Assembly (NCBI RefSeq): GCF_030506365.1
Contig: NZ_CP073092.1
Location: 310,001 to 374,000 of the forward strand
Length of the DNA: 64,000 nt
Reading direction: 5' to 3'
From: Corynebacterium tuberculostearicum
GTDB lineage: Bacteria; Actinomycetota; Actinomycetes; Mycobacteriales; Mycobacteriaceae
This document shows positions 1 to 64,000 of this stretch, one piece after another (positions within the stretch are counted from its first letter, which is position 1; the number at the start of each line of letters is the position of its first letter). The position numbers and the translations under genes were made by a program. The notes under the pieces are model-generated. The model ran no database searches, was not told the DNA's origin, and worked only from the letters and a program-made list of their open reading frames with translations.

Positions 1-599
1 GCCCGCCGCAGCCTAAGTCCGCACCACTAACGCAACGCGCACCCGAGCCCTCACCGTCAGCATCGACGGAGATGTTGGGCGACGTTGCCCAGCCCACCAC
101 CATCCATCCGGCCGCGGGCACCGCTCCGGCTAAGGAATCCAAGGGCGGTTCCTCTTTCCTGAAGGGTTTAGGTATCACCCTGCTCCTCGCAGCCGTGGCC
201 GGTGGTGGTTACCTCGCATACCAGCAGCTAAGCGATAACGAGGGAGAAAGCGAACCCTCCAGCACACCGGAGACCTCGGTGGTTACGGAGTATCGCGATC
301 CCACCACCACCCCGCAGGACACCCCGGACGAAGATACGGAAGAGGCCCCGGAGCCGGTGACGGTGACAGAGACGGAGCCGCAGGAATCCAATCTGGAAGA
401 AGCCCCCCGCACGACTCACCGCGAGGCACCCACGCGCCACTCGCCTACTCGCCAGGAACAGCCCCCGGCCGTAACAACGCAACAGAATCCGCAGGATACG
501 CACGTTGAAACTACATCTGAGCTGGATACTCCAGTAAACTCGCAGGCTAATGAGCTCCCCGGAGACTTGGCTGATCTACTTACACAGGAGGGTGACTAA
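1..599 (+). CDS. pknA: PknA serine/threonine protein kinase, C-terminal part (partial)
   Basis: The reading frame is open from the left edge, so this is the 3' end of a longer gene. The visible protein has a short linker, one hydrophobic segment (around LGITLLLAAVAGGGYLAY) and a Pro/Thr/Glu-rich tail ending at a TAA; the kinase domain would lie upstream of the window. Identity is inferred from this cytoplasm-membrane-extracellular layout and from position: pknB follows after 3 bp, as in the actinobacterial pbpA-pknA-pknB division cluster. PknA is an essential eukaryotic-type kinase that phosphorylates cell-division and cell-wall proteins. An internal ATG at 72 is unlikely to be the true start because the frame continues upstream. 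Confidence 0.8.
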   Translation, partial: PPQPKSAPLTQRAPEPSPSASTEMLGDVAQPTTIHPAAGTAPAKESKGGSSFLKGLGITLLLAAVAGGGYLAYQQLSDNEGESEPSSTPETSVVTEYRDPTTTPQDTPDEDTEEAPEPVTVTETEPQESNLEEAPRTTHREAPTRHSPTRQEQPPAVTTQQNPQDTHVETTSELDTPVNSQANELPGDLADLLTQEGD

Positions 600-602
600 G
601 CG

Positions 603-2561
603 ATGGTCAATGACCGCTATCGGAGAGGCGAGATCATCGGCGCCGGCGGCATGTCTGAGGTCTATGCTGCCGAAGACACCGTCCTAGGCCGCCAAGTAGC
701 GGTAAAGATGCTCCGCCCGGAAATGGCGCGCGACGTCAACTTCCGTGAGCGTTTTTACCGCGAGGCCCAGAACTCGGGCAAGCTGAATCACCCCAATATC
801 GTGGCGGTTTATGACACCGGCGAAACCGAACTGGATGGCATGACCATCCCATATATCGTCATGGAGCGGGTCAACGGCCGCACCCTGCGCGATATCATTC
901 GCGAGGACGGAGCCCTGTCCGCCCAGGAAGCGGCGGATATCCTCAAACCGGTAGCGGATGCACTGCAAGCCTCGCACGAGGCCGGGATTATCCACCGCGA
1001 TATCAAGCCGGCGAATATTATGCTCACCAACACCGGCCAGGTAAAGGTGATGGATTTCGGCATCGCCCGTGCCTTGGATGATTCCACCTCGGCGATGACG
1101 CAAACTTCCGCCGTTATCGGCACCGCCCAGTACCTTTCCCCGGAGCAGGCTCGCGGTAAGAACGCGGATGCCCGCTCGGATGTCTATGCGCTGGGCTGCG
1201 TACTTTATGAGGCGCTCACTGGCCATACTCCTTTTGAGGGCGAAACCCCCTTTGCAGTTGCATATCAACATGTACAGGAAGAGCCGACCCCGCCGTCGGA
1301 GCTCATCGCGGATCCCTCGCTGACTCCTACCCAACGCGTCAATATCGATGCGGTAGTACTTACCGCTATGGCCAAGCACCCGGCGGATCGCTATCAGTCC
1401 GCTTGGGAGATGGCCGGCGATTTGGAACGCCTGCGCAATGGGCAGATCACCGCGGCGGCGCGCATGCACGTCAACGAGGAAGAAGACGAGCAGCCTACCG
1501 AAATGGTCGGTGCCGCCGCACCAGCTGCGGCCGCGCACCGCGCGCCAATCCAGTCCACCCGCCCCACCGAGGACGATGACAATCAGGGTGGCGGCTGGAT
1601 GAAGTGGCTGGCAGCCTTCCTGGCCGCCCTCTTGGTGGCCATTGTGGGCTACTTTGCCTGGGATTTCTTCTCCTCCGAAAAGGAATCTGAGGATAAGCCA
1701 CGCCAGACCCAATCGGCCCACGAGGACAAAATCACCGTGCCCGAGGTGGAAAACCGCCCGCGCAACGAGGTGGTTAAGGAACTGGAAGACATGGGTCTGC
1801 AGGTCACCGTCAATGAGGAGGCCAACCCGGATATTCCACGCAATAATGCCATCCGCATTAATCCGGCCCCAGGCTCCGAGCTGCAAAAGAATGCCTCGGT
1901 CACGTTGACCGTTTCCTCCGGCAAGGAGATTACGGACGTCCCGGATATCACCGGCATGACCTTGGATGAGGCCGCTCGAGCCCTCGAAGGAGCAGGCTTG
2001 GTGCTCAATTCCGATGTCTCGGAGGAAAACGATGAGTCCCCGGCCGGCCAAATCATCAAGCAGAACCCGGCCGGCGGCACGCAGTTGTCCAAGGGTTCAA
2101 AGGTACGGGTAACGGTTTCTAAGGGCGTCGAAAAGAAGCGCGTGCCCAATGTCGCCGGCATGGACGTCGAGGATGCCCAGAGCCGTCTCGAGTCGAATGA
2201 CTTTGATGTAGACGTCCGCGAGGTGGATTCCTTGGAGCCGAAGGGCACGGTGCTGAGCGTCTCCAACCAGGGCGCGGAGCTGGAAAAGGGCAAGCCGGTT
2301 ACCGTTGAGGTATCCAATGGCATGCTCTTTAAGGCCCCTGACCTGGTACGCAAGAATCAAGGCCAGGCCGAGGCCGCGTTGCGGGAGGCTGGCTGGACCG
2401 GCCAGTTCGTCGTCGGCGAGCCGGCTCCTACCGGTGCCTTGGTGGATGCCAATAAGATTGGCTGGGCGTCTGTGAACCCGGGCGATACCATGCGCAAGGA
2501 TCAAAATATTGATATCCGCCTGTGGAGTTTCGACCCCGCTGCACTTCTGCCGCAGCCATAA
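603..2561 (+). CDS. pknB: PknB transmembrane serine/threonine protein kinase with PASTA repeats
   Basis: A 652-residue Hanks-type kinase. Seen: glycine loop GAGGMSEV (about 13-20), VAVK lysine 35, HRDIKPAN (131-138), DFG (151-153), an activation loop with Thr166 and Thr168, a single membrane span (about 333-355) and an extracellular part with four PASTA-like repeats (about 376-652). PASTA repeats bind peptidoglycan fragments, so the protein senses cell-wall state and signals to division and wall-synthesis targets. It follows pknA by 3 bp, implying one operon. In mycobacteria one PknB substrate is CwlM; a CwlM-like protein is encoded at 49991-51172. The last PASTA unit lacks the usual run-on tail and ends PAALLPQP. 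Confidence 0.95.
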   Translation: MVNDRYRRGEIIGAGGMSEVYAAEDTVLGRQVAVKMLRPEMARDVNFRERFYREAQNSGKLNHPNIVAVYDTGETELDGMTIPYIVMERVNGRTLRDIIREDGALSAQEAADILKPVADALQASHEAGIIHRDIKPANIMLTNTGQVKVMDFGIARALDDSTSAMTQTSAVIGTAQYLSPEQARGKNADARSDVYALGCVLYEALTGHTPFEGETPFAVAYQHVQEEPTPPSELIADPSLTPTQRVNIDAVVLTAMAKHPADRYQSAWEMAGDLERLRNGQITAAARMHVNEEEDEQPTEMVGAAAPAAAAHRAPIQSTRPTEDDDNQGGGWMKWLAAFLAALLVAIVGYFAWDFFSSEKESEDKPRQTQSAHEDKITVPEVENRPRNEVVKELEDMGLQVTVNEEANPDIPRNNAIRINPAPGSELQKNASVTLTVSSGKEITDVPDITGMTLDEAARALEGAGLVLNSDVSEENDESPAGQIIKQNPAGGTQLSKGSKVRVTVSKGVEKKRVPNVAGMDVEDAQSRLESNDFDVDVREVDSLEPKGTVLSVSNQGAELEKGKPVTVEVSNGMLFKAPDLVRKNQGQAEAALREAGWTGQFVVGEPAPTGALVDANKIGWASVNPGDTMRKDQNIDIRLWSFDPAALLPQP

Positions 2562-2625
2562 CTGCTGGTATCCTAAGGCCTCAGTACGAACTTAGATAAG
2601 ACTTTAAATCTAGAAAAGGTATCTT

Positions 2626-2895
2626 ATGCCGAAGTCAAAGATTTCCCAGAGCTCCTCCGTCCCTACCTCGAGCTCTGCTACCAACCGCACGCCCGTCAAG
2701 ATCAATTCTGAGGGCACCCCGAAGTGGTACGTCGCTATCATGCTGGGCCTGATGGTCATCGGCCTGCTGTGGCTTGTGGTCAATTACCTCGCTGGCCAGG
2801 ACATCCCGTTCATGGCGGACCTCGGCGCATGGAATTACGGCATCGGCTTCGGCCTGGCCATCATCGGCCTGCTAATGACCATGGGTTGGCGCTAA
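2626..2895 (+). CDS. crgA: CrgA cell division protein
   Basis: An 89-residue protein with a polar N-terminus and two membrane spans (about 32-52 and 68-87), ending TMGWR, the typical layout of actinobacterial CrgA (UPF0233). CrgA is a small septal membrane protein that interacts with FtsZ and penicillin-binding proteins. It lies 64 bp after pknB on the same strand, the conserved location for this gene, and a clear terminator follows. ATG is preceded by an AGAAAAGG-type site. Confidence 0.93.
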
Positions 2896-2915
2896 GCTAA
2901 ACGCCACAGCCTATT

Positions 2916-2953
2916 CCCTCGCTCCCTACTTTTTGTAGGTGGCGAGGGTTTTT
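2916..2953 (+). terminator. Rho-independent terminator after crgA
   Basis: Arms CCCTCGCTCCCTAC and GTAGGTGGCGAGGG pair with two mismatches around a TTTTT loop, followed by a run of T. It closes the pknA-pknB-crgA operon just before the next gene. Confidence 0.85.
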
Positions 2954-2969
2954 CATATCTAGGAGCCAC

Positions 2970-3536
2970 ATGTCTCGCCATATTCTTGCCGCTGGCCTCA
3001 TCATTTCGGTGGCCTACGCGGCCGTGCACATCGCGTTTGCCGACGCCACCCTACTCACCGGCGCCGCTCCCCTCCGCCTTTCCGTGCGCAACTACCTAGG
3101 CAACGTCTTGGGCTCGGGCATGGTGTGGGGAATCTTTAGCTACCTCATGGGCAAGAATTTTCCGGGCCGGTGGCTCAAGGCACTCCTGGCCGGTACGGGA
3201 ATCATCGTGATGATGCTGGCGCTGCACTATGCCTTGCTCGTGGTTTTCGGTGTATATAACTGGCGCGAGGCATTCGAGTACAACGCCCAGTGGTTCTTCC
3301 TGGCACTGATTTCTGGACCGGTACTGGGGCTGGCCGGTGCGGCCTCGGCACGGTTCCGCTGGTTCGATTACCTCGCCGTCCTTGGCTTCCTCCTCGAGCC
3401 CGTGGTTGCCGGACTCATCCCAGGCAGTTCCTACCTGCCCCGCACCACGACCATCCCTGGGTACTTCGCCGCCGCGACTCTCTGGCTCATCGGCGCGGGC
3501 TTCCTTATTTGGCAGCGCCGCCGTTCCACGCACTAA
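2970..3536 (+). CDS. Unknown multi-pass membrane protein
   Basis: 188 residues with about five hydrophobic segments, starting at an ATG 5 nt after AGGAG. No catalytic motif is recognisable; charged residues sit in short loops and the C-terminus is basic (WQRRRSTH). The last 32 bp overlap the 3' end of the convergent oxidoreductase gene, so the two transcripts share their ends. Function unknown; a conserved corynebacterial membrane protein is the most that can be said. Confidence 0.75.
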   Translation: MSRHILAAGLIISVAYAAVHIAFADATLLTGAAPLRLSVRNYLGNVLGSGMVWGIFSYLMGKNFPGRWLKALLAGTGIIVMMLALHYALLVVFGVYNWREAFEYNAQWFFLALISGPVLGLAGAASARFRWFDYLAVLGFLLEPVVAGLIPGSSYLPRTTTIPGYFAAATLWLIGAGFLIWQRRRSTH

Positions 3537-4941
3537 GTGCTTCTTCGGCGGCCCACCACCCCGGCATACCGTGCACGCCAGCACCGGGAGCGGCCGAGCT
3601 AGAGGCCATAAATACTCCCGGGGCCAGGCGGTGCGGATGGGCCGACAAGCGTGGCCGCAGGAAGGTTTGCAGCCCGGTCATGGAACCGCCCGCGATATCA
3701 CCGCCCACCAAATTAGGATTCCATCGCTCCAGATCGGCCGGGCTCGTAGCACGGGTGGCCAGGATGGTATCGCGAAATCCGGGGGCAAAGCGCTCGATCT
3801 GCGCGCTAATCAGCTCGGTGACCTCGCCCGGATAGCGCTCCACATAGCCGCGGGGGACGTGCGCATAGGTCCACAGGGTGCGCCCTCGGGAGGGATCGGC
3901 CACGTATTGCTGGCAGGCCAATACCAAGGGGCGCTTAGGCATGCGCCGCTTGCCGACGTCCCCCTCAGCCCCACATATTTCCTCCAGCGTTCCTCCCACA
4001 TGCACGGTGCCGGCCTGACCCACGCGCGGATCGGCCCATGGCACGGGTTCGCTGAGGTGAAAGTCCACTTTGAAGACGGCGCTGCCATAGCGCCAGCGTG
4101 CCAGGCTCCGCCGAGTGCCGTCCCGCAGTTCCAGCCCACCCAGCCGCAGAATCTGGCGCGGGGTGAGGTTCAGGATGGTCGCGTCGGCCGGAGGCAGCTC
4201 CCGGAGATCGGTGACCTCGCATCCGGTATAGAGGCGGGCGTGGTGGGAACGGAGGAGGTTAAGGAGGGCGTCGATAAGAGCGCCGGTGCCACCCTCCACC
4301 ACGGGCCAGCCGCGGGTCATCCCTAGCCCGCCAAAGAGCAGGCCGAACGCCGAGGTAAAAGGCGTAGTCGGTGAGGCGATCGCGTGTACTGCGCTGCCCG
4401 CAAAGAGGGCGCGAGCCTGGGGTGTGCGGAAGGCCGCGCGCGCCAAGCTGCTGGCGGGCAACACCCCGGCCGCGCCAAATTGCGCCAAGCGCACAGGGCG
4501 ATTGGGCCAGCGCACCAGCGGGGTAAGCGCATTATCCACATGCTCATCGATGTGGCGGACAATGTGCCCGTGCAGCCGCCTCCATGCCTTGGCATCGGTC
4601 CCCAATTCCGCCGCCGTGTCCGCCAAGGAACCGTGCAGGACCCCAGCCGGCGCGCCTTCTAACGGATGGGCCATGGGATAAGGAGCATTGCGCCACCGCA
4701 CACCGTGGGCTTCCAAGTCGAGGGCGCGAAAGGCCGGGCTCGCTACGCCAAAGGGGTGCCCGGCCGCGCCGAGATCCACAATCGTGCCCGGGAAAATCTC
4801 CGCGGAGGATGCCGCTGCACCACCGGCCCGGCCGGCGCGCTCGTAGATATCCACACTCCATCCGGCCATAGCCAGCCGCGCCGCGGCCGTGAGCCCATTC
4901 GGGCCTGCGCCGACGATCACAGCGCGAGGTTGATAATCCAC
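3505..4941 (-). CDS. FAD-dependent oxidoreductase (phytoene desaturase-like NAD(P)/FAD family)
   Basis: About 478 residues. The N-terminus has the Rossmann FAD motif VIVGAGPNGLTAAARLA followed by a glutamate (YERAGRAGG), and the C-terminus has a second flavin-contact segment (HPHRLAPGVFMASSSAAPGAGVHG), the layout of CrtI/amine-oxidase-like enzymes. No carotenoid genes lie nearby, so the substrate is unknown. The frame extends to a TTG at 4962, but AAGGAG sits 4 nt upstream of the GTG at 4941, which I take as the start. The 3' end overlaps the convergent membrane-protein gene by 32 bp. Upstream lies the DnaA-box cluster. Confidence 0.82.
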   Translation of the reverse strand: MDYQPRAVIVGAGPNGLTAAARLAMAGWSVDIYERAGRAGGAAASSAEIFPGTIVDLGAAGHPFGVASPAFRALDLEAHGVRWRNAPYPMAHPLEGAPAGVLHGSLADTAAELGTDAKAWRRLHGHIVRHIDEHVDNALTPLVRWPNRPVRLAQFGAAGVLPASSLARAAFRTPQARALFAGSAVHAIASPTTPFTSAFGLLFGGLGMTRGWPVVEGGTGALIDALLNLLRSHHARLYTGCEVTDLRELPPADATILNLTPRQILRLGGLELRDGTRRSLARWRYGSAVFKVDFHLSEPVPWADPRVGQAGTVHVGGTLEEICGAEGDVGKRRMPKRPLVLACQQYVADPSRGRTLWTYAHVPRGYVERYPGEVTELISAQIERFAPGFRDTILATRATSPADLERWNPNLVGGDIAGGSMTGLQTFLRPRLSAHPHRLAPGVFMASSSAAPGAGVHGMPGWWAAEEALSAWNGGAAK

Positions 4942-5258
4942 AATGCTCCTTATGCAGGTCAATGCCCAAATTTATCAGTCTTGTTAACACAATGGGTAGA
5001 AAGTTATCCACAGGCTGTGGAGAAAACCTGTGAAATGTGAATTTCACACAATTATTAACACCCTGTGGATAACTGTTTTCACGGGCTTCCACAGGCTGAT
5101 TTTCACCCTTTCGCACGGGCTAGACCAGCGTGATCAGGGAAAACTCCGGAAAAGCGTTCGGTAAATTACAAAAATGTAGTTATCCACAATGTGGATAACC
5201 ATTGTGGAATTCTTTCGCACACGCTTTCCAGTGATCAAATTCCACAGTTATCCCCAAA
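4942..5258. promoter_or_regulatory. DnaA-box cluster outside oriC, about 37 kb from it
   Basis: This gene-free stretch contains four perfect 9-mer DnaA boxes: TTATCCACA at 5004-5012 and 5180-5188, and TGTGGATAA at 5064-5072 and 5190-5198, plus near-matches TGTGGAGAA (5016-5024) and TTATCCCCA (5248-5256). Two perfect boxes face each other with 1 bp between them (5180-5198). Density resembles oriC in the same window. It may titrate or recharge DnaA, or control the flanking genes; the sites are seen, the role is inferred. Confidence 0.7.
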
Positions 5259-5901
5259 CCCCAGCTTGATGGGCTAATAGCGCGAGGACTACCACGGCCA
5301 CCGCAGCAACGCCGCCCCAGCGGAGGGCGGGACTTTTTCGATAGAGGAAAAGGCTCAACACGATGCCTGTGCACAACCCGCCAAGGTGTCCCCACAGGGA
5401 TACGCCATCGGCTAAAAAGGTATAGGCCACATTCGCCAAAACGAGGGCGATGGGTGCGCGGAGATCGAGCCCGCGCTGGCGGTAAGCACCCACCAGCATG
5501 GCCATGAGCGCGAAGAGCGCGCCCGAGGCGCCGACGGTGGGGGTCTCAAAATCGAATTTCAAGATCATGGCGGACGCGCCGAGGCAAGAAATGAGGTAGG
5601 CAGCGAGGTACAACCCGGTGCCAAGGGCCCGCTCCACCTCCTTGCCGATGAGCACAAGCATGATCATGTTCACCGCCAAATGGCCCGCGTCCAGGTGCAT
5701 AAACGCGGAGGACAGGGCGGTCTGCGGCGCAATCGGGTATTGCGGGCCCCACAGGCCCCAGTCCACCGCGAGGTCGGATTCATAGAAGGTAGCGCCCAGC
5801 GTCCGGGCCTGCACGGCGGTAATGAGCCAGGCAATAATGCAGACGGCGGCGATGAGCGCGGTCGCCGGGGTAGTGCGGATATAGTTTCTCACCATGGTCA
5901 T
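5248..5901 (-). CDS. Rhomboid-family intramembrane serine protease
   Basis: About 217 residues, six or more membrane spans. The catalytic serine motif GASGALFA and the histidine motif HLGGLCTG, both in membrane segments, are present, so the protease should be active. Rhomboids cleave membrane-anchored substrates within the bilayer. The open frame extends to 6129, but this overlaps ppiA and codes for a Pro/Arg-rich stretch unlike the family; ATG 5901 (MTMVRNYI) is chosen. The gene lies next to ppiA, an arrangement common near the origin in Corynebacterium. Its stop lies within the last DnaA-like box. Confidence 0.88.
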   Translation of the reverse strand: MTMVRNYIRTTPATALIAAVCIIAWLITAVQARTLGATFYESDLAVDWGLWGPQYPIAPQTALSSAFMHLDAGHLAVNMIMLVLIGKEVERALGTGLYLAAYLISCLGASAMILKFDFETPTVGASGALFALMAMLVGAYRQRGLDLRAPIALVLANVAYTFLADGVSLWGHLGGLCTGIVLSLFLYRKSPALRWGGVAAVAVVVLALLAHQAGVWG

Positions 5902-5947
5902 GAAGTTGTCAGTCCTTGAGGCAGGTCTAGTGGTGGATGGCTCGGGG

Positions 5948-5994
5948 TAAAACTGCAACGAGCCCGCCGCCGCATGGATAATGCGGTGACGGGC
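5948..5994 (-). terminator. Terminator after ppiA
   Basis: GCCCGCCGCCGCAT pairs with ATGCGGTGACGGGC (two mismatches) at 5962-5994. Read on the minus strand, the hairpin is followed by GTTTTA. It separates ppiA from the rhomboid gene. Confidence 0.7.
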
Positions 5995-6010
5995 CCGAGG
6001 GAAAAGGCGA

Positions 6011-6532
6011 TTACGCGATATCGATGGACTCGATAACAACGTCCTCGTGCGGACGGTCCATGCGGTCGGTATCAACCTTGGCGATCTTGGACACAACCTC
6101 CTGGGAGGCGGCATCGGTAACCTCACCAAAGATGGTGTGGTGGTTGTTCAGGTGCGGGGTCGGCGCCACGGTGATGAAGAACTGGGAGCCGTTGGTGCCT
6201 GGGCCAGCATTGGCCATGGCCAGCAGGAATGGGCGGTCGAACTGCAGCTCCGGGTGGAACTCGTCCTGGAACTGGTAGCCCGGGCCACCGCGGCCGGTGC
6301 CGGTAGGGTCGCCGCCCTGGATCATGAAGTTATCGATGATGCGGTGGAAGATTGCGCCGTCATAGAACGGGCCGGACTGCTCGCCCTTTGCGTTCTGGGT
6401 GGAGTAGTCCTTCTCGCCCTTGGCCAGGCCGATGAAGTTTTCAACGGTTACCGGTGCGTGGTTACCGAAGAGATCGATAACAATGTCGCCGTAGTTGGTA
6501 TGCATCGTTGCAGTTGCGGTCTTCTGAGTCAT
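6011..6532 (-). CDS. ppiA: Peptidyl-prolyl cis-trans isomerase, cyclophilin type
   Basis: About 173 residues, a cytosolic single-domain cyclophilin. Family motifs seen: FHRIIDNFMIQGGDPTGTG, NGSQFFIT and HTIFGEV, covering the catalytic Arg and the proline-binding pocket. It speeds proline isomerisation in folding proteins. The frame runs on to 6688 but that part is not family-like; ATG 6532 (MTQKTATAT) matches the usual corynebacterial start, with ATG 6541 as alternative. No good Shine-Dalgarno is visible, so the message may be leaderless. Divergent from the HAD gene. Confidence 0.93.
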   Translation of the reverse strand: MTQKTATATMHTNYGDIVIDLFGNHAPVTVENFIGLAKGEKDYSTQNAKGEQSGPFYDGAIFHRIIDNFMIQGGDPTGTGRGGPGYQFQDEFHPELQFDRPFLLAMANAGPGTNGSQFFITVAPTPHLNNHHTIFGEVTDAASQEVVSKIAKVDTDRMDRPHEDVVIESIDIA

Positions 6533-6610
6533 GCCAGCCATTGTAAAGAATTTAACGCGCGCCTGCCGCGCATGACATAACGCTGTCAGCGATCGCGCTA
6601 GCCTGAAGGC

Positions 6611-7270
6611 ATGATTCGCGCGCTTCTTTTTGATCTGGATGACACCTTGCTCGACCACACCGGCGCGGCCCGGGACGCGGTGGATCAATGGTGCCGCGAG
6701 CTAGGACTGCCCGAGGGCCAGCATGCGCGCTTTGCGACCATCGAGCGCAAGTGGTTCAGTGCCTACGAGCGCGGCGAGGTCACCCACCAGGGTCAGCGGG
6801 CGGCGCGCTGCCGCGAATTCCTCGGCCGGGAGATGAGCGATGCCGAGGCGTTGACCGCTTATGACGGCTATCTTTCCGCCTACCGGGAGCAATGGCGCGC
6901 CTTTGCCGACGCCCTGCCCACCCTCACCTGGGCCCTCGAGTCCGGCTTCCAGGTGGGCGTGCTCACCAACGGCGAGCGCGAGATGCAGCAGGCAAAGCTA
7001 GAGGCCACGGGCCTTGCGCTTGCCGACGTCCACCTCATCCCCACCGTCGACCTCGGCTGCCCCAAACCGCAGCGCGCGGCTTACCTCGCCGCCTGCGATC
7101 AGCTGGGTGCGGCCCCCGCGGACACGCTCATGGTGGGCGATTCCCTCACCAACGATGTGCAGGGCGCGCGCACGGCGGGGCTGCACGCGCTCCACCTCGA
7201 CCGTGCGGGGAATGGGGATCTGCGCTCGCTTAGCGCGTTGAAAGAGGTCCTCCCCCGAAAAGCCAGCTGA
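6611..7270 (+). CDS. HAD-superfamily hydrolase (phosphatase)
   Basis: 219 residues with the four HAD motifs: DLDDT near residue 8 (nucleophile Asp), VLTNG (motif II), the Lys of CPKPQ (motif III) and GDSLTND (motif IV). A helical cap lies between motifs I and II, as in YjjG/haloacid-dehalogenase-like phosphatases. Substrate cannot be told. The last 41 bp overlap the 3' end of the convergent kinase gene. Confidence 0.88.
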   Translation: MIRALLFDLDDTLLDHTGAARDAVDQWCRELGLPEGQHARFATIERKWFSAYERGEVTHQGQRAARCREFLGREMSDAEALTAYDGYLSAYREQWRAFADALPTLTWALESGFQVGVLTNGEREMQQAKLEATGLALADVHLIPTVDLGCPKPQRAAYLAACDQLGAAPADTLMVGDSLTNDVQGARTAGLHALHLDRAGNGDLRSLSALKEVLPRKAS

Positions 7271-8867
7271 CCACGAGGGCGCCCGGATCGATTACTCCCT
7301 TGCTGCGATCTCCCAGGTAGGAGGCGCGGCCCTTCTTCGCGGCGAGGTCCTCGGTATCGAGGGCTCCGGCATGGGCAGCTGCGAAAAGCGCCTGCAAAGT
7401 CTCCGCATCCGGATCCTTCGCCCCCAGTTCGCGGGCCTTTTCGGCGGCCGGGATGAGGGCATCGAGCATGGTGCGATCGCCGCGCTTCGCGCCACCAAGC
7501 TCGTGGATGAGGTCGGCCGCATCATTGAGCCCATCCGCCAGCGACTCCGCTCGGGCCAGCTCAGTAAAGAGCGTGCCGAAGACGGCTCCGGAGGTACCGC
7601 CGGCGAGGACGAGCAGGCGCTTGGCCAGCCCAGTGAGGATCTCCGTATCCGTGCCGCGCAGGGGAAGCTCGATGCCGCCGAAGGCCGCCTCCATATTCTG
7701 GCCAAAGTCGCCGTCGCCGGCCTTGCGATCCAGCTCAGTAAGTGACTCAAAGGAGGCTTGGAGGCGTTCCACAAAGGCGGTGAGCCACTGATTCTCCTCA
7801 CCCTCGCTGGGCAGTTCATCCTGGAAGGTGATGGTGGCCGGTTCCACCGCCTTCGCACCGCCTAGGGTATGGGGCCAGGCCGGGGCGGACGTGGGGGCGT
7901 CGATAAGCTCGAGCAACTCCGCATCTGCCTTGAGCAGCGTAAAGGAAGCGCCGTGCATATTGACCGCGGTGACGTAGGAGCCCACCAACGACCGGGCGAC
8001 GGTGATGCCGCGCTGGGCCAGCTGCGCGGAGGCCTCGCCAAAGAGCAGGCTCAGCTCCAGCGGGGTGGTGCCGCCGAGGCCATTGACCAGGCACACCACC
8101 TCATCGCCCTGGCCCAGCTCGAGGGCGGGCACGATCTTTTCCAGGACCTGGTTCACAATGGCGCTCGCACTATCTACCTGCTCGGTGTGCGTGCCCGGCT
8201 CGCCGTGAATGCCCACGCCCACCTCCATCTGGCCGGCTTCCAGATCGAAGGTTTCGCGGCCGGTAGTCGGCATGAAGCCGGCGCCCAGCGCCACGGACAT
8301 GCTGCGGGAATTCTCCGTGGCACGCTTGCCCAACTCAGCGACTGTGTCCACGTCATCGCCGCGGTAGGCGGCGGCACCTGCGACCTTTTCCACCAGGATG
8401 GTCGCGCCGGTACCGCGGCGGCCGGGGCCGTCCTCGTTGCCATCGGTGGCAATATCATCAGCCACCAGCACCGTGCGGGTATCTACCGCCTCGGCGGCGT
8501 TGCGGGCGACGGTGAAGTTCATGACGTCACCGGTGTAGTTCTTCACCACGTGGACTACTCCCCTGCCCTGGTCAGCCCACTGGGTGGCCTCGCTGACCTG
8601 GACCGCGTTCGGGGAGGTAAACAGCAGTCCCGGGCAGGCCGCGGCGAGCATGCCCTGGCCGACGAACCCGGCATGCATCGGTTCGTGACCGGAACCTCCA
8701 CCGGAAATCACCGCCACTGCCGGATCGCCGTCCGCGGTGCGCAGCGGCGTGGTGCGGCCAATGAAACCGACGTCATGCCAACGAGCATCGGGGTGGTTGG
8801 CGATGAGCCCAGCGAGGGCGTCGGAGAGAAAAGTGTCTTGACTATTGCGGAATGCGGAGTGGTTCAT
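7230..8867 (-). CDS. Dihydroxyacetone kinase, fused DhaK-DhaL (ATP-dependent type)
   Basis: 545 residues in one chain. The N-terminal DhaK-like domain (about 1-330) has SGGGSGHEP and the histidine that binds dihydroxyacetone covalently (VGIHGEPG). The C-terminal DhaL-like domain (about 355-545) has the Mg-ATP aspartate motif DRKAGDGDFGQNM. Fusion means ATP rather than a PTS phosphoprotein is the phosphate donor, as in Citrobacter or eukaryotic enzymes. Product is dihydroxyacetone phosphate for glycolysis. Monocistronic; a 9-bp inverted repeat lies just upstream. Confidence 0.92.
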   Translation of the reverse strand: MNHSAFRNSQDTFLSDALAGLIANHPDARWHDVGFIGRTTPLRTADGDPAVAVISGGGSGHEPMHAGFVGQGMLAAACPGLLFTSPNAVQVSEATQWADQGRGVVHVVKNYTGDVMNFTVARNAAEAVDTRTVLVADDIATDGNEDGPGRRGTGATILVEKVAGAAAYRGDDVDTVAELGKRATENSRSMSVALGAGFMPTTGRETFDLEAGQMEVGVGIHGEPGTHTEQVDSASAIVNQVLEKIVPALELGQGDEVVCLVNGLGGTTPLELSLLFGEASAQLAQRGITVARSLVGSYVTAVNMHGASFTLLKADAELLELIDAPTSAPAWPHTLGGAKAVEPATITFQDELPSEGEENQWLTAFVERLQASFESLTELDRKAGDGDFGQNMEAAFGGIELPLRGTDTEILTGLAKRLLVLAGGTSGAVFGTLFTELARAESLADGLNDAADLIHELGGAKRGDRTMLDALIPAAEKARELGAKDPDAETLQALFAAAHAGALDTEDLAAKKGRASYLGDRSKGVIDPGALVVSWLFGGGPLSTR

Positions 8868-8882
8868 ACTCCCACGCTAGTG

Positions 8883-8921
8883 ATGTTTCTTACCCGGAAG
8901 CTAGGAGGAGAAAAGAAACAT
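8883..8921. promoter_or_regulatory. Inverted repeat upstream of the dihydroxyacetone kinase gene
   Basis: ATGTTTCTT (8883-8891) and AAGAAACAT (8913-8921) are perfect inverted 9-mers separated by 21 bp, starting 16 bp upstream of the kinase ATG. The two arms are centred 30 bp apart, about three helical turns, which suits a dimeric repressor. The regulator is unknown. Confidence 0.45.
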
Positions 8922-9009
8922 ACCGGTTCCATCCGGACACCCAGCGGATTCGCAGCTACTTTGCAGTTTGCGGAGGATACTAAAAGAACTACTAAGAAAG
9001 GATCCGCAC

Positions 9010-9648
9010 ATGGATTTCTTGTCCTCCCTCCACAACCTCATGGACGCAGGCTCGCTGCTCCAGAGTTTCGGACCTTATATCCTCCTCGGCGTCGCCGTCG
9101 TCATCTTCATCGAGTCCGGCGTGCTTTTCCCATTCCTGCCGGGCGATTCACTGCTCGTAACCGCGGCCATCCTGCGCCACGAACTCGATATCAACGCCTG
9201 GCTGCTCTTTGTCGTGGCCGCGGTGGCCGCCTTTGCCGGCGACCAGGTGGGCTTCTATTTAGGCCGCCGCTTTGGCCGCAAGCTCTTCAAGGACGATGCC
9301 CGCGTCCTGCGCACCGAACACCTCGATAGCGCGGAAGACTTCTTCCAGCGCCACGGACCGGTGGCCCTAGTATTGGGACGCTTCGTGCCGATTGTGCGCA
9401 CCTTCGTCCCCTTCGCCGCGGGTACCGCAGAAATGGGCTACTCCTCGTTCCTACGCTGGAATATCCTCGGCGGCGTGGGCTGGGTCGGTTCCATGCTGCT
9501 CGTCGGTGTCCTGCTGGGCGGCATCCCGGGTATTGCTCACTCCATCGACATCATCATGCTGATCGTAGTGGCAATTTCCGTGCTGCCGATGATCATCGGC
9601 TGGATCAATAAGCGCCGCAAGGCACAGCGCGAAATCCCGGCCAAATAA
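9010..9648 (+). CDS. DedA-family membrane protein
   Basis: About 212 residues with the DedA/SNARE-associated signature: FIESGVLFPFLPGDSLL, a re-entrant segment, the GRFVPIVRTFVPFAAG motif with its two conserved arginines, and several membrane spans. DedA proteins act in membrane-lipid (undecaprenyl phosphate or phospholipid) translocation. ATG 9010 is preceded by AAAGGA at 8 nt; an upstream GTG-type extension to 8968 has no site. Stands alone, convergent with metE. Confidence 0.9.
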   Translation: MDFLSSLHNLMDAGSLLQSFGPYILLGVAVVIFIESGVLFPFLPGDSLLVTAAILRHELDINAWLLFVVAAVAAFAGDQVGFYLGRRFGRKLFKDDARVLRTEHLDSAEDFFQRHGPVALVLGRFVPIVRTFVPFAAGTAEMGYSSFLRWNILGGVGWVGSMLLVGVLLGGIPGIAHSIDIIMLIVVAISVLPMIIGWINKRRKAQREIPAK

Positions 9649-9697
9649 CAACTTTTATTCTTTACCCGGCCGGGATTGCGGTGCGATTAGGGAGGAT

Positions 9698-11968
9698 TTA
9701 GAGGGACTCGCGCACCTCATCGCGAGCCAGCACCATATTGCGCAGGGAGGCTTCGGTCTCCTCGTAACCGCGGGTCTTCAGGCCGCAGTCCGGGTTAACC
9801 CACAGGCGCTCGACCGGCACGTGCTTGAGCGCGGCGCGGATGAGCTCGGCCATCTCCGCTACGGAAGGCACGCGCGGGGAGTGAATATCATAGATGCCCG
9901 GGCCGATTTCGGAGTGGAAGGTCTCGTCGATATCCTCCAGTAGTTCCATGCGGGAGCGGGCCGCCTCGATGGAGGTGACATCGGCATCCAGGCCGGCAAC
10001 GGCATCGATGATCTGGCCGAACTCGGAGTAGCACAGGTGGGTGTGGATCTGGGTGGTCGGCTTGGCCTCGAGCGCTACCAGGCGGAAGGAACGCACGGCC
10101 CAGTCCAGGTAGGCCTTGCGGTCTTCTTCGCGCAGCGGCAGCAGCTCGCGCAGGGCGGGCTCGTCGATCTGGATGATGTCGATGCCGGCCTCTTCCAGGT
10201 CATGCACCTCATCTGCCAGCGCGACGCCGAGCTGATCCGCGGAGACGGACTGGTGTACGTCATCTCGCACGAAGGACCAGGCCAGGATGGTCACCGGGCC
10301 GGTGAGCATGCCCTTGACGTGGTGCTCCGAGAGCGACTGCGCGTACTTGGACCACTCGGTGGTCATCGCAGCCGGGCGGGAGATGTCACCAACAACGATT
10401 GGCGGACGGGTGCAGCGGGAGCCATAAGACTGGACCCAGCCGTTTTCGGTGGTGACAAAGCCATCGAGCAGCTCGGCAAAGTACTGAACCATGTCATTGC
10501 GCTCCGGCTCGCCATGGACGAGGACGTCGAGGCCGAGGCGCTCCTGCAGCTCGATGACGGACTTGACTTCGTCCTTGAGGGCGGCGTTGTAGTCGGCGTC
10601 GGAAAGCTCGCCCTTGCGGTGCGCCGCACGCGCCTGGCGGATCTCCTTGGTCTGGGGGAAGGAGCCGATGGTGGTGGTTGGCAGCTGCGGCAGGCCTAGT
10701 TCCTTCTGCGCCTCGTTGCGCTCAGCAAAGGCAGGCTCGCGCTCAACCTCGCCGGCCGGCAGCTTTTCGATGCGCTCCTTCACCGCCGCGTTGTGGATGC
10801 GCTCGGATTCGGCACGGGTGCGCACTGCGCGGTCACTGATGCTATATGCCTCCGGTGCCTCTAGCGGACCCTGGGACAGGGCGACGACTTCCTTGACCTT
10901 CTCGTTGGCGAAGGAGAACCAGGTAGCGACGTCGGCCGGCAGCTTGGTTTCCGCCTCCACGGTGTGTGGCACGTGCTGCAGGGAAACGGAGGTCGATACG
11001 GAGAGGGAGTCGAGGTTGCCCTCTAGGTCCTCGTACTTGGAGCGCAGGTCGCGTAGGTTGGCGGCCCAGACATTGCGGCCGTCGATAAGGCCGGCAACCA
11101 CGTGGGACTTCAAGTTCTTCACGCGCTCGAGGTAGCCCTCGTCGAGTGCCAGAGTTCCTACGGAAAGGTCCACCTGGACGGCCTCTGGCTTGAGCTCCGC
11201 CAGAACGTCGAGGCCCTTGCGGGCAGAACCATACGGGGTGGTGAGGTATACCTGCGGGCGGTTGTCCGCGCCCAAAATGGCCTCATAAGCGCGCTTGGTA
11301 TGGGCAGCCAGCTCCTCATCATTGGCAATGGTCAGGTCCGCTACCAGGGCAGGCTCGGCGAGCTGTACCCACTTCACGCCGGATTTATTCAGCTCGGCTA
11401 GGACCTCCTGGTATGCCTTGACGGCATCATCCAGGCGGTCGAGCGGAGACTTGGTAGCACCCTCTGCCTGCTTGGACAGGGCCAGCAGGGTAACCGGGCC
11501 GACGAGGTATGGGCGCACGGTATGACCTGCCGCGCGGGCCTCTTCTACCAGCTTGATAACGCGCTGCGGATGCGCCTTGAAGTCCTGGTCATCGGCGATT
11601 TCCGGGACGATGTAGTGGTAGTTGGTATCGAACCACTTGGTCATCTCCAGCGGCGCGGTGTCTTTATTGCCGCGGGCTAAGGTGAACTCATCATCCAGGG
11701 TCTCGCCGGCCACGGCGCCAACGGTCAGTGCGGTCTCGAGCACCTGGTCGTAGTAGGCGACGTCAGCAGGAATGGCGTAGTCCTCAGTAAGGCCCAGGTC
11801 GCGCAGGCGGTTATAAGTATCCAGGCGCAGGGAATGTGCGGCGGACTCGAAGGTTTCCGCATCGATGCGCCCGGCCCAGTAGGATTCCAGCGCACGCTTA
11901 AGTTCACGGTTAGCGCCGACGCGAGGGTAGCCCTCAATCGTCGCCTTGGGGAAGTTAGTGTTCGTCAT
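9698..11968 (-). CDS. metE: Cobalamin-independent methionine synthase
   Basis: 756 residues, the full family length, with two barrel halves. The C-terminal half carries the zinc-site residues in IHTHLCYSEF and NPDCGLKTRGYEE. Transfers the methyl group from 5-methyltetrahydropteroyl-triglutamate to homocysteine, giving methionine, without B12. The start overlaps the end of metF by 14 bp, so translation is probably coupled and the methyl donor is made by the upstream gene product. Confidence 0.96.
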   Translation of the reverse strand: MTNTNFPKATIEGYPRVGANRELKRALESYWAGRIDAETFESAAHSLRLDTYNRLRDLGLTEDYAIPADVAYYDQVLETALTVGAVAGETLDDEFTLARGNKDTAPLEMTKWFDTNYHYIVPEIADDQDFKAHPQRVIKLVEEARAAGHTVRPYLVGPVTLLALSKQAEGATKSPLDRLDDAVKAYQEVLAELNKSGVKWVQLAEPALVADLTIANDEELAAHTKRAYEAILGADNRPQVYLTTPYGSARKGLDVLAELKPEAVQVDLSVGTLALDEGYLERVKNLKSHVVAGLIDGRNVWAANLRDLRSKYEDLEGNLDSLSVSTSVSLQHVPHTVEAETKLPADVATWFSFANEKVKEVVALSQGPLEAPEAYSISDRAVRTRAESERIHNAAVKERIEKLPAGEVEREPAFAERNEAQKELGLPQLPTTTIGSFPQTKEIRQARAAHRKGELSDADYNAALKDEVKSVIELQERLGLDVLVHGEPERNDMVQYFAELLDGFVTTENGWVQSYGSRCTRPPIVVGDISRPAAMTTEWSKYAQSLSEHHVKGMLTGPVTILAWSFVRDDVHQSVSADQLGVALADEVHDLEEAGIDIIQIDEPALRELLPLREEDRKAYLDWAVRSFRLVALEAKPTTQIHTHLCYSEFGQIIDAVAGLDADVTSIEAARSRMELLEDIDETFHSEIGPGIYDIHSPRVPSVAEMAELIRAALKHVPVERLWVNPDCGLKTRGYEETEASLRNMVLARDEVRESL

Positions 11969-12887
11969 TGTCTACTCCGATTCGAGATAACAGGTCTTGC
12001 GTAATGTCCGGGTTGTTGTGGGTATAGATATGGAGGCCGTCCGCGCCGCCGGCCACGATGGTGCGGGCCAATTGGGCGGTAAGCTCCATGCCGATTTCGT
12101 ATTCCTCTTCTGGGGTTGTCGCTGCCGCGAGCTGAGTGCGCACCCTCTCGGGTACGGTCAGCCCGGACAGCTGCCCCATTCGCTCCAACCGGCGCAGGCT
12201 GGTCATGGGCATAATCCCCGGAATGAGGGGGATCTTCACCCCGGCCAATTTCGCCCTTTGGGCGAAGCGGAGGAAGTCCTCCGCATCGAAGAAGAGCTGG
12301 GTGATGGCGAAGTCCGCGCCGAGGCGCTGCTTATTAAGCAGGACGTCGAAGTCTTCGTCCTCGTTCTTGGATTCGGCATGGCCGCTGGGGTAGCACGCCA
12401 CGCTCACCGCGAGGCGGCCGGCGGCGAAGCGAGCGGCCTGGTGGCTTTCCAGCTGGCGGATGAGGCGAACCAGCTCATCGGCATGTTGCAGGTAGTGCTC
12501 AGGCATGCCCCCTTCGGGGAGATCGCCGCGCAAGGCCAGCAGGCCGCGCACGCCGGCATCCACCAAGCGATTAATCCACCCGATGAGCTCGTCGCGCGTC
12601 CCGGCCGTGCAGGCCAGGTGCGCCAGGGGGCGCATAGAGGTGTTCTGCGAGATCTTCTCAATGAAGGCCGCGGTTCCCTCCAACCAACCGGAGCGCTGGG
12701 AACTGGTCACCGCGATGTAATCAGGGTGATAGCTTTCCAGAACTTCTAGTAAGCGGTCGATCTTGGCGGCATCGGCATCGTGGCGCGGCGGGATTACCTC
12801 AAAGGAAAGGGCAAGGCGCTCGGGCGCATGTGCTTCCTCTTCACTTTCATAGTCCAAGGGCGCGGAAGCCGAAAGTCGCGGGCTCAT
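11955..12887 (-). CDS. metF: 5,10-methylenetetrahydrofolate reductase
   Basis: About 310 residues, a FAD TIM-barrel enzyme: LSFEVIPPR near the start, FAITQLFFDAEDFLRF, and LIPGIMPM. Reduces methylene-THF to methyl-THF, the donor used by MetE. The open frame extends to 13118, but a strong AAAGGAGGTGACC lies directly before ATG 12887, giving the correct family length. Overlaps metE by 14 bp. A 16-bp palindrome at 12981-12996 lies in its leader. Confidence 0.94.
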   Translation of the reverse strand: MSPRLSASAPLDYESEEEAHAPERLALSFEVIPPRHDADAAKIDRLLEVLESYHPDYIAVTSSQRSGWLEGTAAFIEKISQNTSMRPLAHLACTAGTRDELIGWINRLVDAGVRGLLALRGDLPEGGMPEHYLQHADELVRLIRQLESHQAARFAAGRLAVSVACYPSGHAESKNEDEDFDVLLNKQRLGADFAITQLFFDAEDFLRFAQRAKLAGVKIPLIPGIMPMTSLRRLERMGQLSGLTVPERVRTQLAAATTPEEEYEIGMELTAQLARTIVAGGADGLHIYTHNNPDITQDLLSRIGVDNDEH

Positions 12888-12980
12888 GGTCACCTCCTTT
12901 GCTGGTCGTCGTTGGTGTGTTGAGAAAAAACGTACCAAGCTGTTCAGTTTGCGCGGTAGCGATTCTGTAATGGTGATACC

Positions 12981-12996
12981 TTTGCAAGCCTGCAAA
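12981..12996. promoter_or_regulatory. Palindrome upstream of metF
   Basis: TTTGCA and TGCAAA arms around a 4-bp centre (TTTGCAAGCCTGCAAA), about 95 bp upstream of the metF start and between divergent metF and the next gene. Possible operator. It does not match the McbR consensus (TAGAC-N6-GTCTA) known from C. glutamicum. Confidence 0.35.
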
Positions 12997-13170
12997 CTGC
13001 GAGGTTGACGAAAAATCAGGTGAATAATAATCGTGGATTCTGAACCAAGCGGTCTATTTCTAGCGCGTTCTCGCTGCACGCCATGACGCCAACGGTGGTA
13101 CACCGCCCAACACGTCACTATGCTGGGTGAAAGCGAATTGATAAATCTGAGTTAAGGAGTGTTCCACCCC

Positions 13171-13911
13171 ATGAACCCCACCACGCTGAACGTGGCCTTT
13201 AAGACCGCATCGAACCTGTGGAGCCAGTTCAATAACTACCGCGAGGAAAAGTCCCGCGAGGCCTACACCGCCCTGGAAGAGGCCGCACAGAAGATGGACG
13301 AGCGCGATAACAGCGCCTTCGCCGAGCCGCGCCGCCAAGCAGGCGCCGTTACCCGCGCCGCACACTCCCGCCTCGAGCGCGCCCTAGAGGAGTTCAACGA
13401 CTACCGCGAAGACGCCACCGAGCGCCTGAACGACGCCAAGGAAGAGGCCACCAAGAAGGCTAAGAAGGCCCGCAAGCAGGCCAAGAAGGATTCTCAGAAG
13501 GCCCAGAAGAACCTCAAGAAGAAGTCCGCCAAGGTAGCCAAGAAGCAGAAGAAGAACAAGAAGTCCTCTAAGGGCTGGATCTTCGCCGGCATCATCGCCC
13601 TGCTGTCCGCTGCAGCCGGCGGCGCCTACTACTGGCTGCGCTCCAACGACAAGCCTTCCCAGACCCCGCCGCGCGTGGATGACTTCCAGTCCGATTCCCA
13701 CACCGCTCCGGAGTCCACCTTGGTCTACACCTCCACCAGCGAGAATGACACCCAGTCTGACCTCGTTGAAGAAGGTGCCGTACGCGATGAGGAGCTCCTC
13801 GGTTCCATCGATGAGCAGCTGGCCAAGCACCGCGAGGAAGAAGCAGCTCAGCCGGCCGATACCACCCGCGTTACCGATGACCACCAAAACGAGGGCAAGC
13901 ACCGCCTGTAA
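13171..13911 (+). CDS. Unknown lysine-rich single-span membrane protein
   Basis: About 246 residues. The first 85 are charged and helix-prone; about 88-135 is extremely Lys/Ala-rich, resembling histone-like or nucleic-acid/membrane-binding tails; one membrane span follows (about 138-158, IFAGIIALLSAAAGGAYYW), then an acidic tail. The Lys-rich part precedes the span, so by the positive-inside rule it is cytoplasmic and the acidic tail outside. AAGGAG lies 11 nt before ATG 13171. Not recognised; function unknown. Confidence 0.75.
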   Translation: MNPTTLNVAFKTASNLWSQFNNYREEKSREAYTALEEAAQKMDERDNSAFAEPRRQAGAVTRAAHSRLERALEEFNDYREDATERLNDAKEEATKKAKKARKQAKKDSQKAQKNLKKKSAKVAKKQKKNKKSSKGWIFAGIIALLSAAAGGAYYWLRSNDKPSQTPPRVDDFQSDSHTAPESTLVYTSTSENDTQSDLVEEGAVRDEELLGSIDEQLAKHREEEAAQPADTTRVTDDHQNEGKHRL

Positions 13912-13924
13912 ACCGAGGAATAAA

Positions 13925-13957
13925 TACGCTTACCACCCCGCCGTGGGGGTATGCGTA
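13925..13957 (+). terminator. Hairpin after the lysine-rich protein gene
   Basis: TACGCTTACCACCCC pairs with GGGGGTATGCGTA. The stem is strong but no T run follows, so it may be a terminator or mRNA-stabilising structure. Confidence 0.45.
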
Positions 13958-14044
13958 GCGTTGTCTAGATCTCATTGCTTTGCCTAAACAAAAATCTCTT
14001 GATTGAATTCCCACATTAGGGATCTTTCTACAAGGAGATGAACA

Positions 14045-14248
14045 ATGAGCTTTGAGTCCCTCACCGTCAAGCTCAAAGACGGCTCAACGTACTACTTCCC
14101 GGCGGGCGCGGTGTCCAAAGACCCTTCCTCTCGCGTGGACAACCTGCGCTTCGCCATCGATAACGGAACCACCTTCCACTCCGTGGATGAGGCCGGCATC
14201 GAGCGCGAGTTCAACGGTCACGACGTCCGCAATTACCACCTAGCCTAA
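14045..14248 (+). CDS. Small unknown protein
   Basis: 67 residues, soluble, no signal peptide, with a strong AAGGAGATGAACA site before the ATG and its own terminator downstream, so probably a real monocistronic gene. The sequence (YYFPAGAVSKDPSSRVDNLRF inside a compact beta-rich chain) is not one I can assign. Confidence 0.7.
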   Translation: MSFESLTVKLKDGSTYYFPAGAVSKDPSSRVDNLRFAIDNGTTFHSVDEAGIEREFNGHDVRNYHLA

Positions 14249-14260
14249 GCGCTAGCACAA

Positions 14261-14302
14261 TCCTCTCCCCGCAGGTCACCACCCTGTGCGGAGGGGATTT
14301 TC
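14261..14302 (+). terminator. Rho-independent terminator
   Basis: TCCTCTCCCCGCA pairs with TGCGGAGGGGA across a 13-nt loop, followed by TTTT. Ends the 67-residue gene. Confidence 0.8.
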
Positions 14303-14347
14303 GCATGCCTACCCCACGCTGCTGCCCCGCCGTCTATCGTGGATCTT

Positions 14348-14818
14348 ATGGAACTTCGCGCAACGCAGGAATCTGACCGCACCTACCTCGCCCGCCTCAA
14401 TTTCCTTACCGATACCTTCGGTGACGAGCACGGCGAGCTCTCCCCCGACTTCGCCGATGATTTTGCCTTCTACGTGGAGAATTGGGATCCCAACCAAGGT
14501 GGCTTCATTGCCTGGCAGGAGCTCGTCCCGGCGGGCGGCGTGTGGCTCAACTGGGGTACGGAGGACAATCACGGCTTTGGCTTTGTCGAGCCCGCCATTC
14601 CGGAGCTCGCCATCGCGGTCGAGGCCCGCTACAAGGGTCAGGGCATTGCCACCGCGCTTATCGACGCCGCCATTTCCCTCGCCCAGACCCTGCGCGCCCC
14701 CGGCATCTCGCTAGCCGTCCACCCCGATAATCCCCGCGCCAAGGGTCTCTATGAACACCTCGGCTTCGAGCACGTGGGCAGCCACGAGGATCACTTCGTA
14801 ATGGTCAAGCGCTTCTAA
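14348..14818 (+). CDS. GNAT-family N-acetyltransferase
   Basis: About 156 residues. The acetyl-CoA motif A is visible (ELAIAVEARYKGQGIATALID, i.e. V-x5-GxG-x-A), followed by NPRAKGLYEHLGFE, the usual GNAT motif B. Substrate unknown. No Shine-Dalgarno precedes the ATG, suggesting a leaderless mRNA; GTG 14339 is an alternative start. The stop overlaps the convergent small gene by 4 bp. Confidence 0.85.
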   Translation: MELRATQESDRTYLARLNFLTDTFGDEHGELSPDFADDFAFYVENWDPNQGGFIAWQELVPAGGVWLNWGTEDNHGFGFVEPAIPELAIAVEARYKGQGIATALIDAAISLAQTLRAPGISLAVHPDNPRAKGLYEHLGFEHVGSHEDHFVMVKRF

Positions 14819-15063
14819 AGCGAACGCAGGCGGGCGTGGGTGACGTAAATCGGCTCGTTATCCACGGCCGTCTTAAATTCCTCGGTCAGGCCAGCCATAA
14901 CCGCTTCACGCGCCTCTTCGCGGGTGCCGTGAAAGCTCACAACCTCGCCATCCACCGCGGCCTCACCGCGCTTGCGCACTACAACGAATTCCGCGCCCTC
15001 CGGCGCCGCAACTTCCTTGTCTGCGGAGGTAAAGGGATCACTGTAGCGAGCATTGGCGGTCAT
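14815..15063 (-). CDS. Small unknown protein
   Basis: 82 residues. AGGAG lies 7 nt before ATG 15063 (MTANARYSD), favouring it over the longer frame to 15111. Contains VVVRKRGEAAVDGEVVSFHGTREEAREAVMAG, an alternating beta-strand/helix pattern; no family recognised. Confidence 0.65.
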   Translation of the reverse strand: MTANARYSDPFTSADKEVAAPEGAEFVVVRKRGEAAVDGEVVSFHGTREEAREAVMAGLTEEFKTAVDNEPIYVTHARLRSL

Positions 15064-15171
15064 GTTTGGTCTCCTAGTGGTATCGCGGGACAGTAATGAT
15101 TCCCCATTCACTGTACTGAAAGTTTCTTCCCCGCGACCTTGCGCACTTCCGCCCTCTTCTTTCGCTGATCA

Positions 15172-15237
15172 CGATTTTCGTCCATATAAACCGGCACAAC
15201 CGTCGACGGAAATCACGGTTTGTATGGACGAAAATCG
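15172..15237. repeat. Long extragenic palindrome next to tRNA-Ala copy 1
   Basis: A 22-bp arm beginning CGATTTTCGTCCATA pairs with a 22-bp arm ending TATGGACGAAAATCG with one mismatch (a G-T pair in RNA). The loop itself contains the palindrome CCGTCGACGG. A diverged relative lies at 30512-30575, in the same position relative to the second tRNA-Ala. Confidence 0.75.
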
Positions 15238-15266
15238 CTAACTCAACCCCCTGAGCCCCACCACGT

Positions 15267-15302
15267 AAAAAGTCCGGCCCCTCCGAAGAGGAAGCCGGAC
15301 TT
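15267..15302 (-). terminator. Terminator of tRNA-Ala copy 1
   Basis: AAGTCCGGC pairs with GCCGGACTT around CCCTCCGAAGAGGAA, followed on the minus strand by TTTT. The same hairpin follows the second tRNA-Ala. Confidence 0.85.
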
Positions 15303-15309
15303 CATGCTG

Positions 15310-15382
15310 TGGAGCATAGGAGAATCGAACTCCTGACCTTCTGCTTGCAAAGCAGATGCTCTACCAATTGAGCTAATGCCCC
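15310..15382 (-). tRNA. tRNA-Ala (anticodon TGC), copy 1
   Basis: 73 nt folding as a full cloverleaf: acceptor GGGGCAT/ATGCTCC, D-arm GCTC/GAGC, anticodon arm TCTGC-TTTGCAA-GCAGA (anticodon TGC), T-arm with TTCGATT. CCA is not encoded. Identical to the copy at 30686-30758. Confidence 0.97.
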
Positions 15383-15539
15383 AGTACCTAAATACTTTAC
15401 TACCGCAGGCGAAGTAACTCCAAACCTGAACCACGCAAACCACTTTGGTCACTTTAGGCATGTCCTATCACTTCAGTTACACGCAGGCGCTAGGGTCATG
15501 GGCACATCATGTCCACTTTCCCTCATCCTTAGGAAAACC

Positions 15540-16403
15540 ATGCGTCGCATTCTCACCTCCGCCCTCACCGTGCTCGTTGCCGCTGCCGTTCCAGCGGCCG
15601 CTAATGCTCAGTTGCCGCAGATTCGACAGCTGCCTGCATCCTCCAGCTCGAATATCCAAGACGAAATCAACCACCGCATCGATAACGCCCGCGCGCAGGT
15701 CGAGGACATCTCCTCCAAGGCCTTCCCCCACAAGGCTCCTAAGCAGAAGGCGCCCACCCCGGCCCAGGAGAAGAAAACAGAGCCGCGCAATAGTGGTAGC
15801 GTCGACTGTTCCAACTGCGTAGCTATCACCTACGACGACGGCCCAGGCGCCGAGACCAATCGCCTGCTGGACAAACTCAAGGCCAAGAACGCACATGCAA
15901 GCTTCATGGTTCTCGCCCCTAGTGCTGAGCAGCACCCTGAGCTCCTCAAACGCATGAAGGCCGAGGGCCACACCATCGGCAACCACACCAAGAGCCACCG
16001 CCAACTCAACACGCTGTCCTACGAGCAGGTATCCCAGGAAATCGACGCCGGCAACGCCGCTATTAAGAAGGCCACCGGCCAGGGCACGCGCTGGGTACGC
16101 CCGCCCTACGGCGCTACCAACGCCACCGTGGATCAGGTAACCCGCGATAAGGGCGTCTCCCAAGCGCTATGGGACGTCGACACGGTGGATTGGAAGGACC
16201 GCAACTCTGAGCACGTCTGTTCCTCGGCCGTGCAGGGCGCCCGCGCCGGCTCCATCGTCTTGATGCATGATATCCACCCCACCACCGTGGACGCCGTCGA
16301 TTGCGTCATCGATGGCCTACGCGCCAAGGGCCTCGAGCCTGTGAGCCTGGATCGCCTCCTGCGCACCCCCGTGGCAGGTAAGCGCTACTACGCTCGTGGT
16401 TAA
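15540..16403 (+). CDS. Secreted polysaccharide deacetylase (NodB domain, CE4 family)
   Basis: About 287 residues. An N-terminal signal peptide (RRILTSALTVLVAAAVPAAANA) precedes a linker and a NodB domain (about 95-275) with all CE4 motifs: TYDDGPG, NHTKSH, RPPYGA, DTVDW and LMHDIH, so metal binding and catalysis should be intact. Likely removes acetyl groups from peptidoglycan or another wall sugar. ATG 15540 follows AGGAAAACC. Overlaps the next gene by one base (TAATG), so the two are probably coupled. Confidence 0.92.
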   Translation: MRRILTSALTVLVAAAVPAAANAQLPQIRQLPASSSSNIQDEINHRIDNARAQVEDISSKAFPHKAPKQKAPTPAQEKKTEPRNSGSVDCSNCVAITYDDGPGAETNRLLDKLKAKNAHASFMVLAPSAEQHPELLKRMKAEGHTIGNHTKSHRQLNTLSYEQVSQEIDAGNAAIKKATGQGTRWVRPPYGATNATVDQVTRDKGVSQALWDVDTVDWKDRNSEHVCSSAVQGARAGSIVLMHDIHPTTVDAVDCVIDGLRAKGLEPVSLDRLLRTPVAGKRYYARG

Positions 16404-16951
16404 TGATTGATTTTGCCCTGACTGCCGACGCCGTCGCTCCCCAACTCCTCGGCTGCACCCTCACCCATGCCGGGGTGAGCATCCGCCTCACTGAGGTCGA
16501 GGCTTACCTAGGCGCCGAGGACTCCGCGGCACACACCTTCAATGGCAAAACCCCGCGTAATGCGGCCATGTTCGGTCCTCCGGGCAGGTTCTACGTCTAT
16601 ATTTCTTACGGCATCCACCGCAACGTCAATATCGTCTGTGCCCCTGAAGGCACTGGCCAGGGCTGCCTGCTGCGTGGCGGTGAAATCATCGAGGGTGCCG
16701 ACATCGCCTTCGCCCGCCGTGGCACCTCTGATTTTCATAACCTCGCCCGCGGACCGGGAAACCTCGGCAAAGCCCTCGGCTTCACGCTCGAAGACAACCA
16801 CCAACCAATACAGCTTGTCGAGCGAACCACCGAACCAGAATGGGTGTGCGGACCGCGTATCGGTATCTCCAAAAACCAGGAAGCGGCCCTCCGGTTTTGG
16901 ATCCCCTTCGATAAAACCGTCTCGGGCCGCCGCGGCTATCCCAAGAAATAG
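16403..16951 (+). CDS. 3-methyladenine DNA glycosylase (AAG/MPG family)
   Basis: 182 residues with the alkyladenine-glycosylase motifs TEVEAYLGAEDSAAH (catalytic Glu), MFGPPGRFYVYISYGIH and ARGPGNLGKALG. It excises alkylated purines in base-excision repair. Start overlaps the deacetylase stop by one base. Confidence 0.93.
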   Translation: MIDFALTADAVAPQLLGCTLTHAGVSIRLTEVEAYLGAEDSAAHTFNGKTPRNAAMFGPPGRFYVYISYGIHRNVNIVCAPEGTGQGCLLRGGEIIEGADIAFARRGTSDFHNLARGPGNLGKALGFTLEDNHQPIQLVERTTEPEWVCGPRIGISKNQEAALRFWIPFDKTVSGRRGYPKK

Positions 16952-16969
16952 CCCTGCTCGTTTCGCTAG

Positions 16970-17455
16970 CTAATAGCGCCCACCGTAGCGCTCATCATTC
17001 TCGATGGCCTTAATGATCCGCTGATTAATCTGCAGCATCTGGCGAATCTGCGTACGGGTCAGGCTATCCATTACGGACCTCCTCGCCTGCTTAGCGTGTC
17101 CAGGCGCAGTCTCTACTACTTTGTCCCAGCCGCTATCCGTGAGCTTTGCCATGGTGGTGCGGCCATCAGTCGGGCACGGCTGGCGCACGACCCACCCCTG
17201 CTTTTCTAGGCGCGTAACGACCTGGCTCAAGCGGGACAAAGATCCATTGGCGGTAATCGCCAAATCGCGCATACGCATCTCGCGACTTTCCGCCTCCGAT
17301 AGCCGAGATAGCACTGTATATTCAAAAAAGCTCAAGCCTGCGTCATCGCGCAGCTGAGCATCCAAAATATTGGTTAAGCGAATATTTACGCTCATTAGAG
17401 ACATAAATGATGTGAGTTCTTCATCATCCAGCCAGTAGTCATCGCGCTCGGTCAT
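16970..17455 (-). CDS. MarR-family transcriptional regulator
   Basis: 161 residues with a winged helix-turn-helix (about 55-125: SFFEYTVLSRLSEAE, LSRLSQVVTRLEKQGWV, then the wing CPTDGRTTMAKLT). MarR proteins are dimeric repressors sensing phenolics or oxidants. It is convergent with the glycosylase gene; its own promoter region carries a short palindrome at 17478-17491. Confidence 0.9.
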   Translation of the reverse strand: MTERDDYWLDDEELTSFMSLMSVNIRLTNILDAQLRDDAGLSFFEYTVLSRLSEAESREMRMRDLAITANGSLSRLSQVVTRLEKQGWVVRQPCPTDGRTTMAKLTDSGWDKVVETAPGHAKQARRSVMDSLTRTQIRQMLQINQRIIKAIENDERYGGRY

Positions 17456-17477
17456 GGGATTTATTCTATCAACTTGG

Positions 17478-17491
17478 CTTTAATTCTAAAG
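17478..17491. promoter_or_regulatory. Possible MarR autoregulatory operator
   Basis: CTTTA-ATTC-TAAAG palindrome 22 bp upstream of the marR-type start; AT-rich and dyad, as MarR sites are. Only its position supports the role. Confidence 0.35.
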
Positions 17492-17521
17492 TGACTCGTC
17501 ACTGTCCTAAACGCAAAGGCC

Positions 17522-17950
17522 TTAGTGTCCAGAGGACGGCTCGATCGGCCGCTGCCTTCTCGGCAGCTTCTCTACCACCAAACGATAAGAATCCGTGACC
17601 AACTCCTCTATCAGCTGTTGGTGCAGCTCTGCGTGTGGATAGACGGAAACCCAATGCCGTTTATTCATGTGGTAGCCCGGCGCAATGAATGGATACTGCT
17701 GCTGTAGCGCTTGGCAGTCCTCCGGCTCGGCCTTAATGATCATTTGCTGTTGACCGGTCACCGCTGTCAACAGCAAGAAAATTTTGCCGCGTACTTTGAA
17801 TACGTCCCAGTCGGGACCAAAAGGATGCAGCACCTGCGAGCCGAACATCTCTTCGGCGCGCTGCCGCGCAACCTTGTAGATGCCGCTCCCGTCCAACATC
17901 GCCCCCCATTTCGTTGTTAGCAGTTCCACCTCAGGGCGCCGAAGATTCAT
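17522..17950 (-). CDS. MmcQ/YjbR-family DNA-binding protein
   Basis: 142 residues with the MmcQ/YjbR fold pattern: DWDVFKVRGKIFLLL, then IIKAEPEDCQALQQQYPFIAPGYHMNKRHWVSV, then helix ELVTDSYRLVVEKL. Cellular role of the family is unclear. Its first codons are duplicated 11.6 kb away (29529-29571) as part of the direct repeat. Confidence 0.85.
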   Translation of the reverse strand: MNLRRPEVELLTTKWGAMLDGSGIYKVARQRAEEMFGSQVLHPFGPDWDVFKVRGKIFLLLTAVTGQQQMIIKAEPEDCQALQQQYPFIAPGYHMNKRHWVSVYPHAELHQQLIEELVTDSYRLVVEKLPRRQRPIEPSSGH

Positions 17951-18216
17951 AGTCTGTCCACCCGATTGGGCGGGCTATGTTTATTTCCGTTCCCTCCGTC
18001 TGAAAGGACAGTAGAACTAGTCGCGGGCTTCGGTATGGCTTATTCCCGCCCCTGTCTGAAAATGATCCGGGGGTGATGCCGCCGAAGACAGTGACATACT
18101 CAAACAGCTCAATAGGAACCTGACCCAGCCCAGGTGGTATGAGGTCTCACAGTAATGTAGATGCCAGTACTAAGTATGTCCGACCACCCCCAGCGATGAA
18201 GCTCAAATAGTCCAAC
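17951..18216 (+). other. Left end of IS110-family element, copy 1 (non-coding)
   Basis: About 260 bp without an ORF, upstream of the IS110-type transposase and conserved with 29572-29837. IS110-family elements carry a structured non-coding RNA gene in this position. Here it is cut off from the transposase by the IS3 insertion. Confidence 0.5.
18213..18216. repeat. IS3 target-site duplication, left (CAAC)
   Basis: CAAC here and at 19540-19543; the uninterrupted second repeat copy has a single CAAC at the corresponding point (29834-29837), proving the duplication. Confidence 0.85.
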
Positions 18217-18262
18217 TGGGGTTGCCCGCAAATCGTGGACACGTAGTGGGGCTACCTAGTGC

Positions 18263-19165
18263 TTAGGCAGCTATTTCTTTTCTACTGGTGGTTAGACCAA
18301 TGTGGTTTTCGAAGTCGACGGGGCTGACCATCCCTAGTGCAGAGTGCCGGCGCCGACGGTTGTAAACGACTTCCATCCAGTAGGCAACGGCCTTGCGCGC
18401 GGCATCACGGGTTGGCCAACGCTTGCGGTCGTAGAACTCGGTTTTAAGCGTCGACCAGAACGACTCAGCCATCGCGTTATCAAAGCACACACCAGTACGC
18501 CCCACAGACTGAGCAATGCCCAGGTTATGGCAGACTTCCCAGAGCTTCTCGCTGGTAAATTGCGTTCCGCGGTCAGCGTGGAACACCAGCCCATTAGGAA
18601 CGTCACCGCGCAGTGTATGTGCCATCCGCAGGGCCCGTTCGACCAGGCATGTATCTTGAACGCTATCCATTGCCCATCCCAGCACCCTGCGGGAATGGCC
18701 GTCGCGGACCGCACACAAGTACAACCATCCCTCGCTGGTGCGTAGGTAGGTAATATCCGACATCCACACTCGGTTGAGCTCACCAGTATCAAACATGCGC
18801 TTGACCAGGTCAGGAAGAGCTGACTTACGCTTGGATTGAATCGTTGTCACCGGGACAAAGGCACGCGGTGAAATCCCTTCAATGCCCATCATGCGCATCC
18901 GCTTAGCCACAGTCTTGCGATTCAGGGTGATCTGGTAGCGCTCGGTAAGTTCTGCGGTGATCCGCGGAGCACCATAAACCTCATCGGAGTCTTTCCAAAT
19001 CTGATGAATCTTTCGGTCAACGCCATCGTAAAATGCAGCACGATCATTTTCGCCAGATAGTCGCTTCTGCTGCGTATCAGCCCATTTGTAGTATCCAGAC
19101 CGAGACACTTTTAATAGCCGTGCCATGCGTTTGATGCTGTAGTTTGCCTTCTCCTGCTGCATCAA
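18263..19165 (-). CDS. IS3-family transposase OrfB (DDE integrase)
   Basis: About 300 residues: an HTH_21-like N-terminus (YSIKRMARLLKVSRSGYYKW), then an rve integrase domain with the three acidic residues in WMSDITYL, FHADRGTQFTS and AESFWSTLK. It overlaps OrfA by 4 bp (TTGA); A4G near the OrfA end (CAGAAAAG) may serve as a slippage site for an OrfAB fusion. The ATG at 19162 is an alternative start. Appears intact. Confidence 0.93.
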   Translation of the reverse strand: MMQQEKANYSIKRMARLLKVSRSGYYKWADTQQKRLSGENDRAAFYDGVDRKIHQIWKDSDEVYGAPRITAELTERYQITLNRKTVAKRMRMMGIEGISPRAFVPVTTIQSKRKSALPDLVKRMFDTGELNRVWMSDITYLRTSEGWLYLCAVRDGHSRRVLGWAMDSVQDTCLVERALRMAHTLRGDVPNGLVFHADRGTQFTSEKLWEVCHNLGIAQSVGRTGVCFDNAMAESFWSTLKTEFYDRKRWPTRDAARKAVAYWMEVVYNRRRRHSALGMVSPVDFENHIGLTTSRKEIAA

Positions 19166-19479
19166 TTCGAACTTTTCTGCTCGCGTTGCTTCGCGGCGAA
19201 GAAGGCTGTCGCTTTTGACAAGAACTCATTATCCATCTTGGCTTCCGCCAACTCACGGCGCAGACGAGCATTCTCAGCACGAAGATCAGCCTCACTCATC
19301 CCATCCGAGGCCCCTCGGCGTTCACGCTCGAGTTTGACCCACCGGCCTAAAAGCCCGGCGGAGACGCCAATCTCCTTAGCCACATGAGCGATCGGGCGCT
19401 CTGACTCGATTACAAGGTTCGCGGCTTCACGCCGGTACTCCGGCGTGTACTTCTTGCGCTGTTGACTCACAATGAACAT
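19162..19479 (-). CDS. IS3-family transposase OrfA (HTH protein)
   Basis: 105 residues: HTH_Tnp_1 helix-turn-helix (KKYTPEYRREAANLVI to SAGLLGRWV) and a leucine-zipper-like region (ENARLRRELAEAKMDNEFL). Binds the IS ends. Confidence 0.93.
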   Translation of the reverse strand: MFIVSQQRKKYTPEYRREAANLVIESERPIAHVAKEIGVSAGLLGRWVKLERERRGASDGMSEADLRAENARLRRELAEAKMDNEFLSKATAFFAAKQREQKSSN

Positions 19480-19539
19480 CCTCTCCTACGGACACAAGAT
19501 CCGCACAAATAGGGTGTCCACTAAACGAGGGTAACCTCA

Positions 19540-19543
19540 CAAC
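19540..19543. repeat. IS3 target-site duplication, right (CAAC)
   Basis: Partner of 18213-18216. Confidence 0.85.
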
Positions 19544-19573
19544 TTCTAATTCATCGCTAGGAGGAACACACCC

Positions 19574-20780
19574 ATGGCCTATGACTTCGTCATTGGCGTA
19601 GACGTCGGCAAATACTTCCACCACGCCTGCGTCCTCGATCCCCAAGGCAGACAAGTCCTGCCCAAACGCATCAATCAGCATAAAGGCTCGCTCCGCAAGC
19701 TCTTCGGCCAATTCCTCGCCGACAACACCTCAGTCCTTGTCATTGTCGATCAACCCAACAACATCAGCCGATTAACCGTCGCAGTCGCCCAACACATAGG
19801 GCAGACGATCGCTATCTACCAGGGCTTGCGATGCGACAGCTCTCTCGCATCCACGTCGGCAACTCCAAGACCGATGTACGCGACGCCTACGTCATCGCCC
19901 ATGCCGGTCTTAACCTTCCAGACGCCCTGCGCAGCGTCGACCGCGTTGAGGAAGTCTTTACCCAGCCAAAAGTTCTCAACGGTATCGACGAAGACCTCGC
20001 CCGAGCCTACACACGCCTAATTAACCAGATGCGATCCGCGCTCGTGGGAACCAATCCTGCCTTCGACCATGTCCTGCACGGACAGATGATTCACCGAAAA
20101 TGGATCCTCCACCTACTTGCAAAATACGGCGGCCCCACCAAGATTCGACGCATCGGTAAAACACGCCTAGCAGCCTTTGCGCGCAGTCACAAAGCGCGCA
20201 ATCCCGAGCCTGTCATCCATGCCATGCTTGCTGCCATCCACACACAGACCGTGTCCATTGCCGGCGCAGAATACCCCGAACTTAGCGTAGCAATGTCCGC
20301 CAAAGACGCACTGGCCAAACTAGCACATCGCAAGGAAATAGAAGCACAGGTACTCAAGCTCATTCAAGACATTCCTCAAACCGAGATTCTTTTATCCATG
20401 CCCGGCATCGGCCCACGTAGCGCAGCACAGATCCTCATGACTGTTGGCGATATGTCCGACCTCCCCGATGCAGCGCACCTAGCGTCCTATACAGGCCTAT
20501 CACCACGGACAAATCAATCAGGAACGTCCATTATGCCGAATTCACCCAACCGCGCTGGCAACAAAAATTAAAGAACGCCCTATGGCAATCGTCTTCTGCA
20601 TCGACCAGATTCCACGAGCGTTCCCGGCAATTCTATGAACGAAAACGCAAAGAAGACAAAAGACACAACGCCGCAGTCGTCGCACTCGCACGCCGACGCC
20701 TCAACGCTCTCTTCGCCATGATGCGAAACGGCGAGCACTACCGAGACATCCCCACAATCCAGAAGGCCGCAGCAGCCTAA
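19574..20780 (+). pseudogene. IS110-family transposase, copy 1, two frameshifts
   Basis: The N-terminal frame (19574-) has the RuvC-like start MAYDFVIGVDVGKYFHHA; after about 19800 the protein continues in another frame (RQLSRIHVGNSKTDVRDAYVIA to LLSMPGIGPRSAAQIL, the C-terminal Tnp_20 domain), and after about 20568 in a third frame to the TAA at 20778-20780. Compared with copy 2, one base is missing near 19797-19801; both copies have AACAAAAATTAAAG where one more A would restore the final frame. As read, no full transposase can be made. AGGAGG precedes the start. Confidence 0.85.
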
Positions 20781-20930
20781 AGCCACCAGACCCCCATCCA
20801 AGCCGATTGCACAGCAAGCCCAACCGGCTCCTCAAGGTACCCAAAACAACATCTACGAGACGAAGCAGAAACCCTTCACACCACCAACAAGCCCACCCAC
20901 GGAGTTGACAACCTATATAGGAACACCCCC
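20781..20930. other. Right end of IS110-family element, copy 1
   Basis: Non-coding 150 bp conserved with 30331-30480. Close to its edge is TTGACA (20905-20910), a good -35 hexamer pointing outwards; in the IS110 family such a box can pair with a -10 in the left end after circularisation. Confidence 0.5.
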
Positions 20931-21905
20931 GACGAGGTGACGAGAATCCCCTCGTCGCTGTCGGACGGCGGTTTCCCGACCGGTGGCCCGGCCGCCGGCA
21001 AACCTCACCCGCGGCCGCCCGGGCCCTGTCCATGGCCAAGCCCGGTCTGGTGCCCCCCGGCGCCAACGACTTCCGGTGCCGCCCCGGGACGGTGAATTGC
21101 CCGTCATCCTCATTCCCGGGACCCGGGAGGACGCCTACGCGAAATGGGCGGGCCTCGCGTCCCGCCTCGCCCGGGCCGGGCTCTGCGCCTACACGTTCAC
21201 CGACAACCCGCTCGTCGTCGATGGACACCCCGTCGAATGGGCTGTGTTCAGCGGCGACATCCGCCACAGCTCGAAAACACTGGATTCCGTCGTCGACCGG
21301 GTGCTGGCCGCGACCGGAGCCCCGGCGGTTAACCTCGTCGGGTATTCGCAGGGCAGCGGACCCCTGCCCCACCACTACATCCGGGAGCTGGGCGGGGACC
21401 GGGTCGTCGAACAGCTCATCGGTACCGGTGCCTCGAACCACGGGCCCCGGGCGCACAGCGCAGCCGATCGCTTTGACGTCCACCCCGAGATGCGCCACGG
21501 ATACTCCCGAAACGCCGGCAAAACGAACGCGCTTGCCTGGGAACAGCAGATCTCCGGTTCCATGCTGCTGAATGAGCTGACCATCGGCGACATCACTCGA
21601 CCGGGCGTGCGGTACACCTTCCTGGGCACGCGGCACGACAATGCCGTGCTCCCCCACTAAAACTCCTTCGTGCGGGAACCCGGCGTCACCAACATCACCG
21701 TCCAAGACGTGTGCCCCGCCCACCGCACCGAGCACTACGGCTTCAATTACGACCCTGTCGCCCAGGGCATCGTCGAGGACCCGCTGACCGGGACGGCGTG
21801 GCGGGACCACTGCACCGGTACCGGACCGGAGCGATGGTCCTCGACGGACGAGAGGATCAGGCGCCCGGGGAGCCTCCCGTCCGGCACGTCCACGACTCGG
21901 CGTAG
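20931..21905 (+). pseudogene. Secreted lipase (alpha/beta hydrolase) pseudogene
   Basis: Fragments of a corynebacterial/actinobacterial lipase. PPGANDFRCRP lies in one frame (21032-), while VILIPGTREDAYAKW, the nucleophile elbow GYSQGS and GTRHDNAVLPH lie in another (20983-21660), so there is a frameshift near 21090. A TAA at 21658-21660 interrupts, yet the same frame continues as lipase-like sequence (NSFVREPGVTNITVQD to PVAQGIVEDPLTG). The 5' end is cut at the IS110 edge, removing any signal peptide. The 3' end runs into the convergent ABC gene. Not functional as read. Confidence 0.8.
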
Positions 21906-23590
21906 CGGCCGCCCTTCGCCAGCAATTCATCGTGCGTGCCCCGTTCTGCGACCGTCCCGTCCTCCGAAAGCACGACGATGAGGTCGGCATCGCGGACGGT
22001 GTGCAGGCGATGGGCGACGACGATCACGGTGCGATCGCCGCGCAACGCTTCCATCGTGCCAACAATCGCCCGCTCAGTGGCCGCATCCAGCGAGGACGTC
22101 GGCTCGTCGAAAAGCACCACCGGGGAATCCTTCAGAAGCGCCCGGGCGATGGCGACGCGCTGCCGCTCGCCTCCCGACAGCAGCGTCCCCTCCTCCCCCA
22201 CCGGGTTATCCCACCCGGAAGGCAGCAGCTCCACGATGCGGTCCACCCCGGATCGCCGGGCGGCCTCGCGCAAGCGGTCTCCGTCGCCGGGCCCGGAACC
22301 GAATCCGGGGTCGGCGAAGACCACGTTGTCCCGCACGGACGCGTCGAAGAGGAACGTCTCCTGGAACACCGGGGTCACCAGCGAGTTCACGCCGTCGGTG
22401 CCGATCCGAGGCAAGGGCACCCCGCCAATGAGGATCTCCCCCGAGTCCGGATCATGAAACCGCGACAGCAGCCGCATGACCGTCGTCTTGCCCGCCCCCG
22501 AAGGTCCCACTATGGCGACCAGCGCTCCCTGAGGCGCACGGAAGCTGACGCCGTCGAGGACCTTCTTCTCCCCGTACCCGAAGCTCACGCCGCGGAACTC
22601 CACGTCATGCCCGTCGGGCAGCTCCGGTGCGGCAGGCTCGGGAAGGACGGGGATCGCCCGCAGCTCACGCAGCGCAGCCAACGTGTTGCGGCCCGCGCCG
22701 AAACCGCCGGACAACGCTCCCGCCGTGGTGATCGGTCCGGTGAACTGGACGACCACAATGAGCATCGGCGCCAAATGCGCCGGTGACATCCCGCCCGTCG
22801 CGGCGACCGCCACGGCGACGACCACCGCCGCCGTGAACACCGCATGGACGACCGAGCCCAACCGTCCGATGGCCGCGCCTTGCGTCGACGTCGCCTTCGC
22901 GAACGCATCGTGTTGGGCCTGGATCGCCTCATCCACCATCGCGTCCGCCGCCGAACCGTCGCCCGCGGCGCGAATCACCTGCTGGCCGCGGGTGAACTCG
23001 ATCAGCCTGCCGGAGACGGCAGCGACGGCGTCAGCATGCGCTTCGTCCGACTCCCCGCCGACCCGGCCAATGGCCCGGTAGGCGAAGAAGAGCACCGGCG
23101 CCGACGCGACGAGAACCAACCCGACGCGCCAATCCATCGCCAGAATTCCGAGAGCGATGACGGTCGGCGTAACCACAGCGGCGATGACGGGCCGCAGGAT
23201 CACGTGCGGCACGGACGCCGCGAACGCCATGCCCGAAGACGCCATCTCCGAAAAGCGGCCGGCCGTGGACTTGGTGACGTACCCGAGTGGCAACGTCAGC
23301 ACGCGTTCGCCCAGGGAACGCAGCAGGGACGACAGCACCGCTGCGGAATTCGCCCTGCCGACCGTCCCCGCGGCGAGGGACAGCACCGCATGGGCGGCCG
23401 CGAGGCCGGCGATGACGCCGGTGAAACGCCACGCCGTCGCATCATCTCCCTCGGCCAGAGCCGACAGCAGCGGCAGCAGCGCGACGAACGCCGCTCCCTG
23501 TGCCAGCGCGGCAAGCGCGGCCAACGCAATGAGCCACGCCAGCGTCATCTTCGAGTGCCGATCCGTCATCGACCACAAGTCCCGGATCAT
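21857..23590 (-). CDS. ABC transporter, fused permease-ATPase (IrtB/YbtQ-like)
   Basis: 577 residues: an N-terminal six-span exporter-fold domain (about 1-310) and a C-terminal ATPase with Walker A GPSGAGKTT, signature LLSGGERQR and Walker B VVLFDEPTSSLD plus the H-loop VVAHRLHT. Works as a heterodimer with the preceding gene product; the ATGA overlap at 23587-23590 supports this. In the Irt/Ybt systems such exporter-like pairs import ferric siderophores. Iron function here is inferred from the DtxR-type box upstream of the operon. High G+C compared with the core genes. Confidence 0.88.
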   Translation of the reverse strand: MIRDLWSMTDRHSKMTLAWLIALAALAALAQGAAFVALLPLLSALAEGDDATAWRFTGVIAGLAAAHAVLSLAAGTVGRANSAAVLSSLLRSLGERVLTLPLGYVTKSTAGRFSEMASSGMAFAASVPHVILRPVIAAVVTPTVIALGILAMDWRVGLVLVASAPVLFFAYRAIGRVGGESDEAHADAVAAVSGRLIEFTRGQQVIRAAGDGSAADAMVDEAIQAQHDAFAKATSTQGAAIGRLGSVVHAVFTAAVVVAVAVAATGGMSPAHLAPMLIVVVQFTGPITTAGALSGGFGAGRNTLAALRELRAIPVLPEPAAPELPDGHDVEFRGVSFGYGEKKVLDGVSFRAPQGALVAIVGPSGAGKTTVMRLLSRFHDPDSGEILIGGVPLPRIGTDGVNSLVTPVFQETFLFDASVRDNVVFADPGFGSGPGDGDRLREAARRSGVDRIVELLPSGWDNPVGEEGTLLSGGERQRVAIARALLKDSPVVLFDEPTSSLDAATERAIVGTMEALRGDRTVIVVAHRLHTVRDADLIVVLSEDGTVAERGTHDELLAKGGRYAESWTCRTGGSPGA

Positions 23591-25365
23591 CGGTTCCCTG
23601 CCTTTTCATCGTCTGCTTCAGTGCCCCGCGGGGCGGATGGTTCGTCGTCGAGGGCGAACGCGCGCCACAGATCCCGGTAGCGGCCACCGCGCGCAAGCAA
23701 CTCGTCGTGGGTGCCCGCCTCCGCGACCGCTCCCCCATCGAGAACGAGGATGCGGTCAGCGTTGCGGATCGTGCTCAATCTGTGCGCAATCACGATCACC
23801 GTCCGCGAACGAGCCAAACGCTCGATTGCGGACTGAATGAGGGCCTCGGAAGCCGGATCCGCGTAAGCGGTTGCCTCGTCGAAGATGAGCACCGGCGCGT
23901 CCGTGACAATCGACCTCGCGATGGCCACGCGCTGCGCCTCACCACCGGAAAAGGTTACGTCGACGTTGACCACCGAATCCAGGCCCTTCGGCAGCGCCGC
24001 GATGACCGTATCGAGGTTCGCGAGCTTCGCGGCCGCCATGATTTCGCCGTCGGTGGCGTCTCTCCTGGCCAGCCGGATGTTCTCCCGCAAGGGCAGCGTG
24101 AGCAACTGCGGATCCTGGAACACCACCGACACCGAACGGTGCACGTCGCGCACGGCGATGTCGCGAAGATCGTCGCCGCCCAGCAGCACCGAGCCTTCGA
24201 CAGGGTCGTGGAAACGCGCCAACAGCCGGGCGACGGTGGACTTTCCGGAACCGGAGGGTCCCACCAGCGCCGTGAGGGCCCCCGATTCGAACGTCGCGGA
24301 CATCCCGTCGAGGACCCGCGGCCCATCCCCGTAGGAGAAGACCAGGTTCCGGACCTCGAGCGCGCCTCCGTGCACGGGCACCGGCTCGGCGGACTCGGTG
24401 ATCGGCGGCGTGCCCAGCACCTCCGCGATGGACTTCAGGGCGGCGATCCCCGCGATGATGGGTTCGGAGTTCATAGCCACCCTCACGATCGCCGCGGAGA
24501 GTCCAAGGCCGAGAACCAGCCCGGCGACGAGACCCTCCGGTTTGCCGCCCGCGGTGTCCCTCAAAGCGAGGCCGGCGCCGCACACCACTGCGAGGACCGT
24601 GATCGGGGACGTCACCACGTCGATGAGCCCGAGATAGATGTTCGACTGCCGGGACCAGGCGGACCACGCGCGGACGAACGACGACGCCGCGGCATCGTAG
24701 CGGCCCGCGCCCTGGCTGGCGCGTCCGAAGGACTTCATCACCGGGATGCCGCGCACCAACTCGATGACCGCAGCCGTCACTTTTTCAGAGGCTCGCTCGT
24801 AGTCGCGCTGAAGACCGGCTCCGCGCGAAATCATCACGCCCATCAGGGCGAAGGTGACCAGCACCGGGACGACCGCCACCGCCGCGATCCGCCAATCGAC
24901 CACGACGAGCGCGATGAGGGAAAGCAGGGGAACCAGCACCGCCACCACGGTCTCGCCGACGGTGTGGCCCATGAGCTGGTGGACAGCCGCGACGTCCTTC
25001 TCAACCGACCCGATGATCCCCGACGAGCGCCGGGCGTCCAGCCAACCCAGCGGCAGCTTCCGGATATGGGCAACCAACCGGCGCCGGAGGTGGAGCTGCA
25101 GGTCGTTATCCGCCCGGTGCGAGAGCATGCCGGCGGCGCCGTCCGCAGCCATTCGCACCGTCGCGGCGACGACGATGACAACCACGGCCAACCACGTCCG
25201 ATGCACCGGGGCCTCCGGGTACGTCATCGCGATGTCGATGATGCCGACCAGCGAAGCGACGGTAGCCACCGACGACAGGACGGACAACGCGACCACCGCA
25301 CGCATCCGGGTCCGGATCGGGGCGAGCAGCGACCACGGGCCGACGGTCCCGTCCACGGCGCTCAC
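23587..25365 (-). CDS. ABC transporter, fused permease-ATPase (IrtA/YbtP-like half)
   Basis: About 592 residues starting at GTG 25365, whose GTGA overlaps the methyltransferase stop; GGAGGCGGGGAA precedes it. The longer frame to 25653 lies antiparallel in frame to the methyltransferase gene and reads as Arg/Gly-rich noise. Six-span permease domain then ATPase: GPSGSGKST, FSGGEAQR, VLIFDEATAYAD, IAHRLST. It lacks the siderophore-reductase domain found in mycobacterial IrtA, so reduction would need another protein. Confidence 0.87.
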   Translation of the reverse strand: MSAVDGTVGPWSLLAPIRTRMRAVVALSVLSSVATVASLVGIIDIAMTYPEAPVHRTWLAVVVIVVAATVRMAADGAAGMLSHRADNDLQLHLRRRLVAHIRKLPLGWLDARRSSGIIGSVEKDVAAVHQLMGHTVGETVVAVLVPLLSLIALVVVDWRIAAVAVVPVLVTFALMGVMISRGAGLQRDYERASEKVTAAVIELVRGIPVMKSFGRASQGAGRYDAAASSFVRAWSAWSRQSNIYLGLIDVVTSPITVLAVVCGAGLALRDTAGGKPEGLVAGLVLGLGLSAAIVRVAMNSEPIIAGIAALKSIAEVLGTPPITESAEPVPVHGGALEVRNLVFSYGDGPRVLDGMSATFESGALTALVGPSGSGKSTVARLLARFHDPVEGSVLLGGDDLRDIAVRDVHRSVSVVFQDPQLLTLPLRENIRLARRDATDGEIMAAAKLANLDTVIAALPKGLDSVVNVDVTFSGGEAQRVAIARSIVTDAPVLIFDEATAYADPASEALIQSAIERLARSRTVIVIAHRLSTIRNADRILVLDGGAVAEAGTHDELLARGGRYRDLWRAFALDDEPSAPRGTEADDEKAGNR

Positions 25366-26045
25366 TTCCCCGCCTCCCCGATCGCGCTTTTCTTCGCGAG
25401 AGTGCAGAAATACACCATGCCGGCGCGTGAGGCTCCGTCCAGCTTCAGCCCGTTGGCTTCGGCGAGGTCCTCGAGCTCGCTGCCCCGGAACACCCGGTGG
25501 CCCATCTTCGCCATGACGGCCATGTCGACCCGCTCGTTCACGTCGGGATCCTCGACGAACGTCTGCACGTAAGCGATGCCGCCGTCGGCGAGCAGCCCGG
25601 AGACCCTGCCGAGCGCGGCTCCCGCATCCTTCATTTGGTGGAGCGCGCCACACACCCAGATTTCACAGGCCCCGCCGGGCTCTCCCGCGAGCGGCGTGAG
25701 GATGTCGGCAACGTGGAATTCCGTCCGGGCCCCGAGCCCGTCGGCGGCGGCGCGTTCGCGGGCGATGCGGATCGCATTGGGCGACAGGTCGTAGCCGACG
25801 ATGTTCGCCCTGCGATAGCGAGACTCAGCGGCGAGCGTGCGGGCGAGCCACCCGGTTCCGCAACCGAGGTCGAGGACCCGGGCCGGCGCATCCGGCCCGG
25901 GATCCAGCGCACGGAGCTTCCGGTACACGGCGGCGGCGTCCATCGGTTCGCGCGCATAGCGGCTTAGGAACCTCGGCTGGACCTTGTCCTCGTAGGCCGC
26001 GAGGAGCCTGCGGTTGTTCTGGACGATCTGGGCGATCGACTTCAT
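25362..26045 (-). CDS. SAM-dependent methyltransferase (class I)
   Basis: 227 residues with motif I VLDLGCGTGWLART, acidic motif II GYDLSPNAI and FHVADILTPL (motif post-II). Soluble. It lies between transporter genes in the iron-box operon, separated from the upstream permease by 73 bp and overlapping the next gene by 4 bp. Similar genes occur in siderophore and antibiotic clusters; substrate unknown. Confidence 0.85.
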   Translation of the reverse strand: MKSIAQIVQNNRRLLAAYEDKVQPRFLSRYAREPMDAAAVYRKLRALDPGPDAPARVLDLGCGTGWLARTLAAESRYRRANIVGYDLSPNAIRIARERAAADGLGARTEFHVADILTPLAGEPGGACEIWVCGALHQMKDAGAALGRVSGLLADGGIAYVQTFVEDPDVNERVDMAVMAKMGHRVFRGSELEDLAEANGLKLDGASRAGMVYFCTLAKKSAIGEAGK

Positions 26046-26118
26046 CTGGTTCTGTCTCCGGGTGTGTGGGCCGCGTCCACGCGGCGGTTTCGGGTTAGAT
26101 GCTCGGATTCGCGGGCCG

Positions 26119-26856
26119 TCATGCAGACTCCCCCGGCCTCGTTTTCACGGCGATGCCCCACGCCGCGAGCACGGCGATACCAAAGAACCAGGCCGCGCAG
26201 ACCACCAGACCCGCAGCCCCGGTACCGTTGACGGCCTCGCCGGCCGCGGATACGGGGGTGTGCCCGGCGATTCCGCGCAGGAGGGGACGGAAGTGGTCGG
26301 CGGGCATGAGCACCGTGTTGACGAACATCGCAACGATTATCAACGGGATAAGGGCCACGGATCCCTGGGGGCTGGTGATGGAGAACGCGATGTACGTGCC
26401 GGTGCATGCGGCCGCCGCGGCAACCATCGCGCCGGTCACCGTGATCCTCCACCACCAGGACACCTCCAGGGGGCCGTCGGAAAGCAAGGCGGCCACCGCC
26501 GCGACGACGATCGTCATCGCCATGATCCGGATGAACTCGGCGATTATCCGTGCGGTCGGCACGGCCGCGTACGGTGCCGGCATTGTGATCAACCGCTCGT
26601 GGAGGCCATTGCTGCGTTCAACGAACACGGTGGACGATCCCGTGATGGCCAAGATGAACGCCCACGCCGTTACGACAAGGATGACCGCGTTCCGGAGTTC
26701 GAACTCTCCGGTGAGCTGCCTGACCAGGCTACCGAACATGCGGTTGACGATGAACAGGTACACGAGCGGAGCAATGAACGTCATGAACCAGAAGTCAGGG
26801 CGCCGCAGCCAAGTGTGGACGATGCGCCGCAGATGCACGAAAATGGCGTCGATCAT
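26119..26856 (-). CDS. ABC-2 type transporter permease
   Basis: About 245 residues, six hydrophobic segments, with the ABC-2/DrrB pattern (FWFMTFIAPLVYLFIVNRMF; ERSNGLHERLITMP; PADHFRPLLRGIAGHTPV). Start ATG 26856 follows GAGGAG and overlaps the preceding permease stop (ATGA). A longer frame to 27201 is antisense-type noise in the preceding gene. Probably forms a heterodimeric channel with 26853-27605 driven by the ATPase at 27602-28645. Confidence 0.86.
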   Translation of the reverse strand: MIDAIFVHLRRIVHTWLRRPDFWFMTFIAPLVYLFIVNRMFGSLVRQLTGEFELRNAVILVVTAWAFILAITGSSTVFVERSNGLHERLITMPAPYAAVPTARIIAEFIRIMAMTIVVAAVAALLSDGPLEVSWWWRITVTGAMVAAAAACTGTYIAFSITSPQGSVALIPLIIVAMFVNTVLMPADHFRPLLRGIAGHTPVSAAGEAVNGTGAAGLVVCAAWFFGIAVLAAWGIAVKTRPGESA

Positions 26857-27605
26857 GATTCGCTCCTCGAGGTGAACAGGCGGATGAACAGGACGATTCC
26901 GACGACCGTCGCGACACCGAGCCACAGGGCGGCCTCTTCCCCGGCGTGATTCGGGAAGGCGCCCGGGGACGCCGCCCTGATCACCTCGATCACCGGCGAA
27001 AAAGGCATGTGGCGCACGATGTCGCGCAGGGAGCCGTCCACAGCGGTCGTCGGAATGAACGCGGTGGAGAACATGAGCAGCAGCATTTCCAGCGCCTGGA
27101 TCGATGAGGCCGTCGACACCGGAGCGGGCACCATCAGGATCACCCCGTCCGTGACCAGGGACAGGACCGCGGCAGCGAGCAGTGACCACAGGACTGTCCA
27201 CGCGACGTCACCGAGAGCCATGTCGAGGCCACAGGCCCACGCGACGATCAGCAGCGCCGCGATCGACGCGGACATCCGCAGCACATCGGTAGCGAGCCTG
27301 CCGGCGACATAGCCGCCCGTGGCCCCGGGCAACACGCGCACACGGTCGACGAGCCCGGATTCGACGTCCTGTCCCACCGCCATCGCCGACGCCGCGGCGG
27401 TGAACATCGCCGCCTGGAACAGGCAGCCGCCGAGCACGAAACGCAGGTACCCGAAGCCGGATTGCCCTGCTGAGTACCCAAACACCGCGTACAGGCACAG
27501 CAGGAAGAGGGGAGGAACGACGAACATGGAGATCAGCGACGCGGTGTTGCGTCGCAACAGCAGCAGATCCCGACGGAGGAACGCCGCGACCGACGTCGCA
27601 CTCAT
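26853..27605 (-). CDS. ABC-2 type transporter permease (DrrB-like)
   Basis: 250 residues, about six spans, with the DrrB-like features GQDVESGLVDRVRVLP and RHMPFSPVIEVIRAASPG. 4-bp overlaps at both ends show a tightly coupled operon. Likely exports a lipid-like or siderophore-like molecule with its partner. Confidence 0.86.
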   Translation of the reverse strand: MSATSVAAFLRRDLLLLRRNTASLISMFVVPPLFLLCLYAVFGYSAGQSGFGYLRFVLGGCLFQAAMFTAAASAMAVGQDVESGLVDRVRVLPGATGGYVAGRLATDVLRMSASIAALLIVAWACGLDMALGDVAWTVLWSLLAAAVLSLVTDGVILMVPAPVSTASSIQALEMLLLMFSTAFIPTTAVDGSLRDIVRHMPFSPVIEVIRAASPGAFPNHAGEEAALWLGVATVVGIVLFIRLFTSRSES

Positions 27606-28645
27606 CGCGCCGCACCCCCCGCGTTCATCGATATGAACACCTCGTTAAGGGTGGGCGGCGACACGCTCAGCGAATCCGGCAACGCTTCCGAGGCCTCCAT
27701 CGCCCGCGCCACCGCCTCGAGGACCTGCGGTCCGGGGTCGACGTCGAGGGACACCATCTTCCCCGCGACGCGGGCGCGGTCCAGACACGCTCCCCTTAGG
27801 CAGCGGGCGAATGCCTCCGCCCCGGCGGCGGTGGCGAAGGACACGCGGAGCACGTGCGACCCGAAGTCGCGACGCAATTCCTCCGGCGTTCCGCTGGCGA
27901 CGATGCGGCGGTCCTTGAGCAGATGGACGTGGTCTGCCAGCGCCTCCGCCTCTTCCAGGTACTGGGTGGTCAGCACCAGGGTCATTCCGTCGTCCCGCAG
28001 TTGCCGGATGAAGCCCCACAACTCTTCGCGGCTGACCGGGTCCAGCCCCGTCGTGGGTTCGTCGAGGAACAGCAACCTGGGCACGACGCACAGCGACGCG
28101 GCGATGTCGAGGCGGCGCCGCATACCACCCGAATAGGCCGACGCCAACGTCGAGGCACTGTCCGCGAGCGAGAATTGCGCGAGCAGTTCCGTCGCGCGGG
28201 CGGCCGCGTCGGCGCGGTCGAGTCCGCGCAGACGCCCGAAGAACTCCAGGTTCTCCCGGCCGGTGAGGTTCTCGTCGATCGCCGCGAATTGGCCGGTGGT
28301 GGCAATGTCGGCGCGCACGCCCGCCGGATCCTCTTTCACATCGCGCGAGAAGATGCTCACCTCGCCGGAGTCTGCGGTGATGAGCGTCGACAGGATTCGG
28401 ATGAGGGTGGTCTTGCCTGCGCCGTTGTGGCCGAGGAACGACACGATCGACCCGGCGGGCACGGTGAAACTCACGCCGTCGAGCACATGCTTGCGCATCC
28501 GGGCGCCGCGCTTTCCCTTACGCCCGCCGTCCGGCGGAGCACCTGCCCCGCCTTCGGGCGCGGTGCCGGCTTTGCCCGCAATCGGGTAGCTCTTCGTGAG
28601 GTCGCGGACGACGATCGCCGCACCCCGTTCAGCTTGATCCGTCAT
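27602..28645 (-). CDS. ABC transporter ATP-binding protein (DrrA-like)
   Basis: 347 residues: Walker A GHNGAGKTT, signature YSGGMRRRLDIA, Walker B LLFLDEPTTGLD, followed by the ~90-residue C-terminal extension typical of DrrA/CcmA exporter ATPases. An unusual Gly/Pro-rich basic insert (about 24-50) sits in the first beta strands. Overlaps neighbours by 4 bp on both sides. Confidence 0.9.
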   Translation of the reverse strand: MTDQAERGAAIVVRDLTKSYPIAGKAGTAPEGGAGAPPDGGRKGKRGARMRKHVLDGVSFTVPAGSIVSFLGHNGAGKTTLIRILSTLITADSGEVSIFSRDVKEDPAGVRADIATTGQFAAIDENLTGRENLEFFGRLRGLDRADAAARATELLAQFSLADSASTLASAYSGGMRRRLDIAASLCVVPRLLFLDEPTTGLDPVSREELWGFIRQLRDDGMTLVLTTQYLEEAEALADHVHLLKDRRIVASGTPEELRRDFGSHVLRVSFATAAGAEAFARCLRGACLDRARVAGKMVSLDVDPGPQVLEAVARAMEASEALPDSLSVSPPTLNEVFISMNAGGAAR

Positions 28646-29403
28646 CGTTTCTCCTTTTCTTTGGTGTCGCAGTGGGCCGCTGCCGGCAGTGGCCCCGTGG
28701 TCAGGTTGTCATGCGGCGTTTCGATATGGATGCCCGCATCGCGGGCGAAGGCGAGGACCGGTTCGAGGAGCCGGGGGTGGCCGACGAGATCCCGGCACCC
28801 CGGCGCGACCGGCTTCCCCGTGACCGACGCAACGGTGGCGGCGGCAATGGCCGCGGTCATTTTGTAGGAACCCGGGCCAGTCGCCCGGACGACGGTTGTC
28901 TCGGCCGCCGACCCCGCATCGCCCGCGCCGGCGGAGGACAGTGCGACGACCAGCTCGGCGGGTTGCGGAGTGCCCTTCGCCCGCGCCTTCCGCGACGTCA
29001 CGGCCGCCCCGAGACGGGCGAGCAGACCGGAGACGACGGGCATCGCGTACAGTCTCGACGTGCGGATCTTCTCCACCAACTCATCGGGGAGAGCATCGAA
29101 GGCGACGTGGTAGGAATATCCGAGGATCGAGGGGCACACCTCGCGTACGACGTCGATGTCCGGGCATTCGTAGCCGATTCCGCTTTGCGACGACACCGGG
29201 TTGCGCCGCACTTCGACGATGGCGCCGCCGAGCATATCGCGGGTGGATGGTCGGCCACCCGCTGCGACCGGTGCGACGTGTACCAACCGCCCATCGTCCG
29301 TCTGCGATGCCACGGCGTCGCCGTCGCCCGTCCCGTCCGAGCCCGCGTCCCCGACTCCCCCTCCGGAGAGGGGTTCTCTGGTCGATCCACGTTTTCTGTT
29401 CAT
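28642..29403 (-). CDS. Unidentified protein, first gene of the iron-box operon
   Basis: 253 residues. The first 30 are Gly/Asp-rich and disordered; the rest has regular alpha/beta character with FDALPDELVEKIRTSRLYAMP, GPGSYKMTAAIAAATVASVTG and LEPVLAFARDAGIHIETP. The C-terminal pattern faintly recalls the end of saccharopine-dehydrogenase-like reductases, but no nucleotide-binding motif is present, so this may be a C-terminal domain alone. It starts 58 bp from the DtxR-type box and overlaps the ATPase gene by 4 bp. Function not assigned. Confidence 0.6.
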   Translation of the reverse strand: MNRKRGSTREPLSGGGVGDAGSDGTGDGDAVASQTDDGRLVHVAPVAAGGRPSTRDMLGGAIVEVRRNPVSSQSGIGYECPDIDVVREVCPSILGYSYHVAFDALPDELVEKIRTSRLYAMPVVSGLLARLGAAVTSRKARAKGTPQPAELVVALSSAGAGDAGSAAETTVVRATGPGSYKMTAAIAAATVASVTGKPVAPGCRDLVGHPRLLEPVLAFARDAGIHIETPHDNLTTGPLPAAAHCDTKEKEKR

Positions 29404-29460
29404 CGTCGCCGCCTCGCTTCCGTTGCCGATTCCCGATCGGGAACATAACTTGAAACAGTA

Positions 29461-29479
29461 TTAGGTTAGGCAATCCTTA
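29461..29479 (-). promoter_or_regulatory. DtxR-type iron box
   Basis: TTAGGTTAGGCAATCCTTA matches the 19-bp DtxR/IdeR consensus TTAGGTTAGSCTAACCTAA at 16 positions. On the minus strand a -10-like TAATAC directly follows it, 58 bp before the operon start. Iron-loaded DtxR would block transcription, so the operon should be on in iron starvation. Confidence 0.8.
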
Positions 29480-29528
29480 TCTACTTATGCCAGACTCGAA
29501 TTATTGACTTTGCCCCCGCTCCCCCCCC

Positions 29529-29571
29529 ATTTCGTTGTTAGCAGTTCCACCTCAGGGCACCGAAGATTCAT
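29529..29571 (-). pseudogene. MmcQ-like gene 5' remnant
   Basis: The first 14 codons of the protein at 17522-17950 (MNLRCPEVELLTTK) with one substitution (Cys for Arg5), then unrelated C-rich sequence. It is debris from the segment duplication. Confidence 0.8.
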
Positions 29572-29867
29572 AGTCTGTCCACCCGATTGGGCGGGCTATG
29601 TTTATTTCCGTTCCCTCCGTCTGAAAGGACAGTAGAACTAGTCGCGGGCTTCGGTATGGCTTATTCCCGCCCCTGTCTGAAAATGATCCGGGGGTGATGC
29701 CGCCGAAGACAGTGACATACTCAAACAGCTCAATAGGAACCTGACCCAGCCCAGGTGGTATGAGGTCTCACAGTAATGTAGATGCCAGTACTAAGTATGT
29801 CCGACCACCCCCAGCGATGAAGCTCAAATAGTCCAACTTCTAATTCATCGCTAGGAGGAACACACCC
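29572..29867 (+). ncRNA. IS110-family left end, candidate bridge-RNA region (intact copy)
   Basis: About 295 bp without an ORF, directly before an IS110-type transposase. Potential stems: CTTCGG (29649-29654) with CCGAAG (29703-29708), or CTGTCT (29673-29678) with AGACAG (29707-29712). IS110 elements encode a target- and donor-recognising bridge RNA here. No transcript ends can be set from sequence; only family knowledge and the position support the call. Confidence 0.4.
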
Positions 29868-30330
29868 ATGGCCTATGACTTCGTCATTGGCGTAGACGTC
29901 GGCAAATACTTCCACCACGCCTGCGTCCTCGATCCCCAAGGCAGGCAAGTCCTGTCCAAACGCATCAATCAGCATAAAGGCTCGCTCCGCAAGCTCTTCG
30001 GCCAATTCCTCGCCGACAACACCTCAGTCCTTGTCATTGTCGATCAGCCCAACAACATCAGCCGATTAACCGTCGCAGTCGCCCAACACATGGGGGCAGA
30101 CGATCGCTCAACAAAAATTAAAGAACGCCCTATGGCAATCGTCTTTTGCATCGATCAGATTCCACGAGCGTTCCCGGCAATTCTATGAACGAAAACGCAA
30201 AGAAGGCAAAAGACACAACACCGCAGTCGTCGCACTCGCACGCCGACGCCTCAACGCTCTCTTCTCCATGATGCGAAACGGCGAGCACTACCGAGACATC
30301 TCTACAGCTCAGGAGGCTGCAGCAGCCTAA
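29868..30330 (+). pseudogene. IS110-family transposase, copy 2, internally deleted
   Basis: Starts MAYDFVIGVDVGKYF like copy 1, but after the segment encoding VAVAQHMGADDRS the sequence jumps (GATCGCT joined to CAACAAAAATT) to the extreme 3' end, losing about 740 bp including the catalytic RNase-H core end and the Tnp_20 domain. The tail (ERKRKEGKRHNTAVVALARRRLN) remains in another frame to TAA 30328-30330. Confidence 0.85.
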
Positions 30331-30511
30331 AGCCAACAGACCCCCATCCAAGCCGATTGCACAGCAAGCCCAACCGGCTCCTCAAGGTACCCAGAACAAC
30401 ATCTACGAGACGAAGCAGAAACCCTTCACACCCCCAACAAGCCCACCCACGGAGTTGACAACCTATATAGGAACACCCCCCTTCTCGAGACTGGCTTAGC
30501 GTTGTCTTCAA

Positions 30512-30575
30512 CGATATCGTCCATCCAAAACTCGGTTTTCGTCGACGGTTTTGCTGGTCTATATGGACGAAAATG
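30512..30575. repeat. Diverged extragenic palindrome next to tRNA-Ala copy 2
   Basis: Shares CGTCCAT, CGTCGACGG and TATATGGACGAAAAT in the same order as 15172-15237, but the arms pair less well. Confidence 0.55.
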
Positions 30576-30640
30576 GTGATCCGAGTAGAGTGCTCGTCAT
30601 TGTGTCACTTCTCAGAGCGCTTGGGAACGACCGCGGAAAT

Positions 30641-30676
30641 AAAAAATGTCCGGCCCCTCCGAAGAGGAAGCCGGAC
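30641..30676 (-). terminator. Terminator of tRNA-Ile/tRNA-Ala
   Basis: GTCCGGC-CCCTCCGAAGAGGAA-GCCGGAC hairpin followed on the minus strand by six T; near-identical to 15267-15302. Confidence 0.85.
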
Positions 30677-30685
30677 TTCATGCTG

Positions 30686-30758
30686 TGGAGCATAGGAGAA
30701 TCGAACTCCTGACCTTCTGCTTGCAAAGCAGATGCTCTACCAATTGAGCTAATGCCCC
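30686..30758 (-). tRNA. tRNA-Ala (anticodon TGC), copy 2
   Basis: 73 nt, identical to 15310-15382. Lies 12 bp downstream of tRNA-Ile, the usual Ile-Ala pair next to gyrA in Corynebacterium, so this copy is probably the original. Confidence 0.97.
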
Positions 30759-30770
30759 ATTGTTCCGTGG

Positions 30771-30844
30771 TGGGCCTAGCTGGAATCGAACCAGCGACCT
30801 CATCGTTATCAGCGATGCGCTCTAACCGACTGAGCTATAGGCCC
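30771..30844 (-). tRNA. tRNA-Ile (anticodon GAT)
   Basis: 74 nt cloverleaf: acceptor GGGCCTA/TAGGCCC, anticodon arm CATCG-CTGATAA-CGATG, T-arm GCTGG-TTCGATT-CCAGC. Confidence 0.97.
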
Positions 30845-30949
30845 TTGTGCGGAACGAGAATTAACTCTACATACTATCCCCGGATTTATACAAATCGCCT
30901 GCTCAATGAGCATTTTACGCCATCAAACAAAGGAGAAAGATTCCTGCTG

Positions 30950-30985
30950 AAGAAAGGAAAATGCCGGCACCCGAAGGTGCCGGCA
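30950..30985 (-). terminator. Terminator after gyrA-DUF3566
   Basis: TGCCGGCACC-CGAA-GGTGCCGGCA, a perfect 10-bp stem (30962-30985), followed on the minus strand by TTTTCCTTT. Confidence 0.88.
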
Positions 30986-31006
30986 TCCGCTATGGCGAGA
31001 GAGGCG

Positions 31007-31345
31007 CTAGCGGTTGTCTAGGTCGACTCGCAGGCCGCCAAAGACGTCCACGATGGCGTTATAAATAACCGCCATCAGAGGCGCCAGCAATGTAAGGAGA
31101 ACGGCGAAAATAACGCCGATGAGCGCGGAGGCGGAGATGACGACACCGAAGGTGACCTCGAATCCGCCGCCGACGCCGCCGACGAGGCTATTGAGCGATT
31201 CCCAAATCCCCACCTGGTTCAGGCCAATATAAAGCAGGCATACGGCCAGCATCCAGGCGATCAGTCCGACGAGTGACAGGGCCAGACCGACACGGAACGC
31301 CGAGATAGGCGAGATTCGCGTAATCGTTATGTCTCGTCGTGCCAT
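31007..31345 (-). CDS. DUF3566 transmembrane protein
   Basis: 112 residues, two membrane spans (about 17-42 and 65-95), with the DUF3566 features RISPISAFRVGLALSL and a conserved C-terminus (AVIYNAIVDVFGGLRVDL). It follows gyrA by 3 bp, its conserved place in actinobacteria; function unknown. Confidence 0.93.
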   Translation of the reverse strand: MARRDITITRISPISAFRVGLALSLVGLIAWMLAVCLLYIGLNQVGIWESLNSLVGGVGGGFEVTFGVVISASALIGVIFAVLLTLLAPLMAVIYNAIVDVFGGLRVDLDNR

Positions 31346-31348
31346 TAA

Positions 31349-33901
31349 TTACTCCTCATCCTTGGAAGCATCGCCAGCCTTGTGTTCCTGCTGGACCTCA
31401 TCCACGGTCTTTTCGCCCTTAGCCACGGCCTGAGCGTCTTCCTCACCATCTTCTTCGACGTTGCGGTCGATGGCAAGCAGTTCGACATCGTCGGCCAGGT
31501 TCACCAAGCGCACACCCATGGTCGCACGGGAGGACGGACGAATCTGGTCCACCTCGGTGCGGATGACGCCGCCGGCAGAGGTGATGGCGAAGATCTCGTC
31601 ATCCTCATCGACGGAGATGGCACCGATGAGCTTGCCGCGCTTCGGGGTGTACTTGAAGGTCATAACGCCCAAGCCACCGCGGCCCTGCGGGGTGTATTCC
31701 TCGATGGCGGTGCGCTTGCCATAGCCGCCAGAGGTGGCGACCAAAAGGAACTCGCCATCGTGGACCACGGACATGGATAGCAGCTGATCATCGCCGCGGA
31801 AGCGCATGCCCTTCACACCGGCGGTAGCGCGGCCCATGGGGCGCAGCTGGTCGTCGTCGGCAGTAAAACGGATAGCTTGGCCCTGCTCGGAGGTAAGCAG
31901 GATGTCATCGCCCTCGGAGACGAGCTGTGCGCCGATGAGCGCATCGCCCTCGTTGAGGTTGATGGCGATAAGGCCAGCGGAACGCGCGGACTCGTAATCG
32001 GTCAGGCGGGACTTCTTCACGCGGCCCTGCTGGGTGGCGAGGACCAGGTAAGGAGCGTCCTCGTAGGACTGAATCTGAATGACCTGCGCGATCTTTTCTT
32101 CCGGCTGGAATTCCAGTAGGTTAGCCACGTGCTGGCCGCGTGCGGCACGACCGCCCTCGGGCAGCTCGTAGGCCTTAAGACGGTAGACACGGCCGAAGTT
32201 GGTAAAGAACAAGATCCAGTCATGCGTGGAGCAGACGAAGAAGTTCTTCACAATATCGTCCTGCTTGAGCTCAGCACCGCGCACGCCCTTGCCGCCACGC
32301 TTTTGCGCCTTATAGGAATCCACCTTGGTGCGCTTAGCGTAGCCGGTAGAGGTAATGGTGACCACGACGTTCTCGCGGGCAATGAGGTCCTCATCGGTGA
32401 CGTCGCCGGTGGCCGGGATGATCTCGGTGCGGCGTTCATCGCCATACTTATCGACGATCTCTGCCAGCTCATCGTGGACAATCTGGCGCTGGCGCTCTTC
32501 GCGGGCGAGGATGTCCTTCAGGTCAGCAATCTCGCGCTCGATCTCGGCCAACTCGTCGATGATCTTCTGGCGCTCCAAGGCAGCCAGCTTGCGCAGCTGC
32601 ATGGCCAGGATGGCATCGGCCTGGATATCGTCGACGTCGAGAAGCTCCTTCAAGCCTTCGCGCGCCTCATCCACGGTGGGCGAACGGCGGATAAGGGCGA
32701 TGACCTCATCCAGCATGTCCAGGGCCTTAACCAAACCGCGCAAGATGTGGGCGCGCTTCTCGGCCTCGTTCAAGCGGTACTGGGTACGGCGAACGATGAC
32801 CTCGATCTGGTGCTCCACGTAGTAGCGCAGCATCTGATCCAGGCGGAGGGTGCGCGGCACGCCGTCAACAATGGAGAGCATGTTGGCACCGAAGGAGGTC
32901 TGCAGCTGGGAGTGCTTGTAGAGGTTATTGAGCACCACGCGAGCCACGGCATCGCGCTTCAGGGTGACCACGATGCGCATGCCCACGCGGTCAGAGGACT
33001 CATCCTCAATCTTGGAAATGCCCGCAATCTTGCCGCTGGCCACGGACTCCGCGATATTGGAGATGAGGTTATCCGGGTTGACCTGGAACGGCAGCTCGGT
33101 AATCACGATGGTCTGACGGGAGCCAGACTCCTCGATGGAGGTCACACCGCGCATGCGGATGGAGCCACGGCCGGTGGTGTAGGCATCCTTGATGCCCTGA
33201 TCGCCCACAATGAGGCCAGCAGTGGGGAAATCCGGGCCCTTGACGCGTTCCATGCAGGCTTCCAGCGCAGCCTCTTCATCGGCGTCTGGGTTATCCAGCA
33301 TCCAGTAGATGGCCTCGGCCAGCTCGTTGAGGTTATGCGGCGGAATATTGGTGGCCATGCCCACGGCAATGCCGCCAGAACCGTTCATGAGCAGGTTCGG
33401 AACGCGGGACGGCAGGACGTCCGGCTCGCTGGTCTTGCCATCGTAGTTGGGCGAGAAGTCCACGGTGTTCTCGCGGATATCGCGCACCATCTCCATGGCC
33501 AACGGGGTGAGCTTACACTCCGTATAACGCATTGCTGCTGGGCCATCGTTACCGCGGGAACCAAAGTTACCCTGACCATCCACCAGCGGATAGCGCATGT
33601 TCCAGGACTGAGCCAGACGCACCAAGGTGTCATAAATGGCGACGTCACCGTGCGGGTGGAACTGACCCATGGTGTCCGAGACCGGGCGGGCGGACTTCAC
33701 GTAGCCACGCTCCGGGCGGTAACCGGAATCGAACATCGCGTAGAGGATGCGGCGGTGCACCGGCTTCAGGCCATCGCGCACCTCCGGCAGGGCACGGCCG
33801 ACGATGACGGACATGGCGTAGTCGATGTAGCTCGACTCCATCTCCTCATTAATGTCAATGGGAAATATGCGATCAAAAAGATCGTCGTTATTGTCACTCA
33901 T
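31349..33901 (-). CDS. gyrA: DNA gyrase subunit A
   Basis: 850 residues. Catalytic tyrosine in [10 protein letters not shown] (Tyr126), GyrA box QKRGGKG at the start of the C-terminal beta-pinwheel. Introduces negative supercoils with GyrB. The quinolone region reads [12 protein letters not shown]: position 87 is Val where susceptible corynebacteria have Ser (E. coli Ser83); Asp91 is kept. An acidic C-terminal tail follows the pinwheel. Cotranscribed with the DUF3566 gene. Confidence 0.97.
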
Positions 33902-33952
33902 AGCCCCAAATTCTACCCTCTAGCGCTTTTCAGGACTCGAATTGCCGCACGG

Positions 33953-33973
33953 GTGGTATCACCGTGGTATCAC
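33953..33973. promoter_or_regulatory. Tandem operator-like repeat before the CopG/Doc-like pair
   Basis: GTGGTATCAC occurs twice (33953-33962 and 33964-33973), 11 bp apart, 8 bp before the first gene. Each is itself partly dyad (GTG...CAC). Ribbon-helix-helix antitoxins usually bind such tandem sites to repress their own operon. Confidence 0.5.
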
Positions 33974-33980
33974 TTGAGGC

Positions 33981-34202
33981 ATGGCGATGACATTGCGACT
34001 TACGGACGAACAGGATCACGCGCTCACGCTACTGGCCTCCGCGCAGGGCACCTCCAAGCACGAGGCGGTGGTGCGCGCCGTTGTTGCGGCCGCAGCCCGC
34101 ACGCTTGCCGACGCCCACGTGCAGTCCACCGCCCGCGCCCTCCTCCCCGGCCGCGCTGAGCTGGAGGCGGAAATCCGCCGTGCCCGGCCCGCACAGTCCT
34201 AG
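33981..34202 (+). CDS. Ribbon-helix-helix (CopG-type) antitoxin-like protein
   Basis: 73 residues: MTLRLTDEQDHALTLLASAQGTSKHEAVVRAVVAAA fits beta strand, helix A, G-T/S turn, helix B of RHH DNA-binding proteins; the C-terminal part would bind a partner. Divergent from gyrA with 79 bp between. The next gene follows after 6 bp. Acts probably as repressor and partner of the Doc-like protein. Confidence 0.65.
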   Translation: MAMTLRLTDEQDHALTLLASAQGTSKHEAVVRAVVAAAARTLADAHVQSTARALLPGRAELEAEIRRARPAQS

Positions 34203-34208
34203 GCAAGC

Positions 34209-34469
34209 ATGAGTACTGAACAGCTCTACCTCTTGGCCCGCGAGTTTTGTGCTCGCTTTAACGTCCGCATAACCAACTTCGCTACTCTTGCGGCCGCGGC
34301 GGCAGCCAGCACCGCCAAGGTGGAGGGAATAGCCATTCATGACAACCACCGCGATGCTGCCCGCGCCATGGCGGAGGTATTAGCCCGCGTGCCAGCGCTT
34401 AACGGGTATAACGCAGAGTTCGCAAAGTTCAGCGCGCGCGTCTACCTTAGTGTTAAAGAAGTTGCCTAA
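34209..34469 (+). CDS. Doc/Fic-like toxin homologue with degenerate active-site motif
   Basis: 86 residues. The chain (VRITNFATLAAAAAASTAKVEG, then HRDAARAMAEVLARVPALNGYN, then FSARVYLSVKEV) aligns by eye with death-on-curing proteins. Where Doc has HPFxDGNKR, this protein has VPALNGYNA: the catalytic His and the Asn/Lys/Arg are gone. So either an inactive relic, a protein with another function, or not a Doc homologue at all. Confidence 0.5.
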   Translation: MSTEQLYLLAREFCARFNVRITNFATLAAAAAASTAKVEGIAIHDNHRDAARAMAEVLARVPALNGYNAEFAKFSARVYLSVKEVA

Positions 34470-34507
34470 GTTACTGGGGATAGTGACCCAAGAAAGGAAC
34501 TACCACC

Positions 34508-34864
34508 ATGTCCCACTTCAAAAAGATCGCCGCCTCGAGCCTGACCGCCGTGGCGCTAGCTGCCACCGCCGTCACTGCTCCTACCGCCACCGCCGCTGAT
34601 GCCGCTTCGTGGAAAGAAACGGTAAATCCGGACTTTCAGCCGGGCGAGGCCGGTGGTTCCTCTACCGGTTCTTCCCAGCTGGATCTCACCCTGATTATCA
34701 CCGCAGCGGCCGCCGGTGTCACCGCGCTGGCCAGCGCCGTGGCCCTGTACTCCCCTAACGTGGATCTGGAAAAGGCCGCGCGCGATGCCGGCTTGGACCA
34801 GATCGCCGATCAGATTGCTGCCATTCAGGCCAGCCTCCCTGGCCTGCCGGGCCAGCCCGCCTAA
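34508..34864 (+). CDS. Small secreted or membrane protein, unknown
   Basis: 118 residues. Signal peptide (KKIAASSLTAVALAATAVTAPTATAADA) with cleavage near residue 30, a Ser/Gly-rich linker, a second hydrophobic stretch (about 61-82) and a polar C-terminus. GAAAGGA lies 10 nt before the ATG. No family recognised; corynebacteria carry many such small exported proteins. Confidence 0.72.
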   Translation: MSHFKKIAASSLTAVALAATAVTAPTATAADAASWKETVNPDFQPGEAGGSSTGSSQLDLTLIITAAAAGVTALASAVALYSPNVDLEKAARDAGLDQIADQIAAIQASLPGLPGQPA

Positions 34865-34884
34865 CTCGCGTAAGGTGGTGCAGC

Positions 34885-35322
34885 ATGGCACATCTTTCTG
34901 AACTTATGTCAGGTCCGCAGCGCACTGCGGTGATTAGCGATTGCGGCGAGTTGGTTGAGGGGGTCGTCGCCAAGCAATCGGGCATTACCGGCATGGCGCT
35001 CAAGGGCGCCGTCGCCGCCGCGAAAAAGGTAGACTCCGCCATCATCACCAAGGCCCTAGGCCGCGTGCTGCCGGATATCCTCGATGCCTTGGATCCGCAC
35101 TGGCAGGAATTTTCGGAAACCTCCGAGCAGGATTTCGGTTCCTTCCTCGAGCCCCGCAGCACCCAGGTGAGCGATTCCATCATGTCGGTGGCCGATAAGC
35201 ACGCCGAGCAGATTAACTCCCCCGCGCTGTCTAAGCCGTATAACTCCTTGCGCGGCAAGGCCTCGAAATTCCTCACCCCTGCGGTCCCGGATTTCGGCCG
35301 CGTGCTGCAAAAACACATGTAA
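34885..35322 (+). CDS. Conserved hypothetical protein (DUF6918-like)
   Basis: 145 residues, mostly helical, soluble: MSGPQRTAVISDCGELVEGVVAKQSG, a long Ala/Lys helix and YNSLRGKASKFLTPAVPDF. It resembles a family of actinobacterial proteins of unknown role (family name from memory, tentative). Starts 20 bp after the secreted-protein gene. Confidence 0.7.
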   Translation: MAHLSELMSGPQRTAVISDCGELVEGVVAKQSGITGMALKGAVAAAKKVDSAIITKALGRVLPDILDALDPHWQEFSETSEQDFGSFLEPRSTQVSDSIMSVADKHAEQINSPALSKPYNSLRGKASKFLTPAVPDFGRVLQKHM

Positions 35323-35333
35323 TTTCCGCGCGG

Positions 35334-35363
35334 TTGAACCTAGAACAAACCGCAGAGTATAAG
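35334..35363 (+). promoter_or_regulatory. Promoter of the MFS gene
   Basis: TTGAAC (35334-35339), 18-bp spacer, TATAAG (35358-35363). Transcription should start at about 35370, which makes the mRNA leaderless with GTG 35371 as first codon. Confidence 0.5.
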
Positions 35364-35370
35364 TGTGGAA

Positions 35371-36840
35371 GTGACTACTTCCGCAGCTAACCAGACCGAG
35401 TACCCCGCCGGCCAGGATCCCGCCCGCTGGCGGGTGCTTATCGTTTTGCTCACGGCGCTGTTCATGTCCCTGCTGAGCGTGTCCATCGTGAACGTAGCCC
35501 TGCCCTCGATTCAATCGGGCCTGGGAGCCTCTGAATCCGATGTGCAATGGGTGCTCTCCGGTTATGCACTCACCTTTGGTGTCATCCTTGTGGCGGCCGG
35601 CCGCGCGGGAGATCTCGTCGGCCGCGGCGGCATTTTTCTAGCGGGCATTGCCATCTATTCCCTCAGCGCCGCCGTGGCCGGCTTTGCCCCCAACGCGGAA
35701 GCACTCAACGCCGCCCGCTTTATCCAAGGCATAGGCGCTGGCCTACTCAATCCGCAGGGCGTGGGAATGATCCAGCAGTACTTCCGCGGTCCGGAGCGCG
35801 CCCGCGCCTTCGGCTACTTTGGCTCCACGGTGGGCATCGCTGTGGCTATCGGACCGGTACTGGGCGGCCTGCTCATTCGCCTCGGCGGCGCGGACCTAGG
35901 TTGGCGGCTGACCATGCTGGTCAATTTCCCCGTCGGCCTTATTGCCATCATCTTAGGATTGCTGTGGTTTCCGCGGCCGCTGTTTTCCCGCGTGCGCGAT
36001 GAAAATGGCAATAAACTGGGCATCTTCAAAGCCCTCGCCACCCTGGATCCCATCGGTGCGGTGATTCTCGGCGCTGCGGTGTGGGCCATCCTCTTCCCCT
36101 TCATGGAATCGTCCGCTTCCCCGGCCGTGTGGTGGCTCCTACTGCTGGGCGCCGTCCTCCTTGTGGGATGGGTGCTGTGGGAGCGCCGCCACAAGGCCAC
36201 CGGCCATCCGCCGATGGTGGATCTCACTATCTTCGCCACCCCGAGTTTTCGCAATGGCACCATCATCGCCACCTTGTGGTTTATGGGGATTACCAGCATT
36301 TGGGTGCTCGTGGCACTCTACTTCCAAAGTGGACTCGGACACTCCGCCCTGGCTGCCGGATCCGTAGGCATTCCGGCTGCCTTGTTGAGCTCCATATCTG
36401 CCACACTGGCCGGTCGATCCGTATCCGTCCACGGCCGCAAGGTGGTGGTACTGGGCATGCTCGTGACCATCTCCGGCCTCATTGCCACCATTGCGCTTAT
36501 CTGGGCCACCGAGCAGTGGGGAGCCAGCGAATGGTGGATGGTCCTTTCGCTGGCCCTTGTTGGCGGCGGCCAAGGCTCGGTCATCTCCCCCAACCAAACG
36601 CTCACCTTGGCGCATGTTCCACAGGCCTACGCCGGATCGTCCGGCGCCGTCCTCCAAACCGGCCAGCGCATCGGTACGGCCATTGGGCTTGCCGTTATTA
36701 CGGCCATCGTTTTTGCCACCTTGCACGGCACAAGCGCGGACTGGCCGCTGTCCATCATTGCCGGCTTCGGCGTCATCCTCGCCATGTGCCTCGCTTCCCT
36801 AGGATTCGCCATAGCGGATCAGCGCAGCTCCCAGGCCTAG
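35371..36840 (+). CDS. MFS exporter, DHA2 (EmrB/QacA) family
   Basis: About 489 residues with some 14 hydrophobic segments. Seen: SVSIVNVALPSIQSGL (motif D1 region), GRAGDLVGRGGIFLAG (motif A) and GSTVGIAVAIGPVLGGLL (motif C, antiporter type). Exports drugs or metabolites in exchange for protons; substrate unknown. GTG 35365 in the same frame is possible, but promoter spacing favours 35371. Convergent with gyrB. Confidence 0.88.
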   Translation: MTTSAANQTEYPAGQDPARWRVLIVLLTALFMSLLSVSIVNVALPSIQSGLGASESDVQWVLSGYALTFGVILVAAGRAGDLVGRGGIFLAGIAIYSLSAAVAGFAPNAEALNAARFIQGIGAGLLNPQGVGMIQQYFRGPERARAFGYFGSTVGIAVAIGPVLGGLLIRLGGADLGWRLTMLVNFPVGLIAIILGLLWFPRPLFSRVRDENGNKLGIFKALATLDPIGAVILGAAVWAILFPFMESSASPAVWWLLLLGAVLLVGWVLWERRHKATGHPPMVDLTIFATPSFRNGTIIATLWFMGITSIWVLVALYFQSGLGHSALAAGSVGIPAALLSSISATLAGRSVSVHGRKVVVLGMLVTISGLIATIALIWATEQWGASEWWMVLSLALVGGGQGSVISPNQTLTLAHVPQAYAGSSGAVLQTGQRIGTAIGLAVITAIVFATLHGTSADWPLSIIAGFGVILAMCLASLGFAIADQRSSQA

Positions 36841-36868
36841 GCCCGGCGCTTTCCGACGCCACAATTAA

Positions 36869-36898
36869 AGCCCACCGCGGTAATTCCACGGTGGGCTT
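36869..36898. terminator. Bidirectional terminator between MFS gene and gyrB
   Basis: AAGCCCACCGCGG and CCACGGTGGGCTT pair around TAATT; AA/TT tracts flank both sides. Confidence 0.75.
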
Positions 36899-36909
36899 CA
36901 TGCTGCGCT

Positions 36910-39000
<2,091 letters not shown>

Positions 39001-39136
39001 CTATAGCTAATTCTAAGACCTTGACTATTCTACACGGATACCCCCTACTGAAAGACACCCCACACCCGTGAGAGATAGGAATCTGGCGCGCTCTGAGGTT
39101 ATTTACATTGTGCAGGTCTGAGTAAACCTCAGCCTA

Positions 39137-39706
39137 TTAGCCGTAGGTATCTTGTGATCCTTGGGGTTTGACCCACTGCCGCCCCTCATAATTGCGCCTT
39201 TGTTTCGGCCCGTGAATCCGCAGTTCCACAATGACATCGGGGCCTAGGCGGTCAGAGATTTTCCGCAGGATCTGGCGCTGCAGGTAGCGCAGCTCCGTTG
39301 CCCACGTGGAGTTATCGCAGGATACATAGACAATCTTGTCTTTAATCCGCTGCGGCTGCGTATGCGCGGCAATGCGCTCGCCCACCAGATGCTCCCAATT
39401 GCCCATCACCCAGCCATTAGCCAGATCATGCTCCCACCCACGATTGACCACCTCGCGGTTAATTTGAGATCCCAGGCTCGGCACGGCCAGCGTGCGCCGC
39501 TTTTTCCTGCCATCCGGGCCAGTGGGTAAGCCCCGTTGATAGCCCATATACCCCTGCTTTTGCGCCTTCTCCAGCGAGGGCACCGGCATCTTAGGCACCG
39601 GACGGGTCAGCTTCGGCGGGTTCTTGGAGGTGGACCGAACCAGCTTGAAGTACTGGGTGACGGGATCAATGCGCTGCTTGCCGACGCCCCCTTGATCCTC
39701 ACTCAT
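39137..39706 (-). CDS. DciA/DUF721 family helicase-loader-like protein
   Basis: About 189 residues. The C-terminal KH-like DUF721 domain (about 95-178: [42 protein letters not shown]) follows a basic disordered N-terminus. In bacteria without DnaC/DnaI, DciA helps load DnaB. ATG 39706 overlaps the recF stop (ATGAGTGA); GTG 39715 is an alternative. Conserved recF-gyrB position. Confidence 0.88.
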
Positions 39707-40874
39707 TCCCTTCACCTTCCTCGGCGCTGAGCTTGGAAATGCGGCCGGTCTCGGTATCTTCTACGCTCACGCGGTAGCGCACGATGGGTTCCAAGTTTCC
39801 GGGCAGATCCTCATCCACGGCCGCGGTGATAAGCACCTGCTCGGCCTCGGCGGCCAAGTGGACCAGCTGCTTGCGGCGCTTGGCGTCGAGCTCGGCAAAG
39901 ACATCGTCCAAGATGAGCACCGGATCGGATCCTCCCTCCTGGCGCAAGAGGTTGAATTCCGCCAGGCGCAGCGCGATGGCATAAGACCACGTCTCACCGT
40001 GGCTGGCAAAGCCCTTGGCCGGTTGATCGCCCAGGTTGAGCACCAGATCATCGCGGTGCGGGCCCACCAGGGAAATGCCGCGTTCGATCTCGCGCTGCCG
40101 GGCGGCGGCCAACTCGGTGAGCAGCACGGCCTCTAGTACCTCGCGATCGGAGGTATCGATCGTGGACTTATACTCCACGTGCGCCGGCCGCGATTCTGGC
40201 GCCAGGCCGGAATAGGCGGCGGGGATGTGGTCCAACAGGGCGTCGACAAGCGCAAGGCGCGCAGCAATCACCTGGGCGCCGAGCCGGGCAAGCTGCGCAT
40301 CCCAGGTATCCAAGGTGGCCAATGCAGCGGCGCCATCGCTATCGGAATAGCCGCGGCGCAGGCTGCCGGAGGCCGATTTCAGCAGGGCATTGCGTTGCTT
40401 GAGCACCTTGTCATAGTCGGCCTTCACGCCCGCTAGGCGCGGAGTCCGCGAGGCAATGATGCTATCGAGGTAGGCGCGGCGCCCGGCCGGCTCCCCGCGC
40501 ACCAGGGCCAAGTCCTCCGGGGAAAAGAGCACAGTTTTTACCACACCCAGCAACTCACGAGGACTGCGCAGGCGGGTGCGATTAATCTGCGCCTGGTTGG
40601 CCGCGTGGGGCTTAATCAGCAAATGGGTAGTAAGCTCGCGGCCTTGGTTCACCGCGGTAATGGATACCCGCGCGCTGTCCGCGCCCTGGCGCACCAGCGG
40701 TGCATCGTGTGAAACGCGGTGGGAAGAAAGGTGGGCGGTATAGCCAATGGCCTCGACGATATTGGTCTTGCCAAAGCCGTTGCGCCCGACAAAAAGGGTG
40801 ATCCCCGGCCCTAGCTGCACATTAAGTTCGGGCCACGAGCGAAAATCCCGAACATCGAGATCCCTGACGTACAT
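39699..40874 (-). CDS. recF: DNA replication and repair protein RecF
   Basis: 391 residues: Walker [10 protein letters not shown] near residue 30, signature and Walker [16 protein letters not shown]-like ATPase that helps RecA loading at gaps. Its ATG shares one base with the dnaN stop (TAATG), so they are coupled. Confidence 0.95.
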
Positions 40875-42055
40875 TAGCCCGGCAGGCGAACCGGCATGAG
40901 CAGGTAGGTGAAGTTGGTCTCCGGCGTGGGGAAGTTGCCATCTTCATCGGCCTCAGGCAGCTCTTCCGGTTCTGGGATCATGATGGCTGGGCGCGAAGGC
41001 TCGGTAAAGCCGAAGACCACGCGGTCGGTATTGATGACGCCCAAGCCATCCTTGAGGTAGCCCGGATTGAAGGCGATGAGGAATTCATCGCGGCCATGGA
41101 ATGCACACGGCAGGGTCTCGGTGGCGTTACCGGCATCCGCGCCGGCGGAAAGGGTCACCTGGCCATCGGCGAATTCCATCCGAATCTGCGCGTTGCGATC
41201 CGTCAGCAAAGAAACGCGGCGGATTGCTTCTTGCAGCGGGGCGACCTCAATGGAGGCAATATTGGTGTGATTCTTCGGCAGCAGCGGCTGCACATTAGGG
41301 AAGTCCGCATCCAGCATGCGCGTGGTGGTCTCGCGATTATCCGCGTGCAGGCCAAAGAGGCCATCGGCACCAATATTGTCATCGGTGCCCACAGCGATTT
41401 CCACTGGGATATTCAGGTGCGGATCCAAGGAACGACCGGTTTCCTGCAGGGTCTTCGCAGGCACCAAGAGCTTGGCTTCTACATCCGGCGACTTCGGCTC
41501 CCATTCCAAGGTGCGCATTGCCAGGCGGAAGCGGTCCGTTGCCGTCATCTCAATGTCCTTGCCACGGATATCCATGTGCACACCGGTGAGCATGGGCAGG
41601 GTGTCATCCTTGCCGGCCGCGGCGGCGACCTGGTGGATGGCCTCGACGAATAGCTGCGGCTGGATGGTGCCGGTAACCTCCGGTAGGACCGGAAGCTGCG
41701 GGTAATCATCCAGAGGGATCAGTGGCAGTTCAAAGCGGGAAGAACCACAGGTAACCAGGGCCTTGGAATCTACCTGGGAGATCTCCACTTCCTTGTTGGG
41801 AAGGGAAGCGACGATGTCAGAGAGGAGCTTGCCGGCTACCGCGATCTGTCCGGGTTCATCCACCATGCCGGCGATACGGACGCGGGTGGATACCTCGTAA
41901 TCGAAGCCAGTGAACTCAAGACCATTGTCATCCGCGGTGATCAGCATCGCGCGGAGCACGGGCTGGGTGACCTTGGACGGCAGGCTGCGAGCAACCCACG
42001 CTACGGCGTTGGCAAGGTCATCTTTGGCAACGCGAAATGACACGGCTTCATCCAT
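40874..42055 (-). CDS. dnaN: DNA polymerase III sliding clamp (beta subunit)
   Basis: 393 residues, three clamp-like domains, ending in the [10 protein letters not shown] tail typical of beta clamps. Tethers polymerase to DNA. Lies between oriC and recF in canonical order. Confidence 0.96.
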
Positions 42056-42786
42056 GGTGCGAAGAGCTCCTCTGGGGCAAGTAGGAAATTTGTTACTTAC
42101 AAAAGACTGGCTTCCAACTTACCGCATCGGGCGGGGTGCGCCACAACGTGTAATTCCATCTCTGCCCGTTCGATCCGCGCCTGGCCGGAGGCAGGCCGGG
42201 CCGAACTCCACACACCCTCTTTCTTCTATACAGATCAGAGAAATAATTTAGTAGTAGTAATAAGCGCTGTGGGATCTGTGGGTAACCAGGTAAATGACAA
42301 GTTCAGGACATAGATCTGGGGTGTGCCAATTCTTGTGATCTTGCTGTGATCAATCGGGGCGAAATGTGGACAACTAACGGGATCACCGTTTTATCCACAG
42401 GTTTTGTCATTTGATCACCGATCTACACACAGCACTGATCACAGGGTGGTTCTCCCAGCATAGGGCCTGTGGAATTTAAAACTGTGAGTAAGATCTACGA
42501 ATTACAAAGATGAAATTACACAAGTGTGAATAACGCTGTGGATAACTCTTTTCGCAGTTAAGAGAGTACTTTTCGCGAACCTTCTGGGTTCTTTGTGGAA
42601 TTACAAGAGTGTGTAGGCGGCTGGCGGACGGTTGTGTTCCAGGTTTCGGTCTCTCGGCTAAGGATCTCGGATCTTGTAGGTTGGTTCCACCTTTAAGTAG
42701 CGCGAGCAGAATGCGGGAACTGACAAAGGGCAGACAAAAGCGCCCTCCTTTATATAAGGAAGGCGCTGCAGCAGTGGTGGAGAGAT
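42056..42786. other. Origin of replication (oriC), dnaN-dnaA interval
   Basis: A 731-bp gene-free stretch with DnaA boxes: TGTGGGATC and TGTGGGTAA in tandem (42268-42285), TGTGGACAA (42365-42373), TTATCCACA (42391-42399), TGTGAATAA (42525-42533) and TGTGGATAA (42537-42545). An AT-rich part (42236-42263) contains TAG-TAG-TAG-TAA-TAA next to the tandem boxes, a possible unwinding element. dnaA-dnaN context makes this the chromosomal origin. Confidence 0.88.
42739..42766 (-). terminator. Terminator after dnaA
   Basis: AGCGCCCTCCTT and AAGGAAGGCGCT pair around TATAT (one mismatch); TTTTGTC follows on the minus strand. Confidence 0.82.
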
Positions 42787-44424
42787 TTAGGCGCGACCGC
42801 GATTTTTAATGCGCTGGGTAAGTGCCTGGATCTCGTCGTAAGTATTGCGCTTTTCAGTCATCTCTTTGCGAATCTTGCGATCCGCATAAATGACGGTGGT
42901 GTGGTCCTTGCCGCCGAACTGTTCACCAATCTTGGGAAGGGATAGCTCGGTCAGTTCGCGGCACAGATACATAGCCAACTGGCGCGCATGCGCCACCGCA
43001 CGCTTTTTGCCAGCACCGCGCAGAGTTTCTACATCAATATCGAAGAATTCTGCCGTGACCTCCATGATCGAGGTAGCGGTGATCTGCCGGTCAGCGGAAT
43101 CTGGGGCCAAATCACGCAGCGCGATTTCCGCCATCTCTACGTTGATGGGCTCATTGACCAAGGAAGAATAGGCCGAAACGCGGATGAGTGCGCCCTCGAG
43201 CTCGCGAATAGATGACTCAAAACGAGAGGCAATGAGCTCAAGCACGGAGCGATCTACTTCGGTGCCGTCATTGGCCGCCTTCTTCATCAAAATCGCGATA
43301 CGCGTTTCTAGATCTGGCGGCTGAATATCGGTGATAAGACCGCCTTCAAAGCGGGTGCGGAGGCGATCCTCCAGCGTAGTTAGCTGCTTCGGTGGGCGGT
43401 CCGAAGACAAAATGATCTGCTTATTGGCTTGGTGCAGCGCATTGAAAGTATGGAAGAACTCTTCCTGGGTGGATTCTTTGCCTTCCAAGAACTGGATGTC
43501 ATCGACCATCAAAATGTCGAGATTGCGGTAGCGCCGCTTGAATGATTCCTGACGGTCATCGCGCAGGGAATTAATATAGTCATTCGTGAATTCTTCCGAA
43601 GACACATACTTCACGCGCAGACCCGGATGCAGTACCTGGGCGTAATTGCCGGCGGCATGCAAAAGGTGCGTTTTACCCAGACCAGAGCCACCCCAGATAA
43701 ATAGTGGGTTGTACGCACGGGCGGGATTCTCGGCCACAGCCACGGCGGCACCATTGGCAAAACGATTCGAAGAACCGATCACGAAGCTATCGAAGGTGTG
43801 CTTTGGATTGAGGGAAGTTTCACGGTTGGGATCGTGCGCCGGGGCCTCGCGCGGGATGCGGGCAGAATTGGTGGCAGCACCAGAGAAATTTCCCGCGGAT
43901 TCTGCCTGCTGTTGGTTATAGTGCTGGGCCAGCTCATCCAAGCTTGCAGGGGCGTGACTCGACTGCCAATTGTTCTGGGAAGGGGCCTGCTGTGCAGCGG
44001 CATCCGTTTGCTGCGGGCGCGGAATGTAGTTCTGGGTAGATTCCGTGTTCTGCGGCGGTTGCGCTTGCGGCGGTTGCTGTTGTTGAGGGGGAGTTGCCTG
44101 TTGTGCAGGGTCCGCAGCCGGTGGCTGTGGCTCTTGCGGAGTGGCAAGGGTAACCGCAAAGGAACACGGCCGGCCTAGGTGGCGGGTTAGTGCCTTGGCA
44201 ATGTGCTCGCCCAACTCATTTTCGACCACATTTTTGGCATCTAGGTTCTCTGCGGCAACGAGGGTGTAGCCCTCAACCATCATGATGGGACGAACCAGTT
44301 GGAGGTAAAGGCGCTGCGAGTGCGAAAAACTGGGGACCTCGGAATTGGGTTGCTCGGATTGTGCGAGCAGGTCATCAACGACCGCGCGCCAAACGGCATG
44401 CAGGTTCGCTTGTGGGTCAGTCAC
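42787..44424 (-). CDS. dnaA: Chromosomal replication initiator DnaA
   Basis: 545 residues: N-terminal DnaB/DiaA-contact domain, a long Gln/Pro-rich linker (about 95-200), AAA+ domain with Walker [11 protein letters not shown] (about 245), [20 protein letters not shown], and C-terminal HTH with the DnaA-box signature [15 protein letters not shown]. Start is GTG 44424. DnaA boxes lie on both sides, so oriC and autoregulation are combined here. Confidence 0.97.
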
Positions 44425-44760
44425 AACAGGCTACCTTTGTGGAATTTAGTCGGGGACGGGTGGACATTGAATAACAATTTTCACCGCGGATTCCACTGTG
44501 GTTTTCACATCGGTTTTTATCGAGTCACCTCGATCTCCACAGAGTTATCCACAGGTGTGGATGAAATAGTTATTCACAGCTTAGTTCATGACTGTGGATA
44601 ACTCTTCATTGGCCAGTTTATGGCCCTACGCTGCGGAAACTGCAAAAGTCTCAAGCGTTGATTTAGAGTTATCCACATGACCGGTTGGGCTGTGGAATTT
44701 GATTCTTCTGTTCTACCGCCGAAACGGCGGGTGTGTCTAGCGAGAAAAATTCACCACCCG
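44425..44760. promoter_or_regulatory. dnaA upstream DnaA-box cluster (second half of oriC)
   Basis: Boxes: TTATCCACA (44545-44553), TGTGGATGA (44556-44564), TTATTCACA (44570-44578), TGTGGATAA (44593-44601), TTATCCACA (44669-44677). Likely both part of the origin and the site where DnaA represses its own gene. Confidence 0.8.
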
Positions 44761-45094
44761 GGTGTGGGTTGGGGTGGGTCTTACTGTGCGACGGATTAGG
44801 TGCAGTAAGAGCACAGAATCTGGCCCTCTAGCTGCAGGAAAAAACATTTATGTAATTTCGGGTGTACCCGGGTGTCGATTTGTTCCCAGCGGCAGAAATC
44901 ACGTAATCTGACATGGTCTATTGCAACAAAGAGTTGCGCGTGAAAGTGACTGCGTCACCTCGCACCGGCTGGGCCCGTCGGCTCGCCGTGCACCGGAGAG
45001 ACTGTGATGCGTCAGGTTCATGGAATCTATTCATCAGTGGGCGTGCCGCTGCATCGCGGTGGTGTGCCTACGCACAACTTCAAGGAGAATTAAC
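44761..45094 (+). promoter_or_regulatory. rpmH leader and promoter region
   Basis: No gene seen. A candidate promoter is TTGTTC (44880-44885), 18 bp, TAATCT (44904-44909). This leaves a leader of about 180 nt before rpmH; AAGGAG at 45082-45087 sets its start. Confidence 0.4.
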
Positions 45095-45238
45095 GTGGCA
45101 AAGGGTAAGCGCACGTTCCAGCCGAACAACCGTCGTCGTGCTCGTAAGCACGGCTTCCGCACCCGCATGAGCACCCGTGCAGGTCGCGCCATTGTTGCAG
45201 CTCGTCGCAAGAAGGGCCGCGCAAAGCTGACTGCATAA
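45095..45238 (+). CDS. rpmH: 50S ribosomal protein L34
   Basis: 47 residues, GTG start, sequence [19 protein letters not shown] and [17 protein letters not shown], the full L34 pattern. AAGGAG lies 7 nt upstream. First gene of rpmH-rnpA-yidD-yidC-rsmG. Confidence 0.96.
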
Positions 45239-45241
45239 GTT

Positions 45242-45604
45242 ATGCTTCCAGCCCAGCACAAGCTCACGTCGCCGACGCAATTTCGGCGCACGATGAAGGG
45301 CAGTCGCCGGGCGGGCACTCGTACGGTCGTCGTGCACGCGCGCGACAACGCAGGTACGGACAAGGCAGCCGATATCGCCGCCACCGGGCCGCGATTTGGG
45401 CTGATTGTTTCTAAAGCCGTCGGGAATGCAGTGGTTCGCCACCGCACCTCCCGGCGGCTTCGCCATGTGTGCATGACATTCATTCCCAAGCTGCCCGCCA
45501 GCGTGGACGTAGTCATCCGTGCCTTGCCCGCCAGCGCCACTGCTAGCAGTGAGCAATTAGAAAAAGATCTTGCCAAAGCACTGCGCAAGCAATGGGATAT
45601 CTAA
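45242..45604 (+). CDS. rnpA: Ribonuclease P protein component
   Basis: 120 residues with the RNR motif region [15 protein letters not shown]. Binds RNase P RNA to process tRNA 5' ends. Begins 3 bp after rpmH and overlaps yidD by 13 bp. Confidence 0.93.
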
Positions 45605-45867
45605 ATTCCCGCGGGGAGGAAATTCCCCCAGCCAGAGGATTGGCCAAACCAATGGTCAAAGTGGTTCGTTTCTACCAAAAACACGTCTCTGGCCTTAAGA
45701 TGGTATCGACCTGTCGGTTCGAGCCGACATGCAGTGCTTATGCCCTAGAGGCGCTTTCTCAACACGGCGCAATCAAGGGTACGGCGATGGCAATAGCCAG
45801 GGTCTGCAAATGCGGCCCCTGGCATCCGGGCGGATTCGATCCGGTCCCGGGTACCAACAACAATTGA
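45592..45867 (+). CDS. yidD: Membrane protein insertion efficiency factor YidD
   Basis: 91 residues with [15 protein letters not shown] and [13 protein letters not shown], the signature of the family. Peripheral membrane protein assisting YidC. Overlaps rnpA. Confidence 0.94.
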
Positions 45868-45880
45868 GGATTAAACACTC

Positions 45881-46858
45881 GTGCTTAATATCATTTACTG
45901 GCCAATTTCGGCCGTTTTGTGGTTCTGGCACTGGCTGCTGTCCCTCGTAATGGACCCCGCCTGGGGCATTACCTGGATTCTGGCCATTGTGCTGCTGACC
46001 TGGACGCTTAAGGCACTCATGGTCAAGCCGACCATTAGCCAGATTCGTTCCTCGCGCAAGATGCAGGAAATCCAGCCTAAGGTGCAGGAAATCCGCGCGA
46101 AGTACGGCAATGACCAAACCAAGGCCGCGCAGGAAATGCAGAAGGTCTACAAGGAGTCCGGCGTTCGTCCGATGGCCGGCTGCCTGCCGGTCTTCGTGCA
46201 GATTCCAATGTTCGTTGGTTTGTTCCACGTGCTGCGCTCCTTCGACCGCACCGTTGCGGTAGCCGGTGGCATCGGCCACCCCAGTGGCGACCCAATGTCC
46301 ATTGAGGATAACGCCAATACCGCGAACTACATCTTCAAGCCGGACCTAGTCCAGCAGTTCTTGGATGCCAAGATCTTTGATGTTCCGCTGGTGACCAACC
46401 TGCGCTTGAACTCGCCGATTGTGGAGGGCGTAACCACCACCCAGGCAGCCGTCATCATCGTTCCGATGATCGCCATCATTGCGGTTATGACACACTTCAA
46501 CGCCCGCATGAGCCTGAACCGCCAGGAAAAGCGCCGTGCTGCTGGCAAGACCCAAGCACCGCAGGGTCAAAATGCGGAAATGATGCAGCAGCAAATGGCC
46601 ATGATGTCCAAGATGATGCTGTGGGTCATGCCGGCCATGCTGGTCTTCTCCGGCTCCATCTGGCCGATTGGCTTGCTGTTCTACATGATGGCCAATACGG
46701 TCTGGACCTTCTTCCAAACCCGCATCGTCTATGCCAAGATGGACCGCGAGGAAGAAGAAGAGGAAGCCGCTAAGGTAGAGGCCAAGCGCACTTCCGCGCC
46801 TAAGCCGGGTGCCCGCAAGAAGGACAACCGCACCAAGAAACAGCGCAAAAACAAATAA
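45881..46858 (+). CDS. yidC: Membrane protein insertase YidC
   Basis: 325 residues, GTG start. Five core spans; [18 protein letters not shown], then the cytoplasmic coiled-coil loop ([21 protein letters not shown]), [19 protein letters not shown], and a very basic tail ([13 protein letters not shown]) that can contact the ribosome. Inserts membrane proteins with or without Sec. Confidence 0.95.
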
Positions 46859-46878
46859 ACACGGAGGAGAACCCCATC

Positions 46879-47487
46879 GTGTCCGAGATGGACCCGTCAG
46901 TAGTATTCGGCTCCCGCTTGCCCCTCGCGCAGGCTTACCATGATTCGCTCGCTACAGACGGGTCCACTCGTGGTTTTATAGGCCCCCGCGAGGTGCCACG
47001 CTTGTGGGACAGGCACATTATTAACTGCGCCGTCGTCAAGCAGGCAATCCCGGAGGGTGCCACGGTTATCGACGTCGGCTCGGGTGCCGGGCTGCCCGGC
47101 ATTCCCCTGGCCATTGCGCGCCCAGACCTGCAAATCACCCTGATCGAGCCGCTGCTCAAGCGCTATAACTACCTCAACGAGGTGGTAGAAGAGCTGGGCC
47201 TAGACAACGTGACGGTCCTGCGTGGCCGTGCCGAAGAGGGACCGATTAAAAAGGCCGTGGCGGGAGCAGACGTGGTCACCTCCCGCGCCGTCGCGCCCCT
47301 GGGCAAGCTGGCGAAGTGGTCGCTGCCGCTCGTGCGCAAGGGTGGCGAGATGATCGCGCTGAAGGGTTCTTCGGTACACGAGGAACTGGAACGCGATGCC
47401 GCCGACATTAAGAAGGCCGGCGGTGGAAAGGCCGAGGTCAGCACCATCGAGGGAACCACGATCATTCGTGTCCCGCGCGTGAACTAA
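46879..47487 (+). CDS. rsmG: 16S rRNA (guanine-N7) methyltransferase RsmG
   Basis: 202 residues, SAM motif [15 protein letters not shown] and [16 protein letters not shown]. Methylates G527 (E. coli numbering) of 16S rRNA; loss gives low-level streptomycin resistance in other bacteria. GTG start after GGAGGAGAA. Confidence 0.94.
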
Positions 47488-47497
47488 AGTAGACGGC

Positions 47498-48346
47498 ATG
47501 ACTAATCCGCGCCTTATCACCATTGCTAACCAGAAAGGCGGCGTAGGCAAAACCACCTCCGCCGCCAACTTGGCCGCAGCGCTAGCCACAGAGGGCAAAA
47601 AAGTGCTGGTGATCGATCTTGACCCGCAGGGAAACGCCTCCACGGCCATGGGCGCGGAACATAATTCCGGCACCGATTCCAGCTATGAGGTGCTCCTAGG
47701 AGACTGCACCGCCGAGAAGGCCATGCAGCCCTCCTCGCACAACGAGAACCTCTTCTGCATCCCCGCCACCATTGATCTGGCTGGCGCAGAGATTGAAATG
47801 GTCTCCTTGGTACGCCGTGAATTTCGGCTGTACGACGCCCTACATAATGGCTTCCTTGAAGAGCACGGCTTCGAATATGTCTTCATTGATTGCCCGCCAT
47901 CGCTGGGCTTGCTCACCATCAACGCCATGACGTGCGCTGAAGAGGTCATCATCCCGATTCAATGCGAATACTACGCCCTGGAGGGCGTGGGCCAGCTGCT
48001 GGGCAATATCTCCATGATTCGCGAGCACCTCAACGAGGATCTGCATATTTCCGCCGTGCTGCTGACCATGTATGACGCCCGCACGCGCTTGGCCGAGGAC
48101 GTGGCAGATAACGTCCGCGAACAGTTCGGAGCCGTGGTGCTGGCCAATGTTATCCCGCGCTCCGTGCGCGTTTCCGAGGCACCGGGGTACGGTACTACGG
48201 TTATTGATTACGCTCCCTCGTCCACCGGGGCCCGCGCGTACCTTGCGGCGGCGCGTGAGCTTAACCGGCGTGGCGATTACCGCCCGCACCCGACCACTGG
48301 GGCGATTGGCGTGAGCCCAGAGATTTACGCGGAATTGGAAGGATAG
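47498..48346 (+). CDS. parA: Chromosome partitioning ATPase ParA
   Basis: 282 residues, deviant Walker A KGGVGKTTSAANLA, Walker A' and B (LVIDLDPQGNASTAMG; VFIDCPPSLGLLT). Moves ParB-parS complexes. The next gene is parB, 6 bp later. Confidence 0.95.
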   Translation: MTNPRLITIANQKGGVGKTTSAANLAAALATEGKKVLVIDLDPQGNASTAMGAEHNSGTDSSYEVLLGDCTAEKAMQPSSHNENLFCIPATIDLAGAEIEMVSLVRREFRLYDALHNGFLEEHGFEYVFIDCPPSLGLLTINAMTCAEEVIIPIQCEYYALEGVGQLLGNISMIREHLNEDLHISAVLLTMYDARTRLAEDVADNVREQFGAVVLANVIPRSVRVSEAPGYGTTVIDYAPSSTGARAYLAAARELNRRGDYRPHPTTGAIGVSPEIYAELEG

Positions 48347-48352
48347 GAACTC

Positions 48353-49393
48353 ATGGCAGAACAGAAGCAAGGCGGCCTTGGCAAAGGCCTAGCCGCACTC
48401 ATCCCGTCCGGTCCTGATGCCCCTACCCGCAAGCCGCGCCTGGGAGATTCCGCCGCGGATATTATCTTGGGTAATTCCACCCCGCAGCCGGGCCGGAAGG
48501 GCGGCGAAGGCAAGCGCGTAAAGGGCGCTCCCACCATTCAGCAGGGTTCTGGCTCTAAGCCCTCTAAGAAGCGCCAGGCCACCCCGGGTCCTATCGGTGC
48601 GACCTACCGTGAGATTTCCATTGGGGATATTATCCCTAACCCGAAGCAGCCGCGCACGGTCTTCGACGAGGATGAACTCGGCGAGCTCGTCCACTCGATC
48701 CGCGAGTTTGGCCTGCTACAGCCCGTGGTCGTTCGTCCTTCTGAGGAAGGTGGCTTCGAGCTCATCATGGGTGAGCGCCGTTGGCGCGCTTCCTCCAAGG
48801 CGGGCCTGGCCACGATTCCGGCCATCGTGCGCGATACCAAGGATGACAACTTGCTGCGCGATGCCCTGCTGGAGAATATCCACCGCGTACAGCTCAACCC
48901 TTTGGAAGAGGCGCACGCCTACCAGCAGCTGCTGGAAGAATTCGGTGTTACCCAGAACGAGCTGGCGGACCGCATTGGCCGTTCGCGCCCACAGGTGACC
49001 AATATGTTGCGCCTGCTCAAGCTGCCGGTAGAGGTACAAAAGCGCGTAGCTGCTGGTACCTTATCTGCCGGCCACGCGCGTGCCCTATTGTCCTTGGATG
49101 ACACCGAGGCCATGGAATACATTGCCAACCGCATCATCGCGGAGGGCCTGTCCGTACGCGCGACCGAGGAGGCAGTCACCCTCTACAAGCGCGATGGTAA
49201 GCCGGCCGAATCCAAGAAGAAGCAGCCGGCACCGCAGCCGCAGTACTTTACCGATTCCGCTGAGCGCCTGTCTGATCGTTTCGATACCAAGGTCACCGTG
49301 ACCATGGGCAAGCGCAAGGGCAAGATGGTCGTGGAATTCGGCGACCAAGAAGATTTCGAGCGCATCATGGCGCTCATTGAGGGCCAGCACTAA
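48353..49393 (+). CDS. parB: Chromosome partitioning protein ParB
   Basis: 346 residues: N-terminal CTPase domain with the GERRWRAS motif, central HTH ([23 protein letters not shown]), C-terminal dimer domain. Binds parS near the origin. No perfect parS (TGTTTCACGTGAAACA) was found in this window. Confidence 0.95.
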
Positions 49394-49402
49394 ACCGGGG
49401 CG

Positions 49403-49981
49403 ATGATCCTCGAGCCGGTACGCGAAGGCACGCGCATTCACCGCCAGGCCGCGCGCAGCACCTTTTGGGAGCTGGAGGCCTCCGTGGTCGATCCCGCCTT
49501 TGAAAAGGAAGCGTGGCTGGCTACTACCCTGCTCTCCTTTGGTCAGTGCGGCTTTACCGTGGGCGAGGACGCCACCATTCTCTTTTGCTCCCGCGAGGAT
49601 GCTGCCGGCGCCGCCAAGCTTCCCACCGCCCCCATTTCAAACGATGCGGAGATCATTACCTCGCTCTTCGTTAAGGCACATTTAATGGGGCGTGGCATTG
49701 AAGCAGTGCTTGTCGACGCCGCCATTATGCACCTCACTAACCGCGGCAGCGCCGCCGTGGAGGCCTTTGGCTATTACGGCGATCCTGCGGCAGCAGCGGA
49801 TTTCTTGGGCCACAAACCGGCCTATATCGGGCTGATGTCTTATGAAACTTTGCGCTCCGCCGGCTTTGAGGTAGCCGCAGATCACCCAGTACTCCCCCGC
49901 TTGCGGCTCGAGCTGCCGCCCCAGCACGATATGCTCAGTGCGGCAGCCGCAGAAGACCTCCTGGCCCGCGCCTTGGCCTAG
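49403..49981 (+). CDS. GNAT-like acetyltransferase next to parB
   Basis: 192 residues. EIITSLFVKAHLMGRGIEAVLVDAAIMHL corresponds to a GNAT motif A region but with a weakened G/A loop (GRGIE). DFLGHKPAYIG follows. Lies 9 bp after parB, so probably cotranscribed. Substrate unknown; a similar gene often follows parB in Corynebacterium. Confidence 0.7.
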   Translation: MILEPVREGTRIHRQAARSTFWELEASVVDPAFEKEAWLATTLLSFGQCGFTVGEDATILFCSREDAAGAAKLPTAPISNDAEIITSLFVKAHLMGRGIEAVLVDAAIMHLTNRGSAAVEAFGYYGDPAAAADFLGHKPAYIGLMSYETLRSAGFEVAADHPVLPRLRLELPPQHDMLSAAAAEDLLARALA

Positions 49982-49990
49982 ATTCGAGGC

Positions 49991-51172
49991 CTAGGACTGT
50001 TCGGCCTGGAGCAGCTCGGAGAACTTATAGGTGCCGGTTACAGCGGTGTCCTGCTCCATGAGGTACATGCGCTTTACGGCAATCACAATCGCCTCCGCAA
50101 TGTCATCGCGACAGGACGGGCTGGTGAGGATCTTTAAGTCCTCTGGGTTGGTCAGGTAGCCCAGTACGATCTGGATGACCGGCATCTGGGTCAAGCGCAG
50201 CAGGTCCCAGGTGCGGCCGTGGTTGCCGCAGTCCAGCAGCTCAGTGCGCGCGACGATCTCGCGCTGGATGAAACCGGAAAGGGTCTCACCAATGAGTGAG
50301 GAGTTGCCGGATTCGGAACCGAAGTAGAAGGTGGCAACACCATTGGCCTTCTCATTGGGGTAAGAATCGCAGGCTAGGGAAATGACCATGTCCGCATCGA
50401 AGGCATTGGCCAGCTCGGCGCGGGACTTGACGTCCGCATCGGAGGTCCGAGGACGGGAAATGATGGTTTCCATGCCTGCGGCAATCATGCGCCCCTCGAT
50501 GCGCTGGGTGAGGTCCCACAGGATTTCCTGCTCGGAAATATCACCGAAGCGACCCTTGACCAGCTGGCCGGCGTCGCCGCCGCTCAAGGCGGGATCGATG
50601 ACAACGCGCTTGCCCGCCAGCTTTGGGCCGGCGTTGCGGACGCGCTCACGCTCTTGAATATTGTGCGCGGAGCCACCGGTGATGCGGCGGCCGAGCAGTC
50701 CAAGGGCGCGGATGGTGGCGGGGCCGCACACACCATCTTCTTGCAGGCCGCAGTTGTGCTGATATTCCTTCAGGGCCGCGTGGGTATTAGTACCGAAGTG
50801 GCCGTCCACGCGCTGCTGGTAGAAGCCGAGCTCCTGCAGTTGTTGCTGGAGCTGCGAGATATCGTCACCCACCAGCTCATTCGCGGGCTCGTAGCTAAGT
50901 ACGCGGCTGCCGAGCGTGTACGAGGCTTGGCGCAGTTCGCGCAGGGTGAGATCGTCGATCTCGCCCGTGGGCACGATACCGCGGGATTGCTGGAAGGCCT
51001 TGAGGACCTCAGACAAATTGGCATCAAAGCTCTTGTCGCTCTCGGAGTACTTCTGCTTCTTCCACGCAGAAAGTTCCCCCTTGAAATCTGACAAGAGGCC
51101 GAGACGGGCCAAGGTAGCGCGAGCCTCAGCTACACGCACGCTTGTATCGCCGACTCGAAGAACGCGATTCAC
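49991..51172 (-). CDS. cwlM: CwlM-like peptidoglycan-binding pseudo-amidase
   Basis: 393 residues, GTG start. Two peptidoglycan-binding domains (about 3-80 and 98-160) precede an amidase_3 fold (about 188-370). The zinc ligand motif GHGG is replaced by ALSGG in VVIDPALSGGD (191-200) and the usual SLHAN by SLACD (265-269), so the enzyme should be inactive. In mycobacteria CwlM is a PknB-phosphorylated activator of MurA. No signal peptide is seen, consistent with a cytoplasmic regulator. Follows trxA on the minus strand. Confidence 0.85.
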   Translation of the reverse strand: MNRVLRVGDTSVRVAEARATLARLGLLSDFKGELSAWKKQKYSESDKSFDANLSEVLKAFQQSRGIVPTGEIDDLTLRELRQASYTLGSRVLSYEPANELVGDDISQLQQQLQELGFYQQRVDGHFGTNTHAALKEYQHNCGLQEDGVCGPATIRALGLLGRRITGGSAHNIQERERVRNAGPKLAGKRVVIDPALSGGDAGQLVKGRFGDISEQEILWDLTQRIEGRMIAAGMETIISRPRTSDADVKSRAELANAFDADMVISLACDSYPNEKANGVATFYFGSESGNSSLIGETLSGFIQREIVARTELLDCGNHGRTWDLLRLTQMPVIQIVLGYLTNPEDLKILTSPSCRDDIAEAIVIAVKRMYLMEQDTAVTGTYKFSELLQAEQS

Positions 51173-51232
51173 GCCTTATACCCCTTTCACAGCCCGCTTT
51201 AGTTAGGGCCGCATTCCAGAATTTCTACACGC

Positions 51233-51256
51233 TTAATCTAATAGGAATTAGATTAA
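51233..51256 (-). terminator. AT-rich inverted repeat between trxA and cwlM
   Basis: TTAATCTAAT-AGGA-ATTAGATTAA, perfect 10-bp arms, 3 bp past the trxA stop. Without a T run it could be a weak terminator or an operator for cwlM. Confidence 0.45.
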
Positions 51257-51259
51257 CAG

Positions 51260-51583
51260 TTAAAGCTGCTTTTTCACTTGCGCCACGATGTCATCTTTAG
51301 AACGCAGACCCACAAATTCGTCTACCTTCTCGCCGTGGTTGAAAATCAGCACATTGGGGATGGACATGATCTGGAACATGGCGCCTAGGTTGCGCTCTTC
51401 ATCGACGTTGACCTTGGCGACGGTGACTTGGCCGTCCAACTCCTCCGCTACCTCTTCCAGGATGGGGGAAAGCTTCTTGCACGGGCCACACCACTCGGCC
51501 CAGAAATCGACGACGACGGGCTTATCGGACTCGATGACGTCCTTACGGAACGTATCGGTGGTTACTTTCTTGACGTTGCTCAT
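51260..51583 (-). CDS. trxA: Thioredoxin
   Basis: 107 residues with the redox site AEWCGPCKK and cis-proline region IMSIPNV. Reduced by TrxB, encoded 6 bp upstream. Confidence 0.95.
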   Translation of the reverse strand: MSNVKKVTTDTFRKDVIESDKPVVVDFWAEWCGPCKKLSPILEEVAEELDGQVTVAKVNVDEERNLGAMFQIMSIPNVLIFNHGEKVDEFVGLRSKDDIVAQVKKQL

Positions 51584-51589
51584 ACTGAA

Positions 51590-52516
51590 TTAACGGTTTT
51601 CTGCGAGGAAATGTTCCGCATCAATTGCCGCACGGCAACCGGAGCCGGCCGCGGTAATTGCCTGCTGGTAGTGGTCATCCACCAAGTCACCGCAGGCGAA
51701 AACGCCTGGCAGGGAGGTCTTGGTGGTGGGTTGTTTAACTACAACATAGCCGTTGTCATTGAGCTTGACCTGATCATTGAGGAAGGAAGAGCGCGGATCG
51801 TGGCCAATTGCTACGAACATGGCAGTGACGTCCAAGGTGGAAGTCTCGCCGTTGGTGACGTCCTTGAGTTTGAGTCCGCCGACCTTGCCATCGGCTTCAA
51901 TAACTTCTTCGACGACCTTATTGGTCTCCCACTTGATCTTTTCGTTGGCCTGGGCGCGCTCCAGCATGATCTTGGAGGCGCGGAAGTTCTCGGAGCGGTT
52001 CACAATGGTGACAGAGTCCGCGAACTTGGTGAGGAAGGTAGCCTCCTCCATAGCGGAGTCGCCGCCGCCGATAACGGCAATATTGTGGCCCTTGAAGAAG
52101 AAGCCATCGCACGTAGCGCAGGTGGATACGCCACGGCCGGAGAGTTCTTCCTCACCGGGAACGCCGAGGTGGCGCGGGGCGGCACCGGTGGCGAGGATAA
52201 CGGTGCGGGCCTCAAAGAGCTCGTCACCCACGTGCAGCTTTTTAATATCGCCTTCCAGCTCAACGGAGTCAACGACCTCCATGCGGAGATCCGCACCGAA
52301 GCGGATGGCCTGGGCGCGCATTTCTTCCATGAGTTCTGGGCCCATGATGCCCTTTTGGAAGCCGGGGTAGTTTTCTACCTCGGTGGTATTCATAAGCTCG
52401 CCGCCGTACTCGAAGCCCTCGAAGACAATCGGGTTGAGCTCGGCGCGTGCCGCGTACAGCGCGGCGGTGTAACCGGCAGGGCCGGAACCTACGATGGCAA
52501 CATCGTGGACGGTCAT
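51590..52516 (-). CDS. trxB: Thioredoxin reductase
   Basis: About 308 residues: FAD motif [19 protein letters not shown], redox pair in CATCDG, NADPH motif [14 protein letters not shown] end [18 protein letters not shown] 52516 follows GGGAG; the frame to 52582 is an unsupported extension. Supplies electrons to thioredoxin. SigM controls such genes in C. glutamicum. Confidence 0.95.
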
Positions 52517-52600
52517 TGCTAACTCCCTAAAATCAGAGTGTGGTTTCGCGTAACGCCCTGAGTCTACCCGCCACGCTGACAAACGTCGGTATTAGCAAAC

Positions 52601-53149
52601 TCACCCCATGGCGGCGCGTAGGACTTCCCTCGCTCGGGCGCGGCGGGATTTAATGGTGCCGGGTTTTACCCCTTGGGCGGTGGCGACTTCACCGACGCGG
52701 AATCCGGCGACGTCGGTAAGCACCAGCGCTTCGCGTTGATCCTCGCGCAGCAGCTGCATGGCCTCGCGCACCGCCAGCTGCTCCGCTAGGTTTTCGGAAG
52801 GATTATGCGCGAGTAGCGGATTGCGATCGTCGTCGAAGTCCTCCGCATCTAATGAAGCATTTTCCCTGTTAGAACGGTGGTTCAAGTAGTCATAGCCAGA
52901 GTTTTTCACCAGCCGGTGCAGCCAGGTCGATAGTGCGGATTCGCGGCGATAAGAGTGCAGGTTGCAGCTGGCGCGCAGGAAGGCTTCTTGGACCACATCT
53001 TGGGCATCGTGATCGTTTCTGGTGTAGCGCCGTGCCACGGTGGTCAGCCGCGTGCGGTGGCGTTCCACGATGGTGGAAAAGGCCTTATTATCCCCTTCAA
53101 TGAAAGCATCAACTAGTTCTTCGTCACTGCGGTCATGACTCAGCGTCAT
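52601..53149 (-). CDS. sigM: ECF sigma factor, SigM-like
   Basis: 182 residues: region 2 (YTRNDHDAQDVVQEAFLRA) and region 4 (LVLTDVAGFRVGEVATAQGVKPGTIKSRRARAREVL). Position directly upstream of trxB-trxA matches SigM of C. glutamicum, which answers thiol-oxidative stress. No anti-sigma gene follows; trxB does. Confidence 0.88.
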   Translation of the reverse strand: MTLSHDRSDEELVDAFIEGDNKAFSTIVERHRTRLTTVARRYTRNDHDAQDVVQEAFLRASCNLHSYRRESALSTWLHRLVKNSGYDYLNHRSNRENASLDAEDFDDDRNPLLAHNPSENLAEQLAVREAMQLLREDQREALVLTDVAGFRVGEVATAQGVKPGTIKSRRARAREVLRAAMG

Positions 53150-53231
53150 ATGTAGATTCCCCCCGGATCAACAACTGTTATGCACAGTGTGACCCGAGGG
53201 GAAGCAGAGCGCGAGCGCTGGGCAGTACAGT

Positions 53232-55757
53232 CTATTGACCAGCCCGTACGCGCAGGGTGCGCCGCAGGTTATCGCGGCATTCCAACAGGATGCGGCGCAG
53301 CGCTCCTGGCAGCTCCCGGTGCAGTAGGCGCGTGGTGGCGGCATCGGCCATCGGCAATTCTGGGTAGAAGCCACGGATGAGGCGGTTAGCAATCTCAATC
53401 GGGTGCGCGGCCCAGATGTCTTCCACGCGGGAGAAGAACTCCTCCGCAAAGGCCTCCTGCAGGCTAGCTGAGCGCGGGGCATTGAAACCGGCGACCAGTG
53501 CGTCCACCTCGGCATTGGAATATGCGCCGGGCGTGAGCGCCTTATCGAACGCGGAGCGCTTGGTCTCCGGCGTGGGGAAGGCGTGGCTGGCGCCGAGGAA
53601 TTCGGTAGCGCCGGTTAGCGTATTATCGCGCTGCTTTTCCTCTTCGAGCTCGGTCAAAGTTACGGCGTCGCGGGCGGCGAGGGCGCGCAGGATCGACCAG
53701 CGGATTTCAGGGTCCAAGCGAAGGCCGGCAATGTCACCGTCGAGCAGGGCCTTAAGGCGTTCGGTGCCGGATTCCTCCGGCGTTGCGGCGAGGGCGCGGA
53801 TGGCGGCGCGAGCGAGCACAAGCTGCGCGTCCGAGGTTGGCTCGGCCTCGTCTAGGTGGCCCCAGATTGCCTCGGCATAGTCGGTGCGGACCTGCTCGCG
53901 GTCGGCGTCTGCAACATAATGCGCAATGGCAAAGTTGGCATTGGCGCAGGCAGCAGCCAGCAGCGTGGTATTGGTCTCGTAGGCTTCGTGCTTGACGACG
54001 ACCCCCAGATAGTCAATCGCCGACATTTCCCCATCGCGGGTGAGGTTCCACAGGGCGGTCCAGATCACCGCGCGGGTCAACTCATCCTCAATCTCGGTCA
54101 AGCGCTCGCCCGCTGTGTCTAGGGAGGTCTCGTCGAAGCGGATCTTGGCGTAGGTATGGTCGGCGTCGTTAAGCAGCAGCAATGCCGGGGCCGGAAGGCC
54201 GGCCGCCTCATCGATGATGGTACGGGTGGTGCCATCACCGGCCGGGAGATCGATGTCGATCTCGCGGTACTTGTGCAGGGACGCATCAAAGAGCGAAGCG
54301 CTCAGGCGGTGCGGCCGGGTGACGTCCTCGGCGTCTGCAATGATGGCCAGCTCTGCAATCTTCTCGCCTTCGGTGTGCAACTCCGGAGTGAGGGTATCCG
54401 GGCCCCAGGTGCGCAGCCAGGCCTGCGACCAGGCATCAAGATCGCGGTTCGTGTGCTTTTTTAGCGCTTTCAGGAGGTCATCAAAGGTGGCGGCGGCAAA
54501 GGCGTGCTCCTGGAAGTAGTCGCGCGCACCGGCGTAGAAATTATCGCGGCCAACGTAGTGCACCAGCTGCTTGAGCACCGCCGCTCCCTTGGCATAGGTG
54601 ATGCCATCGAAGTTCTGGCGTGCGGCATCCACGTCCGGGATCTCCGCCTTGATGGGGTGCGTGGTAGGCAGCTGATCCTGCAGGTAGGCCCAGTTCTTGC
54701 GAGCTCCGGCAAAATTGGCCCAGGCCTCGGTGTACTCGGTGCCGTGGACGGAAGAATCCGCGCCCATGAACTCCGCGAAAGACTCTTTGAGCCAGAGGTC
54801 ATCCCACCACTGTGGCGTAACCAGATCGCCGAACCACATATGGGACATCTCGTGCAGGATGGTATTCGCGCGGCCGGCATGCTGCGCGCGGGTGGCGCGG
54901 GAGCGGAAAATGTAGTTCTCCGTAAACGTCACCAGGCCTGGGTTTTCCATGGCACCCAGGTTGTATTCGGGTACAAAGATGGAATCGTACTTGCCCCACG
55001 GATAGGGATAGCCAAAGTTCTGGTGGAAAAAGTCCATGCCTTGGGCAGTAAGCTCCAGGATTTCCTCGTCCAGGTGCTCAAACATGGATGCGCGCGCAAA
55101 GGCACGCAGCTTCGCCGAGTGGCTGCCATCCGGGGCGGTCCAGGTGCGCTCTTGGTACTGGTAGGGGCCGGCGGCGAAAGAAGTCAGGTACGTCGACAGC
55201 GGCGGGGTCGGAGCAAAAGTAACGGTGGCGAGCTCCCCCTCTTCGCTGCGTTCGACTTCCGGTTGGTTGGAAAGGATCTGCCACTCTTTCGGTGCGGTCA
55301 TGCGCACGTGGAAGACGGCCTTGAGATCCGGCTGCTCCAGGCAGGGGAAGATGCGGCGGGCGTCGGAAGGCTCGAGGTGTGAATACAGGTAGGTCGCGTC
55401 ATCGGCCTGATCGTGCATCCGATGCAGCCCCTGGCCAGTGCGCGAATAGCGCGAGTGGCTGGTGACCTCGATAGCGAGCTCCTCCCCTACCGGCAGGCCG
55501 TGCAGCCGGATGATGCTGCCATCAAAATCCACCTCCTGCGGGGTGCCATTGACCTTGACCTCCGCGACGGATTCGCCCAGGTAATCAAGGAAAAGCTCGG
55601 GTTCGCTGCTGCTGAGCTCGAGGCGGGTAGTCACGCGGTAGGTGGGGCTATCGAGTACCTCCGAGAGATCGAGGTGGAGGTGATAGGCGCGCAGGTCCAC
55701 TGCCGCTGCGCGTTCTTGGAGCAACTCGTGCTGCGTCTTATTTTGTGGTGCGGTCAT
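53232..55757 (-). CDS. pepN: Aminopeptidase N (M1 family)
   Basis: 841 residues: substrate motif GAMENPG, zinc site HEMSHMWFGDLVTPQWWDDLWLKE, then an ERAP1-C-like helical domain. Cytosolic enzyme that removes N-terminal residues from peptides. Lies upstream of sigM with 82 bp between. Confidence 0.96.
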   Translation of the reverse strand: MTAPQNKTQHELLQERAAAVDLRAYHLHLDLSEVLDSPTYRVTTRLELSSSEPELFLDYLGESVAEVKVNGTPQEVDFDGSIIRLHGLPVGEELAIEVTSHSRYSRTGQGLHRMHDQADDATYLYSHLEPSDARRIFPCLEQPDLKAVFHVRMTAPKEWQILSNQPEVERSEEGELATVTFAPTPPLSTYLTSFAAGPYQYQERTWTAPDGSHSAKLRAFARASMFEHLDEEILELTAQGMDFFHQNFGYPYPWGKYDSIFVPEYNLGAMENPGLVTFTENYIFRSRATRAQHAGRANTILHEMSHMWFGDLVTPQWWDDLWLKESFAEFMGADSSVHGTEYTEAWANFAGARKNWAYLQDQLPTTHPIKAEIPDVDAARQNFDGITYAKGAAVLKQLVHYVGRDNFYAGARDYFQEHAFAAATFDDLLKALKKHTNRDLDAWSQAWLRTWGPDTLTPELHTEGEKIAELAIIADAEDVTRPHRLSASLFDASLHKYREIDIDLPAGDGTTRTIIDEAAGLPAPALLLLNDADHTYAKIRFDETSLDTAGERLTEIEDELTRAVIWTALWNLTRDGEMSAIDYLGVVVKHEAYETNTTLLAAACANANFAIAHYVADADREQVRTDYAEAIWGHLDEAEPTSDAQLVLARAAIRALAATPEESGTERLKALLDGDIAGLRLDPEIRWSILRALAARDAVTLTELEEEKQRDNTLTGATEFLGASHAFPTPETKRSAFDKALTPGAYSNAEVDALVAGFNAPRSASLQEAFAEEFFSRVEDIWAAHPIEIANRLIRGFYPELPMADAATTRLLHRELPGALRRILLECRDNLRRTLRVRAGQ

Positions 55758-56094
55758 GTCTACGAACTATAGTTACCGCCGTCACGTAGGGTGCGGGGTT
55801 GGGGTCCTAAGCTCCGCTGGCTTCTAGGAGCAAAATACCCAGCGGGTTTCGGAGCCCCGCTGTGGACCAGTTGGATTAGTTTTTGCCGTCTCACACTCTT
55901 CACGTGGCGCAAGATGTCAGTGACCATCAGCAAGCGTCACACCACACTGAGGGATGCAACCTATGGAAACCGTCAAACGATAACACCACACTCACCACTT
56001 TCTGTAAACATAAGGCCTAGACCCCACTAGACGCGTGTAAAACAATGCTAGGAACGGCCATATTTACAGGAAACATTCTGCTCCAAAGCGGCGT
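55758..56094. other. Intergenic stretch, no gene recognised
   Basis: Contains CAGCGGG (55840-55846) and CCCGCTG (55856-55862), a short hairpin. Otherwise no ORF or known element; it marks the edge of accessory DNA. Confidence 0.4.
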
Positions 56095-56112
56095 AACAAT
56101 AGGGTGTACCCA
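56095..56112. repeat. Left imperfect inverted repeat of the MFS/TetR segment
   Basis: AACAATAGGGTGTACCCA pairs at 15 of 18 positions with the reverse complement of 58534-58551. Confidence 0.5.
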
Positions 56113-56251
56113 AATGAGCGCCACGCTCGTAGTCACTGGCCTTAGGCGCCGTGAACAGGGAGTGACGCGGATCTCTCTCGCAGTAGACATAACTACACCA
56201 TCCATCCGGTACACTTACGTTGTTCACGATTAAACGATTAAGGAGACGCGC

Positions 56252-57751
56252 ATGTCCACGATGACGAAACGGCGACGCTGGTCGCTGCTGGTGACTGTCG
56301 GAGCGGGGCTCCTACTGATCACCCTCGACAACTCGATCCTGTACACGGCATTGCCGACACTGACCGAGGACCTTCAGGCATCAAGCACCCAGAGCCTGTG
56401 GATCATCAACGCCTACCCCCTGGTGATGGCGGGCCTGCTGCTCGGTAGCGGGACCCTCGGTGATCGCATCGGCCACACGCAGATGTTCGTCGTCGGCCTG
56501 GTGATCTTCGGGTTGGCGTCCCTGCTCGCAGCGTTGGCGCCGTCGCCCGAGGTGCTGATCGGTGCACGCGCTGTGCTCGCTGTCGGTGCGGCAGCGATGA
56601 TGCCGGCAACCCTGGCACTGATCCGCACGTACTTCACGGTCGAGCGCGAGCGGAACCTCGCGATCGCGATCTGGGGCAGCCTCTCCGTGGTGGGTGCCGC
56701 GCTGGGCCCCATCCTCGGCGGAACTTTGCTCGAGAACTTCTGGTGGGGCTCGGTGTTCCTGGTGAACGTGCCCGTAGTGGCGCTGGCGCTGGTTGCTACC
56801 TGGTTGATCCGCCCGGCCAATGACCCGGATCCTTCGAAGCGCTGGGATGCCGTGTCTTCGATACTGGTGATGATCGGGCTCGTCGGAACGGTGGTGGCCA
56901 TCAAGGAGATCGGCCACGCGCCCCCGTCTGTCGCGACCATTGTTGTTGCGCTGCTCGTTGCTGCCATCGGGTTCTGGCTCTTCGTGCGCCGTCAGCGGCG
57001 CCTGGAGAATCCGCTGCTGGAGTTCTCCATCTTCCTCAACCCGGCGTTCAGTGCTGGCGTGCTCGCCGCGGCGTTCGCGATGTTCGCCATCGGTGGCATC
57101 GAGCTTGTCACCACGCAACGGTTCCAGCAGGTCGTCGGCTTCAGTCCGCTGGAGGCTGGGCTTTTGGTTGCCGTGATTGCCGTGGGCTCGTTGCCGACAG
57201 CGCTCCTGGGTGGTGCCTTCTTGCACCGTGTCGGGCTGCTCGCGCTGATCACCGGTGGTCTCGCCGTCGCCACCGGCGGCGTCGTGGTGACGGTAGTCGG
57301 GTTCCAATCATCCTTCGGCGTGCTGGTTCTCGGCCTTCTGGTGACGGGTGCCGGTCTCGGAGCTGCCCTGTCGGTCGCCTCCACCGCCATCATCGGGAAC
57401 GTGCCGGTGCGCCGTGCAGGCATGGCCGCTTCCCTCGAAGAGGTCTCCTACGAGTTCGGCAGCCTCATCGCCGTGTCCGTGCTCGGAAGCCTGCTCACGG
57501 CCATCTATACCGCCAGTGTTGTCCTCCCCAACGGCGCACCGGCGGCGGCTGGTGACGGTATCGCTGAGGCACTGGAGGCGGCGCAGGGAGACGCCGCCAT
57601 CATTCAGGCGGCCTCCACGGCCTTCGACTCCGCGTACCTCGTCGTGATGCTAGTCGTTGCCGGCGTCCTGGCAGCGGCCACTGTCATCACGGGAGTGCTG
57701 CTGCGTCGGTACCTGCCTGGCACGCAGTCGCAGCTGCACTCCGAGCACTGA
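56252..57751 (+). CDS. MFS multidrug exporter, 14-span DHA2 type
   Basis: 499 residues, about 14 spans: LDNSILYTALPTL (motif D1), GSGTLGDRIGHTQMFVVG (motif A), WGSLSVVGAALGPILGG (motif C, antiporter). Resembles QacA/SmvA/LfrA-type exporters of cationic drugs and dyes. AAGGAG lies 6 nt upstream. The TetR-type gene starts 17 bp downstream, a standard efflux-plus-regulator pair, and the two sit between inverted repeats. Confidence 0.88.
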   Translation: MSTMTKRRRWSLLVTVGAGLLLITLDNSILYTALPTLTEDLQASSTQSLWIINAYPLVMAGLLLGSGTLGDRIGHTQMFVVGLVIFGLASLLAALAPSPEVLIGARAVLAVGAAAMMPATLALIRTYFTVERERNLAIAIWGSLSVVGAALGPILGGTLLENFWWGSVFLVNVPVVALALVATWLIRPANDPDPSKRWDAVSSILVMIGLVGTVVAIKEIGHAPPSVATIVVALLVAAIGFWLFVRRQRRLENPLLEFSIFLNPAFSAGVLAAAFAMFAIGGIELVTTQRFQQVVGFSPLEAGLLVAVIAVGSLPTALLGGAFLHRVGLLALITGGLAVATGGVVVTVVGFQSSFGVLVLGLLVTGAGLGAALSVASTAIIGNVPVRRAGMAASLEEVSYEFGSLIAVSVLGSLLTAIYTASVVLPNGAPAAAGDGIAEALEAAQGDAAIIQAASTAFDSAYLVVMLVVAGVLAAATVITGVLLRRYLPGTQSQLHSEH

Positions 57752-57768
57752 CCACGAAAGGACCGCTC

Positions 57769-58341
57769 ATGCGGACCAGCAAACGAGACTCCATCCTCCA
57801 AGCCGCCCTCCACGTTGTCGAAACCGACGGCGTCACGGCCGTCACGTACGAATCGGTGGCCGCCGCCTCCGGACTCACCAAAGGTGGGCTGCTCTACCAC
57901 TTCCCCTCGAAGGACGCCCTGGTGCTCGCGCTGCACGAGCATCTTGCCGAGCGCTGGGACCACGAGATGATCAACGTCCTGGGCAAGGACCCAGACGAGG
58001 CAACGCAGGACGAGCGCGTCGCCGCCTACGCCCGCGTGAGCGCTCGCAGCGCCACTGGCCCCGAGCTGCTGTTCATGCTCGAGGCGAGCACCGACAGCGA
58101 GCTCAACAAGCCGTGGAGAAGGGTCATCTCCCGATGGATACCCGACCCTGCCGAGATTGACCCGACTGACCCTCGGGCGCTGCAGAAGATGGTCGCGTAC
58201 CTTGCCGCCGACGGACTCTGGCTTAGCGAATCCGTCGGAGCCGCCCCCCTTCCGCCCGAACTGCGCGCCGCGCTGGCAGAGCACCTCGCCCACTCCGTTG
58301 CGGACGCAGCCGGAACCTCGAGCAACGCGGCGAACCGATGA
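57769..58341 (+). CDS. TetR-family regulator
   Basis: 190 residues. HTH VTYESVAAASGLTKGGLLYHFPSK in the first 50; the rest is a helical ligand domain. Probably represses the exporter gene upstream, with which it is cotranscribed. GAAAGGA precedes the ATG. Confidence 0.88.
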   Translation: MRTSKRDSILQAALHVVETDGVTAVTYESVAAASGLTKGGLLYHFPSKDALVLALHEHLAERWDHEMINVLGKDPDEATQDERVAAYARVSARSATGPELLFMLEASTDSELNKPWRRVISRWIPDPAEIDPTDPRALQKMVAYLAADGLWLSESVGAAPLPPELRAALAEHLAHSVADAAGTSSNAANR

Positions 58342-58514
58342 GCGCATCCATCTCGCAGATCTGAACCGATCCAGGTTCGCTGCCGCTGCCTTTCGCCTTC
58401 TCAAGAGGCTGCTCGTTCGCGGCCTCGTCGAGTCAGTGCCATACAGGGGCACCCCAGCGGGACAGTTACGGCGCAGTAGTTTGCTGTTGCCAATAGGCTC
58501 GGTCTCGCCATTTT

Positions 58515-58532
58515 TGCGACACATCTGTCGCA
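58515..58532. repeat. Short palindrome
   Basis: TGCGAC-ACATCT-GTCGCA, preceded by TTTT, directly inside the right inverted repeat. Perhaps a terminator read on the minus strand or part of an element end. Confidence 0.4.
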
Positions 58533-58533
58533 C

Positions 58534-58551
58534 TGGGTGTACCCCATTGTT
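58534..58551. repeat. Right imperfect inverted repeat of the MFS/TetR segment
   Basis: TGGGTGTACCCCATTGTT, partner of 56095-56112. Confidence 0.5.
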
Positions 58552-58622
58552 TAGTAATGGTGTCCTCTACTTTGGGCGATTGCTTTCAAATGCTGGGCGC
58601 GGGGACAACAATTCTGGAAAAG

Positions 58623-59603
58623 CTAGTTTTGGATCTCTCCTTGGCGAAGCCGATCGAAGACGCTACCGGCGTAATTCTCGTCGAGGATGAAACCGTTGTC
58701 GGTTTCTTTGAGAACTCCTTCTTTGACTCTGCGATCCCACCACATGATTAAGGATGCGAGCGTGTAGCCGAGTTCGTATTTCTGACCAGGAACTATAAAT
58801 GAGTTCTTCATGAGTTCTGGGAAGGTTAGTATTTGTCCTTCTCGGCCTCCGTTGGCAAATGTTTCAGGATCGTGTTGGGGCTCAATATGCTGAACAATCC
58901 AGTACACAACGTCGTAAAAGGTTCGACTTTCAGGGCTATTCTCGGTGATTATTGGATTTAAATCTTTGGTGATGAGCTCTGTGGCCTGTTTTAAAAGCTT
59001 TTCGATTCCTGGTGTTGGAGTGGCAGATATCGCCTTTCGGAGAGGTTCAGAAAGGGATCCATATCGAACACCATTGATCCCGATGTTATCCGGCTCTGCA
59101 TCTTCAACCGTTTCTTCTTGGTCTGGGTAGGGGCCTAGCTTAGACAAGAATGCGTCGACTGATTCTGCAACGGGCATGATGATCCCATCGGGATCGGTAT
59201 CCACGTACAATACGGCGCCTTCTGGGAAATCTGGCAAGCCGTAGTTAATGACAAAGCATTGATGCATTCCGTCTTCGCTAGCAGCCAAGAGAAGGACTTC
59301 TTCGGGAATCTCCCACTCATCCATGAGGAAGGTTGCGTAGTCAATCAAATCAACATGAGCGCCATTGCTTGCTGTGCCGTTGCCGAAGATATCTTCAACA
59401 ACGACCTCCAAGGTGTCCCCATCAGGCAGGGAAATATCTGTAAGGAAGCATTTTTCTAGGTTGAGGATGCCGCCTCCAGTTTCTGAAAGCAGCATCTTGT
59501 AATCATCAGGTAGCTTTTTGCCAAGCTTGCTTTCAAATTCAAGGATGCGTTGACTGTCTGCTGGCTGTGCAGTGTACTCAAAAAGGTTGGCGTAGTTTTT
59601 CAT
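58623..59603 (-). CDS. SUKH (SMI1/KNR4) domain immunity-type protein
   Basis: 326 residues. N-terminal SMI1/KNR4 pattern (about 14-150): ILEFESKLGKKLPDDYKMLLSETGGG, then acidic loop and GAVLYVDTDPDGIIMPVAESVDAFL. The second half (about 165-326) is unassigned. SUKH proteins protect against contact-dependent or polymorphic toxins. No toxin gene adjoins it. AAAGGA precedes the ATG. Lower G+C than the neighbours. Confidence 0.75.
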   Translation of the reverse strand: MKNYANLFEYTAQPADSQRILEFESKLGKKLPDDYKMLLSETGGGILNLEKCFLTDISLPDGDTLEVVVEDIFGNGTASNGAHVDLIDYATFLMDEWEIPEEVLLLAASEDGMHQCFVINYGLPDFPEGAVLYVDTDPDGIIMPVAESVDAFLSKLGPYPDQEETVEDAEPDNIGINGVRYGSLSEPLRKAISATPTPGIEKLLKQATELITKDLNPIITENSPESRTFYDVVYWIVQHIEPQHDPETFANGGREGQILTFPELMKNSFIVPGQKYELGYTLASLIMWWDRRVKEGVLKETDNGFILDENYAGSVFDRLRQGEIQN

Positions 59604-59685
59604 GATTGTCCTTTACGATTCGAGGGGTTTACCTCAAAGGGGCGATCAATGGTAGGAGGATCGTGAACTAGATACTGTTGACGGT

Positions 59686-60087
59686 ATGCATATTGATAGC
59701 AGTAAAAATGATAATTCTCGCGTAATTAATTTGATAGAGAGATCGGAGATGAACGGGGACCCTGGATTTGATCTATTTTCCCCTCGGCTTGAGCTGAAAG
59801 CTCTACGTGAAGCAGACCATAACTTCTTGGAATGTAGGGTGTACGGTCCGGAATTTCCAAATAAATATGTGCCTGAAAGGAGTCCGGACTGGGACACTGC
59901 CCGGACGGTAAAACAAGTCTCCGTGCCGAACGGTGCAGATTGCGATACTTGGGTAAAAGTAGCAAACACTCTGATAGATGACACCCTCGCAGAAAGTGAT
60001 GAAAAGGTTGACAGGGGGCCTGACGCCTGGGGCAGTCTTATCGAATCCCTCGAGAGTCGTGTTATTGAAAGGATTGTTGGCCGCTAG
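59686..60087 (+). CDS. Hypothetical protein, doubtful
   Basis: 133 residues, soluble, acidic and Asp/Glu-rich; no motif recognised. No good ribosome site precedes the ATG. Divergent from the SUKH gene and similarly low in G+C. Could be a remnant of a larger gene truncated by the IS1249-like insertion 140 bp downstream. Confidence 0.35.
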   Translation: MHIDSSKNDNSRVINLIERSEMNGDPGFDLFSPRLELKALREADHNFLECRVYGPEFPNKYVPERSPDWDTARTVKQVSVPNGADCDTWVKVANTLIDDTLAESDEKVDRGPDAWGSLIESLESRVIERIVGR

Positions 60088-60228
60088 GTCTCTGGCTAAG
60101 TTCTTGACTGCGGCGAATCCACCCTTTAATTCTATGTTTGCTTTCGCGCAGCACAGAGAAATCTGCCTCAGCAACGCCCCGCAGATAATCCAGATGAACT
60201 TCTAAACTTAGCCACCAGTCTCAAAGAA

Positions 60229-61613
60229 GGGTTAAGGGTCAAAAAGTGTGTCCGGAATCGCGGATTTTCACGGATTGACCTGTAGGTTTCCGGAAAGTAT
60301 ATGCTCCGGAAGCATATATCTAGCCCCCGACGGGAAATCCTCGGTGTGGCAGCCGTGATGTGCTATGCGCGGCGTGGTGTGGTGTCGCAATGTCGAAGAA
60401 CCAACCACGCTGCCACTGCGGCGGTGAAATGAAACGCAACGGCACCACCAGCAAAGGCACCACCAGATGGCGCTGCAAACAATGCGGCGCCTCCAGCGTC
60501 AAACGTCGAAACGACATCACCAACGCGGCAGTGTTCACCCAGTTCATCGAGCATTGCACCACCGCAATATCACTCGACGACCTAGCCAAACGAAACGGTG
60601 TTAGCCGCGCCACCATGAAGCGGCGCTTCAAGTGGTGCTGGCTCGTTGATGTGCCTGACCCCACCGCCGGCCACCACAAGCGGATCTACGACCAGGTATT
60701 TCTCGATGGCACCTACACCGCCGGTGGCTGCCTGATCGTCGCGGCGACCATCGACCACGTGATCGCCTGGCACTGGTGCAAACACGAAACCACCCGCGAC
60801 TACCAACTGCTGCTTGAACGCATCGAAGCCCCACTCATCGCCGTCATCGACGGCGGCCAAGGCGCATACAGCGCAATCAAAAAGTGCTGGCCGACTACGA
60901 AAATTCAACGCTGCCTCGTCCACGCCCAACGCGTGGTCCGCCGCTACACCACCACCAACCCACGCACCGATGCCGGGCGCACCATCTACCGACTTGCGCT
61001 GAAACTGACCCGGATCACCACACTGGATGAAGCCGCCGCGTGGGGTGTGCAACTGCACGAGTTTTCAACGATCTACCGGGAATGGATGAACGAGAAAACC
61101 ATGATCAAAGACCCCAAAACAGGTGCATGGACCCGCGTGTGGACCCACCACAACGTGCGCAAGGCCTACAACAGCCTCAACCATCTTTGGCGGTCCGAGA
61201 TGCTGTTTGTCTACCTCAACCCGCCAGCAGGAGTCCTTGCGCCCGAGCGGATCAAATCCACCACCAACAGCTTAGAAGGCGGCATCAACGCCCAGCTCAA
61301 ACTGCTCGCCAGAACCCACCGCGGCAGATCAGGCGAACGACAACGCCGCATGCTGGATTGGTGGCTCTACTTAAAAACGGAACTGCCTGACGATCCAGTA
61401 CGAATCGCCAGGCAGTCCGACTGGGGCCAGGGCCAACTCGCCAAAGTATCCACCCTGACCCAAACCGAGAACCAAGCCGACCACGAAACAGGACGCCCGG
61501 CCCTCTACGACAACGCTATCGACACCGACTACACCCACTCAATCGGCATTCAAAAAGGCCAAATCTAACCCCCGCGACACGCCGAGCCAGACACACATTT
61601 TGACCCTTAACCC
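60229..61613 (+). mobile_element. IS1249-like insertion sequence (IS256 family)
   Basis: 1385 bp between inverted repeats beginning GGGTTAAGGGTCAAAA (60229-60252 and 61590-61613; 23 of 24 positions match). Encodes one transposase. The 8 bp on each side (TCAAAGAA and ACTTGCTT) are not a duplication, so one flank has probably been rearranged. Confidence 0.88.
60390..61568 (+). CDS. IS1249-type transposase
   Basis: About 392 residues. N-terminal zinc-finger pairs CHCGGEMKRNG and CKQCGAS, HTH segment DLAKRNGVSRATMKRRF, then a DDE-type core with VFLDGTYT, AVIDGGQGAYSAIK, a CLVHAQRVVRRY helix and NSLEGGINAQLK (acidic third residue). Looks intact. ATG 60390 (MSKNQPRCHCGG) fits; upstream ATG 60360 adds non-family residues. 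Confidence 0.9.
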   Translation: MSKNQPRCHCGGEMKRNGTTSKGTTRWRCKQCGASSVKRRNDITNAAVFTQFIEHCTTAISLDDLAKRNGVSRATMKRRFKWCWLVDVPDPTAGHHKRIYDQVFLDGTYTAGGCLIVAATIDHVIAWHWCKHETTRDYQLLLERIEAPLIAVIDGGQGAYSAIKKCWPTTKIQRCLVHAQRVVRRYTTTNPRTDAGRTIYRLALKLTRITTLDEAAAWGVQLHEFSTIYREWMNEKTMIKDPKTGAWTRVWTHHNVRKAYNSLNHLWRSEMLFVYLNPPAGVLAPERIKSTTNSLEGGINAQLKLLARTHRGRSGERQRRMLDWWLYLKTELPDDPVRIARQSDWGQGQLAKVSTLTQTENQADHETGRPALYDNAIDTDYTHSIGIQKGQI

Positions 61614-61785
61614 ACTTGCTTTGGACATAAAAAAGCTCCCAGGCATCCCCGGGAGCTTGTCTCGGGCATCCCCGAGACGTCGGAATAACCGAAAGGAATC
61701 AGTTAAACACTCGACACGATTGATCGTAGAAAACGTAGCCGAAAAAAGCAACAAACTCCCACGTGAGACGTAAAATCAAAGCTCC
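61569..61785. other. IS1249 right end and two hairpins
   Basis: Two hairpins follow the IS: AAGCTCCC/GGGAGCTT (61633-61658) and GTCTCGGG-CATC-CCCGAGAC (61659-61678). Six A before the first give it a T run on the minus strand, so it can terminate leftward transcripts. Their loops share GGCATCCCC. Confidence 0.55.
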
Positions 61786-61793
61786 CAATTAAA

Positions 61794-61847
61794 CATATGC
61801 CAAGACATATGTTTAAGCATATGGCTTAACATATGGCAGAACATATG
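61794..61847. repeat. Five CATATG iterons at exact 12-bp spacing (parS/operator candidate)
   Basis: CATATG starts at 61794, 61806, 61818, 61830 and 61842. Intervening hexamers vary (such as CCAAGA, TTTAAG, GCTTAA, GCAGAA). A -10-like TAATAT (61849-61854) follows directly, 62 bp before parA. This looks like the centromere and operator of the plasmid-type partition pair that follows. Confidence 0.7.
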
Positions 61848-61915
61848 CTAATATGAAACCCACAGCTCAAAGGACACTTTGAGAACACAACACTCGACAC
61901 CTAAAAGGAGCAGCC

Positions 61916-62542
61916 ATGCCCGTAATTTCCTGCCTCAACGCCAAAGGCGGAACCGGAAAAACCACCAGCGCAATCAACCTCGCCGCCGTCGCCGCCTACC
62001 GTGGATACACCGTCCACGTCCTCGACGCCGACGCCGAACAAGGCACCGCCTCCGAATGGATCGAATACGCCAACGACGCCTTCGAAGAAAACCCCAACGC
62101 CCCCCACGTTGACGTCGAAGTCGAAGCCGTCAACCGAGGAATCCTCGCGCGCAAGGTAAAAAAATACAGCGACGACCTTGTCATCATCGACGGCCCACCC
62201 AGCAATCACAGCATGTCTGAACTCATCATCGAAAACTCAGACTTCGTCGTCATTCCCACCACCGGCACCCACACGGATATGGCACAAACCTGGAAAATCA
62301 TCGACGTCATTCCAGAAGGCAAACACTACGCCGTACTGCCCACCATCTGGGACAAGCGCAAAAGCACTGCCGACCGCGCCCGGAAAGTCCTTGAAGACGA
62401 AGGAATCCCAGTCATTTGGCCCGGCGTAGAATCCCGCGCCTACTTCGACCGCCAATTCGGACACTGGCCCCGCAACAGCGCCAAAGAACTACACGGCTAT
62501 CCCGCAATCTTTGACAAAATCATCGCCCACATCACCAACTAA
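61916..62542 (+). CDS. Plasmid-type ParA ATPase (short, type Ib-like)
   Basis: 208 residues, deviant Walker A KGGTGKTTSAINLA at residues 10-23, LDADAEQGTASEW and LVIIDGPPSNHS. Lacks the N-terminal HTH of type Ia ParA. Unlike the chromosomal ParA at 47498-48346. AAAAGGAGCAGCC precedes the ATG. Likely moves iteron-bound partner complexes. Confidence 0.88.
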   Translation: MPVISCLNAKGGTGKTTSAINLAAVAAYRGYTVHVLDADAEQGTASEWIEYANDAFEENPNAPHVDVEVEAVNRGILARKVKKYSDDLVIIDGPPSNHSMSELIIENSDFVVIPTTGTHTDMAQTWKIIDVIPEGKHYAVLPTIWDKRKSTADRARKVLEDEGIPVIWPGVESRAYFDRQFGHWPRNSAKELHGYPAIFDKIIAHITN

Positions 62543-62565
62543 CCACACCTTAAAAAGGAGCAACC

Positions 62566-62994
62566 ATGAACGACACCCCAGGACTGGCACGCCCGAAAAA
62601 GAAGCAAACCGACGCCCAAGGAAAACCCACCCTCACCAAAGACACCGGACTTAATACCACCAAGGTCACAAAGGCCACCAAGAAAGAAAAGCCCCACCGC
62701 ACCACCGTCAACCTGCCCTACTCCATCTACAAAGAACTACGCAGAAACTGGGCAGAAACCAGCACCCCTATCTACCGCCAACTTCTAGAAGCCTGGGAAC
62801 TAATCACCGACCACGGCGCGGACTACCAGCCCGCAGACGCGACCTACAACACCGACGAGCTCACCCGCACCACCACCGTCTACATCCCCAAAGACACCCT
62901 GAAGGCCATGCAAAAAATCCGCAGCAAGTATGGAGCCTCCATCGCCGACCAGCTCATCTCCTCCTGGGCTCAACAAACCGGCTGGGAAGGATAA
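62566..62994 (+). CDS. Small basic protein, probable ParB-like partner
   Basis: 142 residues. Lys/Thr-rich N-terminus (about 1-45), then HRTTVNLPYSIYKELRRNWAE, which fits a ribbon-helix-helix beta strand and helix, and a second similar unit RTTTVYIPKDTLKAMQKIRSKYG with helix ADQLISSWAQQ. It may thus contain two RHH-like halves. It directly follows the short ParA (23 bp, AAAAAGGAGCAACC). Confidence 0.65.
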   Translation: MNDTPGLARPKKKQTDAQGKPTLTKDTGLNTTKVTKATKKEKPHRTTVNLPYSIYKELRRNWAETSTPIYRQLLEAWELITDHGADYQPADATYNTDELTRTTTVYIPKDTLKAMQKIRSKYGASIADQLISSWAQQTGWEG

Positions 62995-63019
62995 CCACCC
63001 GCGACACCAAGGAGCCACC

Positions 63020-63550
63020 ATGTCCCACGAGACTCCCCACATCGCCGACCGCGCAGACAACGACCCGCGCGAAGACCCCGAAGCGCTACTTATCGCAGCC
63101 CTGCTCTGGAACCGCGACACCACCCAAGCGGTAAACCTGACACAAACACTCACCCCCGCCGACTTCTACTCCACCGACTACGCCGCAATCTTTGCCACCA
63201 TCAGCCAACAACTCAAAAGCGGCAGACCCTACGACCCCGCCAGCGTGCGCTCAGCCCTGTACGCCGAAGGCGACCAATCCGGCATACTCACCGATAACAT
63301 CGACGGACTTATCACCATGCTCACCAACCTAGAGCACATACCGCCGAAAATAACCGACTACGCCGAAGCCGTAGCCTCTAACTCGTATCGCCGCCAATAC
63401 CGCAACATGGTCGAACGCCTTAGCCGCCAGGCGCATACCGCACCAGAAAAAGACCTCTACCCACTGCTAGTAAAAGAAGGTAAAAAACAACGCCGCATTA
63501 AAGACCGCTACTACCGCAACCACAAAGACACCCCGCAAGAGCGCCACTAA
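63020..63550 (+). CDS. DnaB N-terminal-domain-like protein
   Basis: About 176 residues: EALLIAALLWNRDTTQAVNLTQTLTPADFYSTDYAAIFATI resembles the N-terminal domain of replicative helicase DnaB (which binds primase). The ATPase domain is absent, and a basic tail (KKQRRIKDRYYRNHKD) ends it. Could be an accessory factor of a plasmid or phage replicon. AAGGAG 6 nt before ATG 63020. Confidence 0.7.
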   Translation: MSHETPHIADRADNDPREDPEALLIAALLWNRDTTQAVNLTQTLTPADFYSTDYAAIFATISQQLKSGRPYDPASVRSALYAEGDQSGILTDNIDGLITMLTNLEHIPPKITDYAEAVASNSYRRQYRNMVERLSRQAHTAPEKDLYPLLVKEGKKQRRIKDRYYRNHKDTPQERH

Positions 63551-63685
63551 ACCACACCCATCTCACGGTGGCCTTCGCTCCAATTTCCTCGCTTCGCTGC
63601 GGGAATTTCCACGGGACCTGACCCCTGTTTGGTAGACACCTGATATCCAGCCCGGTTGGGTTGGGAAGAAAGGTAATCTACCACC

Positions 63686-63985
63686 ATGCCTAGGTATTCC
63701 GAACAGTTCAAACGTGATGCTGTGGCCCTCTATGAAAACAATGAGGACCTTTCACTTCACGCGGCTTCAGCAGAGCTTGGAGTCAATCGTTCCTCGCTTT
63801 TCTCCTGGCTTCAGCAATACGGCACCGGCAAACGTGCCCGCACGAAGGCCATGCGCGACAACGCCAAGGAGACGACTGATTCCGAGCGAATCCGCCAGCT
63901 AGAAAAAGAGAACGCGAAGCTGCGCGAAGAACGCGATATTCTGCGCAAGGCCGCGAAATATTTTGCCGAAGAGACACGCTGGTGA
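63686..63985 (+). CDS. IS3-family transposase OrfA
   Basis: 99 residues: HTH (YSEQFKRDAVALYENN, AASAELGVNRSSLFSWLQQYG) and a coiled coil (IRQLEKENAKLREERDILRKAAKYF). Different group from the IS3 element at 18217-19539. Confidence 0.9.
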   Translation: MPRYSEQFKRDAVALYENNEDLSLHAASAELGVNRSSLFSWLQQYGTGKRARTKAMRDNAKETTDSERIRQLEKENAKLREERDILRKAAKYFAEETRW

Positions 63986-64000
63986 TCCGCTTCCAGTTTG
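63982..64000 (+). CDS. IS3-family transposase OrfB, first codons (partial)
   Basis: GTG 63982 overlaps the OrfA stop (GTGA) and reads V-I-R-F-Q-F, the typical beginning of OrfB of this group; the rest is beyond the window. Confidence 0.5.

Follow-up and report, generated by a model that had tools for sequence, protein, structure and literature searches.

An array of five CATATG palindromes at exact 12-bp steps, lying in front of a short parA gene, raises the question of which protein reads it and what it does there. The array belongs to the window, i.e., the whole stretch of 64,000 nucleotides of Corynebacterium tuberculostearicum DNA that was analysed, itself part of a 2.47-Mb single-contig genome (G000:C1). 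The first-pass annotation, made from the sequence alone, had taken the array for a centromere that is also an autoregulatory operator, bound by the small protein encoded behind parA. Our analysis makes it quite likely that the locus is a type-Ib-like partition system, whose ParB, a ribbon-helix-helix (RHH) protein of a single chain, binds 12-bp arrays both as centromere and as plasmid-wide repressor; the array itself would very probably be a docking array for a two-in-one DNA-binding protein. The features of the locus are collected in Table 1.

Table 1. Features of the par locus and its surroundings (positions of the window).
Feature	Position	Strand	Basis and remarks
MFS transporter/TetR module, plasmid-derived	55962..58978		99.4% to NZ_CP067011
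IS1249 element interrupting the plasmid-derived stretch	60228..61613	+	99.9% to the pTP10 copy; NCBIfam IS1249 transposase
Two GC-rich hairpins upstream of the array	61633..61677	+	First is terminator-like on the minus strand
CATATG array, five sites, 12 bp start to start	61794..61847	+	Scan and shuffles; cores invariant among orthologues; proposed ParB-binding centromere/operator
-35 box TTAACA	61826..61831	+	Consensus match only; begins 4 nt before the fourth CATATG
-10 box TAATAT	61849..61854	+	Consensus match only; starts 7 nt downstream of the first base of the last CATATG
Likely ribosome-binding site AAAAGGAG of parA	61903..61910	+	Read from the sequence
parA, 208-aa ParA-type ATPase	61916..62542	+	Pfam, NCBIfam, nearest PDB sequence
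parB-like gene, 142 aa	62566..62994	+	AlphaFold model; fold matches
Codons of the first RHH (strand 44–50, helices 52–65 and 69–81)	62695..62808	+	AlphaFold model
Codons of the second RHH (strand 101–107, helices 109–122 and 126–138)	62866..62979	+	AlphaFold model
Third operon gene, 176 aa, DnaB-helicase N-terminal domain only	63020..63550	+	Pfam DnaB, 4.2e-12

The array, its promoter and the par operon

The five sites begin at 61794, 61806, 61818, 61830 and 61842, just as the first-pass annotation had read them, and are parted by 6-bp spacers (ccaaga, tttaag, gcttaa, gcagaa). CATATG as such is not over-represented in the window (8 copies against 10.6 expected, the three outside the array being isolated singles), so that the signal lies in the regular arrangement. 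In 100 dinucleotide shuffles of the window, at least three palindromic hexamers at one step (7–30 bp) came up with a mean of 0.01 per shuffle and equal-step chains of at least four never, while the real window has one such chain, of five; by this control, plain coincidence is ruled out as the origin of the array. At 10.5 bp per turn, a step of 12 bp corresponds to 1.14 turns, i.e., about 51 degrees per neighbour and about 206 degrees over the five sites, in agreement with the slow winding round the helix that had been suggested.

The downstream end of the array coincides with a promoter-like site (TTAACA-17-TAATAT, 61826–61854, with a 17-bp spacer), which overlaps the last two CATATG sites: the -35 box is inside the array, the array covers this box together with nearly all of the promoter spacer, and the -10 box, also anticipated, comes just behind it. 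One promoter-like site was found in 61500–63700 against 0.6 expected. Upstream of the array the two hairpins are adjacent (z -4.7 for 61625–61700); the stem of the first is kept, with changed paired bases, in another par locus (L017), and hairpins of similar look were seen by eye in pCstat1.

The gene behind the array encodes, as had been proposed, a short ParA, without an N-terminal helix-turn-helix (HTH) motif and with the deviant Walker A motif KGGTGKTT near its N-terminus; a short ParA lacking HTH and carrying KGGxxK[T/S] is a feature of type Ib systems. The protein matches Pfam AAA_31 (3.4e-15) and NCBIfam ParA_partition (4.6e-32; 111 bits, under the cut-off of 180), its nearest sequence in the PDB is ParF (4dzz), and its likeness to the NCBIfam VirC1 model is weak (38.7 bits, the cut-off being 313).

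As to the 142-aa protein encoded next, AlphaFold predicts a basic disordered N-terminus followed by two RHH motifs in one chain, which accords with the two RHH-like halves surmised earlier; two such motifs are likewise predicted for the ParB of the L020 type, the RHH models being of moderate confidence (five models, mean pLDDT 45–70 and 43–64). The fold of the 142-aa model is matched by a chain of the F relaxosome (TraY, the best match), by single-chain Arc and by VirC2, with no Foldseek match having E below 0.001 and with identities to TraY of 7–10% (VIA alignments) or 13–15% (Foldseek alignments). Sequence searches against Pfam, NCBIfam and the PDB gave no RHH or ParB match for the protein, and entries of ParG and omega are absent among the matches listed in both PDB searches, which is not evidence against kinship. 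A family-level sequence search with the window ParB reached 3 of 401 genomes, namely its own genome and two with weak matches, which fall within open frames some 1,800 aa long and were taken as chance.

A small RHH protein encoded after parA is a further feature of type Ib, given here by the model without family-model support from sequence. In the N-terminal part of type Ib centromere proteins an arginine finger activates ParA; the 142-aa protein has its basic disordered tail there. The type Ib protein, however, is a homodimer with a single RHH per chain, whereas the models of two ParB types show two, and the RHH pseudo-dimer in a single chain which is thus predicted for the 142-aa protein is a feature of the TraY family. 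Since the modelled centromere protein departs from the rule of one RHH per chain, the system, which would work like type Ib partition, is best called a variant of this type and not a plain member.

The order parA, tandem-RHH gene, gene for the DnaB N-terminal domain (DnaB-N) is common to the window, L020 and L021 types, with ParA 42–43% identical; in L022 no DnaB-N gene is annotated after the ParB gene. Lone DnaB-N proteins (window 63020–63550; L002 4180–4683; L075 24057–24554) occur as two paralogues on several plasmids, one in the par operon; on window-type plasmids one lies behind another array.

Plasmid origin of the locus and array spacing among its relatives

The segment from 61604/61614 to 63613 is 98.5–99.5% identical to pTP10 of C. 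striatum and to plasmids of C. kefirresidentii (NZ_CP067011) and C. diphtheriae (OV884290), and the search for the array on corynebacterial plasmids, advised by the first-pass annotation, found it on all three. The transporter module and the par segment keep the order and orientation that they have on NZ_CP067011, with IS1249 between them. Considering this plasmid-identical par segment and the module in plasmid order within a 2.47-Mb contig, the par locus of the window is, on the grounds of sequence, a fragment of a pTP10-type corynebacterial plasmid in a chromosome, and because of this its role as a centromere may be vestigial in the window genome. Of the "plasmid-type par pair" described earlier, the kinship with plasmids holds, but the copy here is chromosomal and not on a plasmid.

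The plasmid-derived stretch as a whole (55962–63613) contains the MFS transporter, TetR, an SMI1-like gene, IS1249 and the par operon; no match to a plasmid RepA was seen within the window. Positions 374–414 kb of the contig share with the plasmid parts only the aph(3')-Ia/IS26 stretch and 844 bases of OV884290 (85%, unannotated part). The former is a 960-bp match to aph(3')-Ia/IS26 of pTP10 at G000:C1:376226–377185 (L036 2226–3185), 2.2 kb past the window, and its APH-like ORF (L036 2350–2790) is short. The C. diphtheriae plasmid has two par pairs (L003 1915–2765 and 15303–16378): a pNG2-like pair, whose ParB is small, and a window-type pair.

Against the possibility, raised earlier as an objection, that homologous par loci lack the array, a 12-bp array ends 65–83 bp before parA in all tandem-RHH par loci read (window, L001–L003, L017–L022). 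Plasmids that between them carry window-, L020-, L021- and L022-type proteins (NZ_CP067011, NZ_CP069515, NZ_CP073099 and pCstat1) were scanned for further arrays, the first without its first 2,624 bases, the second over the first 50 of 56 kb, the third completely and the fourth over the first 50 of 53 kb. On NZ_CP067011 there are five CATATG chains (at least three sites) at 12 bp and no TWGCWA chains, while NZ_CP069515 and NZ_CP073099 have four and five TWGCWA chains, respectively, at this step and no CATATG chains; among the steps 6–24 scanned on the three plasmids, only 6 (one chain) and 24 were met besides 12. If one mismatch is tolerated, three-site TTGCAA chains appear twice on pCstat1, in both cases at step 12 (of the steps 7–24 scanned), the first belonging to par and the second lying 93 bp ahead of an annotated start; a looser TWGCWA search, again with one mismatch, yields a single chain of five sites, its step being 18. 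The arrays of the TWGCWA plasmids and of pCstat1 have only three or four perfect sites, the number being three in the par array of pCstat1 and in several TWGCWA arrays. As TTGCAA is a case of TWGCWA, and as the L020 and L021 ParBs, 70% identical, share their core, comparison of these plasmids gives one clear change of core (CATATG vs. TWGCWA), not three.

The step was scored in 24 par loci: 5 of the tandem-RHH type (two of them of the window type), 15 with a small ParB of 75–98 aa, taken as single-RHH, and 4 unassigned ones (L009–L012, ParB not identified), which stay outside the count of 8 against 12 bp; L015 and L016 are outside the scoring. Four of the five tandem-RHH loci peak at 12 bp, the fifth, L020, having scores of 26 for step 6 and 25 for step 12, whereas 14 of the 15 small-ParB loci peak at 8 or 16 bp, the single miss (L033) having no clear step; the scored loci include close relatives, which makes the independent sample smaller, and one RHH per small ParB is judged by length and by eye, two of the proteins being annotated as ParG. 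Among the unassigned loci, L010 peaks at 12 with a score near noise (22).

In four orthologous array sets of 3–5 sequences each, none of the 120 core columns is variable, whereas variation occurs in 14 of 96 columns of the spacers (p 7e-6) and in 59 of 424 of the flanks; as far as such alignments tell, the array cores are under selection. A second par type, with a ParA about 30% identical and a 79-aa protein, has palindrome-rich repeats before and after the operon in L056 (15430–15560, 16435–16480; by eye).

Arrays away from the par operon

On each plasmid, between two and five arrays are found in front of gene starts. Those with CATATG cores stand before parA, a glutaredoxin/DnaB-N operon and two small-protein genes (NZ_CP067011, OV884290, BWA136 contig); the part of pTP10 that was read has three arrays, two of them ahead of gene starts and one elsewhere. 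Besides these, NZ_CP067011 has one more array and OV884290 two more, which either belong to the resolvase-side kind considered below or are not placed at a start. Each CATATG promoter array comprises four to six sites and lies 55–85 bp from the start codon. In the twelve tested, a -10-like hexamer starts 7 nt downstream of the first base of the last core; the -35 position, opening 4 nt ahead of the penultimate core, is taken by TTGCCA in nine, by TTAACA in two, as in the window, and by GGAACA in one; both hexamers are in one register in 11 of the 12 and in the window, the twelfth, the par array of L017, having the poor GGAACA. As to the TWGCWA arrays, 8 of the 10 read (one with two perfect sites) lie 55–81 bp before annotated starts, and two (L075 21180, L076 6369) are without an annotated start in reach. 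The promoter overlap which an autoregulatory operator needs is thus present and conserved, and repression would act through it. In type Ib systems the centromere protein is a repressor of its own operon.

The presence of two to five arrays before gene starts, with the CATATG ones in a fixed promoter register, would also suit operators of a plasmid-wide regulator only, the centromere lying elsewhere or partition being a side role, the more so as RHH proteins are commonly repressors. We consider this unlikely. The gene of the putative binder directly follows parA, as is normal for type Ib, the par array precedes the operon, a position typical of type Ib centromeres (PMC5016525, in part), and promoter-overlapping arrays are parS sites in pSM19035 (PMC9499535, in part).

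It is still less probable, indeed very improbable, that the protein is a TraY-like conjugation factor which, with its arrays, prepares or regulates DNA transfer and not partition. F TraY is the best fold match, ParA weakly resembles VirC1, and mobF and T4SS genes are present on NZ_CP067011 and NZ_CP069515, where arrays lie in the interval from par to mobF; however, in the scanned parts of these two plasmids no array of at least three sites lies inside the mobF/T4SS block, the tandem-RHH gene belongs to the parA operon, and the closest relative of ParA among PDB sequences is ParF. Replication iterons were rejected as the main reading, given that replication genes are found in other parts of the plasmids and that the arrays are located at promoters; chromosomal parS sites seem improbable, the arrays being unlike a single long inverted repeat.

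CATATG arrays of at least three sites occur in 17 of 242 Corynebacterium genomes, and the ParB profile search matched 7 of the 242, namely six that have a tandem-RHH type and G409, whose match is a 79-aa protein. Four of the 17 array genomes have a ParB of the window type (G000, G424, G587, G588), one of the L021 type (G541), and 12 have no profile match. A serine resolvase region, 92–100% like that of L057, lies by the array in 8 of these 12, found by protein in G514, G225, G534, G519, G412, G467 and G575 and by DNA in G233; no resolvase was found near the array in the stretches examined of G411, G355 and G507, and G518 gave only a 40% match. G541:C3 and G412:C1, probably plasmids, have CATATG arrays, a ParA and a 78–79-aa protein, with no tandem-RHH match. 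In three resolvase-side arrays, a small sample, the cores vary at 4 of 42 and the spacers at 6 of 36 positions; this would be as expected of relics, the cores being no better kept than the spacers. Four Corynebacterium genomes share, at 99.9% identity, a block of some 2.9 kb that also covers the 3-kb locus of a fifth. The block (L056 9168–9966, L057 5428–6226, equivalents in L059, L060 and L050) contains a serine resolvase gene and two CATATG arrays not at obvious promoters; the profile search found no tandem-RHH ParB in the genomes with this block.

Arrays beside a resolvase in genomes without a tandem-RHH ParB could mean that the CATATG arrays are targets of some other factor, e.g., the serine resolvase or a host protein, with ParB a bystander. 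NZ_CP069515, however, whose own arrays are TWGCWA and whose ParB is of the TWGCWA type, has a 95%-identical resolvase next to which no more than a remnant of a CATATG array survives, an argument against the resolvase itself requiring the array; in addition, core identity tracks the ParB group on the plasmids read, and we give the bystander explanation very little credit. For the ParB-less genomes themselves, another binder or relic status must be allowed, as 12 of the 17 array genomes have no ParB match and the resolvase-side cores vary no less than the spacers; such arrays may have been left from a former ParB or may be served by a ParB in trans.

At least 120 viral contigs have the three-site CATATG pattern, and 30 of the 120 listed have at least four sites; among the 17 of these 30 looked at, the array lies inside an ORF of more than 150 aa in 12 and not in 5. 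The viral 12-bp arrays (L199 1476–1541, L102 2524–2577, L130 444–533 and others) often adjoin pyrimidine- or purine-rich runs. No relative of the window ParA was found in the viral contigs, and no ParB match in the phage records. The viral arrays may be iterons of phage origins or repeats in coding sequence, and we left them aside as probably unrelated.

Proposed mechanism and comparison with known systems

Returning to partition and repression by one protein, we infer that the 142-aa protein is the centromere-binding protein of a pTP10-type plasmid, and that the two RHH motifs of its chain fold into what is usually an RHH dimer. Since one chain would then supply a two-stranded ribbon, one monomer per core would be the natural stoichiometry, each 6-bp palindrome being read via this ribbon. 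On the 12-bp array the monomers would line up as a train, each turned by the above angle to its neighbour, and this train would recruit the short ParA, probably via the basic N-terminal tail, to move the plasmid. The same train would block RNA polymerase and repress parA-parB-dnaBN, as is to be expected where the -35 box and almost the whole promoter spacer lie under an array. On whole plasmids the protein would bind the further arrays as well and repress the genes behind them, so that partition and the plasmid regulon would share one DNA code.

A wider proposal is possible, though on balance doubtful: that a class of conjugative plasmids uses a modular code with a fixed 12-bp pitch and an exchangeable core, the arrays sitting on par and establishment promoters. 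The distributed centromere would then be a switch, open on entry into a ParB-less cell and closing as ParB accumulates, exchange of the core would set incompatibility, and plasmids or chromosomal islands that have CATATG arrays but no ParB could be positioned or regulated in trans by a ParB resident in the cell. Its odds are lowered by there being only one clear core change.

In the open-access literature, covered mostly as titles and the beginnings of abstracts, none of these describes such arrays, a tandem-RHH ParB or an experiment on the system, and no open-access paper was found that combines "Corynebacterium striatum", "CATATG" and "plasmid"; in a paper on the C. striatum mobilome, with many mentions of pTP10, the words "partition" and "ParB" are absent (PMC11477358).

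Should the proposed mechanism hold, array pitch and RHH count per chain go together, 8 bp belonging to dimers of two chains and 12 bp to pseudo-dimers of one chain, a simple and testable structural rule for related corynebacterial and mycobacterial plasmids. The natural change between CATATG and TWGCWA among related ParBs would offer a system for studying the evolution of RHH specificity and plasmid incompatibility, and a single protein may serve both the passing of plasmids to daughter cells and the switching of plasmid genes. As some of the parent plasmids bear resistance genes in skin and clinical corynebacteria, knowledge of their upkeep and regulation would be of practical value.

Among the known systems, VirC2 of Agrobacterium acts near the T-DNA borders, and the VirC1/VirC2 pair is set apart by the score of ParA under the VirC1 cut-off. 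The KorB sites of RK2 regulate other plasmid genes. The same holds for the ParB sites of NAH7 (PMC12421886, in part), and both proteins resemble the one proposed here as centromere proteins with sites scattered over the plasmid (scattered O_B: PMC5016525, in part); the difference is that their sites are single longer inverted repeats (18 bp in NAH7) without tandem arrays, and that KorB has an HTH motif (PMC5016525, in part). TraY of the F relaxosome is a monomer that holds the RHH dimer fold and is bound to DNA as a train of three neighbours (PMC12117103, in part), a single-chain pseudo-dimer like the one predicted here, but it works at oriT with TraI and IHF, whereas our gene is part of a parA operon and the arrays here follow a regular 12-bp step.

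The two type Ib systems share more of the partition side. ParF/ParG of TP228 has the short ParA, to which ours is nearest in the PDB, an RHH centromere protein and an upstream array (PMC5016525, in part); ParG, however, is a single-RHH dimer, and the related corynebacterial and mycobacterial loci with ParBs of 75–98 aa have, in 14 of 15 cases, the 8- or 16-bp step described above. Delta/omega of pSM19035 has a small RHH centromere protein, a ParA partner and several promoter-overlapping arrays serving as parS and operator, with at least four contiguous repeats needed (PMC9499535, in part), a number which the CATATG promoter arrays reach but which exceeds the three perfect sites of pCstat1 and of some TWGCWA arrays. 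In omega, each chain of the homodimer has a single RHH, and the repeats bound are non-palindromic and 7 bp long; in the system considered here, two RHH motifs are predicted in each chain, and the repeats are 6-bp palindromes set at 12 bp.
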